Assembly: GCA_021801525.1 (NCBI GenBank)
Contig: JAJYXW010000035.1
Coordinates: 1-37,766, forward strand
Source: Actinomycetes bacterium
GTDB taxonomy: Bacteria > Actinomycetota > Acidimicrobiia > Acidimicrobiales > JAJYXR01
Direction of reading: 5' to 3'
Length of the DNA stretch: 37,766 nucleotides
The notes under the pieces are model-generated. The model ran no database searches. It was given only the letters and a program-made list of their open reading frames with translations, and was not told the origin of the DNA. Positions 1 through 37,766 of this stretch are shown in pieces. A program made the translations under genes and the position numbers. Numbering within the stretch: position 1 is the first letter of the stretch; each line of letters opens with the position of its first letter.

Positions 1-211
1 CCCCCTGGACCCTCCCCTTCCTCGCGACGCGAACCGCCATGTGACATCTAACGCCTGAGGAGAGGCAAAGTCACGGGACAAGTGGTCCCAATTTCGGCCC
101 CGAGACTGGACATCTGGGCCAGTTCGGCCACTCGGATCGGCGCCGCCCCGGGGAGCGAACCTGGCGCATGTGAGCTCTCTGGCAGCCGATCCCCAGGGGA
201 CGCAGGGATGC
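1..211. other. Non-coding stretch downstream of the SWIM gene
   Basis: I see no convincing gene, RNA or terminator here. A short GGGAC/GTCCC inverted repeat with a 5-base loop lies at 75-89, but it has no T-run on either strand and sits more than 100 bases past the SWIM stop codon. Open frames crossing into 170-490 on the plus strand are antisense shadows of the SWIM gene. Confidence 0.4.
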
Positions 212-1657
212 TCAGTCCCAGTCGCCGATGACGTCGCCCACGCCATCCCCCGATCCTTCATCCGCAACCTCGCCGCCTTCGGCTCTCCCATCAGCTGGCC
301 CATCAGCTGGCCCGTCGGCTGGCCCGCCGTCGGGAGCCTGCCCTGGCCCATCGGGGTCCCAGGCGCCACCGGAAGAGCGCCTGAAGGGATACCAGACACC
401 GTCACGTCCCAGGCGGAGCTGGCGATCCCGCAGGGTGACGCGGTTCCGGCGAGCAATCGCTCCCCTGCCAAGCTGGCTCCGCCCATATGAAAGGGCGGCA
501 ACCCCCGGATCCCACTGCTCATCGAGTACCGCGAGCGCTCCTCGCCCCCCGGCCTGCCAGGCAAGGCCCCGGCGGAGCAGCTCACGGCTAGCCAGTCCAG
601 CACGCCCCGCTAGGGACTCGAGGTCCACTCCGGTGCTCGGCCGGCTCGGTCCCACCAGCGCTGCGGCGCGGCGGGCCAAGTCCTCCTCTGCGGAGAGCTC
701 CAGGCCTGTCGAAGTCGCGCCGAGAGCGAGCTCGAGCGCCCTCGCTGCAGCATCCATTGCAAGAGCCCGGAGTGCGCCTGCGTCGAGCCCGCTCCCCTCG
801 GGCGCGTCCGCCGGGAGGATGGGGGGACGGCCATGACGCTCCGGCGGCAGCGGAGGAATCGGAGGATCAGGCAGCTCTGTAGTCTCCCGGCTCCAGGCGT
901 CGCGGGCGGGCACCCCGGGGTCGGCCGGGCGGGCGGGGGCTACAACCCCTTCAACCCCTTCGAACGCATGGTCGCCACCCGTGGCCCGGCGGGCTCGCAA
1001 CGCAGAGAGCACCTCCTCGCGACTTCGACCCCGGAGCAGCAGCAGGCCGAAGGGGTCACTGTCGAGCTCGTCGGCCACCAGGTAGCAGACGGCCGCCGCG
1101 TGCTTGCACGGGTCTGCCCAGTCCGGGCACGAGCAGCGCGGCTGGATCTCTCCGGGCCCCGGCAGCAGATCCAGCCCGACACCCGCCACGTCCTCGGCCA
1201 CCCCAGGCGGCAGCTCGCCGTCCAGAAGGGCAGCCGCGTGCCCTATCTCGGCGGCAAGCGCGTCCAGCACCCTCGCCCACTCGCCGTCGTCGAACATGCG
1301 CACCCGCACGGTCACCTGGTAAGGCTTGGCACGCGACCCCTGCACCGGAGCCGCTATCTCGCCGGCGCTGAGCGACAGCTCCCCCGCTGCGCCGCTTCGC
1401 GCGTAGGTGCGCCCCCGCGGCAGGCGGTTCGGATCGAGGCGTGCCCGCCCCTCCAGAGCACCCACCCAGGCCCGGCCCCACCAGGTCTTGCCAAAGGGCG
1501 ACCTCCCTGTGGCGCGGGGCGCGCCAGGCCCGGGCAGGCGCGGCTTGGAGCGCGGGTAGTCGCCCTGTCCCCAGCCAGCGCGATCCCGAGCAACCCCGGC
1601 CCGACCGGCGCTGTCCCGTCCCGAGCGGCCTGACCCGGATCGCTTTGGCGGGCTCAT
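212..1657 (-). CDS. SWIM zinc-finger protein
   Basis: This 481-residue protein carries a SWIM zinc-binding motif, CxCx6CxH. C175, C177, C184 and H186 are visible in RCSCPDWADPCKH. SWIM domains bind nucleic acid or protein partners, and bacterial ones are classically found beside SNF2 ATPases, as here. The N-terminal part has a Trp-rich segment (GKTWWGRAWVGALEGRARLD) typical of bacterial SWIM proteins. The C-terminus is low-complexity, with a PADG unit repeated three times (12-base DNA repeats near 287-330). The ATG at 1657 overlaps the upstream SNF2 stop as ATGA, so the two are probably translationally coupled. The frame stays open farther upstream inside the SNF2 gene, but that extension is Arg/Gly/Pro-rich shadow sequence. 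Function is presumably as a partner or DNA-binding subunit of the SNF2 protein; this is inference. Confidence 0.9.
   Translation of the reverse strand: MSPPKRSGSGRSGRDSAGRAGVARDRAGWGQGDYPRSKPRLPGPGAPRATGRSPFGKTWWGRAWVGALEGRARLDPNRLPRGRTYARSGAAGELSLSAGEIAAPVQGSRAKPYQVTVRVRMFDDGEWARVLDALAAEIGHAAALLDGELPPGVAEDVAGVGLDLLPGPGEIQPRCSCPDWADPCKHAAAVCYLVADELDSDPFGLLLLRGRSREEVLSALRARRATGGDHAFEGVEGVVAPARPADPGVPARDAWSRETTELPDPPIPPLPPERHGRPPILPADAPEGSGLDAGALRALAMDAAARALELALGATSTGLELSAEEDLARRAAALVGPSRPSTGVDLESLAGRAGLASRELLRRGLAWQAGGRGALAVLDEQWDPGVAALSYGRSQLGRGAIARRNRVTLRDRQLRLGRDGVWYPFRRSSGGAWDPDGPGQAPDGGPADGPADGPADGRAEGGEVADEGSGDGVGDVIGDWD
287..330. repeat. 12-base in-frame tandem repeat in the SWIM gene tail
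   Basis: About three and a half imperfect copies of a 12-base unit (read on plus as CAGCTGGCCCAT with variants) encode PADG repeats near the SWIM C-terminus. The unit is a multiple of three, so changes in copy number keep the frame. Confidence 0.75.
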
Positions 1658-4575
1658 TCCCCGCTCCCCAGGCGCACCAGGTCGGCCAGCTCCGCGTCCG
1701 ACAGGTTCCCTATCCACGCCTCGCCACTCGACACCACCGCTTCGGCCAGCGAGCGCTTCTTCTCTATGAGCTCTGCGATGCGGTCCTCGAGCGTGCCCTC
1801 GGCGATGAGCCGGTGCACCTGCACAGGCCGGTCCTGCCCGATCCGGTGCGCGCGGTCGGTGGCCTGGTCCTCGGTAGCGGGGTTCCACCAGCGGTCGTAG
1901 TGGACCACGTGGGTAGCCCGGGTCAGGTTGAGCCCGACCCCGCCAACCTTCAGCGACAACAGGAACACCGGCGCGCGTCCCGCCTGGAACTCGTCCACCA
2001 TCGCCGCCCGGCGCCGGGCGGGCACCTTGCCGTGGAGGAAGAGCGTCGGCACTCCCAGATGCTCGAGGCGCGCCTCGATGAGCGCCAGGCACTCGACGAA
2101 CTGGCTGAAGACGAGCACCGAGTCGCCCTCGTCGACGATGACCGGCACGAGCTCCTCCAGAGCCGCCATCTTCCCCGATCGGCCGGCAAGCGGGCCGGTC
2201 TGGTGGAGGTACTGGGCAGGGTGGTTGCATATCTGCTTCAACACGGTGAGCAAGCGCAGCACCAGCGCCTGGCGCTCGATGCCATCCTTGTCCTGGATTG
2301 CCGCCAGGGCCTCGCGCACCTCGGCCTCGTATAGCTGCACCTGCTCAGAGGTGAGCGGCACCGCCACGTCGGTGACGGTCCGGGCCGGGAGGTCGGGAGC
2401 GACCTCGGGATCGGTCTTGCGGCGGCGCAACAGGAACGGCCGAACGGTACGGGCCAGGCGCTCCGTGGTAGCGGGGTCCCGGTAGCGCTCGATGGGGGTG
2501 GCAACGCCGCGGACGAAGCGCTCGAGCGAGCCGAGCAAGCCGGGGGTGGTCCAGTCGAGGATGGCCCACAGGTCCGAGAGGCGGTTCTCGACCGGGGTGC
2601 CGGTGAGCGCCAGGCGAGCGGGAGCCGAGATCTTCCTGAGCGACCGGGCCGTGGCGGTGGCCGGGTTCTTCGCGTGCTGGGCCTCGTCGGCCACCACGAG
2701 CCCGAAGCGGGCCGCGCTCAGCGTGTCGGCCTCGCGGCGGGCGACGCCGTAGCTCGTGACGACTATCTCCCCCGGCGTGAGGTCGTCGAGGCGGCGCCCC
2801 GCACCGTGATGGCGGCGCACCGCGACCCCGGGGGCGAAGCGGCGAACCTCGCGCTCCCAGTTGCCGAGCAGCGAGGTCGGGCAGATCACCAGGGTCGGCC
2901 CGTTAGCGCTGCCATCCTCCACTCGATGAAGGTGCAGGGCTATCACCTGGAGGGTCTTGCCGAGCCCCATGTCGTCCGCCAGGCATCCGCCGAGACCCGC
3001 GGCCGTCATGTCACGAAGCCAGGCGACGCCGCGGAGCTGGTAGGGACGCAGCTCGGCGACCAGGCCAGCCGGCGCGTCTATGGTGCCGCCTCCGTCGAGA
3101 GAGGAGAGACGCTGTGCCAGCTTTGCTAGCGCGCCTCCTGCGGTGACGGCTACACGCTCGCCGTCTACCTCGATCGAGCCGGAAAGCGCGGCGGCGAGGG
3201 CCTCGATGGCCGACAGCTCCCGCTCGCGGCGCGCCCGCAGACGCTCGATGAGCCCAGGGTCGGCAGCCACGAAGCGGCCCCGCAGCCGGACCAGCCCACG
3301 CTTGGCCTCCGCCAGGAGGTCGATCTCCTCCTCGGTCAGCACCTCGCCGTCGAGGGTGGCCTGCCAGCGGAAGGACACCAGTGACTCGAGATCGAACCCC
3401 GAGCTACCCTCCACCTTGCCGGGCTGCTCGCTTATGGAGGCCTGCAGCCGGACGCCCTCGCTCACGAGCTCCGAAGGCCACAGGACTGGGATGCCGGCCT
3501 CGGCGAGCGTGGTAGCCGCCTCGCCGAGGAGCTCGGCCAGCTCGTCCTCGCCAAGGTCCAGGGACTCTGGGGCGCGCTGGTGCAGCAGGGACCCGAGCGG
3601 GGGCCAGGCGCGAGCACCGCGCCGGAGTGCCCGGAGAAGGTCTGCCTCGGCGTCGTCGCCAAAGCGGGCCACCACGGCCGGCGGCGCGCCGAAGACGGTT
3701 CCCGCGTCGACCACGAGGGAGGGATCGAGCCGGCTCGACATCTGCACCACCGCACGCGCGGGGGGATCTGCTCCGAGCTCGACGCGAAGCGACACGTCGG
3801 CGCCCCCTTCGAAGCCAGAGGAGGCGTCGTCGAGCCAAGAGCGCAGCGCCCCGGCGGGCTGGGGCGCCCAGGCTGCGAACAGCTCGCTGCCCGCGGCGAG
3901 CGGCGCACCTGCGCTACGCACGAGGGTGTCCGCCAGCGCGTCCCACATCGCACGGATGAGCTGTGACGGCGAAGCCACCGCGATGGGCGCCGAGCCGGGC
4001 AACGCCATGGGGTGGGCTGCAGGCGGGAAGGCAGCCGAGAGCTCGTCGAGCAGGTGCCGGTCCGCGGGGTCGAGCGGGCCGACGGACCAAGCGTCGTAGC
4101 CCGCATTGCTCACCGTCGGGTACAGGCGCCCTCGGGAGATGAGCACCAGGCCGGTGGTGAGCGCCCGGGACCAGCAGAGCGCGCTGAGCGACGCGCTGAC
4201 CGAGACGTTGGCCGATCCGCCGACTGCCCCCGCTGCGCTCTCCACGGCGCGCAGGGCGCCGATCGCCTCTATGACGCCCAGGCGCCTTGCCGCGACCTTG
4301 CGCCTGCGGACCGCCAACCCCGCGGGTAAGACGACTTCCACCTCGGTGTCGAGCAGCAGCTCCTCTGAAACGTGCTGGCCACCCTGGAACCGCTCGTCAC
4401 CTCTGGCATCGTGGCCACCTGGGCGCCGGTAGCAGAAGAAGGCTCCCGAGCGGGGGGGGTCACCGGCGACGAACGTGACCTCGAGGCTGCCGATTGCGGT
4501 GGAAAGCCGGTCCGGGCCAGTCGGGCCAGTCGCCTCCGGCTTGGCAAGGGTCGCGGATGGCACCGGATAGACCAT
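1654..4575 (-). CDS. SNF2-family DEAD/DEAH helicase-like ATPase
   Basis: This is a 973-residue SWI2/SNF2 ATPase that would translocate on DNA and remodel protein-DNA complexes. The two RecA-like halves are clear. Walker A is CLADDMGLGKT with K540, and the Walker B box is DEAQ at 630-633. Motif III is LALTGTPVENRLSDLW. The C-terminal helicase has VLVFSQF, GGVGLNLTRATHVVHYDRWW and DRAHRIGQ. The first ~500 residues match the long N-terminal region usual in actinobacterial SNF2 proteins paired with SWIM. I chose ATG 4575. An in-frame ATG at 4635 would add 20 residues, but that segment is made of 13-base tandem repeats (4587-4638), whose unit length does not preserve frame, so it is more likely untranslated. 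The stop overlaps the SWIM start. Roles in DNA repair or chromatin are family-level possibilities only. Confidence 0.93.
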   Translation of the reverse strand: MVYPVPSATLAKPEATGPTGPDRLSTAIGSLEVTFVAGDPPRSGAFFCYRRPGGHDARGDERFQGGQHVSEELLLDTEVEVVLPAGLAVRRRKVAARRLGVIEAIGALRAVESAAGAVGGSANVSVSASLSALCWSRALTTGLVLISRGRLYPTVSNAGYDAWSVGPLDPADRHLLDELSAAFPPAAHPMALPGSAPIAVASPSQLIRAMWDALADTLVRSAGAPLAAGSELFAAWAPQPAGALRSWLDDASSGFEGGADVSLRVELGADPPARAVVQMSSRLDPSLVVDAGTVFGAPPAVVARFGDDAEADLLRALRRGARAWPPLGSLLHQRAPESLDLGEDELAELLGEAATTLAEAGIPVLWPSELVSEGVRLQASISEQPGKVEGSSGFDLESLVSFRWQATLDGEVLTEEEIDLLAEAKRGLVRLRGRFVAADPGLIERLRARRERELSAIEALAAALSGSIEVDGERVAVTAGGALAKLAQRLSSLDGGGTIDAPAGLVAELRPYQLRGVAWLRDMTAAGLGGCLADDMGLGKTLQVIALHLHRVEDGSANGPTLVICPTSLLGNWEREVRRFAPGVAVRRHHGAGRRLDDLTPGEIVVTSYGVARREADTLSAARFGLVVADEAQHAKNPATATARSLRKISAPARLALTGTPVENRLSDLWAILDWTTPGLLGSLERFVRGVATPIERYRDPATTERLARTVRPFLLRRRKTDPEVAPDLPARTVTDVAVPLTSEQVQLYEAEVREALAAIQDKDGIERQALVLRLLTVLKQICNHPAQYLHQTGPLAGRSGKMAALEELVPVIVDEGDSVLVFSQFVECLALIEARLEHLGVPTLFLHGKVPARRRAAMVDEFQAGRAPVFLLSLKVGGVGLNLTRATHVVHYDRWWNPATEDQATDRAHRIGQDRPVQVHRLIAEGTLEDRIAELIEKKRSLAEAVVSSGEAWIGNLSDAELADLVRLGSGE

Positions 4576-4586
4576 ACTCACGCGCT

Positions 4587-4638
4587 GCGCACACGCGCCG
4601 CGCACACGTGCCGCGCGCGCTGGCTGCGCACACATGCC
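4587..4638. repeat. Four tandem 13-base units upstream of the SNF2 gene
   Basis: Consecutive 13-base units begin at 4587, 4600, 4613 and 4626. Three are near-identical (GCGCACACRYGCC type) and the third is diverged. They lie 12-63 bases upstream of the chosen SNF2 start. Since 13 is not divisible by three, copy-number change would shift any reading frame through them. Confidence 0.8.
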
Positions 4639-5065
4639 GCACGCTGACTGGGCTCAATCGCTGCCCGCGGCACCACCGCTCGAGCCGGCTACGAGGCGGT
4701 CGCCCAGCCGGGCACGCAACCGGAGCGCGATCCCAGTCGAGCCGGACCTGCCCATCGCGCTCTACCGCCGCGAGAGCTCGGCCAGGACCGGATAGGACAA
4801 CCGAGGGCGCCCCACCGCGGAGCGATCTCTCGACGGTCGCGAACGGCGAACCTCGTCAGCAAAATCCAGCAAGTCCAAGAGCACTTCTCCGGGAGAGCGC
4901 CCGCCCGGAGCAGACCGGCGTTCGACCTGCCGAGCAAAGCGCCTGGAGGCCTCGAGGAAAGCCGCGCTGTCGAGAGCCGCGACCACCGCGCCGGCGCGCC
5001 TGGCGCTCTCCACGACTCCGTCGCGCGAGAAGGGCCGGCGGCAAGCTCCAGCTGCCAGGGACGGC
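4639..5065. other. Gap between SNF2 gene and lipoprotein gene, with a doubtful small ORF
   Basis: About 430 bases separate the SNF2 start from the lipoprotein stop. Apart from the repeat next to SNF2, the only coding candidate is a small minus-strand frame at 4762-5013, listed separately. No RNA or terminator was recognised. Confidence 0.4.
4762..5013 (-). CDS. Possible small helical protein (hypothetical)
   Basis: This is an 83-residue frame from GTG 5013, just downstream of the COG4315-type lipoprotein gene on the same strand. The predicted protein is charged and looks helical (AALDSAAFLEASRRFARQVE, then EVLLDLLDFADEVRRS), unlike the Arg/Ala/Pro noise of antisense frames nearby. There is a GGAG just before the GTG, but only two bases away, which is too close. 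The frame also stays open upstream into the lipoprotein gene. I recognise no family. It could be a real accessory gene or chance coding. Confidence 0.3.
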   Translation of the reverse strand: MESARRAGAVVAALDSAAFLEASRRFARQVERRSAPGGRSPGEVLLDLLDFADEVRRSRPSRDRSAVGRPRLSYPVLAELSRR

Positions 5066-5809
5066 TCAGCCGGCCCAGCCTCCCGAAGAAGAGGAGCCAG
5101 AGCCCCCCGAGGAGCTGCTCTTGGTGGATGACGAGCTGCCATAGGAGCCGCTCGAGCCGCTGGACGTGCTCGATCCATACGCGCCTGAGCTCGACCCATA
5201 CGCGCCCGTGCTAGACCCGTACGCGCTCGACGCTGCGAGCGACGGGGTGGCTACCCACCACTTGCCAAGCAGGCCGTTGCCCTTGGCCTGGCCGGGAGCG
5301 GTGTCCCCGGAGAATAGGTAGAGGGGATGCCCGTTGTACTCGACCTGGCGCCCGTTGCCGTCGCTAGCTGTGCTGAGCGTGCCAGTCAGCGACGTCGACG
5401 CTCCCGGGCTACCTGTAGAAAGCAGCAGCGGCGGCCACACGGTGGTGCACGGCTGACCGTTCGGAAGCTTGAAGCTCGCTGTGCACTTGGCTGCGGTAGA
5501 GGTGTCGGGAGTGAAGTAGTAGAGGGTGAGGCCTGCCGAGTCCGTGAGGACGGTCTCGGACTTGCCGGAGACCGTGGCAGTGCCGGTCTTCACCACGACA
5601 GTTGCAGCAGCCGTCTTCACCTTGGCCGCGCTCTTCGACGTCTTCAGCGCACTCGGCGTGCTGGGTGTGCTGCTGCACGCCGCAGCGAGGAGCGCAACAG
5701 CCCCGAGCCCCGCCACCAGGCGCAGCGAACGGCCCACGAGACTCGCACGCTGGACCTCTGACGGCTTGTCCTCCGATGGCAGCGACAATGGGAGCGAACG
5801 ACCGGTCAT
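5066..5809 (-). CDS. Secreted-repeat lipoprotein (COG4315 / Lipoprotein_15 type)
   Basis: This 247-residue exported protein has a long basic N-region, a hydrophobic stretch and the lipobox LAAAC (C45), so it is likely anchored on the outer face of the membrane. It has two copies of the family's repeat. The first reads VLTDSAGLTLYYFTPDTS followed by KLPNGQPCTTVWPP. The second reads VEYNGHPLYLFSGDTAPGQ followed by GLLGKWWVATP. The C-terminus is a low-complexity Ser/Gly/Tyr tail (repeats of AYGSSTG type). ATG 5809 is preferred over an upstream ATG at 5836 because AGGAAAGGAAG lies about 7 bases ahead of it. The function of the family is unknown; extracellular or redox-linked roles have been suggested only from context. 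Confidence 0.87.
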   Translation of the reverse strand: MTGRSLPLSLPSEDKPSEVQRASLVGRSLRLVAGLGAVALLAAACSSTPSTPSALKTSKSAAKVKTAAATVVVKTGTATVSGKSETVLTDSAGLTLYYFTPDTSTAAKCTASFKLPNGQPCTTVWPPLLLSTGSPGASTSLTGTLSTASDGNGRQVEYNGHPLYLFSGDTAPGQAKGNGLLGKWWVATPSLAASSAYGSSTGAYGSSSGAYGSSTSSGSSGSYGSSSSTKSSSSGGSGSSSSGGWAG

Positions 5810-5910
5810 ATCGGCACTTCCTTTCCTCTGGAGCATCGCCGCAGCAGGCTGGACGTCCCCCTCGCCGGCGCGACGAGAATCGAGCCTAACGGCCGGCTGC
5901 GACTATGTCA

Positions 5911-5961
5911 GGGCACCACCGACGCGAGGGCACCACCGACGCGAGGGCACCACCGATACGC
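5911..5961. repeat. 17-base intergenic tandem repeat
   Basis: Nearly three copies of GGGCACCACCGACGCGA start at 5911, 5928 and 5945; the last is partial and diverges after 14 bases. They lie between the cupredoxin-like gene stop and the start of the lipoprotein gene, about 100-150 bases upstream of that start. They could be a regulator-binding array or plain slippage. Confidence 0.85.
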
Positions 5962-6023
5962 GGATGCCTCCCATGCGAAGCCGCCTCGGCGCCGGAGCGC
6001 CACCGGCTCAGGAAGCCCCCCCG

Positions 6024-6404
6024 TCAGGGCGCCACGACCACCGTGGCGCGCATGCGCTGGTGGAAGTCCGAGCGATAGTGATAGGTGCCCGGCACTCTGA
6101 AGGTGTGGTACCAGACCCCGCTCTGCATCGCCGGGCTCGATGCCACGCCCGGGATGTCCACGTTGTCGGGTACCGGCGGTATGCCCCAGACCCACTCCAC
6201 GGACTGGCCCGCGTGGATCCTCACCACGGCCGGCTCGAAGCTCTCGTAGTTCAGGTGCACCACGGCGCCCACCGGCGCGCTCGGAGAAGGGGACGGCCGG
6301 CCGTGCCCGACGCTCGGGACAGCAGGCAGGCCACCGCAGGCTGCAACTACGAGTGAGAACACGGCAAACGAGAGGAGGTGTCGAAGGCGTAGCACGGTCG
6401 CCAA
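6024..6404 (-). CDS. Cupredoxin-like lipoprotein with altered copper ligands
   Basis: This 126-residue lipoprotein (lipobox VVAAC, C23) has one plastocyanin/amicyanin-type beta-sandwich. The framework aligns well with amicyanin: AGQSVEW, then the first ligand loop, then VPGTYHYRSDFHQRMRATVVV at the C-terminus. In the canonical site the ligands are His (in PHNV) and Cys-x2-His-x2-Met. Here PHNV is PDNV (D80) and the Cys position is S112, while H115 and M118 are kept. A standard blue-copper centre is therefore unlikely. It could be a structural or sensing relic, or bind another metal. The TTG at 6404 is used as start; a GTG at 6395 is also possible. It is upstream of, and codirectional with, the COG4315-type lipoprotein. 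Confidence 0.82.
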   Translation of the reverse strand: MATVLRLRHLLSFAVFSLVVAACGGLPAVPSVGHGRPSPSPSAPVGAVVHLNYESFEPAVVRIHAGQSVEWVWGIPPVPDNVDIPGVASSPAMQSGVWYHTFRVPGTYHYRSDFHQRMRATVVVAP

Positions 6405-6490
6405 TCATGCCATCCGGCCCGTTGTCCGGGCCACCCCGGAAACGACCCGTGCCGACGAGAGCCTCTCTCCGAGTCGGGTATCCTGGGTGA

Positions 6491-7030
6491 GTGGCCTATG
6501 CTGCCCATCCGACCAGGTCGTTCGACTTCGACGACCTGCTCGCGCTGCCCGACGACGGGCTTCGCTACGAGGTCATTGATGGAGCGCTCGTTGTGAACGC
6601 CGCCCCGAGCTGGCGACACCAACGAATCGCCGATCGCCTTGTCCGGGTGCTCGCCGCTGCCGCCCCGGCCGGCGTCGAAGTCATCTCGGCCCCCGCATGG
6701 CGCATCGAGCCGGGTCAAGTGCCCGAGCCCGACGTGGTGGTGGTCGAGCGCACCGCTCTCGGGGACTACGCCGTCGAGGGCACGCCATTGCTCGTGATCG
6801 AGGTACTGTCGCAGAACCGAGGCATGGACCTTGTGCGCAAGCGCGAGCTCTACGCCCGTGCGGGCTGCCCTAGCTACTGGGTCGTGGACCCCGACGTCCC
6901 GTCGGTGATCGTGCTCCGCCTCGTCGATGGCAGCTACGCCGAGGTGGCCGCTATCGCCGGCACGGAGTGCGTCGAGCTTGCCGAGCCGTTTCCCGTCACG
7001 ATCTCCCCGGCGGTGCTTGTCGCGGACTGA
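6491..7030 (+). CDS. Uma2-family (DUF820) putative endonuclease
   Basis: This 179-residue protein begins at GTG 6491. It shows the Uma2 signature of a PD-(D/E)xK-type nuclease fold: YEVIDGALVVNAAPSWRHQ, then EPDVVVVE, PLLVIEVLSQNR, DLVRKRELYARAGCPSYWVV and DPDVPSVIVLRL. Length is typical. Uma2 proteins are abundant in cyanobacteria and actinobacteria, and their role is unclear; some are linked to mobile DNA. It stands alone on this strand, divergent from the cupredoxin gene. Its 3' end overlaps the convergent metallo-hydrolase gene by 35 bases. Confidence 0.9.
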   Translation: MAYAAHPTRSFDFDDLLALPDDGLRYEVIDGALVVNAAPSWRHQRIADRLVRVLAAAAPAGVEVISAPAWRIEPGQVPEPDVVVVERTALGDYAVEGTPLLVIEVLSQNRGMDLVRKRELYARAGCPSYWVVDPDVPSVIVLRLVDGSYAEVAAIAGTECVELAEPFPVTISPAVLVAD

Positions 7031-8108
7031 CCGAAAAGCCGCCCGGTCCTTCGGCGCCGCTCGGTCCATCGCCGGCGCTGCGGCCAGCGTCGCTCGTCTC
7101 GAGCCAACGCCTGAATCCGGCGGCATTCGAGTGGACTCCGTTCAGCGTCTCCAACTTCTCCCTGTTCGCAGGGTCCACCGCGGAGAGATCGGAAGCGAAC
7201 GCCTTCTCGAAGGCGTCCGCTATGTCGTCCCCGGCCCGCCATGCCGCGAGCGCCACCTCCGCCCAGCGCCGGAGCGCCTCCTCAGCCTCCGCGAGGAGCG
7301 CCTCGGGGTCAGAGAGCAATCCGTAGTGAGCAAGGGCTATTCCCTGGGGCCGGCGCTCGCCGAAACGGGCAAGGGAGCCAAGGGCCAGATCGAGATCGAA
7401 GTCGGGCGGCGGCGTAGCGGGCCGCAGCACCCCAGCGTCGGGCAGTCGCACCCCCGCCGCGTCCCCTGCGAATAGGATGCCACTCCCAGAGTCGTGCAGC
7501 GCCACGTGGTGCTTGGCGTGCCCGGGAGAGTCGACCGCCACGAGCACCCTGCCGGGGCCTATCACCACCTCCTCGCCGTCATGGAGCACGTGAAGGCGCT
7601 CGGGAGCCGTGGGCTCCAGGCGCCCGTAGAGCGAATCGAGGAGCGGGCCGTACACCCGGGCGGCAGAGTCGACGAGCCGGGTCGGGTCCGCCAGGTGGCG
7701 CGCGCCCTTCTCGTGCACGTAGACCGTGGCGCCAGGGAACGCCTTTGCCACGTCGCCCACGGCGCCTGCGTGGTCGAGATGGATGTGGGTCACAGCAACT
7801 CCGGCCAAGTCCGCTGGCCCGACGCCGAGCGACTCGAGCGCCGCGAGCAGCGGGCGCAGGGAGCTCTGGCTGCCCGTCTCGACGAGCACCGGAGCCGGGC
7901 CCTCGATCAGGTAGCCCGCCGTCACGTGCTCCCAACCCCCGAGGAGAGTGTCTATTTCCACGACGCCGGGTGCGATGCTGCGGGTGCGCGGAGCAAGATC
8001 TGGGGCACCCCCGCCCGCAGCGTGCGTGTGCCCGCCTGGTCCCCCAGCGTGCGTATGCGTGCCTGGGCCAGAAGTGTGCGTATGCGTGCCTGGGTCCTCA
8101 GGAGCCAA
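6996..8108 (-). CDS. Metallo-beta-lactamase-fold hydrolase with His-rich N-terminus
   Basis: This 370-residue protein belongs to the glyoxalase II-like branch of the MBL fold. The dinuclear zinc motif HxHxDH is THIHLDHAG (H108, H110, D112, H113). Later metal ligands fit DSPGHAKHH and FAGDAAG. Family members hydrolyse thioesters, lactones or related bonds. The first 32 residues are unusual: three PGTHTHAGG-type units rich in His, encoded by a 27-base DNA repeat (about 8020-8100). The start is taken as TTG 8108, which overlaps the end of the dehydrogenase gene by 11 bases. A downstream GTG near codon 50 would remove the His-rich part, so the extension is not certain. Being last in an overlapping GH15-dehydrogenase set, it may act on a sugar lactone; this is inference. 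Confidence 0.88.
   Translation of the reverse strand: MAPEDPGTHTHTSGPGTHTHAGGPGGHTHAAGGGAPDLAPRTRSIAPGVVEIDTLLGGWEHVTAGYLIEGPAPVLVETGSQSSLRPLLAALESLGVGPADLAGVAVTHIHLDHAGAVGDVAKAFPGATVYVHEKGARHLADPTRLVDSAARVYGPLLDSLYGRLEPTAPERLHVLHDGEEVVIGPGRVLVAVDSPGHAKHHVALHDSGSGILFAGDAAGVRLPDAGVLRPATPPPDFDLDLALGSLARFGERRPQGIALAHYGLLSDPEALLAEAEEALRRWAEVALAAWRAGDDIADAFEKAFASDLSAVDPANREKLETLNGVHSNAAGFRRWLETSDAGRSAGDGPSGAEGPGGFSVSPRQAPPGRS
8020..8100. repeat. 27-base repeat encoding the His-rich leader
   Basis: Three imperfect 27-base units (core GTGCGTATGCGTGCCTGGG on plus) lie inside the proposed start of the metallo-hydrolase. They encode PGTHTHAGG-like units on the minus strand. Boundaries are approximate. 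Confidence 0.75.
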
Positions 8109-9144
8109 CCTCTATCACCACCTTCACGTCGTCGGGCTTGCGGTCGAGTGCCTCCGACCAGCTCTCCAGGGGCACCCGCCGCGATACCAGCCGACCGAGC
8201 CACCCCGCGTCCGCCTTGGCCAGTGCAGCAGCTCCTGCCTCGTAGTGCCGGCGGTTCGCGTTCACAGAGCCGACTACCGCTTCGTTCTCGAGCACCATCG
8301 AACGGTTGAGGAGGCCAGCGTCTACCCCGATGCTGTGGCCCCCGGACGACACGCCGGTCAGGCACACCACGCCCCCCGGAGCGAGGTGCTCCATGGCGTC
8401 GAAAACCAGGGAGCCGACGCCGGTGCACTCGACGACCACGTCGGGCGCGTCGCAGGCATCCTCGATCGCCCCGGTGTGGTAAGTGGCTCCGAGGGCAGCC
8501 ACCAGGTCGGGCTTCAGGCCGCTCGCCACCTGGTCGATGACGTGTACCTCGATCCCGCGCTGGACTCCTATGAGGGCTGCCAGCAGGCCGATGGGCCCGG
8601 CACCCGTGACGACTGCACGCTCGGGTGCGAAATGCGCCCGAGCGCCTATGCGCTCGACTTGCTCCCACGCCTTGGCCACTACGCTCGCCGGCTCGAGCAA
8701 TACGCCCAGAACCCCGAGAGCAGGGTCCACCTTCACGAGGTAATCGGGCGTGATGCGGTAGCGCTCCGAGCAGTACCCGTCGTGCTCCTTGATCCCCCGC
8801 TCGGTGTAGCGGCCGTTGCGGCAGAAATCCCATTCGCCCACCGCGCAGTTCGCGCACGGCACCGGGTCGGGACGCCTTACGATCCCGACCACCAGGTCGC
8901 CGGCCTCGAAGCCCGAGCCCGCGGGTGCCTCCACCACGCGCCCGAGCGACTCGTGGCCAAGCACAAGGCGCTCCCTGCCCGGCGGAGCCCACCCGTAGGC
9001 TCCCGAGACGATCTCGGCGTCGGTGCCGCACACGCCGACGGCGAGGGTCTCGACGAGGACCGGACCGTCGGACGCCGGCGGGTCGTCGACATCATCGAGG
9101 CGGGCCGAGCCGGCCTTGCCCGGAACTACCGTCAGTGCCTTCAC
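8098..9144 (-). CDS. Zinc-type dehydrogenase, glucose 1-dehydrogenase-like
   Basis: This 348-residue medium-chain dehydrogenase would oxidise a sugar or alcohol with NAD(P). The catalytic zinc region is VCGTDAEIVSG (C39) and LVLGHESLG (H64, E65). A structural-zinc lobe is CANCAVGEWDFC. The Rossmann motif is VVTGAGPIGLLAALIG. The CGTDAEIVSGAYGWAP segment and the C-terminal VVGSVNANRRHYEAG and DDVKVVIEVG strings resemble archaeal-type glucose 1-dehydrogenases, which make gluconolactone. The GTG at 9144 overlaps the GH15 stop as GTGA, and the 3' end overlaps the metallo-hydrolase start. Substrate is inferred from family resemblance and from the GH15 neighbour. Confidence 0.88.
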   Translation of the reverse strand: MKALTVVPGKAGSARLDDVDDPPASDGPVLVETLAVGVCGTDAEIVSGAYGWAPPGRERLVLGHESLGRVVEAPAGSGFEAGDLVVGIVRRPDPVPCANCAVGEWDFCRNGRYTERGIKEHDGYCSERYRITPDYLVKVDPALGVLGVLLEPASVVAKAWEQVERIGARAHFAPERAVVTGAGPIGLLAALIGVQRGIEVHVIDQVASGLKPDLVAALGATYHTGAIEDACDAPDVVVECTGVGSLVFDAMEHLAPGGVVCLTGVSSGGHSIGVDAGLLNRSMVLENEAVVGSVNANRRHYEAGAAALAKADAGWLGRLVSRRVPLESWSEALDRKPDDVKVVIEVGS

Positions 9145-11126
9145 GAGTGTGGCTCCTTGCGTCGTCGGATGTGCGAAACGGACTTTCCCGCCGAGGCGGC
9201 CGAACCGGCCACACGGCCGTGCATCACGTTCCAGGGCGCGCCGTGCTTGGAACGGGCCCGGCCCCGCGCCATCGCCCTTCGCAGGAGCGGCATCGTCTCC
9301 TGCGCCAGCTCGAAGGGGTGCCCGCTCAGGTTGTACGCCGCGTTCACGAGCGACACATGGGAGAAGGCCTGGGGGAAGTTGCCGACCTGGCGCCCGGAGA
9401 GCGCGTCGTACTCCTCAGCGAGGAGGCCTAGGTCGTTGCGAAGGGACAGCAGCTTCTCGAACAGCACCCGGGCGTCGTCGTGGCGGCCTATCAGCTCCAG
9501 GCAGTCGGCCAGCCAGAACGAGCAGGCGAGGAACGCACCCTCCCTGCCGGCCAGGCCGTCGACGTCATGAGCATCGGCCGCCTTGTAGCGAAGGACGAAG
9601 CCGTCCTCCGTCAGGTCGCGCTCGATGGCCTCCACGGTGGAGCGAACCCTTTCGTCGCCGGCGGGCAGGAAGCCGACGAGGGGGATCATCAGCACGCTCG
9701 CGTCGAGCTCGGTCGCCCCGTAGTACTGGGTGAAGGCGCCGACGTCGGAGTTGTAGCCCTTGGAGCAGACCTCGTCGTGGATCTGGCTGCGGAGCGCTCT
9801 CCAGCGGTCGACAGGTCCATCCAGGTTGCACTCCTCGACCGTGCGGACTGCGCGGTCCACCGCCACCCACGCCATAACCTTGGAGTGCGTGAAGTGCCTC
9901 CTCGGCCCGCGCACCTCCCAGATGCCATCGTCTGGCTCCGCCCAGCCCGACTCGAGGAAGTCCATGAGCGCGCACTGGAGGTCCCAGGCCGGATCGGTCA
10001 CCTCGTCTCCCACCTTGCAGGCTTCGTAGAGGGCAGACATCACCTCGCCGTAGACGTCGAGCTGGAACTGGCCCGCGGCTGCGTTGCCGATGCGCACGGG
10101 TGAGGAGCCCTCGTAGCCGGTGAGCCAGGGCACCTCCCACTCCTCGAGGCGTCGCTCTCCCGCTGGGCCGTACATGATCTGGAGGTCCTTCGGGTCTCCC
10201 GCCACGGCTCGCAGCAGCCAGTCACGCCACTCGATCGCCTCCTGGTGGTAGCCGCCGCGCATGAGCGCCTCGAGCGTGAGGGTGGCGTCGCGCAACCAGC
10301 AGTAGCGGTAGTCCCAGTTGCGGCCCCCGCCGAGGGATTCGGGCAGCGAGGTGGTGGCCGCCGCCACGATCCCGCCAGTCGGTTGGTAGGTGAGCGCCTT
10401 CAGCGTGACGAGCGACCGCACCACGGCATCGCGCCACTCGCCCTCGAAGGTGCACTCCGCAGCCCATTCGTTCCACCACTGCTCCGTGTCCTCGATGGCG
10501 TAGCGAGCATCGGTCGGGCGAGGCGGGTCCTCGCTCGGCGAGAACCAGGTGAGCACGAAGGGTATGTGCTCGCCTTCGGAAACGGTGAAATCCGCTACCG
10601 TGCGCATGTCCTCGCCCCTGGTATGCACCGGGGTCCACAGCACCAGGCCGTCCGGCCCCGCCACAGCGCTCAACAGGCCGTCGAGCCGCCTGACCCAGGG
10701 GACGACGCGCCCGAAGCCGAAGCGCACGGCCAGCTCCATCCTCACCGGCACCCGGCCGCGCACTCCCACCACCATCCGGACCACCTCCGGGTGGGTCTCG
10801 CGAATGGGCATGCAGTCGACGACGCGCACGGTCCCCTCGGGCGTGTCGAACTCGGTCTCCAAGACGAGCGTGTCGCCCCGGTAGCTCCTCCTCGCGGCAC
10901 GCCCGGAGCCCGAGCCGGTACTTGCAGCGGCACTCTGGCCTGCTGCGAAAACGGCCGAAGGCGCTATGCGCCAGTAGCCGTTCGAGCCGTCGCCGAGCAG
11001 CTTGGCGAAGCACGCGTCGGAGTCGAAGCGGGGAAGGCAGAGCCAGTCGATCGAGCCGTCGATCCCCACCAGCGCTGCCGTGTGGGTGTCGCCGATGATC
11101 CCGTAGTCCTCTATACGAAGCGCCAC
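9141..11126 (-). CDS. GH15 glycoside hydrolase (glucoamylase/trehalase-like)
   Basis: This 661-residue protein has the full actinobacterial GH15 layout. The N-terminal beta domain starts IEDYGIIGDTHTAALVGIDG followed by SIDWLCLPRFDSDACFAKLLG. The (alpha/alpha)6 barrel has GGGRNWDYRYCWLRDATLTLEAL, WLTGYEGSSPVRIGNAAAGQFQLDVYGEV-type motifs and a C-terminal VGNFPQAFSHVSLVNAAYNL. GH15 enzymes release glucose from alpha-glucans; mycobacterial relatives are trehalases, so trehalose is also a candidate substrate. No signal peptide is visible, so it is probably cytoplasmic. Start is GTG 11126, 78 bases after the marP-like gene on the same strand. It overlaps the dehydrogenase by 4 bases. Confidence 0.94.
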   Translation of the reverse strand: MALRIEDYGIIGDTHTAALVGIDGSIDWLCLPRFDSDACFAKLLGDGSNGYWRIAPSAVFAAGQSAAASTGSGSGRAARRSYRGDTLVLETEFDTPEGTVRVVDCMPIRETHPEVVRMVVGVRGRVPVRMELAVRFGFGRVVPWVRRLDGLLSAVAGPDGLVLWTPVHTRGEDMRTVADFTVSEGEHIPFVLTWFSPSEDPPRPTDARYAIEDTEQWWNEWAAECTFEGEWRDAVVRSLVTLKALTYQPTGGIVAAATTSLPESLGGGRNWDYRYCWLRDATLTLEALMRGGYHQEAIEWRDWLLRAVAGDPKDLQIMYGPAGERRLEEWEVPWLTGYEGSSPVRIGNAAAGQFQLDVYGEVMSALYEACKVGDEVTDPAWDLQCALMDFLESGWAEPDDGIWEVRGPRRHFTHSKVMAWVAVDRAVRTVEECNLDGPVDRWRALRSQIHDEVCSKGYNSDVGAFTQYYGATELDASVLMIPLVGFLPAGDERVRSTVEAIERDLTEDGFVLRYKAADAHDVDGLAGREGAFLACSFWLADCLELIGRHDDARVLFEKLLSLRNDLGLLAEEYDALSGRQVGNFPQAFSHVSLVNAAYNLSGHPFELAQETMPLLRRAMARGRARSKHGAPWNVMHGRVAGSAASAGKSVSHIRRRKEPHS

Positions 11127-11204
11127 GGCCCCATTCTTACCAGGGCGCCCTCCCGGTCTGCGGTCAGACCCGGCAGCGCCTGCCTGCTCTGTCGCCTGCG
11201 CAGC

Positions 11205-12377
11205 TCAGTTGATGCAAGCGCCGTCGCTCGTGGGAGAGCCCGAGGTCTCCGCTTTCTGTACCTCACTGAGCACTGCCGGGCTCGAGAGCGCGTATCCGAC
11301 GTTGGAGTTGGTGGTGGAGCGGGCGAAGACGACGCCGACCACCTCACCGTCGGGCAGCACGAGCGGGCCACCCGAGTTGCCAGGGCGGATGATGGCGTCG
11401 AGCTCGTAGATCTCGCGAGTCACCTGGGCGTTGCCGTATATGTCGAGGCCGGTCGCGTCGAAGGCCGCCATGACGCCGGCCGGCCCGTAGGTGAAGGGGC
11501 CGCCGCCGGGGTACCCGAGCCACACCGCCTGGGTCCCCCGCGCCACGAGGGAGGAGTCGAGGCGCAGCGAGGGGTCCGCAAGCCCAGGGACCCGGAGCAC
11601 GGCCACGTCGAGCCTGGGGTCGTAGAGGATGGTGACCGTGGCGTGGCGCCCGGACCGGTCGATCACGACCGGGTGCTTGATGCCGGCAACCACGTGGGCG
11701 TTCGTCACCACAATCCCCGGAGCCACCACGAAACCCGAACCCTCCTGGATAACCCCGCATCCCTGGCCGACGATCTGAACCGTGGACGGTCCTGCGTCCA
11801 CGACCGCCGAGCGTATTGCAGCGTTCGTGGGGAGCGCGACGGGTCCCGCCGTCTGGGGCGGTATGCCCGAGAAGACCACCGGGAAGCCTTCGGAGGTGAG
11901 GAACCCCTCGATCCTGGAGAAGATGATCGAGGGCCTGAAGGGGATGACGCTGTCGAGCGTCCTTATGATGCGCGACTGGCTGACAGCCGCGTCGAGCGTG
12001 GTGAAGCGGCTGTTCACCAGCAGGTTCGCGGCCAGCCAAGCCGCCAGCAACGTGGCTATCACCGCCACGCCGACGCCTAGCGTGGAGTCGAGCGGGCCAA
12101 GCTTGATGCGCCTGAGCGCGAGCCCCGATCGTGCTCCGAGGTAGCGCCCGGCACCACCTAGAAGCATTGCCGGCCCGAAGAGCACCACCACGACGATGAT
12201 CGACTTCGTGAGATGGCTGTGGACGAGGGCAGCGAGCGGAGGAACCAGAAGAGCCCCGACGAGGAGCCCCAGCCAGAACCCCCCGAATGACAGGACCTGC
12301 ACTGCAGCGCCGAGGCGCAGCCCGTGGACCGCCGAGACCGCGACGAGCACGAGAAGAAGGATGTCGACCCAGTTCAT
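11205..12377 (-). CDS. marP: MarP-like membrane serine protease (CvpA + trypsin-like)
   Basis: This 390-residue protein has an N-terminal four-helix CvpA-type membrane domain (about 1-125) and an extracytoplasmic chymotrypsin-like protease. The triad is H228 (VVTNAHVV), D257 (RLDVAVLRV) and S335 (RPGNSGGPLV). C207 and C388 match the position of the activity-controlling disulfide known in mycobacterial MarP, which is needed for acid and oxidative-stress tolerance. ATG 12377 is chosen because AGGAG lies 9 bases upstream and the protein then begins directly with the first membrane helix. An upstream in-frame start at 12443 would add 22 unlikely residues. It is divergent from the RDD gene, and GH15 follows 78 bases later. 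Confidence 0.93.
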   Translation of the reverse strand: MNWVDILLLVLVAVSAVHGLRLGAAVQVLSFGGFWLGLLVGALLVPPLAALVHSHLTKSIIVVVVLFGPAMLLGGAGRYLGARSGLALRRIKLGPLDSTLGVGVAVIATLLAAWLAANLLVNSRFTTLDAAVSQSRIIRTLDSVIPFRPSIIFSRIEGFLTSEGFPVVFSGIPPQTAGPVALPTNAAIRSAVVDAGPSTVQIVGQGCGVIQEGSGFVVAPGIVVTNAHVVAGIKHPVVIDRSGRHATVTILYDPRLDVAVLRVPGLADPSLRLDSSLVARGTQAVWLGYPGGGPFTYGPAGVMAAFDATGLDIYGNAQVTREIYELDAIIRPGNSGGPLVLPDGEVVGVVFARSTTNSNVGYALSSPAVLSEVQKAETSGSPTSDGACIN

Positions 12378-12519
12378 GCAGGCATACTCCTGTCCATGGT
12401 CCCAGATTCTCTCCCAAATGGGTCGTCGTGTGCGAAGCAGCAATGCCGCCGGCGCGCCCGGCTCGAGCGTCGAGACCGCTAAGATTGCCTCGACCCCCGA
12501 CGATCGGAGGCGTAGAGGG
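12378..12519. promoter_or_regulatory. Divergent control region, marP-like / RDD genes
   Basis: These 142 bases separate two divergent starts. A perfect inverted repeat CTCGA-GCG-TCGAG lies at 12462-12474, and TAAGAT at 12480-12485 could be a -10 box for the rightward gene, although no good -35 is visible. The role of the palindrome as an operator is a guess. Confidence 0.35.
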
Positions 12520-13113
12520 ATGTCTGAGCTGACGGGGCCTGCAGAGCCGCCCGACCTGCCTGAAGGGGATCTCCCCGAGCCCTACGGCTACCAGGGCCCC
12601 TACGGGGGATCCGGCGGGCCATACGACCCCTACAACCCGTACAGTCGCTACTCGGCTGCGCAGCGTAACTACCCGGGGCCGCAGCAGGGCCGGCCGGTGG
12701 ACCCGCTGGGTCGCCCGATGGCTGCCTGGTGGAAGCGGGCGCTCGCTTACGTGATCGACATCGTGATCTTGAACATCGTGGTGTCGATAGTGCTGGGAAT
12801 CGTGGGGAGCAGCACTACGGGAGTGGAGCTCGCCCTTGCCGCAGTCATCGGCCTCGGCTACTTCGCATTCCTCGACGGGTCGGTGCGCGGCCAGACGGCC
12901 GGGAAGGCTCTCCTCGGAATCGCGACCCGCGACCTCTACACCGGCGGTCCGATCGGAGCCTGGCGTGCCTTGGTGCGGCGCTTCGTGTTCGACCTGCTTT
13001 TCGCGCTCTTCCTCGTGCCCGGCGTGCTCAACGTCCTGTCGCCGTTGTGGGACCGCCGCCGGCAGGCTTGGCACGAGAAGCTCGGCCACACATGCGTGGT
13101 GGACATCCGCTGA
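12520..13113 (+). CDS. RDD-family membrane protein
   Basis: This 197-residue protein has a Pro/Tyr/Gly-rich N-terminus of about 65 residues (PYGGSGGPYDPYNPYSRYSA), then an RDD domain with three hydrophobic segments. The hallmark R-x-x-A-x-x-x-D reads KRALAYVIDIVIL. It continues with FLDGSVRGQTAGKALLGI and ends RRQAWHEKLGHTCVV, all typical. RDD proteins are poorly defined; some are ion or proton antiporters. ATG 12520 is preceded by GGAGG 9 bases upstream, which fixes the start against longer frames. No gene is seen between its stop and 13236. Confidence 0.9.
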   Translation: MSELTGPAEPPDLPEGDLPEPYGYQGPYGGSGGPYDPYNPYSRYSAAQRNYPGPQQGRPVDPLGRPMAAWWKRALAYVIDIVILNIVVSIVLGIVGSSTTGVELALAAVIGLGYFAFLDGSVRGQTAGKALLGIATRDLYTGGPIGAWRALVRRFVFDLLFALFLVPGVLNVLSPLWDRRRQAWHEKLGHTCVVDIR

Positions 13114-13236
13114 CACTGGCCGGCTGGGCTGGCGGCTGGGCTGCAGCGCGAGTGCTAACTCTCGCTCACTCACCTACAACGGCGCATTTGGGACAAGGAT
13201 CGCCAATGCTCACTCGGATGCAACGGCGCGTCCAGG

Positions 13237-13572
13237 TCAGGAGATCAGGTTGGCGCGGCGGATATCGAGGGCACGGGCTATCGCTCGGTCGACCTCGGCC
13301 ATCCGTGCCTCGGACATGGAGCCGAGTGAAGCGGTGTCGATGTCCTCTTTCGGAATGGTTGCGAGAGCGTCGCACACCGCTTCACTCGGCTCGGACAGGC
13401 CCTCGAGGTGACCCAACGGGACCCGGGTGGGAATGTCGCGCAGCGATGTCGTGATCGGCGCACAGGTTATCGCGCTCAGCACCGGGACGATCTCGCTCGC
13501 CGTCAGCACCAAGACGGGGCGCCGTCCGAAACGTCCGCCCAGGTCCGCATAGCGGAGCTCACCACGGCGCAT
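13237..13572 (-). CDS. MazF/PemK-family toxin
   Basis: This 111-residue protein begins MRRGELRYADLGGRFGRRPV and continues with VLVLTASEIVPV and ITCAPITTSLRDIPTRV, the usual MazF/PemK opening and core. Such toxins cleave RNA at short sequences and are neutralised by a small antitoxin. The start at 13572 shares its A with the antitoxin stop (TGATG), giving tight translational coupling. The frame continues upstream to 13701, but that part only shadows the antitoxin gene. Confidence 0.9.
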   Translation of the reverse strand: MRRGELRYADLGGRFGRRPVLVLTASEIVPVLSAITCAPITTSLRDIPTRVPLGHLEGLSEPSEAVCDALATIPKEDIDTASLGSMSEARMAEVDRAIARALDIRRANLIS

Positions 13573-13793
13573 CACTGCGGCCAAGCGGATCGCCGGGCGA
13601 GGGCGGGCACGACGACGTCGTCGTCCGTCGGGAATCGTCCAAGCACGTTCACCACGTGCGCAAGCTCGGACTTCCGCCGTTCCTCTGCAAGTGCACCGCA
13701 CAGGAAGTCGCGCACGACAGCCGAACGCGACACGCCACGCTTCGCTGCCACCTCATCAAGCGCCTCGAGCGACTCCTGTTCCACCTGAACCAT
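13572..13793 (-). CDS. Ribbon-helix-helix antitoxin
   Basis: This 73-residue protein starts MVQVEQESLEALDEVAAKRG and continues VSRSAVVRDFL, a ribbon-helix-helix DNA-binding fold. It is followed by a charged, toxin-binding tail ending with FPTDDDVVVPALARRSAWPQ. It should bind the MazF-type toxin encoded directly downstream and repress the operon promoter. ATG 13793 is preferred over a more upstream start at 13889 because the RHH strand normally begins within the first few residues; GTGGA sits about 7 bases ahead. Confidence 0.85.
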   Translation of the reverse strand: MVQVEQESLEALDEVAAKRGVSRSAVVRDFLCGALAEERRKSELAHVVNVLGRFPTDDDVVVPALARRSAWPQ

Positions 13794-13935
13794 GATGCGT
13801 TCCACGATGGCATCAATGATAGCAGGGTGTGTTGCAAACGCGCTGCCCCGTTCGAGGTCATCTCGTCTGTCGGTGGCGGCGGCACGCACGCGACAGCAGG
13901 TATGGTCCAGCGAGCGAGACGGTGGTAGCCGACGC

Positions 13936-13961
13936 GGTCACCAGCTCGCGTGCTGGTGACC
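13936..13961. terminator. Perfect 10-bp hairpin upstream of the toxin-antitoxin pair
   Basis: GGTCACCAGC at 13936-13945 and GCTGGTGACC at 13952-13961 are perfectly complementary around the loop TCGCGT. It lies 37 bases past the methyltransferase stop and upstream of the antitoxin, all on the minus strand. No T-run follows on that strand, so it may be a GC-rich terminator for the methyltransferase or a palindromic operator for the antitoxin. Confidence 0.6.
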
Positions 13962-13997
13962 TGTTCCTCCCTCTCCCTGCTTCAGCGGTGGGACTCT

Positions 13998-14777
13998 TCA
14001 GCGGGCAGGCGGCTTCAGGCCCGAGACGACGCCGGCTTCCGCGACCACCGGCTCGAAGCGCACCTCGGTGAAGCCGGCAGCAACCAGCGCGTCCTGCCAG
14101 AACTCGGGCGTGGCAGGCAGCTCCCCTCCGCGTCTCAGGCCGAAGCGCACGGCGTTCTTCGCGATGCGCCACAGGCCACCAGGCCCCTTGCGAGCGAGCA
14201 CGGCGATCTTGGAGCGGAGGATCTGCCTGTCGCGCTGGGAGAGCCCGCGGCCGAACATCATGTCGGCGACCACGATGCGCCCACCGGGCCGGAGCCACGC
14301 GTAGGTGCGCTCCACGAGGCGCCTCTTGTCCACGTCCTCGAGATGGTGCAGCGCGTAGCTCGACACCACGAGGTCGAGGCTCCCGGCCGGTCGGTCGAGG
14401 ACAGCCAGGTCGGCCTGCAGGGTCGACACGTTGGTCGCTCCGACTCTCTCGGCCTGCTCAGCCAGGGCCTCGAGCATCGGAGGTGCGAAGTCGACCGCCA
14501 GGACGCTCGACACCTTTGGGGCCACGGCCAGGGTCACGAAGCCCGTGCCAGCCCCCAGGTCGATGACGTCGTCCTCCCGGCGGCAACCGGCCACCCGGAG
14601 CAACGCCTCACGCACAGCCGCGAACCCAGGGGCAGAGCTCACGTGGTGGTCCCACGTCGAGGTGCGCTTCCCCCAGCGGCGCGCGTAGCCGGCGTGGCGA
14701 ACATCGACACCGGTCGCTTCCGGCGCGCGTTCGCCTCCTGGCCCGGTTCCGGTTCCGGTTGCGGTACCTGGCACCAT
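13998..14777 (-). CDS. Class I SAM-dependent methyltransferase
   Basis: This is a protein of about 259 residues with the class I methyltransferase core. Motif I is VIDLGAGTGFVTLAVA, motif II is VLAVDFAPPMLEALA, then LDLVVSSYALHHLED and LRPGGRIVVADMMFG. It resembles ubiquinone/menaquinone-type or generic small-molecule methyltransferases; the substrate cannot be told. The N-terminus is uncertain: ATG 14777 and GTG 14816 are both in frame and neither has a clear ribosome-binding site. The leader contains a GT-rich repeat (VPGTATGTGTGPG, from 6-base DNA repeats). It is divergent from the flavocytochrome gene, whose start is about 245 bases away. Confidence 0.85.
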   Translation of the reverse strand: MVPGTATGTGTGPGGERAPEATGVDVRHAGYARRWGKRTSTWDHHVSSAPGFAAVREALLRVAGCRREDDVIDLGAGTGFVTLAVAPKVSSVLAVDFAPPMLEALAEQAERVGATNVSTLQADLAVLDRPAGSLDLVVSSYALHHLEDVDKRRLVERTYAWLRPGGRIVVADMMFGRGLSQRDRQILRSKIAVLARKGPGGLWRIAKNAVRFGLRRGGELPATPEFWQDALVAAGFTEVRFEPVVAEAGVVSGLKPPAR

Positions 14778-15021
14778 CTGGCCGCGTGCCGCGGCAGGTT
14801 CGTCGAGTGGGCTCACGGGGACGCAAGCGTAGCGCCGCGAAGCTGTGGAACCGTTGAGGGCTCCAGGTCGGATCACAGCATCCGTGATGCCTGCTCTCAG
14901 CGGGGGCTCAGCAGCGGCTGCGTATCCTCCACGCATCGCACCTACTACCCACGCCCTACGCAGCGCCTTCGATCCGTCCGCCCAGGGGACGGACAGGCGG
15001 AAGACCCGCGCTCCAGCCTCG

Positions 15022-16359
15022 ATGGTAACCCAGAAGCCGCCCCGGCCATGGGTTGTTGACACAGCGGTCGTCATCGCCGGTATCGGCCTCGGTGCCACGA
15101 TCGGGCTCGCTCTAATTGCGGAGACCCGCAGCGAGCTCGTGGCCGCTGGCGGCATAGCCATCTTCCTCGGCAACCTCACGGCCATGGCCGGCACCTACCT
15201 GGCGCTGGTGATGGTGGTGCTCGTGAGCCGGATACCCGCCGTGGAGCGTTCGGTGGGCCAGGACCGCCTGGTGCGGTGGCATCGAAGGCTCTCCCCCTGG
15301 CCGCTCAGCCTCATAGGCGCGCACGTGGTGCTCACGACCATCGGCTACGCGCAAGCCGACAAGTCCGGGGCCCTCCACCAGCTCGGGACGTTCCTGAGCT
15401 CCTACCCCGACATGGCCGAGGCGATCGTCGCGTTCGGGATCATGGTGGTGATAGGCGTCCTGTCGATCAGAGCGCTCCGCGCCCGCCTGCGCAGGGAGGT
15501 CTGGTGGACTATCCACCTGTGGATGTACCTAGCCCTCGCCCTCGCCTTCCTCCACGAGATCGCCCTCGGCCCCTCCTTCGTAGGCCACCCGCTCGCCAGA
15601 GCCGTCTGGATCGTCGTGTGGCTGGCAACGGCGGGCCTGGTGCTCGCGTACCGCGTCGGCCTCCCGCTCCTGCGGAGCTACCGGCACCGCCTGAAGGTGG
15701 TCGAGGTCCGCCGGGAGGCCCCCGGCGTCACGTCGATCGTCTGCTCGGGGCGGGACCTCGACCGGCTGGCCGTGTCCGGCGGCCAGTTCATGCTCTGGCG
15801 GTTCCTGGCACGGGGAATCTGGTGGCAGGCCCACCCTTACTCGATCTCCGCCCTGCCCCGCTCTCCCTACATCCGTCTCACGGTGAAGGAGGTGGGGGAC
15901 CACTCGGGCGCGCTGGCCAAGCTGCACCCTGGCACCCGTGTGATGGTGGAGGGTCCCTACGGCGCCTTCACCCGCCACGTCCAGCACCACAAGCTGGCTG
16001 CACTCGTCGCGGCCGGGATCGGAGTGACCGCCCTCAGGGCCCTGCTCGAAGACCTCCCCGGAGGCCCCGGGGGGGCGCACCCGGTCGTGATCGTCCGCGC
16101 CTCGCGCCCGGCGGACCTCGTTTTCCACTCGGAGCTGGCCACGCTCGTCAAGCACAAGCGAGGCGAGCTCCACGAAGTCGTCGGATCGCGCGACGAGGTG
16201 AGCTTCGACGAGGCGGCGCTGCGCTCACTCGTGCCCGACATCGCAAAACGCGACCTCTACGTCTGCGGGCCGGAGGGCTTCGTCGAGAGCGTCGTGGGTA
16301 TCGCCCGGCGTCTCGGCGTAGCGCCCGAGGCTGTCCACCACGAGGCTTTCAGCCTTTGA
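15022..16359 (+). CDS. Ferric-reductase-like transmembrane flavocytochrome
   Basis: This protein of about 445 residues combines a ferric-reductase-type membrane domain with a cytoplasmic FAD/NAD(P)H reductase domain. Helix-borne histidines are visible in WHRRLSPWPLSLIGAHVVL and WTIHLWMYLALALAFLHEIAL, fit for two hemes. The FAD motif is HPYSIS (H271), the pyridine-nucleotide region is VAAGIGVTALRALL, and the end has YVCGPEGFVESVVGIARRLG. It should carry electrons from NAD(P)H across the membrane. The start is not certain: ATG 15022 gives the expected short N-terminus, but the frame is open to 14845 (GTG) and none has a good ribosome-binding site. The FMN-binding protein gene starts 5 bases after the stop. 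Confidence 0.88.
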   Translation: MVTQKPPRPWVVDTAVVIAGIGLGATIGLALIAETRSELVAAGGIAIFLGNLTAMAGTYLALVMVVLVSRIPAVERSVGQDRLVRWHRRLSPWPLSLIGAHVVLTTIGYAQADKSGALHQLGTFLSSYPDMAEAIVAFGIMVVIGVLSIRALRARLRREVWWTIHLWMYLALALAFLHEIALGPSFVGHPLARAVWIVVWLATAGLVLAYRVGLPLLRSYRHRLKVVEVRREAPGVTSIVCSGRDLDRLAVSGGQFMLWRFLARGIWWQAHPYSISALPRSPYIRLTVKEVGDHSGALAKLHPGTRVMVEGPYGAFTRHVQHHKLAALVAAGIGVTALRALLEDLPGGPGGAHPVVIVRASRPADLVFHSELATLVKHKRGELHEVVGSRDEVSFDEAALRSLVPDIAKRDLYVCGPEGFVESVVGIARRLGVAPEAVHHEAFSL

Positions 16360-16364
16360 CTCCC

Positions 16365-16910
16365 ATGAAGATCAGATCGATAAAGATAAAGAGAGCACCC
16401 GTGGCGCTGGTGGGTGCGATAGCAGGCCTCGCCGGTGTCGTCGGCTTCCACTCCGCGACGCGAGCGCCGGGGCTGGCTGGCTCACCGGCCCCAGCTTCGG
16501 GGTCGGGTGGCGGGCTCGGGTCCAAGGGAACGGTCAGCACCCCGGCATCAGGTGGCGGCACAAACCCGAGCCAGGGCCAGGCAGGCGGCTCCCAGGCAGG
16601 CGGTTCCCAGGCAGGCGGCTCCCAGGCAGCCCCGCAAAGCGCCATAGGGGCGAAAGAGCAATACGGCTACGGCCTCCTCGCAGTAAAGGTCACCGTCGCC
16701 GGCAACAGGATCACCCAGGTGTCCGTGCCGACCATCCAGGTCGCAGACTCGTACTCCGGGAGCATCGCCCAGCAGGTGATCCCCATGCTCCGCTCGCAGG
16801 TGCTCTCCCTGCAGAGCGCCCGGATCAACGGAGTGTCGGGCGCCACGTACACGAGCGAGGCCTATGCCATGTCGCTCCAGAGCGCTCTGAACAAGCTGCA
16901 CTTCAAGTGA
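16365..16910 (+). CDS. FMN-binding-domain protein, flavinylated type
   Basis: This 181-residue exported or anchored protein has an N-terminal hydrophobic helix (APVALVGAIAGLAGVVGF), a Gly/Ser/Ala/Gln-rich linker and a C-terminal FMN-binding domain as in RnfG/NqrC relatives. The attachment motif is NGVSGATYTS, with T161 as the likely FMN-bearing residue. The Asp usually at the start of this motif is Asn (N155). The linker contains three GGSQA units. It is codirectional with and between a flavocytochrome and ApbE, the enzyme that attaches FMN to such motifs, so it should shuttle electrons on the outer face of the membrane. Confidence 0.9.
   Translation: MKIRSIKIKRAPVALVGAIAGLAGVVGFHSATRAPGLAGSPAPASGSGGGLGSKGTVSTPASGGGTNPSQGQAGGSQAGGSQAGGSQAAPQSAIGAKEQYGYGLLAVKVTVAGNRITQVSVPTIQVADSYSGSIAQQVIPMLRSQVLSLQSARINGVSGATYTSEAYAMSLQSALNKLHFK
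16578..16630. repeat. 15-base in-frame repeat in the FMN-protein linker
   Basis: Three near-identical 15-base units (CAGGCGGCTCCCAGG type) encode GGSQA repeats between the membrane helix and the FMN domain. Copy-number change would alter the tether length without breaking the frame. Boundaries are approximate. Confidence 0.8.
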
Positions 16911-18022
16911 GCCGCCATCAACGTGCCGAGCCTACGTTGGTGCACGTGGAGCCCGTCATGGGAACGATGGCATCCTTCACGCTGTTCGCAGCCCCCTGTG
17001 CCGGCGAGTCCAAGGAGGTGATTCCGGCGGCGGGCGTGGACGGAGAGCTGCGCGCTGCGCTGGGCGAGGCGTGCTACGCCCTGCACAGGGCCGACGCCGT
17101 CTTCAGCACCTGGGACCCCGCGAGTCCGATGAGCCGCCTGCGCCGCGGAAATGCCTCGATGGCCGAGATGCCGCCGGAGGTCGCCGAAGTGCTGGCACTG
17201 TGCGAGTTCGCCCGTGAGGCGTCACGCGGCTGGTTCGACCCGTGGGCAATGCCGGGCGGGCTCGACCCGACCGGATTGGTGAAGGGATGGGCCGTCGAGC
17301 ATGCCCTCGCCGTGCTCGAGAACGCCACGCTGAACCCGGGACGCCCGAACCCGGGATCCGCGGCCCCTGGACCCCCGAACCCGGGACCCGCGGACTCAGG
17401 ACCCGCGAACCCAGGATCCGCAGGCCCCGAGCTCCAAGGTGCAGATCGGCACGGCTGCTCCCTCCTGACCGGGGCGATGCTGGACGTCGGCGGAGACATC
17501 GCGACGTTCGGCGCGCCGGGGACGTCAGAGGAAGGAGGCAAGTGGCGGGTCGGCATCCGCAATCCCTGGGATCCGCATGCGCTTGCCTGCATCCTCGAGA
17601 CGGACGCGGCAGTCGCGACCTCGGGAACCTACGAGCGCGGAGAGATACTGATCGACCCGCGCACCGGCGAGCCGGCCTGCCGCTGCGCCTCGGCCACGGT
17701 GACCGGACCGAGCCTTGCTATGGCAGACGCCCTCGCCACCGCTCTAGCCGTGGCCGGTGCCGACGGAATGGACTGGTTCGGATCGCTTGCCGGCTACGAG
17801 GCGTACCTGATACTGCCTGATGCCACCGCGTTGATGACCCAAGGCCTGGATCTTGCCGGGCAGATGGTCGCGGTCCCCGTCCCCGGGAGCTGGTCTCCAC
17901 CCGCAATATCGGCCTCGGCTCCCCGGAGTGCCGCCGCCGGGCACCTGGCCGGAGGTGCCATCCCGCCTACCACGACCTGCTCAGTCGGCGGCGAAGTCAA
18001 CGAGACCTTCCAAGGCCGGTAG
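16907..18022 (+). CDS. apbE: ApbE-family FAD:protein FMN transferase
   Basis: This 371-residue flavin transferase would attach FMN from FAD to the Ser/Thr of the upstream protein. Motifs are VEPVMGT (N-terminus), [15 protein letters not shown] (~118-131), [10 protein letters not shown] (193-202), [21 protein letters not shown] (split over 237-256) and [18 protein letters not shown] Pro/Gly-rich insert (about 143-174, PNPG/GPA repeats) separates the two halves. The GTG at 16907 overlaps the FMN-protein stop as GTGA. No signal peptide or lipobox is visible, although its substrate domain should lie outside the membrane. The 3' end overlaps the convergent kinase gene by 42 bases. Confidence 0.9.
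17332..17426. repeat. GC-rich tandem repeats in apbE
   Basis: Several imperfect units built on CGAACCCGGGA(C/T)CCGCGG encode the Pro/Gly linker (PNPG, GPA) that interrupts ApbE. Together they form one run of about 95 bases, without frame disruption. Confidence 0.75.
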
Positions 18023-19552
18023 GCGGACGACGAAGCAGGCTCCCCGACCTGGCGTGCCGGCGCTGCCCCCTTCCTCGCGGGCACCCGCCTGGACGGCGCT
18101 CTCCTGGACGGCGCTCTCCTGGACAGCGCTCTCCTGGACGGTACCCGCCGGGCCGGGCCGGGCGAGGCCGTCCACCACGGTCACTGACCCGCCGTAGGAG
18201 TCCACGATCTGGCGGACGATCGCAAGGCCGAGACCAGAGCCGCCCGTGCCGGCGGCACGAGCCTCGTCCAAGCGCGTGAAGCGCTCGAACACTCGCTCGC
18301 GGTCCTCGGGACGTATCCCCGGCCCGTCGTCCGCTATCTCGAGCACGACCTCTCCTTCACCGTCGCTGCGCACGCCGAAGCTGATCTGCGAGCTGGCGTG
18401 GCGCAGCGCGTTGTCCGCGAGGTTGCGGAGCACCCGCTGCACGGCGGACACATCTGCCATGACCTGCCCGGCGCGCACCCCGCTTGTGTCCACCGAGACC
18501 GCCCCGCCCGGCCGGGTAGCTGCACCTGGGGCGATCCTCTCCGCCTCTGCCATCGCCGCTCCGGCCAGGTCCACCGGCTCGAGCACGCCGGCAGCCAGCG
18601 CTCCCTCGTCCGCCCTGGCGAGGGCCAGCAGGTCGTTCGCGAGGCGCTCCAAGCGCCGGAGGTCGTCGAGCATCGCGCCGGCCACCTGCTGCCAATCCGT
18701 CGTCTCCGGGTGCGCCAGGGAGACTTCCGCCTGGACCTGCAAGCTCGCGAGCGGGCTCTTCAGCTCGTGCGAGGCATCCGAGGTGAAACGTCGCTGGCGC
18801 TCGGCAGAGCGCTCCAGGCGCGCAAGCATCGCGTTCATCGTGCTGGCCAGGCGCGCGACGACGTCCCGGCCGGGGGGAACGGCAACACGGCGAGCCATGT
18901 CCCTGCTCGACACCGACGCAACCTCGGCTCGGATCTCCTCCACCGGAGCGAGCGCCCTACCCGAGAGCCACCAGACGACTACGCCGACCAGCACTATGAG
19001 AACCGGTACGCCCAGTGCCAGAGCGGTGGCCACCAGGTGCTCGACGTGCACCGGCCATCCGAGCGGCTCGGCCACCTCGACGATCCACGGCGCGCGGCTC
19101 CCCCTCACCCGAGCGGCTGCGCTCATCGTCTCGGCGAAGAGCAGATAGGGATCCTCGTCGATGCCCCTCAGAGCCCCTACAACGCGCACCGTCCCGTTCT
19201 TCCCGGGCGATGCACCGGGCATCAGAGCCTCTCCGGACCGAGCAGGCGTGTCGCTCGCCACGACCGCGCCGCGGGGTGTGACCACCTGGACGTACACACC
19301 TGCTTGCGCCTGCGGCAGGACGATCCGCCCCGAGGACCTCCCCGGCGGGTGGGCCGACACGATCGAGGCAATGTCGGCAGCCTGGATTCGAGCGGCAGTC
19401 TCGGCTTGCTCGTGGAGCGCACCGTCGAGGAGCACGACGAGAGCCGCGCTCCCCGCAGCCATCGCCACTCCCACGACGACCACTGCCGCCGCCACCGACC
19501 GGCCGCGCACTCCGAGGTGAAGCCGCCCGGCCGCCGCCAGCGCCGACCTCAC
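17981..19552 (-). CDS. Sensor histidine kinase
   Basis: This 523-residue kinase has two membrane helices (about 20-42 and 173-195) bracketing an extracytoplasmic sensor of about 130 residues. HAMP follows, then HisKA with H262 in [14 protein letters not shown], and the ATPase domain ([41 protein letters not shown]). It phosphorylates the response regulator encoded just upstream. GTG 19552 overlaps that gene's stop as GTGA; the longer frame to 19801 only shadows the regulator. The last part of the ATPase domain is split by an insert carrying three QESAV units before [10 protein letters not shown], from 15-base repeats near 18090-18150. The gene converges with apbE. Confidence 0.93.
18090..18150. 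repeat. 15-base repeat inside the kinase ATPase domain
   Basis: Units of CTGGACGGCGCTCTC and close variants, about four copies, encode VQESA repeats. They separate the G2-box region from the final beta strand of the kinase domain. Confidence 0.8.
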
Positions 19553-20385
19553 GACACCTCTGGCTGCTCTGGCTGCTCTGGCTGCTCCGGCCGCTCCGGT
19601 TGGTCTGGTTGGTCTGGTTGGTCTGGCTGGTCCGGGGCCTCGAGCCTGTAGCCAACCCCCCGGACCGTCTCCACGACGACACCGTGCGGCAAGGGCTTCT
19701 CCCCCTTGTCGCTGCCCAGGGGCACCTCGGCGAGCTTCCGACGCAAGTAGCCCACGTAGACCTCCACGACGTTCGGGTCGCCGTCGAAACCAGTGCCCCA
19801 TACGTGCTCGAGCAGCTCGTGCTTCGAGATGGCCGTTCCCGAATGTCGCATCAGGTACTCGAGCAGCGAGAACTCCCGCGGCGTCAGCGCGAGATCGATC
19901 TCCCTAGCGCGGCGAGCGGCGCCCGCGGCTGCGGTGCCCTCCGGCACGCCGCACGAGATCCACGATCGGTGTGCTGACGGATCGAGCCACAGCGGGCCGA
20001 CCTGCAGGACCGCCGGGCGTTCGACCGCCCCCCTCCTTATGAGCGCCCTTATGCGCGCGACGAGGACCACGAAGGAGAAGGGCTTGCGCAAGAAGTCGTC
20101 CGCGCCAGTGTCGAGCGACTCTGCTTCGTCGAGCTCCCCGTCCTTGGCCGTCAGCATCAAGATGGGGGTCCAGTTGCCCTCGGAGCGCAGCGTCCGGCAC
20201 ACTTCGAAGCCGTTTGCCCCCGGCAGGAGTATGTCGAGCACGATCGCGTCGTAGCTGTGCTCGCGGGCCATCCACAGCCCGTCGGTCCCCGTCGGTGCGA
20301 CGTCCACGGCGAAGCCTTCCGCGCCGAGGCCCCTCTGGAGCGCCTCGGACAGATGGCGCTCGTCCTCCACCACGAGAACCCGCAT
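19549..20385 (-). CDS. OmpR-family response regulator
   Basis: This 278-residue regulator has a receiver domain (acidic pair E7/D8, phosphoacceptor D51 in [10 protein letters not shown]81 in MLTAKDGE) and a winged-helix DNA-binding domain ([17 protein letters not shown], then [14 protein letters not shown]). The two are joined by a longer-than-usual linker of about 40 residues. The protein ends in a repetitive acidic tail, four PDQ and several PEQ/PER units after GYRLEA, encoded by 9-base DNA repeats at about 19560-19636. It starts at ATG 20385, 13 bases after the propeller gene and directly ahead of the kinase, so one operon is likely. The target genes are unknown. Confidence 0.93.
19560..19636. 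repeat. 9-base repeats encoding the regulator tail
   Basis: A run of CTGGCTGCT and TCTGGTTGG units, about eight copies, encodes the PEQ/PDQ tail at the C-terminus of the response regulator. It ends just before the overlap with the kinase start. Confidence 0.85.
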
Positions 20386-20398
20386 ACTGCCGGCCCGC

Positions 20399-21703
20399 TC
20401 AGCCGTGCGGCACGGGGAAAGGCGGTATGCCCATCGTCGCTGCGTGCGTCATGAGCAAAGAATACGGCGGTGCGAGGTCGACGCCGTCAGGCTTGTAGAG
20501 ATACCCGGGAGCAGATCCCGGCACACCGGTCACGCCGTACTGCCAGACCACCTGGTTGGTCTTCGGGTTCACGACTATGACCCTGTCGTTCCAGTCGTCG
20601 TTCAGCAGGACGTCCCCGTTCGGGAGGGGGAGCGCCAGCGAGGGCTGGTTCAGCGCGGCTGCCCCGGTCGGCGCGTAGCGCCAGAGGAGCTGGCCCGAGG
20701 AGTTGAACTCCTCCACCACACCGGGCTTGGTGTAGGCGGCCGTGAGGAACACGTTGGGCGACACCTCGTTGGTGTCCGACGGGTAGCTGATGCCCGGGGG
20801 GTGGACGGACCAGAGGATCTTGCCGGCAGGTGTCATCTGGTCCACCCAGTCGCCGTTTATCTCCGTTACGAGCCAGTTGCCGTTCGTCATGGGAAACATG
20901 CCGTTCGGGCTGCCGAAGCGGTACGGAGGCTGGTGGTAGCAGTACGGGTCGGTCAGGCCGTATATGTGTACTGGTGCGGGGTCCGAGGGCGACAGGTACA
21001 GCAGCCGGCAGTTCTTTATGTCGGCCGCGATGACGTTGCCGTTCGGAAGCCGCATCGCGTCATCGGGGTTGTCCACGTAGCCCGGTCCCGAGCCCGGGAC
21101 CCCCGGGTGGCCATATCGCCAGGTGATGTGCCCAGTGCGGAGCGAGATCAAGGTTATCGCGAAGTCGGACTCCTGCGTGGCGATGATGTGGCGTCCATGC
21201 GGCCCGAAGAACGCGTCGTCCGGGGAGAGGAAGGTCTGGCCCGGAGCCAGGTCGCCGGCGGCCGGGAACTGCCAGAGGATCCTGCCCTTCGGGTCGACGA
21301 GAAGCAGCCTCGAGTTGTTCCGGTCGGCTATGAGGACGGGGCCCGGCAGCACGCTCGGGTTGGACCCGGGCTGGAGGTGTCCGGGCTGGCCCTTCACCTT
21401 GGACTCGAGGTAGGCAATCCACGCAGACGGGCTCCAGGTCTTGGAGCTCAGCAGGCTGCTCGGAGGAGAGGACGGCGCTGCCCCCGACTTGCCTAGCCGG
21501 CCCGCCGCTGGCAGGGTCGCCTTCCGGCCCACCGCCTGCTCGCGCTTGCCCGAGGGCACTGCCGAGCCCCCGGTGCAGGTGGCCAGCACGATCGCCACGG
21601 CAGCCAGGAACGCCACGAGCGTCACCGAGATCCTCCTGCGCCGGACCGTCGCCCGCCTCCTCGCCCTCGCACTCCGACTCGAGCCTGACGCTGGGCTGTC
21701 CAA
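20399..21703 (-). CDS. Secreted PQQ-like / arylsulfotransferase-type beta-propeller
   Basis: This 434-residue protein has an Arg-rich N-terminus, one hydrophobic export segment (ISVTLVAFLAAVAIVLATC) and a propeller with repeated blade strings: VLIADRNNSRLLLVDPKGRI, NVIAADIKNCRLLYLSP, NWLVTEINGDWVDQMTPAGK and DVLLNDDWNDRVIVVNPKTN. Blade sequence resembles the arylsulfotransferase-like ASST families, whose reaction I cannot assign here. Cys after the export helix (LATC) is a poor lipobox since Thr precedes it. TTG 21703 is chosen because GGAGG lies 9 bases upstream; the frame reaches 21778 with no good site. It precedes the two-component genes by 13 bases and so may modulate that system. Confidence 0.85.
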   Translation of the reverse strand: MDSPASGSSRSARARRRATVRRRRISVTLVAFLAAVAIVLATCTGGSAVPSGKREQAVGRKATLPAAGRLGKSGAAPSSPPSSLLSSKTWSPSAWIAYLESKVKGQPGHLQPGSNPSVLPGPVLIADRNNSRLLLVDPKGRILWQFPAAGDLAPGQTFLSPDDAFFGPHGRHIIATQESDFAITLISLRTGHITWRYGHPGVPGSGPGYVDNPDDAMRLPNGNVIAADIKNCRLLYLSPSDPAPVHIYGLTDPYCYHQPPYRFGSPNGMFPMTNGNWLVTEINGDWVDQMTPAGKILWSVHPPGISYPSDTNEVSPNVFLTAAYTKPGVVEEFNSSGQLLWRYAPTGAAALNQPSLALPLPNGDVLLNDDWNDRVIVVNPKTNQVVWQYGVTGVPGSAPGYLYKPDGVDLAPPYSLLMTHAATMGIPPFPVPHG

Positions 21704-21941
21704 GATGCGTAACCTCCGTCCGAGCTGGCAGGGAACTTCACGCGCATCCACGTGCATCGGAGGGCACGGCGCGCGCAAACGGCAAAGAGGCTACCCGGGC
21801 CGGGCCGGACAGCGGGCGCGCCTGCAAGCCAGCCGCCACAGTGCCCTCACAGCTATGCTCGGCGACGGAGCGCCGGGAAGCCTGGTCGGCCGTACATGCT
21901 GTGAGCGCTGCTCACGCTGCCATAATCCGCGGAGGACCGCC
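21704..21941. promoter_or_regulatory. Divergent region between the propeller gene and nhaA
   Basis: A perfect inverted repeat GTGAGC-GCT-GCTCAC lies at 21901-21915, 26 bases ahead of the nhaA start. It could be a regulator site; a CATAAT at 21921-21926 is too near the ribosome-binding site to be a convincing -10 box. No other gene is seen in these 238 bases. Confidence 0.4.
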
Positions 21942-23219
21942 GTGCCGACCGACCCCGAGATGCCCAGAAGCCGCCGGACACGGTCCTTCCTGGCCGCGTT
22001 CGTTCGGACCGAAGCCGCGGGTGGACTGGCGCTCACTCTGGCGGCTCTCGTTGCGGTCGTCCTCGCAAACAGCCCCTGGCACTCGGGCTTCGCCGCTGTC
22101 TGGGAGCTGCGCGCACCCAGGGCTCTCGGCACGCTGGGCTCGCGCGCTGGTCCGGCCGACCTGCGAGGCTGGGTGAACGACGGCCTGATGAGCGTCTTCT
22201 TCCTCCTGGCGGGCCTCGAGCTCGCCCGCGAACGCTCGGAAGGAGTGCTCCGGCGGCCCCGGGACGCGGCACTCCCGCTCCTCGCAGCCGCGGGTGGGAT
22301 GGCAGGCGCAGCCTGCGTTTACGCGATCGCCACAGCAGGCACCCCCGCTGTGCACGGTTGGGGCGTGCCCACCGCGACCGACATCGCGTTCGCGCTGGGA
22401 GCTCTCGCCCTGCTCGGCCGGCGGGTCCCCCCCGCCCTCCGGGTGTTCGTGCTCACCCTTGCCGTCGCAGACGACATCGGATCGGTGGTGCTCCTCGGCG
22501 CCCTCTACGCCCGCCACGTCGACGTGACGGCACTCGCCGGGGCACTCGGAGCCGTCGCCGCGATGATCGGCGGCCGGTACATCGCTTCGAGCGGCCACGC
22601 CGGTTCTGGCCGCCGCCGACCTTCTGGCCGCCGCCGACCTTCTGGCCGCCGCGAGGCGCTTTCCAAGCGCCTGGGCCTCGCCTCGGTCTGGCCTTACCTC
22701 GCCTTCGGAGTCGTGCTGTGGATCTTCCTCGCGCGAGCAGGCGTCGAGCCCGCCCTCGCAGGCGTTGCCGTGGGGCTCGCCCTCCCCGGCGAGCCAGCCC
22801 GCAGGGAACGGATCGAGTCCGCGCTGCACCCTGTATCGGCCTATTTCGTACTGCCGGTATTCGCGCTCGCCAACGCCGGAGTGGCCTTCGGCGCGCTCGA
22901 CCTCGCCCGTCCCGGAGTGGCGGCGGCCTTGGGCGGCATCCTCGCGGCCAGGGTCGCCGGCAAGCTCGCAGGCATAACGGCTGCGTCCTGGCTCGCCGTG
23001 CGCCTCGGGCTGGCCCGCAAGCCTTCGGAGCTCACGTGGGGAAAGCTGGCCGGAGGCGCCGCTATGGCGGGGATCGGCTTCACCGTGCCGCTCCTCGCTG
23101 CCTCGCTTGCCTTCGCCCGCGCTCCTGACCTGCTCGCGGCCGCCCGAGCCGGCCTGCTCGGCGGCTCGGTGCTCGCGTTCCTCGCCGGAGCCGCCATCCT
23201 CTCTCTCGCCCGCAGATAA
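21942..23219 (+). CDS. nhaA: Na+/H+ antiporter NhaA
   Basis: This 425-residue inner-membrane antiporter exchanges sodium for protons. Family landmarks are ANSPW (42-46), GVPTATDIAFALGALALLG (141-159), the ion-binding Asp pair D177/D178 in LTLAVADDIG, SALHPVSAYFVLPVFALANAGV and GIGFTVPLLAASLAF. A GRRRPSGRRRPSGRR insert, from an 18-base DNA repeat near 22610-22657, lengthens the cytoplasmic loop between helices VI and VII and is strongly positive. GTG 21942 has GGAGG six bases upstream. Two decayed stretches with the same sequence as parts of this gene lie at 30919-31010 and 31279-31366. Confidence 0.94.
   Translation: MPTDPEMPRSRRTRSFLAAFVRTEAAGGLALTLAALVAVVLANSPWHSGFAAVWELRAPRALGTLGSRAGPADLRGWVNDGLMSVFFLLAGLELARERSEGVLRRPRDAALPLLAAAGGMAGAACVYAIATAGTPAVHGWGVPTATDIAFALGALALLGRRVPPALRVFVLTLAVADDIGSVVLLGALYARHVDVTALAGALGAVAAMIGGRYIASSGHAGSGRRRPSGRRRPSGRREALSKRLGLASVWPYLAFGVVLWIFLARAGVEPALAGVAVGLALPGEPARRERIESALHPVSAYFVLPVFALANAGVAFGALDLARPGVAAALGGILAARVAGKLAGITAASWLAVRLGLARKPSELTWGKLAGGAAMAGIGFTVPLLAASLAFARAPDLLAAARAGLLGGSVLAFLAGAAILSLARR
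22610..22657. repeat. 18-base in-frame repeat in nhaA
   Basis: About two and a half copies of TTCTGGCCGCCGCCGACC encode RRRPSG repeats in a cytoplasmic loop of NhaA. The unit preserves frame. Confidence 0.85.
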
Positions 23220-23384
23220 CCTGCGGGCCGCCCGCTCTCGCGCCCGGGATCTCCTCCAGAACGCGATCCGCAGCGCCGTTCGCCGGCGTTACATGGGCGA
23301 AAACCCGAGCGTGCTCACCCGGTCCAGACGCCCTACACGACGAGCGAGCGCGCAATCGAACCCCGTGCGCGCCACCTCCTACGC
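23220..23384. other. Gap between convergent nhaA and secreted-protein genes
   Basis: These 165 bases separate the nhaA stop from the stop of the minus-strand secreted gene. I see no hairpin with a T-run. The first ~45 bases are shared with the nhaA-like remnant at 30919-31010. Confidence 0.4.
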
Positions 23385-24149
23385 TCACGGCAGGCAGCGA
23401 CTCGAAACACACGGTCCATGACGCGGTGGCTGGCTCGTCGTCGTGGTTGTAGGAGGTCGCGGGCCGGTCGTCGTAGTTGTAGGAGATGGCTGGCTCGTCG
23501 TCGTGGTTGTCGGAGGTGGAGGGTTATGGCTCACGATGACCGTGAGCGTCCAAGGGGCACCACTAGGCAGGAAGGCTCGAATGACGACAGTTCCGATCTT
23601 CAAGGCGAAATATTCGATCTCCCAGGTGGGAGGGTGGTTTCCCGGACCACCTGACCCTACGCCAGCACCGAGGGAGCAGAGCACGTTGCCATTGGAGAGG
23701 AGCGGCGGATAGACAGAGCCGAAGCTGTCCCCCTCGTAGCGCATCCATATGTCGAGCCCATCGCCCGGCGCAAGGTAGATCGTGACCGCAGGACCCGTCG
23801 TGTCCCAGTTCTTTGCATACACCGTCTGTGGCGAGCTCCCTGCGGGACCACCGCCTGGTCCGGTAGTGACCCAGGCTGGGCACATGTACCCAACACGCAC
23901 TGGCAGGACCCCTACTGGCTTCGACAGGGGCAGGCTGGTGCTCGTAGGAAGGACGGGTTGCCCAGTCGGGTGGGCAACTGCACCTAGGCCAAGCTTCGAG
24001 GGAGCGGGTGCCTGCGGTGTTCGTACGAGGAGGCGTGCAGGGCTGCTCGAGGGGAGATGAGGACGCCCCGCCCCTCCTAGGAGGCTCCCAGCCGCGGCAA
24101 GGCTGCCTACTGCCATCACTATTGGCACGGGCCTGAGCACCCCGCGCAT
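23385..24149 (-). CDS. Secreted protein with Thr/Pro tail (hypothetical)
   Basis: This 254-residue protein has an export signal (PIVMAVGSLAAAGSLL), a Pro/Ser-rich stretch and a globular middle with DGLDIWMRYEGDSFG, SLGAGVGSGG and WEIEYFALKIGTVVIRAFLP. It ends in Pro-Thr runs (PPPPTTTTTSQPSPTTTTT). The tail may be a cell-wall spanning or glycosylated linker. I recognise no family. ATG 24149 follows GGAGGGAG closely; the same leader sequence precedes the propeller gene at 24508. The upstream sequence to 24212 stays in frame, so a longer N-terminus cannot be excluded. It is the last gene of the secreted cluster. Confidence 0.75.
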   Translation of the reverse strand: MRGVLRPVPIVMAVGSLAAAGSLLGGAGRPHLPSSSPARLLVRTPQAPAPSKLGLGAVAHPTGQPVLPTSTSLPLSKPVGVLPVRVGYMCPAWVTTGPGGGPAGSSPQTVYAKNWDTTGPAVTIYLAPGDGLDIWMRYEGDSFGSVYPPLLSNGNVLCSLGAGVGSGGPGNHPPTWEIEYFALKIGTVVIRAFLPSGAPWTLTVIVSHNPPPPTTTTTSQPSPTTTTTGPRPPTTTTTSQPPRHGPCVSSRCLP

Positions 24150-24410
24150 CACATACTCCCTCCGAGCAAGGAAGAGGGCTCGCCTGATTTCCGACAAACG
24201 TGCATCGCACACCTAGGAGTCGTTGATGACGAAGTAGTGCCCGCCGGTCGAGAGCCACTCCAGGCCCTCTACGACGGGAGTGAAGTAGGCGTATTAGGTC
24301 TTCGGCGTGACCACTACCGGCGCCACGAAGTCGAAGGTGAAGTTGTAGCTCCCACCAGGGAACGTGGTCAAGGGGAGGATCGCGTAGCGTCCTTCGTTCG
24401 GCCAGGCGCC
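24132..24410. repeat. 279-base direct repeat, copy A
   Basis: This segment aligns without gaps to 25888-26166 (offset 1756) with about 16 differences by my eye count, roughly 94% identity. It covers the start of one secreted gene, its leader, and the 3' end of a giant-protein paralogue. Confidence 0.95.
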
Positions 24411-24494
24411 GTAGAGCTCGAAGGTGCCGAGATCCGCCGCGTCGAACGAGCCGAAGGATGGGGGACGTAAAATGGCTGCCGCATGTGCGGAAAG
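24213..24494 (-). pseudogene. Broken 3' fragment of a giant-protein paralogue
   Basis: The minus strand encodes GAWPNEGRYAI, FPGGSYNFTFDFVAPVVVTPKT and then a TAA where the giant gene has a Tyr codon. The sequence then continues in frame to VVEGLEWLSTGGHYFVINDS and TAG. The upstream part (LRPPSFGSFDAADLGTFELY) differs from the intact copy, so this is the tail of a diverged paralogue rather than a very recent simple copy. No start codon or promoter is apparent. It lies between two secreted-protein genes. Confidence 0.85.
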
Positions 24495-24507
24495 TTAGGT
24501 GTGACGC

Positions 24508-25905
24508 TCACTGGGTCGCGAGGAACGCTTGCGTGGTGGTGCCGTCGTTCTGAGCGAATATCAGGCAAGACGGCCCAGGGGCGCACGATCCACCTTCGAA
24601 TTCCCATGGGGGCGACACGGTCGCGGGCGGCGACAGTTGCGTCCAGGTCGTACCGTCCCACGCCTCGATGAGGCCGACGATTCCATCCGCACCCTGCATA
24701 TAGCCGATAGCGAGGCAGGCAGTCGCACTAGGGCAGGAGATTTCCCTGAGATTCGGCTGATATCCGCTGGAGGTAGACCCGTGGACCGGCATCCACGTTA
24801 TCCCGCTCCAAATAGCACTGAACATGGCCCAGCGCGCGGGACGTTGGTAGCTGCCGGGCGATACCTCGCTCAGGGTGCTGACTGCCATGCAAGAGAGCCG
24901 CGAGGTGCACGAGACACCAAGGAGCCCGCCCACGAGGCCCTGCGGGCTCTGCTCCAGCGACCAGCGGGTCCCGTCCCAGCCGGCATAGAGCGTCCCGGGG
25001 CCACTGCCGTCGAAGCCGACCGCCTGGCAAAACGAGGCGCTCGGGCATGAGACGCTTCTCAGGGAGCCGCCGCCGGCGCTCGAGAGCACCGTGTCGGACC
25101 AGGTCGCGCCGTTCCAGATGGCAGCGAGCGGACGAGTCGGGGCAGAGACGCTCTGGCCTGTCCGGCCCACAACGGAGCAGAAGCTCGTGCTTACGCACGA
25201 GACACCTCGGAGAGAAATGTCCGGGGTCTGTGTCGGCAATCCAAGGGGCGACCACGTGCTCCCATCCCAGAGCGATACGAGCGGCGTGGCGGAGGGAGGC
25301 TGGCAACCTCCTCGTAGTGGGGTACTAGAGGTCGGCGGGGTCGGCGCTGGCACTGCTCCCGAGTCGCAGACCCCACTTGGCTCAACATGTCCGACCGCCA
25401 TGCAGAACCTGGCGCTCGTGCAGGAGATGCCCCGGGGGGAGGCATATGTGACAGAGCCGGTCGCAGAGTCGGTCTTTACCGCTTCAGAAAAAGGACCCGA
25501 GAGTTGCCAGCGTTCGCCGTTCCACACGGCGGTGAATCCGCTGGAGGACGAGTTCGTGGCGGGATCGTAGGACGCGCCAATCACCATACAGAACGTCCTG
25601 CTCACGCACGAAGATCTCACCCCCTCGACCTCCTCTCTTCCCGGGAGGGCAAGAGCCGGCAGCGTGCTGTAGCTCCATCGCCCAGGCTGGGGTGCCAAGG
25701 TGGTTCTCGTCGGGATCGTAGCCAGGATCGTCGTCGGCAGGGGCGGAAGCGTCGCGGTCGTGACCGGCGGCAGGGTGGTTGGTTCCGAGAGGCGAACAGG
25801 GTGAGCGCGCATCTCCGTGCGTCCCGCCGAGGCGAGGAGACTCCCGGCCGAGGCGAGCCCACTGACCACGACGACGATGGCGAGGAACCTGAGCACCTGG
25901 CGCAT
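24508..25905 (-). CDS. Secreted beta-propeller with seven C-x5-C motifs
   Basis: This 465-residue protein has an export signal (FLAIVVVVSGLASAGSLLASAG), a Thr/Pro-rich spacer and seven repeated blades. Each carries a paired cysteine: SCVSRTFCMVIG, SCTSARFCMAVG, SCVSTSFCSVVG, SCPSASFCQAVG, SCTSRLSCMAVS, SCPSATACLAIG and SCAPGPSCLIF. Most blades also have a WNG/WDG-x-W string. The pattern implies a seven-bladed propeller with one disulfide per blade, suited to an oxidising exterior. I do not assign a ligand. ATG 25905 follows GGAGGGAG. The preceding giant gene ends 63 bases upstream on the same strand, so they may be cotranscribed. Confidence 0.82.
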   Translation of the reverse strand: MRQVLRFLAIVVVVSGLASAGSLLASAGRTEMRAHPVRLSEPTTLPPVTTATLPPLPTTILATIPTRTTLAPQPGRWSYSTLPALALPGREEVEGVRSSCVSRTFCMVIGASYDPATNSSSSGFTAVWNGERWQLSGPFSEAVKTDSATGSVTYASPRGISCTSARFCMAVGHVEPSGVCDSGAVPAPTPPTSSTPLRGGCQPPSATPLVSLWDGSTWSPLGLPTQTPDISLRGVSCVSTSFCSVVGRTGQSVSAPTRPLAAIWNGATWSDTVLSSAGGGSLRSVSCPSASFCQAVGFDGSGPGTLYAGWDGTRWSLEQSPQGLVGGLLGVSCTSRLSCMAVSTLSEVSPGSYQRPARWAMFSAIWSGITWMPVHGSTSSGYQPNLREISCPSATACLAIGYMQGADGIVGLIEAWDGTTWTQLSPPATVSPPWEFEGGSCAPGPSCLIFAQNDGTTTQAFLATQ

Positions 25906-26166
25906 CACATACTCCCTCCGAGCAAGGAAGAGAGCTCGCTTGATTTCCGGCAAACGCGCATCGCACACCTAGGAGTCGTTGATGACGAAGTAGTGCCCGC
26001 CGGTCGAGAGCCACTCCAGGCCCTCCACGACGGGGGTGAAGTAGGCGTAGTAGGTCTTCGGCGTGACCACGACCGGCGCCACGAAGTCAAAGGTGAAGTT
26101 GTAGCTCCCACCAGGGAACGTGGTCGAGGTGAGGACCGCGTAGCGCCCTTCGTTCGGCCAAGCGCC
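25888..26166. repeat. 279-base direct repeat, copy B
   Basis: This partner of 24132-24410 comprises the last ~200 bases of the giant gene, the 63-base leader and the first codons of the propeller gene. The shared leader and signal start (VMRxVLR) suggest that a gene end plus the next gene's start moved as one block. Confidence 0.95.
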
Positions 26167-29100
26167 AGCTGGCTCCGAATCGAGCTCGGCGGCCTCGCTG
26201 GAAGAGCCGTCGTAGAGCGGGGAGGCCGGCCCGTCGTGGGCACCTGGGGACGACTCCACGCCGAGGGTGAAGTTCTGAAATGCGGCCCAGGGGACGTTAC
26301 CCGTGTTCACGAACTCGGCAGTAGCAGAATGAAGCTCCAGCCCGGGGAGCGTGCTCCAGGTAGCAGAAGGCGGATTCTGGTTCGTGTTCTCGCCCGCGAA
26401 CGTAGCGGCATAGTAGCCGACGTTAGCTACGAGATATATGGCGTCAGTCGACATCCACGTAATTCCTTCGGCAACAGGGTCGAAGTACTCATAATGGATA
26501 CCGCCAGGAGCGTAGTTTGGCACGGTGAAGGAGAAGCTGAAGAGCGCCACCTGGCCAGGGCGAACTGGCTCCCAGGTATTACCGTCCGTGACATTCTCCG
26601 AGATGAACACACGGTTGTAGCACCCGGGGCTTCCCTGAGCCCAGCTCGTATTGGCAAGTATGCTACAACGATTGCGGGGATTGGAGGTTCCCAGTCTCAC
26701 GACGCCACCCACCGCCCAGGGAAAGTTCCCCGTGTTCGTGATCTCCACGTTTGCGGGAAAGGTAGAACCGAGACCCATAGGCTGGCCGCCGTTGGGGCTC
26801 ACTTCGCTTGTGTAGCTATAAGTGTAGCTCTGGTCCACCCCGGCAACACAAGACTGGCTCACGTTGTCCCAAAGGTACTGCACCCAGATGGCACCTCCGA
26901 GCGCGGGGATGCCCCCGTATGCACAGAGGTCGCCAATCTCATATGCCTGTGAGTCGGGACCGTTCAGAAACCAACCGGTGAATGGATTCGGATCGGTGGC
27001 GGTCTCCGCGTACTCATGGGAGATGATCGTGGTGAAGGCTGCAGCCACCTGATCGCTGTTGCCCTGATAAGGGAGACATCCGTTATTGAATGGTGCGTCC
27101 CCAGGCCAGGGGATGAGCGAAAGCGCGTAGGTATTCCCCCCGTTTACGACGGCGTTATGTGCAGCACAGGCGCTCGGCGTGGCGTCATAGAGCAATGACG
27201 CGGCGTCACCGCCATAGCCTGGGGCGAGCATAACGATGTACTGGGAGTTGTTCAGGTTGTTCGTCGGCCACCCGTTCACCCCGATCGCGTAGCCGACCTC
27301 GGCGCCGACGTCGGCCCAGGTGATCGAGGACGGCGGGGCATTGTTGTCGATGAAGGTGCCAGCGAGGGTTGGGTTGCCGGCCCCGTACTGCGAGAGGATG
27401 TCCTGATAGGCAGATCCCGGGAGGCGCATGATGAGCTGGGTCGCGGCGTAGCCGGTGGTCGGCGTGTCCCCGCCCCAGAAGATGAGGTATACCTCGGGCG
27501 TGACCTCGGGTGCCCCACCATGGCTATACACCCTGTTGCACCAGGAGCTCCCCGCGCAGACCGGTTGGAAGTGTGCGGTCTCCCAGGCGTTGGGCCCGGA
27601 GTTCGGTGCGGTCGCGGCCGGTAGCGCGTAGGTGAAGGCTTTCGTAGGCGAGGGCATAACCGGGGGCGTCGGTGCCGAGGTCATGCCCTCCCCAACGGCG
27701 TTCGTCGCAGAGACCGTGAAGCGGTAGGCGTCGCCGTTGGTGAGCCCGCTCAGTGTCGCTGTTGTTGCCGTCCCTGGGACGATCGTGGTTGCTGCGCCGG
27801 GGTACGTCGTGATGGTGTAGGCGGTGATCGTCGTACCGCCGCTGGAGACAGGTGGGCTCCAGGTGAGCTTCACCGAAGAGTCTCCGGGGGAGGCAGTGAC
27901 TCCCTGGGGGACGCCCGGTACCCATTCAATGGCTGCGGGAGTGGGATCGCAGACGTATCCGGAGGTGGTGCCACCACAGGCCGACCCCGTCGTAGTGCCG
28001 TTCCCGAGCTCGCCGTGGGAGTTGTCCCCCCACGCATAGGCCGTGCCGTTCGACTCGAGCGCGAGGCCGAAGCCGACGCCGGCACTGCCACCGCCCGCGA
28101 TCGCCGAGGTGTCTGTGAGGTCGCTCACGGGCTCGGGTGTCGGATTGCAGCCGCCGCCGCAAGCCGGTCCGGTCGTCGTGCCGTTCCCGAGCTCGCCGAA
28201 GGTATTGTCCCCCCACGCATAGGCCGTGCCGTCCGACTCGAGCGCGAACGCGCTTTCCTGCCCTGCAGCAATCGCGCTCACACCACTGATGCCGCTCACC
28301 GGGGCAGGTGTCGGGTTGCAGTAGCCACCGCAGCTGTTCACTCCGGTCGTGGTGCCGTTCGCGAGCTCGCCGTAGGAGTTGTCCCCCCACGCGTAGGCGT
28401 CACCGTTTGCCCCGAGCGCGAGCGCGAAGTAGTTCCCTGCGGAAACCGCGCTGACCGAGATCCCCGCGAGGCCAGCGACCTCGGTCGGCACCGCGTTCGA
28501 GGAGACTGCGCTCGGAGAGACGCCGAGCTGGCCGAAGGCATTGGACCCCCAGGCCCACACGGTGCCTGCCGCCCCGACCGCGAGCGCAAAGCTGCCGCCT
28601 CCCAGGAAGCCTCCCGCGGATATCGCGCTCACGCCAGTTAGGCCGGTCACCTGGACGGGGCTTGACGCGCAGTCACAACCAAGGGGATCGACGACCGCAC
28701 CCGGGCCGAGCTCGCCCGAGCCATCCGATCCCCAGGCGTAGACGTTCCCATTCGACTCGAGAGCGAGAGCGAAACCCGAATCACCGCTACCGGACGCTGA
28801 TACCGCGTTGGTCCCACCCGCGGAGATGGCGACAATCCCCGAGAGCCCTGGGATCTTCGCGGGTGTCGGGTTGCAGTATGAATTGCCGCCCGCGCAGGAA
28901 CTCGAGGCAGCGTTTCCCACACCGAGCTCGTCCGAGCCATCCGATCCCCAGCCGTAGACGCTGCCATCCGAGCGAAGCACCAAGCCGAAGTTTGCCCCAG
29001 TGGAGACGGCGGTCGCGACGTAGCTGAGAACGACTCCGTTGGACTGTGCCGAGGGTGGGCTCGTCCCGCCGGCCCCGGGATCGCTTTGCGTCGTGTTCGA

Positions 29101-30810
29101 AGCGGTGACGCTGAAGGTGTAGCCCTGGCCGTTTTGGAGACCCGTGACGGTCGCGGAGCTCGTCGGAGCATCCACCGTGGTCGTCTGCCCACCAGGGAAT
29201 GCGCTCACGGTGTAGGTCGTGACAGGCATGCCACCATCATCGCCCGGGGGACTCCACGACACCCTCGCCGAGGTTGGTCCCGCAGCGGAAGCACTTACGT
29301 TGGTCGGCGATCCAGGTGGCGCAGCGGGCGTAACGGCATTCGACTGGGGAGACGTCGTGCTCGAGCGGATCGAGCTCACCGCGGTCACGCTGAAGGTGTA
29401 GCTGGTGCCGTTCGTGAGACTGGGAAGGGTCGCAGAGGTGCTCGTGCCTCCGACACTTCTTTGTGCCCCACCAGGGCTTGCGGTGACGATGTAGGCGACG
29501 ATCGGGAACTTACCGAGCGGCGGAACCGCTTGCCAGGTGACCGTTGCCTCGGCGTCTCCTGCGGTCGCATGCGGTGCCGAAGGAGCAGCCGGGCTTAGCG
29601 GCAGGTCGAGGCTGGGCGTAGTGATCGGGGCAGCTATCACCACCTCGACAGGAACGTCGCTACCGGAGGAGGAGGCGTCGCCCAGCTGGCCGTAAGTGTT
29701 GTCCCCCCAGGCCCATAGAGTCCCGTCGGAGCCGACCGCATAGGAGTCCGCACTAGATGCGGCAAGGCCCATGACGCCGCTCGGGCCAGATACGCTCACC
29801 GGGGTAGAGGAGCTCGTCGTCGTGGCATTCCCGAGCTGGCCAGAGGAGTTTTCCCCCCAGGCATAGACGCTCCCCGAGGAAACAGCGAGGGAGTGCTCAC
29901 TGCCGGCCGCGATCTCTGTCACGTTCGCGAGGCTCGTCACTTGGACCGGGATAGAGGAGCTCGTCGTCGTGGCATTCCCGAGCTGCCCGTAGGCGTTGTC
30001 ACCCCAGGCATATACATTGCCGTTTCTCAGTGCGAGCGCGTGAGTGCCGCCGGCAGCTATCGCGTTCACCCCCGAGAGCCCGCTCACCTCGACCGGACTC
30101 GGCGAGTCTAGTGGGGTCGTGCCGTTCCCAAGCTCGCCGTCCATGCCATATCCCCAGGCGTAGACCTGGCCAGCCTGGCTCAGCGCGATCGCGAAGTCCG
30201 CGCCGGCTGCTATCGCCTTTATGGAGGGAAGCCCGCTTACCTGCTCGGGAGTTGCGTCGTTGCTGGTGGTGCCGTTCCCGAGCTGGCCAAGGGTGTTTTG
30301 CCCCCACGCCCAGACGCTTCCGTTCGACTCGAGCGCGACGCCAAAGGCTTGACCTGCTGCTATCGCGCTCACACCAGAGAGCCCGGGAACCTCGACCGGG
30401 ACATCGCTATAGGTGGGCGTCGTTGCACCAAGGATGCCAAAGGAGTTCTCTCCCCAGGCGTAAACAGCCCCAGTGGAGGACAGCGCAAGCGAAGAGTAGC
30501 TGCCCTCGGCAAGCCCCGAGAGGTTGCTCACGCCCGAGACGCTGACCGGGGTGGCGCTCCCGTAGCCATGCGTGGCGTTCCCGAGCTGGCCATAGCCGTC
30601 ACGGCCCCAGGCGAGGAGCGAGCCGCCTGGCTCGGCGTAGAGGGCCGAAGCTCCGCCAGCCGCGAGGAGGGGAGAGACAGTGCTGGTTGTAGTGGCGCCT
30701 GCGGGCACCTCGGCTTGGAGAAGGCCTGCGAAGAGGCCCAGGCAACCGCCCACGAGCACTACACGCCTTGCGCCGGAAAACCTTCTAGCACGAACTCGCC
30801 ATGGGGACAT
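25969..30810 (-). CDS. Giant secreted RCC1/Fn3 multidomain surface protein
   Basis: This 1613-residue protein starts with an export helix (VVLVGGCLGLFAGLLQA). Residues about 37-390 form a propeller of seven RCC1-type repeats (AWGDNxYGQLGN). Two Fn3 domains follow (about 397-587), then a six-repeat RCC1 block (about 587-950) and a third Fn3 (about 950-1045). Next, 1053-1327 has YLIFWGGDTPTTGYAATQ, SQYIVMLAPGYGGD and ISHEYAETATDPNPF, giving HExxE (H1265, E1266, E1269), which recalls EXORDIUM-like or metallopeptidase-type folds. Two NBR1-like beta domains end the chain (NTGNFPWAVGG; NTGNVPWAAF). ATG 30810 follows AGGCGG 8 bases upstream, better than GTG 30867. The role is unknown; adhesion or binding to polymers is a guess. 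Confidence 0.88.
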   Translation of the reverse strand: MSPWRVRARRFSGARRVVLVGGCLGLFAGLLQAEVPAGATTTSTVSPLLAAGGASALYAEPGGSLLAWGRDGYGQLGNATHGYGSATPVSVSGVSNLSGLAEGSYSSLALSSTGAVYAWGENSFGILGATTPTYSDVPVEVPGLSGVSAIAAGQAFGVALESNGSVWAWGQNTLGQLGNGTTSNDATPEQVSGLPSIKAIAAGADFAIALSQAGQVYAWGYGMDGELGNGTTPLDSPSPVEVSGLSGVNAIAAGGTHALALRNGNVYAWGDNAYGQLGNATTTSSSIPVQVTSLANVTEIAAGSEHSLAVSSGSVYAWGENSSGQLGNATTTSSSTPVSVSGPSGVMGLAASSADSYAVGSDGTLWAWGDNTYGQLGDASSSGSDVPVEVVIAAPITTPSLDLPLSPAAPSAPHATAGDAEATVTWQAVPPLGKFPIVAYIVTASPGGAQRSVGGTSTSATLPSLTNGTSYTFSVTAVSSIRSSTTSPQSNAVTPAAPPGSPTNVSASAAGPTSARVSWSPPGDDGGMPVTTYTVSAFPGGQTTTVDAPTSSATVTGLQNGQGYTFSVTASNTTQSDPGAGGTSPPSAQSNGVVLSYVATAVSTGANFGLVLRSDGSVYGWGSDGSDELGVGNAASSSCAGGNSYCNPTPAKIPGLSGIVAISAGGTNAVSASGSGDSGFALALESNGNVYAWGSDGSGELGPGAVVDPLGCDCASSPVQVTGLTGVSAISAGGFLGGGSFALAVGAAGTVWAWGSNAFGQLGVSPSAVSSNAVPTEVAGLAGISVSAVSAGNYFALALGANGDAYAWGDNSYGELANGTTTGVNSCGGYCNPTPAPVSGISGVSAIAAGQESAFALESDGTAYAWGDNTFGELGNGTTTGPACGGGCNPTPEPVSDLTDTSAIAGGGSAGVGFGLALESNGTAYAWGDNSHGELGNGTTTGSACGGTTSGYVCDPTPAAIEWVPGVPQGVTASPGDSSVKLTWSPPVSSGGTTITAYTITTYPGAATTIVPGTATTATLSGLTNGDAYRFTVSATNAVGEGMTSAPTPPVMPSPTKAFTYALPAATAPNSGPNAWETAHFQPVCAGSSWCNRVYSHGGAPEVTPEVYLIFWGGDTPTTGYAATQLIMRLPGSAYQDILSQYGAGNPTLAGTFIDNNAPPSSITWADVGAEVGYAIGVNGWPTNNLNNSQYIVMLAPGYGGDAASLLYDATPSACAAHNAVVNGGNTYALSLIPWPGDAPFNNGCLPYQGNSDQVAAAFTTIISHEYAETATDPNPFTGWFLNGPDSQAYEIGDLCAYGGIPALGGAIWVQYLWDNVSQSCVAGVDQSYTYSYTSEVSPNGGQPMGLGSTFPANVEITNTGNFPWAVGGVVRLGTSNPRNRCSILANTSWAQGSPGCYNRVFISENVTDGNTWEPVRPGQVALFSFSFTVPNYAPGGIHYEYFDPVAEGITWMSTDAIYLVANVGYYAATFAGENTNQNPPSATWSTLPGLELHSATAEFVNTGNVPWAAFQNFTLGVESSPGAHDGPASPLYDGSSSEAAELDSEPAGAWPNEGRYAVLTSTTFPGGSYNFTFDFVAPVVVTPKTYYAYFTPVVEGLEWLSTGGHYFVINDS

Positions 30811-30918
30811 GAGCCGAACCGCCTTTCGCCTTCGGCCCCCCTTGGCACCGCCGTGGCTCCCCACCACGATCTGGGCACATTATGCGGTAGACCGGGCACG
30901 TTGTAAAGGGGCGCCTGG

Positions 30919-31010
30919 CTGCTCGCGTTCCTCGCCGGAGCCGCCATCCTCTCCCTCACGCGCAGATGACCTGCGGGCCGCGCCGCTCCCGCGCAACGGG
31001 ATCTCCTCCA
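30919..31010 (+). pseudogene. nhaA 3'-end remnant
   Basis: This stretch matches the end of nhaA and the bases just past its stop codon almost exactly. It encodes LLAFLAGAAILSLTRR and then TGA. An in-frame TAA lies just before it and the rest of the gene is absent. The shared region runs on for about 40 bases beyond the stop. Confidence 0.9.
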
Positions 31011-31278
31011 CCACGAGATCGAGGAAGCAGCCCGCCGCTTCGAGCAGCTCGCCGATGAGCTGGACCCCGCTAGCGCCGAGGCCGAAGACACCTCGGACCT
31101 CAGAGCAATCGCAGCCGCCTCGGAAGCCGCTCGGGCAGACGAGGCCTTGCTCCGGGAGGCCGTTCACGTAGCCCGAGCTCACGGCCGATCCTGGAACCAG
31201 ATCGCCGTTTCCCTAGGCGTGTCCAGGCAGGCAGCCCGCCAGAGGTTCGCTCAGCAGGAGACGGGCGCTGTCCCGTGA
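30970..31278 (+). pseudogene. Start-less helix-turn-helix ORF
   Basis: An open frame of 102 codons runs from just after the TGA of the nhaA remnant to TGA 31276-31278. It encodes EIEEAARRFEQLADELDP, then REAVHVARAHGRSWNQIAVS and LGVSRQAARQRFAQQE, a helix-turn-helix of the kind seen in small actinobacterial regulators. There is no ATG or GTG start before the helix-turn-helix; an ATG at 30966 is in another frame. It is probably a truncated or frameshifted gene, unless a rare start is used. Confidence 0.7.
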
Positions 31279-31366
31279 ATCGAGTCCGCGCTGCACCCTG
31301 TCTACTCCTATTTCGTGCTGCCGAGATTCACGCTTCTGAACGCGGGCGTAGCGCTCAGCGCGCTCA
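31279..31366 (+). pseudogene. nhaA internal remnant
   Basis: The sequence matches nhaA about 22813-22900, encoding IESALHPVYSYFVLPRFTLLNAGVALSALN against IESALHPVSAYFVLPVFALANAGVAFGALD (shown in parts only). The first 23 bases are identical. It abuts the stop codon of the ABC permease and follows the helix-turn-helix ORF directly, with nhaA segments out of their normal order. Confidence 0.85.
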
Positions 31367-34105
31367 ATCGTCGTGGAGGGCGTCGAGGACCGGGACCCGC
31401 GAGGCCCTCCAGGCGGGCCAGGCACCGGCGACCAGGGCTACGGCAACGCCGAGCAGGGCGTAGAGGGACATCGAGGCAGGGTCGAGCACGTAGGGGTCCG
31501 CGTAGCCGAGGAGGAGCGGCGCCACCCAGAGCAGGCCGGCCAGCCCCGCCGCGCCGAAGCCGATCCCGAGCAGCGCGCCTATCACCCCGACGGCACCAGC
31601 TTCCGCGAGCACCATCGAGAAGACATGCCTGGGCTCGAGCCCTACCGCAACGAGCGTCGCGAGCTCCCTCTGGCGCATGACGCCCGCCAGCAGCAGCGTG
31701 GATAGCACCGCGACGAAGGCCACCACGACGAGAGCCCGCTGGAGCGCCCAGAACGCACCGAGCTGAGCCGAGACCGACGACTCGGCCGCGGCCGCACGCT
31801 CGGCCGGGGTCGCCACCCTCAGGTACGGGGCGAGACGAGCTCTTCGCACCTCCGCGGCGAGGCTCGCAGGCGACTTGCCCCGCGCCGGGACCAACAGCAC
31901 GTCGGTCGGCGGCTGCGGGCCATACAGGCGCACCAGCTCGGCCATCGGCATCGTCACGACCAACCCGGCGAAGGCCCCGTCGTTCCAGACGCCCTGGACC
32001 GGGACGCTCGCGAGGCCGGACGGCGTGTCGAGGCGCACTCGAGAGCCAGGGCGCAGGTGCCGACGGCGCGCGAGGCCCGCCCCGATCATCACCTCGCCGC
32101 GCTCGAAGAGCAACTGGTTCGCGGTCCCGAGCAGCACGGGCCCGTGCACCTCCGCGTGGGTGTACGCGACCACGCCGACAAGGTTCCCCGGACGGTTCCC
32201 GGTGAGCAGCGCCACCTCGGTGTCGACTGCCGCCACCCCCGGGAGCCTGCCGAGACGGGCGAGGACCGAAGGGGGCACCTTGGAGTCGAGGTCGATGCCG
32301 TTCCCGGTGGCGCCCGCCGACACGCGCACCCGGCCCTCGCCGGCGGGAGCAAACGAGCCGGCTATGGCGCCTTGCACCGATGCCGTAAACCCGGACGTCA
32401 TCACAGCGACCCCCACGCTCCCCGCCAGCGCTATCGCCATGACCGCGCTCCTCGCCGGATGGCGCACGAGGTTCGCGAGCCCGAGGCGCGCCATCGCCCG
32501 GCGGGGCAGCCCGCAGCGTCGCACGCTCCAGGCAATCGCAGGCGTGAAGGCGCCGACGGCCAGCACGAGCCCGGCTATGAGCACGAGGAACCCGGCTATC
32601 CCCGCGTAGAGCTGCCACGCGGATATTCCTCCGTCTCGCTGTGACAGCCAGCAGGCGGCGAGCCCAACGAGGGAGAGCAGGGCGAAACCAAGTCCCCGTC
32701 GGATCGGGACACGCGGCAGCACCTCCAAGTCCGCAGCGTGCTCCGACAGCTCTGCCACGACGTCTGCCACGAGCGCGCGCCTAAGCGGAAGCGCGGCAGC
32801 CGCGAGGGCCACCACCAGACCGAACGCCGCACCCGCTGCCACGACGGAAGGGGGAACGTGCACCCCGATCGGAACCCCCGCGAGCGAGCTCGTGAAGGTG
32901 CTCAGCGGAGCGACCACCGGGCGCGCGAGCAGCGCTCCCGCGGCGACGCCCCCAAGTCCGCCGGCAACGCCAATGACCCCGGCCTCTATCAACGGCCCGG
33001 ATGCAAGGAGGAGCCTCGGGACTCCGAGAGCCGCGGCTATTGCGTTGTGCCGGCGGCGCTCCTGGAGCGAAAGCGCCACCACGTCGTAGACGAGCACGCC
33101 CGCAACAGCGGCTGCGAGTAGGGCTATGAGCGTGAGGAGCGGCAGGTACGACCCCGTGGCGAGCGACACGGCCGGCGGCGGGACAGACGCGCCGAGCACC
33201 GCGTCCTGCCGGCCCACCACGCGGGAAAGCCGGGAGCTGAGCACGCGGATCGAGGTTCCCTTGGCCGGCAAGACGTATACGACGTCGAGGAGGCCAGGGC
33301 GGTCGAAGAGCGCTTGTGACTCGGCGAGGGGCATGAGAACGGCCCTGCCGCCGTCGAGGTGATCGAGGGCGGGCAGGACCGGTGCGCCCGAGAGGGGCAC
33401 GACGCCCAGGTCCGTCCTGAGCACCGGAGGCGCCGGCCGGGCACGCGCATCCCGGGGGGCGCCAACCGAACGGCCCGCCCGACCCGCCGTGCTCGTGCCC
33501 GTGCCCGTGCCCGTGGCAAAGCGCCGGCTGAGGAACGGCGAGACGTAGATCGAACCCGGAGGAGCTTGGCCGAGGGGCGCTTCGCCCGGTAACGCCCCAC
33601 CCGAATGCGGCCCTTGCGCCGGGGCTGACGGCTCCGCCGGCAGGCCCGGCCCGGCCGAGACCCTGCCTCCCGCCGCAGGCGGGAGCGGTGGCTCGGACGG
33701 CGCCGCAGGCGCCATGCACAGACCAGGAAGCGCCTCGGCGACCTTGCCGGTGCAGTCCAGCCCGATGGCCAGCACCGTCTCGGATCCGCGCGTGGAGGGC
33801 GTGTCCGGCCCCACGAGCGTCGTGGCCTGCACCATCCCGAGGGCGAGCTTCACACCTGGAGTGCGGGCGACGGCTTTTTCGACGGACTGCTCGAGCCCGC
33901 CGCGGCTCGTGGCGCCCACCACCCGGAGGGGAGCCGGACCTGCGAGCGCCCGCGACACCTCCGCGACCGACGCCGGCACGCTCGCACGGACTATCGCCAC
34001 CGAAGCGGCAAGCGAAGTGCCCGCCGCGACTGCCACCACCGCTACGAGGAGGCGCAGAGGATGGCGCCGGAGGTGCCTTAGGGAGAGAAGCCTGAGGGCC
34101 CTCAT
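31364..34105 (-). CDS. FtsX/MacB-type ABC transporter permease
   Basis: This 913-residue permease starts MRALRLLSLRHLRRHPLRLL with its first membrane helix (VAVVAVAAGTSLAASVAI) and a long extracytoplasmic segment. It has two FtsX domains (about 322-405 and 782-900); the second includes VMRQRELATLVAVGLEPRHV and ends WPAWRASRVPVLDALHDD. Such proteins move no solute through a channel but couple ATP hydrolysis to lipoprotein, peptide or drug handling. A GTGTGT stretch (about residue 195) comes from a 6-base repeat. ATG 34105 overlaps the ATPase stop as ATGA; the longer frame to 34807 merely shadows the ATPase gene. The substrate is unknown. Confidence 0.92.
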   Translation of the reverse strand: MRALRLLSLRHLRRHPLRLLVAVVAVAAGTSLAASVAIVRASVPASVAEVSRALAGPAPLRVVGATSRGGLEQSVEKAVARTPGVKLALGMVQATTLVGPDTPSTRGSETVLAIGLDCTGKVAEALPGLCMAPAAPSEPPLPPAAGGRVSAGPGLPAEPSAPAQGPHSGGALPGEAPLGQAPPGSIYVSPFLSRRFATGTGTGTSTAGRAGRSVGAPRDARARPAPPVLRTDLGVVPLSGAPVLPALDHLDGGRAVLMPLAESQALFDRPGLLDVVYVLPAKGTSIRVLSSRLSRVVGRQDAVLGASVPPPAVSLATGSYLPLLTLIALLAAAVAGVLVYDVVALSLQERRRHNAIAAALGVPRLLLASGPLIEAGVIGVAGGLGGVAAGALLARPVVAPLSTFTSSLAGVPIGVHVPPSVVAAGAAFGLVVALAAAALPLRRALVADVVAELSEHAADLEVLPRVPIRRGLGFALLSLVGLAACWLSQRDGGISAWQLYAGIAGFLVLIAGLVLAVGAFTPAIAWSVRRCGLPRRAMARLGLANLVRHPARSAVMAIALAGSVGVAVMTSGFTASVQGAIAGSFAPAGEGRVRVSAGATGNGIDLDSKVPPSVLARLGRLPGVAAVDTEVALLTGNRPGNLVGVVAYTHAEVHGPVLLGTANQLLFERGEVMIGAGLARRRHLRPGSRVRLDTPSGLASVPVQGVWNDGAFAGLVVTMPMAELVRLYGPQPPTDVLLVPARGKSPASLAAEVRRARLAPYLRVATPAERAAAAESSVSAQLGAFWALQRALVVVAFVAVLSTLLLAGVMRQRELATLVAVGLEPRHVFSMVLAEAGAVGVIGALLGIGFGAAGLAGLLWVAPLLLGYADPYVLDPASMSLYALLGVAVALVAGAWPAWRASRVPVLDALHDD

Positions 34106-34791
34106 GCCAGGCGGCCGTCGGAGAGCTCCACTGCCCTGTCGGCGCATGCCGCAGCAGCAGGATCGTGAGTCGCCATGACGAGCGCCGCCCCCATCTCGCG
34201 CACGTGGCTCGTGAGGAGATCGAGAACCGATGCTCCTGTGACCGAGTCGAGGTTGCCGGTCGGCTCGTCCGCGAGCACGAGCGCGGGCTGCGTGACCAGG
34301 GCCCGGGCGACCGCGACCCGCTGCATCTCCCCGCCCGAGAGCTCGCCCGGCAGGTGCCTGGCGCGATGCGCGAGTCCGACTGCGTCGAGCATCGCGGCTG
34401 CCCTGTCTCGGCTGGCCCTCGCATGGCTGGCTCTCGTGCGCTCCACGAGGAGGGGCAGCTCCACGTTCTCGGAGACGCTGAGCGACGGCAGCAGGTGGAA
34501 GAACTGGAACACGAAGCCGATGCTCCGGCGCCGCAGGCGAGCCCGGGCGGCGGCAGGCATCGCCGAGATCTCCACCCCGGCGACCATCACGGTGCCGGAG
34601 TCGGGGGTGTCGAGCCCGCCGGCTATGTGAAGAAGGGTCGACTTGCCCGAGCCGCTCCTCCCGAGCACGGCCAACAGCTCGCCGGGCCGGACGCTCAGGT
34701 CCACACCGCCGAGAGCAGTGACCACCTCCTCGCCGCGGCGATAGTGCCGCTCCACGGCGCGGAGCTCGAGCGCTGGGGCTGCAGCCGGCAT
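34102..34791 (-). CDS. ABC transporter ATPase (LolD/MacB-like)
   Basis: This 229-residue ATPase of the MacB/LolD class energises the FtsX-type permease that follows. Visible motifs are Walker A (GRSGSGKST), the Q-loop (FVFQFFHLLPSLSVSENVEL), the signature LSGGEMQRVAVARAL, Walker B with catalytic Glu (LVLADEPTGNLD) and the H-loop (VMATHD). ATG 34791 gives the usual length; a frame running up to 35430 is antisense shadow of the neighbouring lipoprotein. Its stop overlaps the permease start. It is divergent from the lipase-like gene with 66 bases between. Confidence 0.95.
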   Translation of the reverse strand: MPAAAPALELRAVERHYRRGEEVVTALGGVDLSVRPGELLAVLGRSGSGKSTLLHIAGGLDTPDSGTVMVAGVEISAMPAAARARLRRRSIGFVFQFFHLLPSLSVSENVELPLLVERTRASHARASRDRAAAMLDAVGLAHRARHLPGELSGGEMQRVAVARALVTQPALVLADEPTGNLDSVTGASVLDLLTSHVREMGAALVMATHDPAAAACADRAVELSDGRLA

Positions 34792-34857
34792 GCCGAGAGT
34801 GTCCCACCGCTCCAAGCTCCCCGCACGGTCGAGCGGCTCTCCGGTATCGTCGTCGCT

Positions 34858-37116
34858 ATGACACGATCTGCTGGGACAGGCGCCGTCCGCACGACACGAG
34901 CGAAGCTGCCGGGCCCGCTCCTGGTGATCGCCGCCGCGGCACTCGTAGCGGCCTCCTGCTCGGCAGGCCCTGCTAAGCCACCGGCTGCGAAGGTACCCTT
35001 CCGCGCTGCGACGCCCCGGGCGTGGGGCGTGTCGATCCCCGGCGCTCCCGCTTGCGATCCTCTCGGGGGCTCCCCGTGCATGGTGCCCTTCCCGAGCGAC
35101 TACTACACGGTGCCGGACCCCTCCATGCCATCGGGCCGGCGGGTGGACTTCCCGCAGGCCGCCATGCCGGTCAGCACTACCGGCGTGCCCGTCGACCCCG
35201 CCTCCTGGGAGCGCAACGACGGCTTCAGCCCCGGGTCGCTCATCCTTGCCTTCGTGCCCGGCCTGGACCTTGCGACCTCCGGGATCCCCGGCAGCACCAG
35301 CGTCGAGAAGTCCCTGGAGCCGAGCTCGCCGATCGTGCTGCTCGACGCCAACACCATGAAGCGGCTCCCCTACTGGGCCGAGCTCGACGTCCAGGACCCG
35401 AACCCCGCCACCAGGCTGCTCGTCATCCACCCGGCCGCAAACCTTCCCGAAGGGGACCGGATCATCGTCGCACTACGGAACCTGAAGACGAGCACCGGCA
35501 CTGCCATAGCCCCGTCGGGGACCTTCGCGAAGATCGTCTCGGGTACAGGGGGGGCGCCCGAGCCTGGAGTCTCGGCCGCGCCGGCCGAGCCCAAGGTCTC
35601 GGCCGGAGGGGCGGTCTCGGTCAGTGGGGCGCCCGCGTCCGGAGGGGCGGTCTCGGTCGGGGGGGCGGCCGCGTCGGGCGGGGCGGCTGCGGCTGCTCTC
35701 GTGCGCCACGAGGACCACGTTCTCGCGACGCTGAAGGCAGCAGGGATCGGGCGCAAGGCGATGTTCCTCGCATGGGACTTCACCGTCGAGAGCACCGCCA
35801 ACCTGACCGGATGGGCGCTCCACATGCGAAATGCCGCCTTCGGACAGCTTGGCTCGGGTGTGCCCGCCTACCACGTCACCTCGGTCACCAACTTCACGCC
35901 TGCGCAGCACGCGACACTCTCCCGGCAGGTCATAGGCACATTCGACGTGCCGAGCTTCCTGAACAAACCTGGCGGGCCGCAGGGCTCGGTCCTCAACTTC
36001 GGTCCGGGCGGAGAGCCGACCCAGATACCCGGCAACGTCCAGCACGCGGTGTTCTCCTGCCTCCTGCCCCGCTCGGCCGACCCGAACCCGTCGGCCGCCG
36101 GTGAGCCGGTGCGCCCGGCGTGGCCGGTCCTCTACGGCAAGGGGCTCTTCAGCGTGGCCACCCAACTGGAGGTGGCTGGCGTGCGGACCACCGCCAACCG
36201 CTACGACCTTGCATACTGCTCCACCAACTGGATGGGCCTCGACGGCAACGACGAGCTTGCCGATGCGGGGATCATCGAGAACCTCTCCACATTCGCCACG
36301 ATCCCCGACCGCCTCGTGCAGTCGATGATCGACGCTCTCTTCCTCGGGCGCCTGATGTCGAGCCCGAAGGGCTTCGCCGCCAACCCCGCCTTCGAGTCCG
36401 CTGGGCCCAAGCACACTCCCTTGATCGACACCTCGAAGCCGCTCGTCTACTACGGGAACTCCGAGGGGAGCCTGATGGGGGGAGCGGTCACCGCTCTCTC
36501 GACCCAGATCCGCCGGGCGGTGCTCGGGGTGCCAAGCATGGACTACGCGATCCTCCTACCGCGAAGCGTGGACTTCGCTGCCTTCTACGTGCTCTTCGAC
36601 AAGGCGTACCCCTCCAAGCCCGAGCAGCAGGTGATCCTCGACCTGCTGCAGATGCTCTGGGACCGGGGCGAGACGGACGGCTACGCCGAGAACATGACGA
36701 CCCACCCGCTGCCGGGCACCCCGACCCACCAGGTGCTGCTCCAGATGGGCTTCGGAGACCACCAAGTCGCGAACGTCTCGACGGAGATCGAGGCACGCAC
36801 GATCGGTGCCAGGGTGCACCGCCCGGTGCTGCCTGCCGGCCTCTCGCCCGGGCACCCCTTCGCGGGGACGTTGTCGCTTCCGGAGGGCACCTACCAGGGT
36901 CCCGCGGCTCTGTACCTGTGGTACGACACCAACGTCCTGCCGCCCCCGGCCGGCGACGTGGCACCGTCTGCCGGCCCCGACCCCCACGACACGATCCCGC
37001 GCTCGGTGCCGGCTGCTGAGCGCCAGCTCGTGACCTTCCTCGAGACCGGCAAGGTGATCGACGTCTGCGGTGCATCACCCTGCGTCACCACCCAGGCGAT
37101 CCCCCCGGGAGCCTGA
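34858..37116 (+). CDS. Lipase-like secreted lipoprotein
   Basis: This 752-residue lipoprotein has a signal and lipobox (LVAASC, C34). The N-terminal half resembles bacterial lipase N-terminal domains: CMVPFPSDYYTVPDP, FSPGSLILAFVPGLDL, RLLVIHPAANLPEGDRIIVA. A Gly/Ala/Ser/Val-rich stretch from 30-base-like repeats (about 35600-35690) splits it. The C-terminal half looks like an alpha/beta-hydrolase, with a nucleophile-elbow-like YYGNSEGSLMGGAV (S535). The usual elbow is G-x-S-x-G; here it is GNSEG, which fits. The other catalytic residues are not assigned. The start is ATG 34858, and a YceH-type gene follows 14 bases downstream. It is a putative surface esterase; the substrate is unknown. Confidence 0.8.
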   Translation: MTRSAGTGAVRTTRAKLPGPLLVIAAAALVAASCSAGPAKPPAAKVPFRAATPRAWGVSIPGAPACDPLGGSPCMVPFPSDYYTVPDPSMPSGRRVDFPQAAMPVSTTGVPVDPASWERNDGFSPGSLILAFVPGLDLATSGIPGSTSVEKSLEPSSPIVLLDANTMKRLPYWAELDVQDPNPATRLLVIHPAANLPEGDRIIVALRNLKTSTGTAIAPSGTFAKIVSGTGGAPEPGVSAAPAEPKVSAGGAVSVSGAPASGGAVSVGGAAASGGAAAAALVRHEDHVLATLKAAGIGRKAMFLAWDFTVESTANLTGWALHMRNAAFGQLGSGVPAYHVTSVTNFTPAQHATLSRQVIGTFDVPSFLNKPGGPQGSVLNFGPGGEPTQIPGNVQHAVFSCLLPRSADPNPSAAGEPVRPAWPVLYGKGLFSVATQLEVAGVRTTANRYDLAYCSTNWMGLDGNDELADAGIIENLSTFATIPDRLVQSMIDALFLGRLMSSPKGFAANPAFESAGPKHTPLIDTSKPLVYYGNSEGSLMGGAVTALSTQIRRAVLGVPSMDYAILLPRSVDFAAFYVLFDKAYPSKPEQQVILDLLQMLWDRGETDGYAENMTTHPLPGTPTHQVLLQMGFGDHQVANVSTEIEARTIGARVHRPVLPAGLSPGHPFAGTLSLPEGTYQGPAALYLWYDTNVLPPPAGDVAPSAGPDPHDTIPRSVPAAERQLVTFLETGKVIDVCGASPCVTTQAIPPGA
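35600..35690. repeat. Repeat encoding Gly/Ala/Val linker of the lipase-like gene
   Basis: Two imperfect units built on GGGGCGGTCTCGGTC plus GGGGCGCCCGCGTCCGG-like arms encode GGAVSVSGAPAS and GGAVSVGGAAAS. The run occurs between the N-terminal and hydrolase parts. Boundaries are approximate. Confidence 0.7.
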
Positions 37117-37130
37117 GGGGACCCGCCGCG

Positions 37131-37766
37131 GTGGACCTCGACCCAGTCGAAATCCGGGTAGTGGGCTCGCTCGCCGAGAAGCAGCTCACCACGCCCCAGC
37201 AGTACCCACTCACGCTCAACGCGCTCTTGCTCGCCTGCAACCAGACGACCAACCGCGACCCTGTGGTGAGCTACGACGAAGCGCTCGTCGAAGCGGCCCT
37301 GGCGTCGCTGAAGGAAAGGCGGCTGGTGCGCTTCGTCCATCCATCCCATGGCCGCTCGGCGATCCGCTACCGCCAGGTGCTCGACGAGCTGCTGGGCCTC
37401 GACGTGCGCCAGCTCGCTCTCGTCGCCGTCTTGGTGCTGCGCGGACCCCAGACTGCCGGCGAGCTGCGCGCTCGCACCGAGCGCATGGCTGGCTTCGAGG
37501 GGGTCGCAGATGTAGAGCACGAGCTCGAGCAGCTTGCAACGCGCGAGGACCTTGTGCTCCGCCTGCCCCGGCGAGCCGGCCACAAGGAGGACCGCTTTGC
37601 CCACCTGCTCGGCGGGGATCCCCACGCCCTTGCCGGCGGAGTGAGCGGGATCGGAGTGAGCGGAGGGGGCGGAGAAAGCGCCTATCTTGCCGGCACGGAG
37701 TCGAAGCGCCTTCCTGGCCTGCTGCCCGGCTCCCAGCCTGAAGCGGTGACGGGCGCTGTCGCACCG
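37131..37766 (+). CDS. YceH-family (DUF480) protein, cut by the window end
   Basis: An open frame from GTG 37131 runs to the end with no stop. It begins VDLDPVEIRVVGSLAEKQLT, then TPQQYPLTLNALLLACNQTT and NRDPVVSYDEALVEAALASL, the clear opening of YceH/DUF480 proteins (tandem winged helices). It continues GLDVRQLALVAVLVLRGPQT and AGELRARTERMAGF. The visible 212 codons cover nearly all of the normal length of about 200-220, and the end is a Gly-rich tail. GAGGGG lies upstream as a possible ribosome-binding site. The role of the family is not settled. Confidence 0.9.
   Translation, partial: MDLDPVEIRVVGSLAEKQLTTPQQYPLTLNALLLACNQTTNRDPVVSYDEALVEAALASLKERRLVRFVHPSHGRSAIRYRQVLDELLGLDVRQLALVAVLVLRGPQTAGELRARTERMAGFEGVADVEHELEQLATREDLVLRLPRRAGHKEDRFAHLLGGDPHALAGGVSGIGVSGGGGESAYLAGTESKRLPGLLPGSQPEAVTGAVAP

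Follow-up and report, generated by a model that had tools for sequence, protein, structure and literature searches.

A predicted cupredoxin-fold lipoprotein of Acidimicrobiales without its blue-copper site, and repeated loss of copper ligands among its relatives

The gene at positions 6024-6404 (reverse strand) of contig JAJYXW010000035.1, from an Actinomycetes bacterium of the order Acidimicrobiales, encodes a cupredoxin-fold lipoprotein of 126 amino acids with the ligand set D-S-H-M, in which Asp stands for the first copper-binding His and Ser for the copper-binding Cys. The whole stretch of 37,766 nucleotides which was analyzed is called the window below. Taking the aligned sequences and the predicted structure together, we consider it probable that this protein is a maintained copper-free cupredoxin which serves as an extracytoplasmic binding module and is not an electron carrier. 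As judged from the aligned sequences, loss of ligands is also common in the orthologue group to which it belongs, so that the phenomenon is more general than was seen in an earlier sequence-only reading of the window.

The open reading frame starts with TTG at 6404 and its stop codon ends at 6024; translation could also begin from the GTG at codon 4. A lipobox-like run, LVVAAC, of the kind found in bacterial lipoproteins as judged by eye, ends at C23 (6336-6338, reverse strand), which is near-invariant in the family and is the sole Cys of the protein, no Cys being found downstream of it in the 126 residues. From this lipobox the protein is predicted to be lipidated and placed at the surface outside the cytoplasmic membrane. 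In pairwise alignments D80, S112 and H115 lie opposite His, Cys and His of plastocyanin 1bxu, and the same residues along with M118 lie opposite His, Cys, His and Met of amicyanin 1sfd; the aligned residues of both proteins are those which we take to be their copper ligands. The same match at four positions is present in a 30-row alignment of relatives. Thus D80 (GAC, 6165-6167) occupies the first copper-His position, S112 (TCG, 6069-6071) the copper-Cys position, and H115 (CAC, 6060-6062) and M118 (ATG, 6051-6053), all on the reverse strand, are retained at the second copper-His and the axial Met positions. The copper-ligand residues of azurin are given in the excerpted text of PMC6485061.

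The sequence-only reading had named these two replacements and two retained ligands, and the alignments bear it out on each; comparison with amicyanin and plastocyanin, the check which it proposed, restored neither the Cys nor the first His. Since no Cys follows C23, no realignment can supply a copper thiolate, and electron transfer by a blue-copper centre, already doubted in that reading, is excluded by the sequence. An error of sequencing or alignment was considered and rejected, because the DSHM set recurs in the nearest relative (G001, of the same family, 65% identical over the matched part), which makes a sequencing error very unlikely, and because the window protein has no other Cys. G001 was the only other genome of this family among the relatives searched. 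The genome of the window (G000; 3.38 Mb in 193 contigs) has a single copy of the gene, and a scan of window positions 6350-7100 for promoters and terminators found nothing.

The fold of the protein was modelled by AlphaFold2 from the 30-row alignment, giving a mean pLDDT of 87.3 with ten-residue blocks of about 88-98 over residues 41-126, and the model was compared with plastocyanin 1bxu by VIA-align (Z 13.6, rmsd 1.3 over 80 residues). The model is a plastocyanin-type Greek-key beta-sandwich and places the protein in the cupredoxin fold superfamily with high confidence, in agreement with the well-kept fold and the cupredoxin-like lipoprotein which had been read from the letters alone. The Cys thiolate with two His which defines a type-1 blue copper site is absent, the three positions being D80, S112 and H115. 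The term amicyanin-like, used in the earlier reading, holds in part: the protein aligns as a cupredoxin, but the models of named families were matched only below their cut-offs (amicyanin TIGR02657, 21.8 bits against a curated cut-off of 110.2; halocyanin domain TIGR03102, 23.4 against 93.8; Pfam Cupredoxin_1, PF13473, 19 against a gathering cut-off of 27; Copper-bind, 14.4 against 21.2), and the term therefore means cupredoxin-like. The Cupredoxin_1 cut-off is passed by orthologues from the same locus, such as those of G113 and G096. In fold (Z 12-13.6), in the spacing of the C-terminal ligand run and in the positions of His115 and Met118 the window protein is like plastocyanin, amicyanin and halocyanin, and it differs from them in Asp for the first His, in Ser for the Cys and in scores lying under the curated family cut-offs.

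Relatives were found in 45 of 99 related genomes (E <= 0.01) and, by profile, in 96 of 397 genomes of the order (E <= 1e-12); the named relatives (8 loci) are from Actinomycetes/Acidimicrobiales metagenome-assembled genomes. The aligned set has 54 cupredoxin sequences from 53 genomes, the remaining matches being outside it. When ligand sets are written in the order His, Cys, His, Met, the window set DSHM is shared by G001 and G083, and the other altered sets are DCHM (G034), GSHM (G040, G086), VSHM (G150, G201), ASGM (G091), GSSG (G050), NSSA (G124), SDRA (G348), GDSA (G282), ADSA (G203), ADSV (G380), HDHV (G096, G128, G181), YCHM (G065, G060), CCEM (G048), QSHI (G078b, a second copy in G078) and HCRL (G225). 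All others of the 54 are HCHM, apart from G206, which is cut off. Several degenerate relatives, for example those with GDSA, ADSA and GSSG, have lost all four ligands, so the shared function seems not to need metal here. A phylum-wide search at E <= 1e-24 gave six matches outside the order, all HCHM when read, with no match to an MBL-fold gene in the short stretches around them (2.5-3.3 kb each). A search of viral contigs for relatives and a first single-protein scan of genome contigs gave no result.

The ligand-poor and the copper-type proteins share a place in the genome. An MBL-fold gene lies upstream on the same strand at 32 of the 43 loci compared, within 280 bp at 27 of them, and these 32 loci carry 12 HCHM proteins, 19 degenerate ones and one that is incomplete. 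The other 22 aligned sequences comprise 18 HCHM and four degenerate proteins (G050, G124, G078b, G225); 11 of these 22 came from short stretches only and their neighbours were left out of the locus comparison. From shared place and shared sequence the ligand-poor proteins are orthologues of the copper-type ones. With its upstream MBL-fold gene on the same strand, its lipobox and its match to sequence profile A2, the window protein belongs to the group defined here as MBL-adjacent cupredoxin lipoproteins. The gap between the two genes is 594 bp in the window and is also longer in G128, G271, G047 and G042; in G001 it is 33 bp. An MBL match is present in 127 genomes, from which 40 more loci were taken, a few of them very short stretches; a cupredoxin profile match lies downstream at four of the 40 (one cut by the contig end), so the cupredoxin is an optional neighbour and is dispensable in the order.

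The MBL-fold hydrolase of the window (6996-8108; Pfam Lactamase_B, 1.7e-19) has an intact HIHLDH metal motif. Upstream of it on the same reverse strand are genes for a glucose-dehydrogenase-type MDR protein (8098-9144; Pfam Glu_dehyd_C, 1.8e-68), a GH15 trehalase-like protein (9141-11126; Pfam Glyco_hydro_15, 1.3e-87, and TREH_N) and, at the upstream end of the row, a MarP-family serine protease (11205-12443; NCBIfam MarP family, 7.8e-102, above the cut-off). Most of this row, from 6996 to 12443, is conserved within the order Acidimicrobiales, the GH15 gene keeping its place in it, and GH15 trehalase-like and MarP-type protease genes are found farther upstream in many of the 43 loci. Trehalose might be turned into gluconate by the GH15 protein, the glucose dehydrogenase and the MBL protein, the last as a putative lactonase. 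Between the MBL and cupredoxin genes of the window lies a Uma2-family gene on the forward strand (6491-7030; Pfam Uma2, 1.3e-33), which has no match at the other 42 loci compared and would break the link between the cupredoxin gene and the row upstream of it. Directly downstream (5066-5836, reverse strand; Pfam, 2.2e-17) is a Lipoprotein_15-type lipoprotein gene, whose product has a Ser/Gly/Tyr-rich tail; G001 has such a gene in the same place, with 70% identity.

The history of the ligand losses was analyzed on a tree of the 54 cupredoxin sequences, from which the four ligand columns had been removed, and on a tree of 32 MBL rows. Parsimony gives a minimum of 6 changes at the Cys position on the cupredoxin tree. 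On the MBL tree the Cys changes 6 times, the first His 5 times, the second His 4 times and the Met 3 times. When the 18 rows that carry Ser or Asp in place of the Cys were all forced into one clade, a group which was defined after the ligand states were seen, the log-likelihood changed by -174 (p-AU 4.6e-7). A single origin of the Cys loss was rejected by this AU test, though the deep nodes are weak: starred inner branches number 15 of 51 on the cupredoxin tree and 10 of 29 on the MBL tree, which makes any count of the losses approximate. Families f1 and f50 group together at 85/85 on the cupredoxin tree and may share a single loss of the Cys. In the genus of G034 (DCHM) and G083 (DSHM), the two ligand sets suggest that the first His was lost before the Cys.

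The sequences remain constrained after the ligands are lost. In the degenerate set of 22 rows, which includes the window and leaves out G225, residues P58, G66, V69, W71, S90, G96, F102, G106, Y110 and V124 are invariant in all 22, and positions 80, 112, 115 and 118 vary. Ratios of dN/dS were obtained by the Nei-Gojobori method from the lipobox onward and are 0.15 for G040/G086, 0.04 for G150/G201 (with a high dS of 1.91), 0.07 for G096/G206, 0.14 for G034/G083 (high dS, 1.51) and 0.19 for G000/G001 (high dS, 1.18), that is, 0.04-0.19 in five of the six usable degenerate pairs, the sixth, G348/G282, giving 0.51. Three copper-type pairs gave 0.12-0.23; for G040/G150 and G128/G181 dS is saturated and no ratio is given. 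Replacements are also fixed within families: HDHV is present in all three complete members of f61 (48-51% identity) and Asp112 in all four degenerate members of f45 (51-62% identity). No stops inside the degenerate frames were reported in the profile and sequence matches. The invariant core, the low dN/dS and the family-fixed replacements together argue that the gene is not simply dying, G348/G282 being the weakest case.

The course which we favour begins with an ancestor which would have been a blue-copper lipoprotein encoded beside the gene of an MBL-fold hydrolase. Its type-1 copper site was lost in the lineage of the window and separately in several others, purifying selection has kept the beta-sandwich, and the domain, with its predicted lipid anchor, probably touches a protein or a ligand with the surface where copper used to be bound. 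A role without a copper centre, which the sequence-only reading had suggested, is argued for by the purifying selection on the kept fold. For the window protein, simple binding in place of electron transfer, which that reading had also offered, is plausible, and by analogy with ephrins and plant ENODLs a binding role appears most likely where the fold is kept without a redox centre. We infer that no other metal has taken the place of copper in this protein.

The opposite view, that D80, H115 and M118, helped by S112 or a water molecule, make the protein a non-blue carrier or sensor of Cu(I), Cu(II) or Zn, seems unlikely to us, although H115 and M118 are kept in the window protein and in G001, family f61 has its fixed H-D-H-V, and copper-bound crystal structures of engineered Cys112-to-Asp azurins are described in excerpts of PMC8915257. 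The second His and the Met occur together in only 10 of the 22 degenerate proteins, the window included; same-locus orthologues with GDSA, ADSA, ADSV and SDRA have neither His nor the Met, which makes a common metal function unlikely, and the first ligand drifts between G and V even within f40. On these counts metal sensing, which had been offered as a role for the window protein, is not upheld. A different metal site is possible, with H115, M118 and D80 as its candidate ligands in the window protein, and would be likeliest in f61.

Somewhat less likely again is a decaying gene, in which the copper protein has become useless and its ligands are the first to drift before the gene dies. The many different ligand replacements, the 36 of 40 further MBL loci without a downstream profile match (a few of those stretches being very short) and the ratio for G348/G282 would agree with decay, but it is opposed by the fully invariant fold-core columns, the low ratios in the other five pairs, the lack of reported stops in the frames and the replacements fixed in f61 and f45. 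In the cupredoxin fold three ligand positions converge at the copper, and D, S and H are present together in G000, G001 and G083, so a hydrogen-bonded Asp-His-Ser site (D80, H115, S112) acting as a nucleophile or a proton-linked switch was also weighed; we regard it as highly improbable, as all three residues occur in only 3 of the 22 degenerate proteins and related families have A-S-G, G-S-S or N-S-S instead.

A copper-poor or anaerobic way of life was rejected as the cause of the losses. Haem-copper oxidase subunit I (COX1) is present in 31 of 34 genomes and COX2 in 32 of 34, G000 included, so these organisms still use copper and shortage of copper is not the cause. As to a second blue copper protein that might have taken over, in G000 Pfam Copper-bind has no match at E <= 0.01, and the one Cupredoxin_1 match above the cut-off is L032 (contig C52), a membrane-anchored cupredoxin with a CxxxC motif and a CETPCDPWSMGRMGFM run. 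L032 resembles CuA but lacks the usual His, and proteins like it are present in f1, f34, f40, f50 and f61. An extra small cupredoxin is commoner where the relative is copper-type, and some f61 genomes have one too. Two off-locus cupredoxin-like proteins, L167 (G049, contig C22) and L156 (G150, contig C71), are also without the copper Cys and have the runs FYDQMDPLM and YISDTTEGM.

Copper-free cupredoxins are already known from ephrins and plant ENODLs. The receptor-binding domain of ephrins has the cupredoxin fold with copper binding lost and serves in protein binding, according to excerpts of PMC6485061; it is likened to the window protein by description and differs in being an animal receptor ligand with disulfides. 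Plant ENODLs are described in the excerpted part of PMC10048054 as phytocyanins without the copper-binding residues, standing beside copper-type family members; the likeness is again by description, and ENODLs differ in that they come from plants, are in many cases chimeric arabinogalactan proteins and are not bacterial lipoproteins. No printed account of the MBL-adjacent group was found in the literature on Acidimicrobiales cupredoxins and unconserved copper residues.

Of the 6 genomes of family f61 that were covered, 4 have a match and 3 a complete protein, and these three orthologues (L068, L084 and L087, from G096, G128 and G181) carry H-D-H-V. The copper site of such designed azurins is reportedly named type zero copper. 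The engineered azurins C112D and C112D/M121L, laboratory mutants described in excerpts of PMC8915257, resemble f61 in Asp for the Cys and a hydrophobic residue for the Met, and the window protein differs from them by Ser at the Cys position and by loss of the first His. It is a doubtful though conceivable reading of the series that one locus has repeatedly turned a copper protein into copper-free or differently liganded forms, with the HDHV of f61 as a natural type-zero-like or two-His-one-carboxylate site and the window as a DSHM branch.

Loss of copper by cupredoxins has been known from animals and plants, and here it is repeated at one bacterial locus with a new set of replacements almost every time. 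The fixed H-D-H-V would allow a copper-site design from the laboratory to be set against what may be its natural counterpart. As relatives with the full site remain at the same locus, the group offers a set of natural mutants with which to ask what use a cupredoxin has once electron transfer has been removed from it.

Follow-up and report, generated by a model that had tools for sequence, protein, structure and literature searches.

A probably secreted RCC1 and Fn3 protein of an acidimicrobial genome with a putative zincin-like domain related to EXORDIUM

In plants, EXO and EXL proteins act in cell expansion and in growth linked to brassinosteroids, and their biochemical function has been described as unknown (PMC13103426, PMC2661892, PMC3691544); the 2009 description of the family contained a single bacterial EXORDIUM homologue (PMC2661892). 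A search of one literature collection yielded no paper tying EXORDIUM to zincins or metallopeptidases, nor any describing a HExxE zincin. The metzincins, which include the adamalysin/reprolysin (M12B) and matrixin (M10) enzymes, carry the motif HExxHxxGxxH, and BLIP-II, a secreted RCC1 propeller, binds a protein. The gene described here lies in a window of 37,766 nt (the whole stretch of DNA that was analysed) and encodes a protein of 1613 residues, P0001, with the module order RCC1-Fn3-Fn3-RCC1-Fn3-EXO-Ig-Ig.

Layout of the gene and its surroundings

The P0001 gene occupies positions 25969–30810 on the minus strand as a complete frame without internal stop, read from an ATG at 30810 to a stop codon at 25969–25971, in agreement with the first-pass annotation, which had left the strand unstated. 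An alternative upstream GTG at 30867 would make the protein 19 residues longer. Residues 1–40 (30691–30810, minus strand) probably form a signal peptide, read by eye from a basic n-region (RVRARRFSGARR), a hydrophobic stretch (VVLVGGCLGLFAGLLQ) and AGA before TTT, and the same by-eye reading revealed neither a sortase motif nor a C-terminal membrane helix. The NCBIfam models gave no match to the whole protein, while Pfam detected 13 RCC1 stretches (RCC1/RCC1_2, E=6e-113) and three fn3 stretches (E=1e-38), all above cut-off. The RCC1 blades fall into groups of seven (residues 66–377) and six (residues 619–936), and the two propellers and three Fn3 domains counted from the sequence at first reading are confirmed. 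All lie on the minus strand, with propeller 1 (seven repeats, residues about 47–393, 29632–30672) followed by two Fn3 domains (residues about 404–596, 29023–29601), propeller 2 (six repeats with Cys-bearing loops, residues about 598–962, 27925–29019) and the third Fn3 domain (residues about 965–1053, 27652–27918); the Fn3 domains also matched PDB entries. Among solved structures, a PDB sequence search matched the propellers best to UVR8, HERC2, RCC1 and BLIP-II, the last being an inhibitor secreted by bacteria. P0001 and BLIP-II (sequence match E=1e-29) have in common an RCC1-type seven-bladed propeller in a secreted or probably secreted bacterial protein, but BLIP-II is a single free propeller, whereas P0001 has two, fused to Fn3 domains and an EXO-like domain; no evidence was found for beta-lactamase binding by P0001. 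Among the proteins of its genome, RCC1_2 matches were confined to P0001.

The gene is part of a block of lower GC content (0.61–0.68, at 23–31 kb) compared with flanks of mostly 0.70–0.74, and the block also holds a downstream gene for a repeat protein (24508–25968) and a third small gene. The downstream product, encoded immediately adjacent on the minus strand, has 486 aa, looks secreted and consists of SCxSxxFCxAVG repeats without a Pfam family, and a protein with this type of repeat together with Fn3 is encoded elsewhere in the same genome. An intact nhaA gene is located on one side of the block (21441–23219), with displaced nhaA fragments on the other side (30910–31020 and 31279–31365). 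These correspond to the 3′ end of nhaA (23160–23268 vs 30910–31020, 87%) and to a middle piece (22812–22898 vs 31279–31365, 79%), and they are in permuted order, with a small HTH-like reading frame (WNQIAVSLGVSRQAARQRFA) between them. The nhaA fragments and the lower GC content suggest that this is an island that may have been rearranged, inserted or acquired. A 336-bp direct repeat (89%) is formed by 24079–24410 and 25835–26166, the latter covering the end of the P0001 gene and the start of the next gene. Within this repeat region is an orphan copy of residues 1537–1613 (24216–24449, minus strand; 86% identical, with an internal TAA), and the downstream copy is a decayed fragment.

Relationship of the internal domain to Phi_1 and EXORDIUM

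The region between the third Fn3 domain and the C-terminal pair contains an EXORDIUM-like, putatively zincin-like domain (residues about 1090–1326, 26833–27543, minus strand), delimited by homologues, a link to Phi_1, an AlphaFold2 model and metzincin fold matches. No Pfam model matched residues 1054–1328 even at E≤10, Phi_1 (PF04674) included, and the domain is thus outside Phi_1 as strictly defined by the Pfam cut-off. Bacterial relatives that do match Phi_1 (E 1.8e-36 to 4.7e-25) nevertheless align with the P0001 domain over its full length, and comparison of the two families by hhalign gave a probability of 99.8 (E=4.7e-28, 232 columns), with the window-side alignment made up of members that, scanned individually, had no Phi_1 match over the cut-off, and the other alignment consisting of clear Phi_1 members. 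From this profile-profile match we conclude that the window domain and the Phi_1/EXORDIUM proteins share ancestry and belong to one superfamily. The resemblance to EXORDIUM proposed in the first-pass annotation from a short string therefore holds domain-wide, and a domain search on residues 1054–1328 did not turn the region into an ordinary known family, since no Pfam family covers it and the superfamily itself lacks a settled role. Landmarks common to the window domain and the bacterial Phi_1-positive members are CxxH, HExxE..TDP, a W and ExxDxC. The family likeness may extend to secretion, for which P0001 has its signal-like N-terminus, read by eye; plant EXORDIUM members, in contrast, have about 300 residues that are almost all Phi_1 (PMC2661892), whereas the window domain is embedded in a multidomain protein of 1613 aa.

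Five other proteins with an EXO-like domain, all from secreted-looking ORFs, were found in 296 genomes of the class, one of which matched Phi_1, and two further Phi_1 hits came from the phylum. One scan of genome contigs gave 39 relatives, with hosts among the Acidimicrobiales, other Actinobacteria, Acidobacteria, Chloroflexi, Proteobacteria and Myxococcales, and five more were present on viral-collection contigs (L012–L016), where two pairs give the same match. Among these, L014/L015 belongs clearly to Phi_1 (L014 E=1.8e-36). Across 396 phylum genomes, a profile built from 41 rows detected the domain in 19, with up to six matches per genome. No relatives were found on the plasmids searched, and one other genome of the family to which the P0001 host belongs had neither an EXO-like domain nor RCC1_2. 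Adjacent EXO-like paralogues on the same contig were observed in Myxococcales and Thermoleophilia MAGs (L031, L037 and L041).

Most relatives are single-domain proteins or have C-terminal PKD, Fn3, IPT-like or Ig-like modules, which are usual accessories of extracellular enzymes, and RCC1 was absent from all relatives that were read. The closest EXO-like domain found (38% identity) is in L017, from an Acidimicrobiales MAG (DAIDIS010000148.1), and is likewise joined to a beta-propeller-like repeat array; this array is C-terminal and consists of GYWLVASDGGIFAFGDA repeats, as opposed to RCC1 in P0001, and the N-terminus of L017 is cut by the contig end. The module order of P0001, which had not been recognised at first reading, accordingly has no RCC1-bearing counterpart among the relatives read here, and appears to be a novel arrangement within an established superfamily.

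Putative active site and predicted fold

The single HExxE of P0001 is the HEYAE motif at residues 1265–1269 (27004–27018, minus strand), within the string SHEYAETATDP that starts at residue 1264. It is accompanied by an upstream histidine, H1218 of C1215-x-x-H1218 (27157–27159, minus strand), which is invariant in 41/41 and 36/36 alignment rows, and by an invariant acidic pair and cysteine downstream, E1291-x-x-D1294-x-C1296 (26923–26940, minus strand). In the 41-row alignment H1218, H1265, E1266, E1269, D1273, E1291 and D1294 are invariant, with 41/41 rows for the six non-Cys site positions; these rows were partly picked by a pattern with HE[YL]AE, so that conservation of HExxE there is by construction, while H1218, E1291 and D1294 are outside the selection pattern. 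A profile trained on the 41 rows was then used on 396 phylum genomes without requiring HExxE, and H1218, H1265, E1266, E1269, E1291, D1294 and C1296 were identical in 36/36 covering rows, a set which includes loci of the other searches (class, Phi_1) and a few duplicates. The combined site signature was not recovered once in 200,000 shuffles of the domain. Of six further proteins found in other genomes by the Phi_1 model, five keep HExxE and the sixth, the Phi_1-positive bacterial protein L098, has HELDG in its place, a possible natural inactive variant. Plant EXO is not known to carry HExxE.

AlphaFold2 gave a confident model of the domain from 41 sequences (pLDDT 84.9, pTM 0.86), with a core of alternating strands and helices, after which a long helix (model residues 183–203) carries the motif close to its end. 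When this model was compared with the PDB by Foldseek, places 1–13 were all taken by adamalysin-type metzincins (ADAM33, ADAM8 and snake-venom enzymes), at weak scores (E 6e-4 to 2e-3, probability 0.95–1.00, TM 0.28–0.43, rmsd 5–8 Å) that place the predicted match at superfamily level at best. A zincin-like core would fit this result, short of proof. The metzincins and the window domain both have a helix-borne HE motif, but the former continue as HExxHxxGxxH, while the window domain has HExxE and a TM of 0.3–0.4; the metzincin motif HExxHxxGxxH/D is absent from the window domain, with Glu at the position of the second His in all covering rows. The Pfam peptidase models gave no sequence match to the domain, a PDB sequence search with its profile gave chance matches alone (e.g. 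YopH fragments, E=0.09), a PDB search with the Phi_1-positive profile gave no match, leaving the family with no solved structure recognisable by sequence, and no viral model matched the domain model below E=0.001 in Foldseek. The earlier guess at a metallopeptidase thus gains an invariant HExxE-centred site and metzincins as the nearest solved folds, and is weakened by HExxE in place of HExxH and by the low quality of the fold match.

C-terminal domains and proposed function

The last 286 residues of P0001 form two repeats with an NTGNxPW signature (residues 1328–1464 and 1465–1613, 25972–26829, minus strand), which are 31% identical to each other and for which AlphaFold2 gave a pLDDT of 36 from the single sequence. 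They had been labelled NBR1-like, a label that did not stand, as PF16158 (N_BRCA1_IG) matched neither P0001 nor its C-terminus, gave no match at E≤1 across its genome, and reached one C-terminal-domain relative only below the cut-off (E=0.05–0.09). The NBR1 FW domain has a similar NTGNxPW-type signature, but the window domains lack a profile match, and the NBR1 reading was rejected as unsupported. A profile from the four known copies of the NTGNxPW domain matched one other genome (G174) among 395 of the class, where each of two HEWGHxLGLGH-containing proteins is followed by a tandem pair; Pfam Peptidase_M10 matched the one that was scanned, at E=2e-11. These two proteins (L057 and L109) are neighbours and both look secreted. 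These matrixin-type proteins and P0001 have accessory pairs of one kind at the C-terminus, apparently an as yet unnamed module of extracellular proteases that may be NBR1-FW-like distantly at best. As both NTGNxPW contexts appear to be secreted and metalloprotease-like, they would favour a zincin-like interpretation of the window domain, from a small sample.

We favour, at a little above an even chance, the interpretation that P0001 is a modular, secreted hydrolase of zincin-like type, most probably a metallopeptidase, whose catalytic domain falls among the bacterial members of the EXORDIUM/Phi_1 superfamily. Computed are the Phi_1 homology, the site invariance, the weak metzincin-like predicted fold and the C-terminal sharing with matrixin-type proteases; the metal, catalysis, substrate and location of P0001 we infer. 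The protein would be exported through its signal peptide, and the two RCC1 propellers, on Fn3 spacers or arms, would hold a macromolecular target. H1265 and E1269, with one or more of H1218, E1291 and D1294, may serve as metal ligands and E1266 as the general base, allowing the EXO-like domain to cleave the bound protein or peptide. The EXO-like domain may also be stabilised by disulphide bonds, for example C1296–C1321, and the C-terminal pair may provide accessory binding, anchoring or substrate presentation.

The main competing explanation, which we consider unlikely but well short of negligible, is that the EXO-like domain is a non-catalytic, metal-stabilised binding module and that P0001 serves above all as an adhesin or polymer-binding scaffold at the surface, as binding-type repeats make up most of the protein, the second zinc-binding His of zincins is Glu throughout the family, and plant EXORDIUM has no known enzymatic activity (PMC13103426). 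However, E1266, which corresponds to the general base of zincins, is invariant along with six other site residues and would not be needed in a purely structural site, and the C-terminal modules are common to true matrixin-type proteases. An adhesin role is possible for the flanking modules. It is less probable again that the domain is a metal-dependent hydrolase of polysaccharide, or of ester or amide bonds in cell-wall material, rather than of proteins, for which the cell-wall location of plant EXORDIUM offers a parallel, with EXO and EXL being apoplastic and affecting cell expansion (PMC2661892; PMC13103426), and one relative (L083) having an apparent bulb-lectin domain, read by eye; the best fold matches are peptidases, however, and it is peptidases that the shared C-terminal domains follow elsewhere. 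A toxin-like effector against other cells, as once suggested, would fit a large secreted repeat protein with one distinct domain in its C-terminal half but is very improbable, as Pfam and NCBIfam found no toxin or trafficking domain in P0001, no immunity-like gene was seen among the genes examined (the downstream gene encodes a secreted-looking repeat protein rather than a small immunity protein), and the domain is internal, with mostly Ig/PKD-type modules after it in the relatives instead of a variable C-terminal cassette.

For the superfamily as a whole, we tentatively propose, as a plausible view with somewhat less than an even chance, that EXORDIUM arose from secreted zincin-type metallopeptidases with an unusual H-E-x-x-E metal site, in which bacterial members would be active and plant members derived, perhaps as pseudo-peptidases. 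The EXO-like family, represented by one bacterium in 2009, is now seen in 19/396 genomes of a single phylum as well as in several others. If the proposed descent is true, it would show to which class of proteins EXORDIUM belongs. The conserved HExxE-centred site, together with the metzincin-like predicted fold, provides a concrete chemical hypothesis for plant EXORDIUM, and the question of its function becomes testable through metal binding and protein cleavage by the bacterial EXO-like domain.
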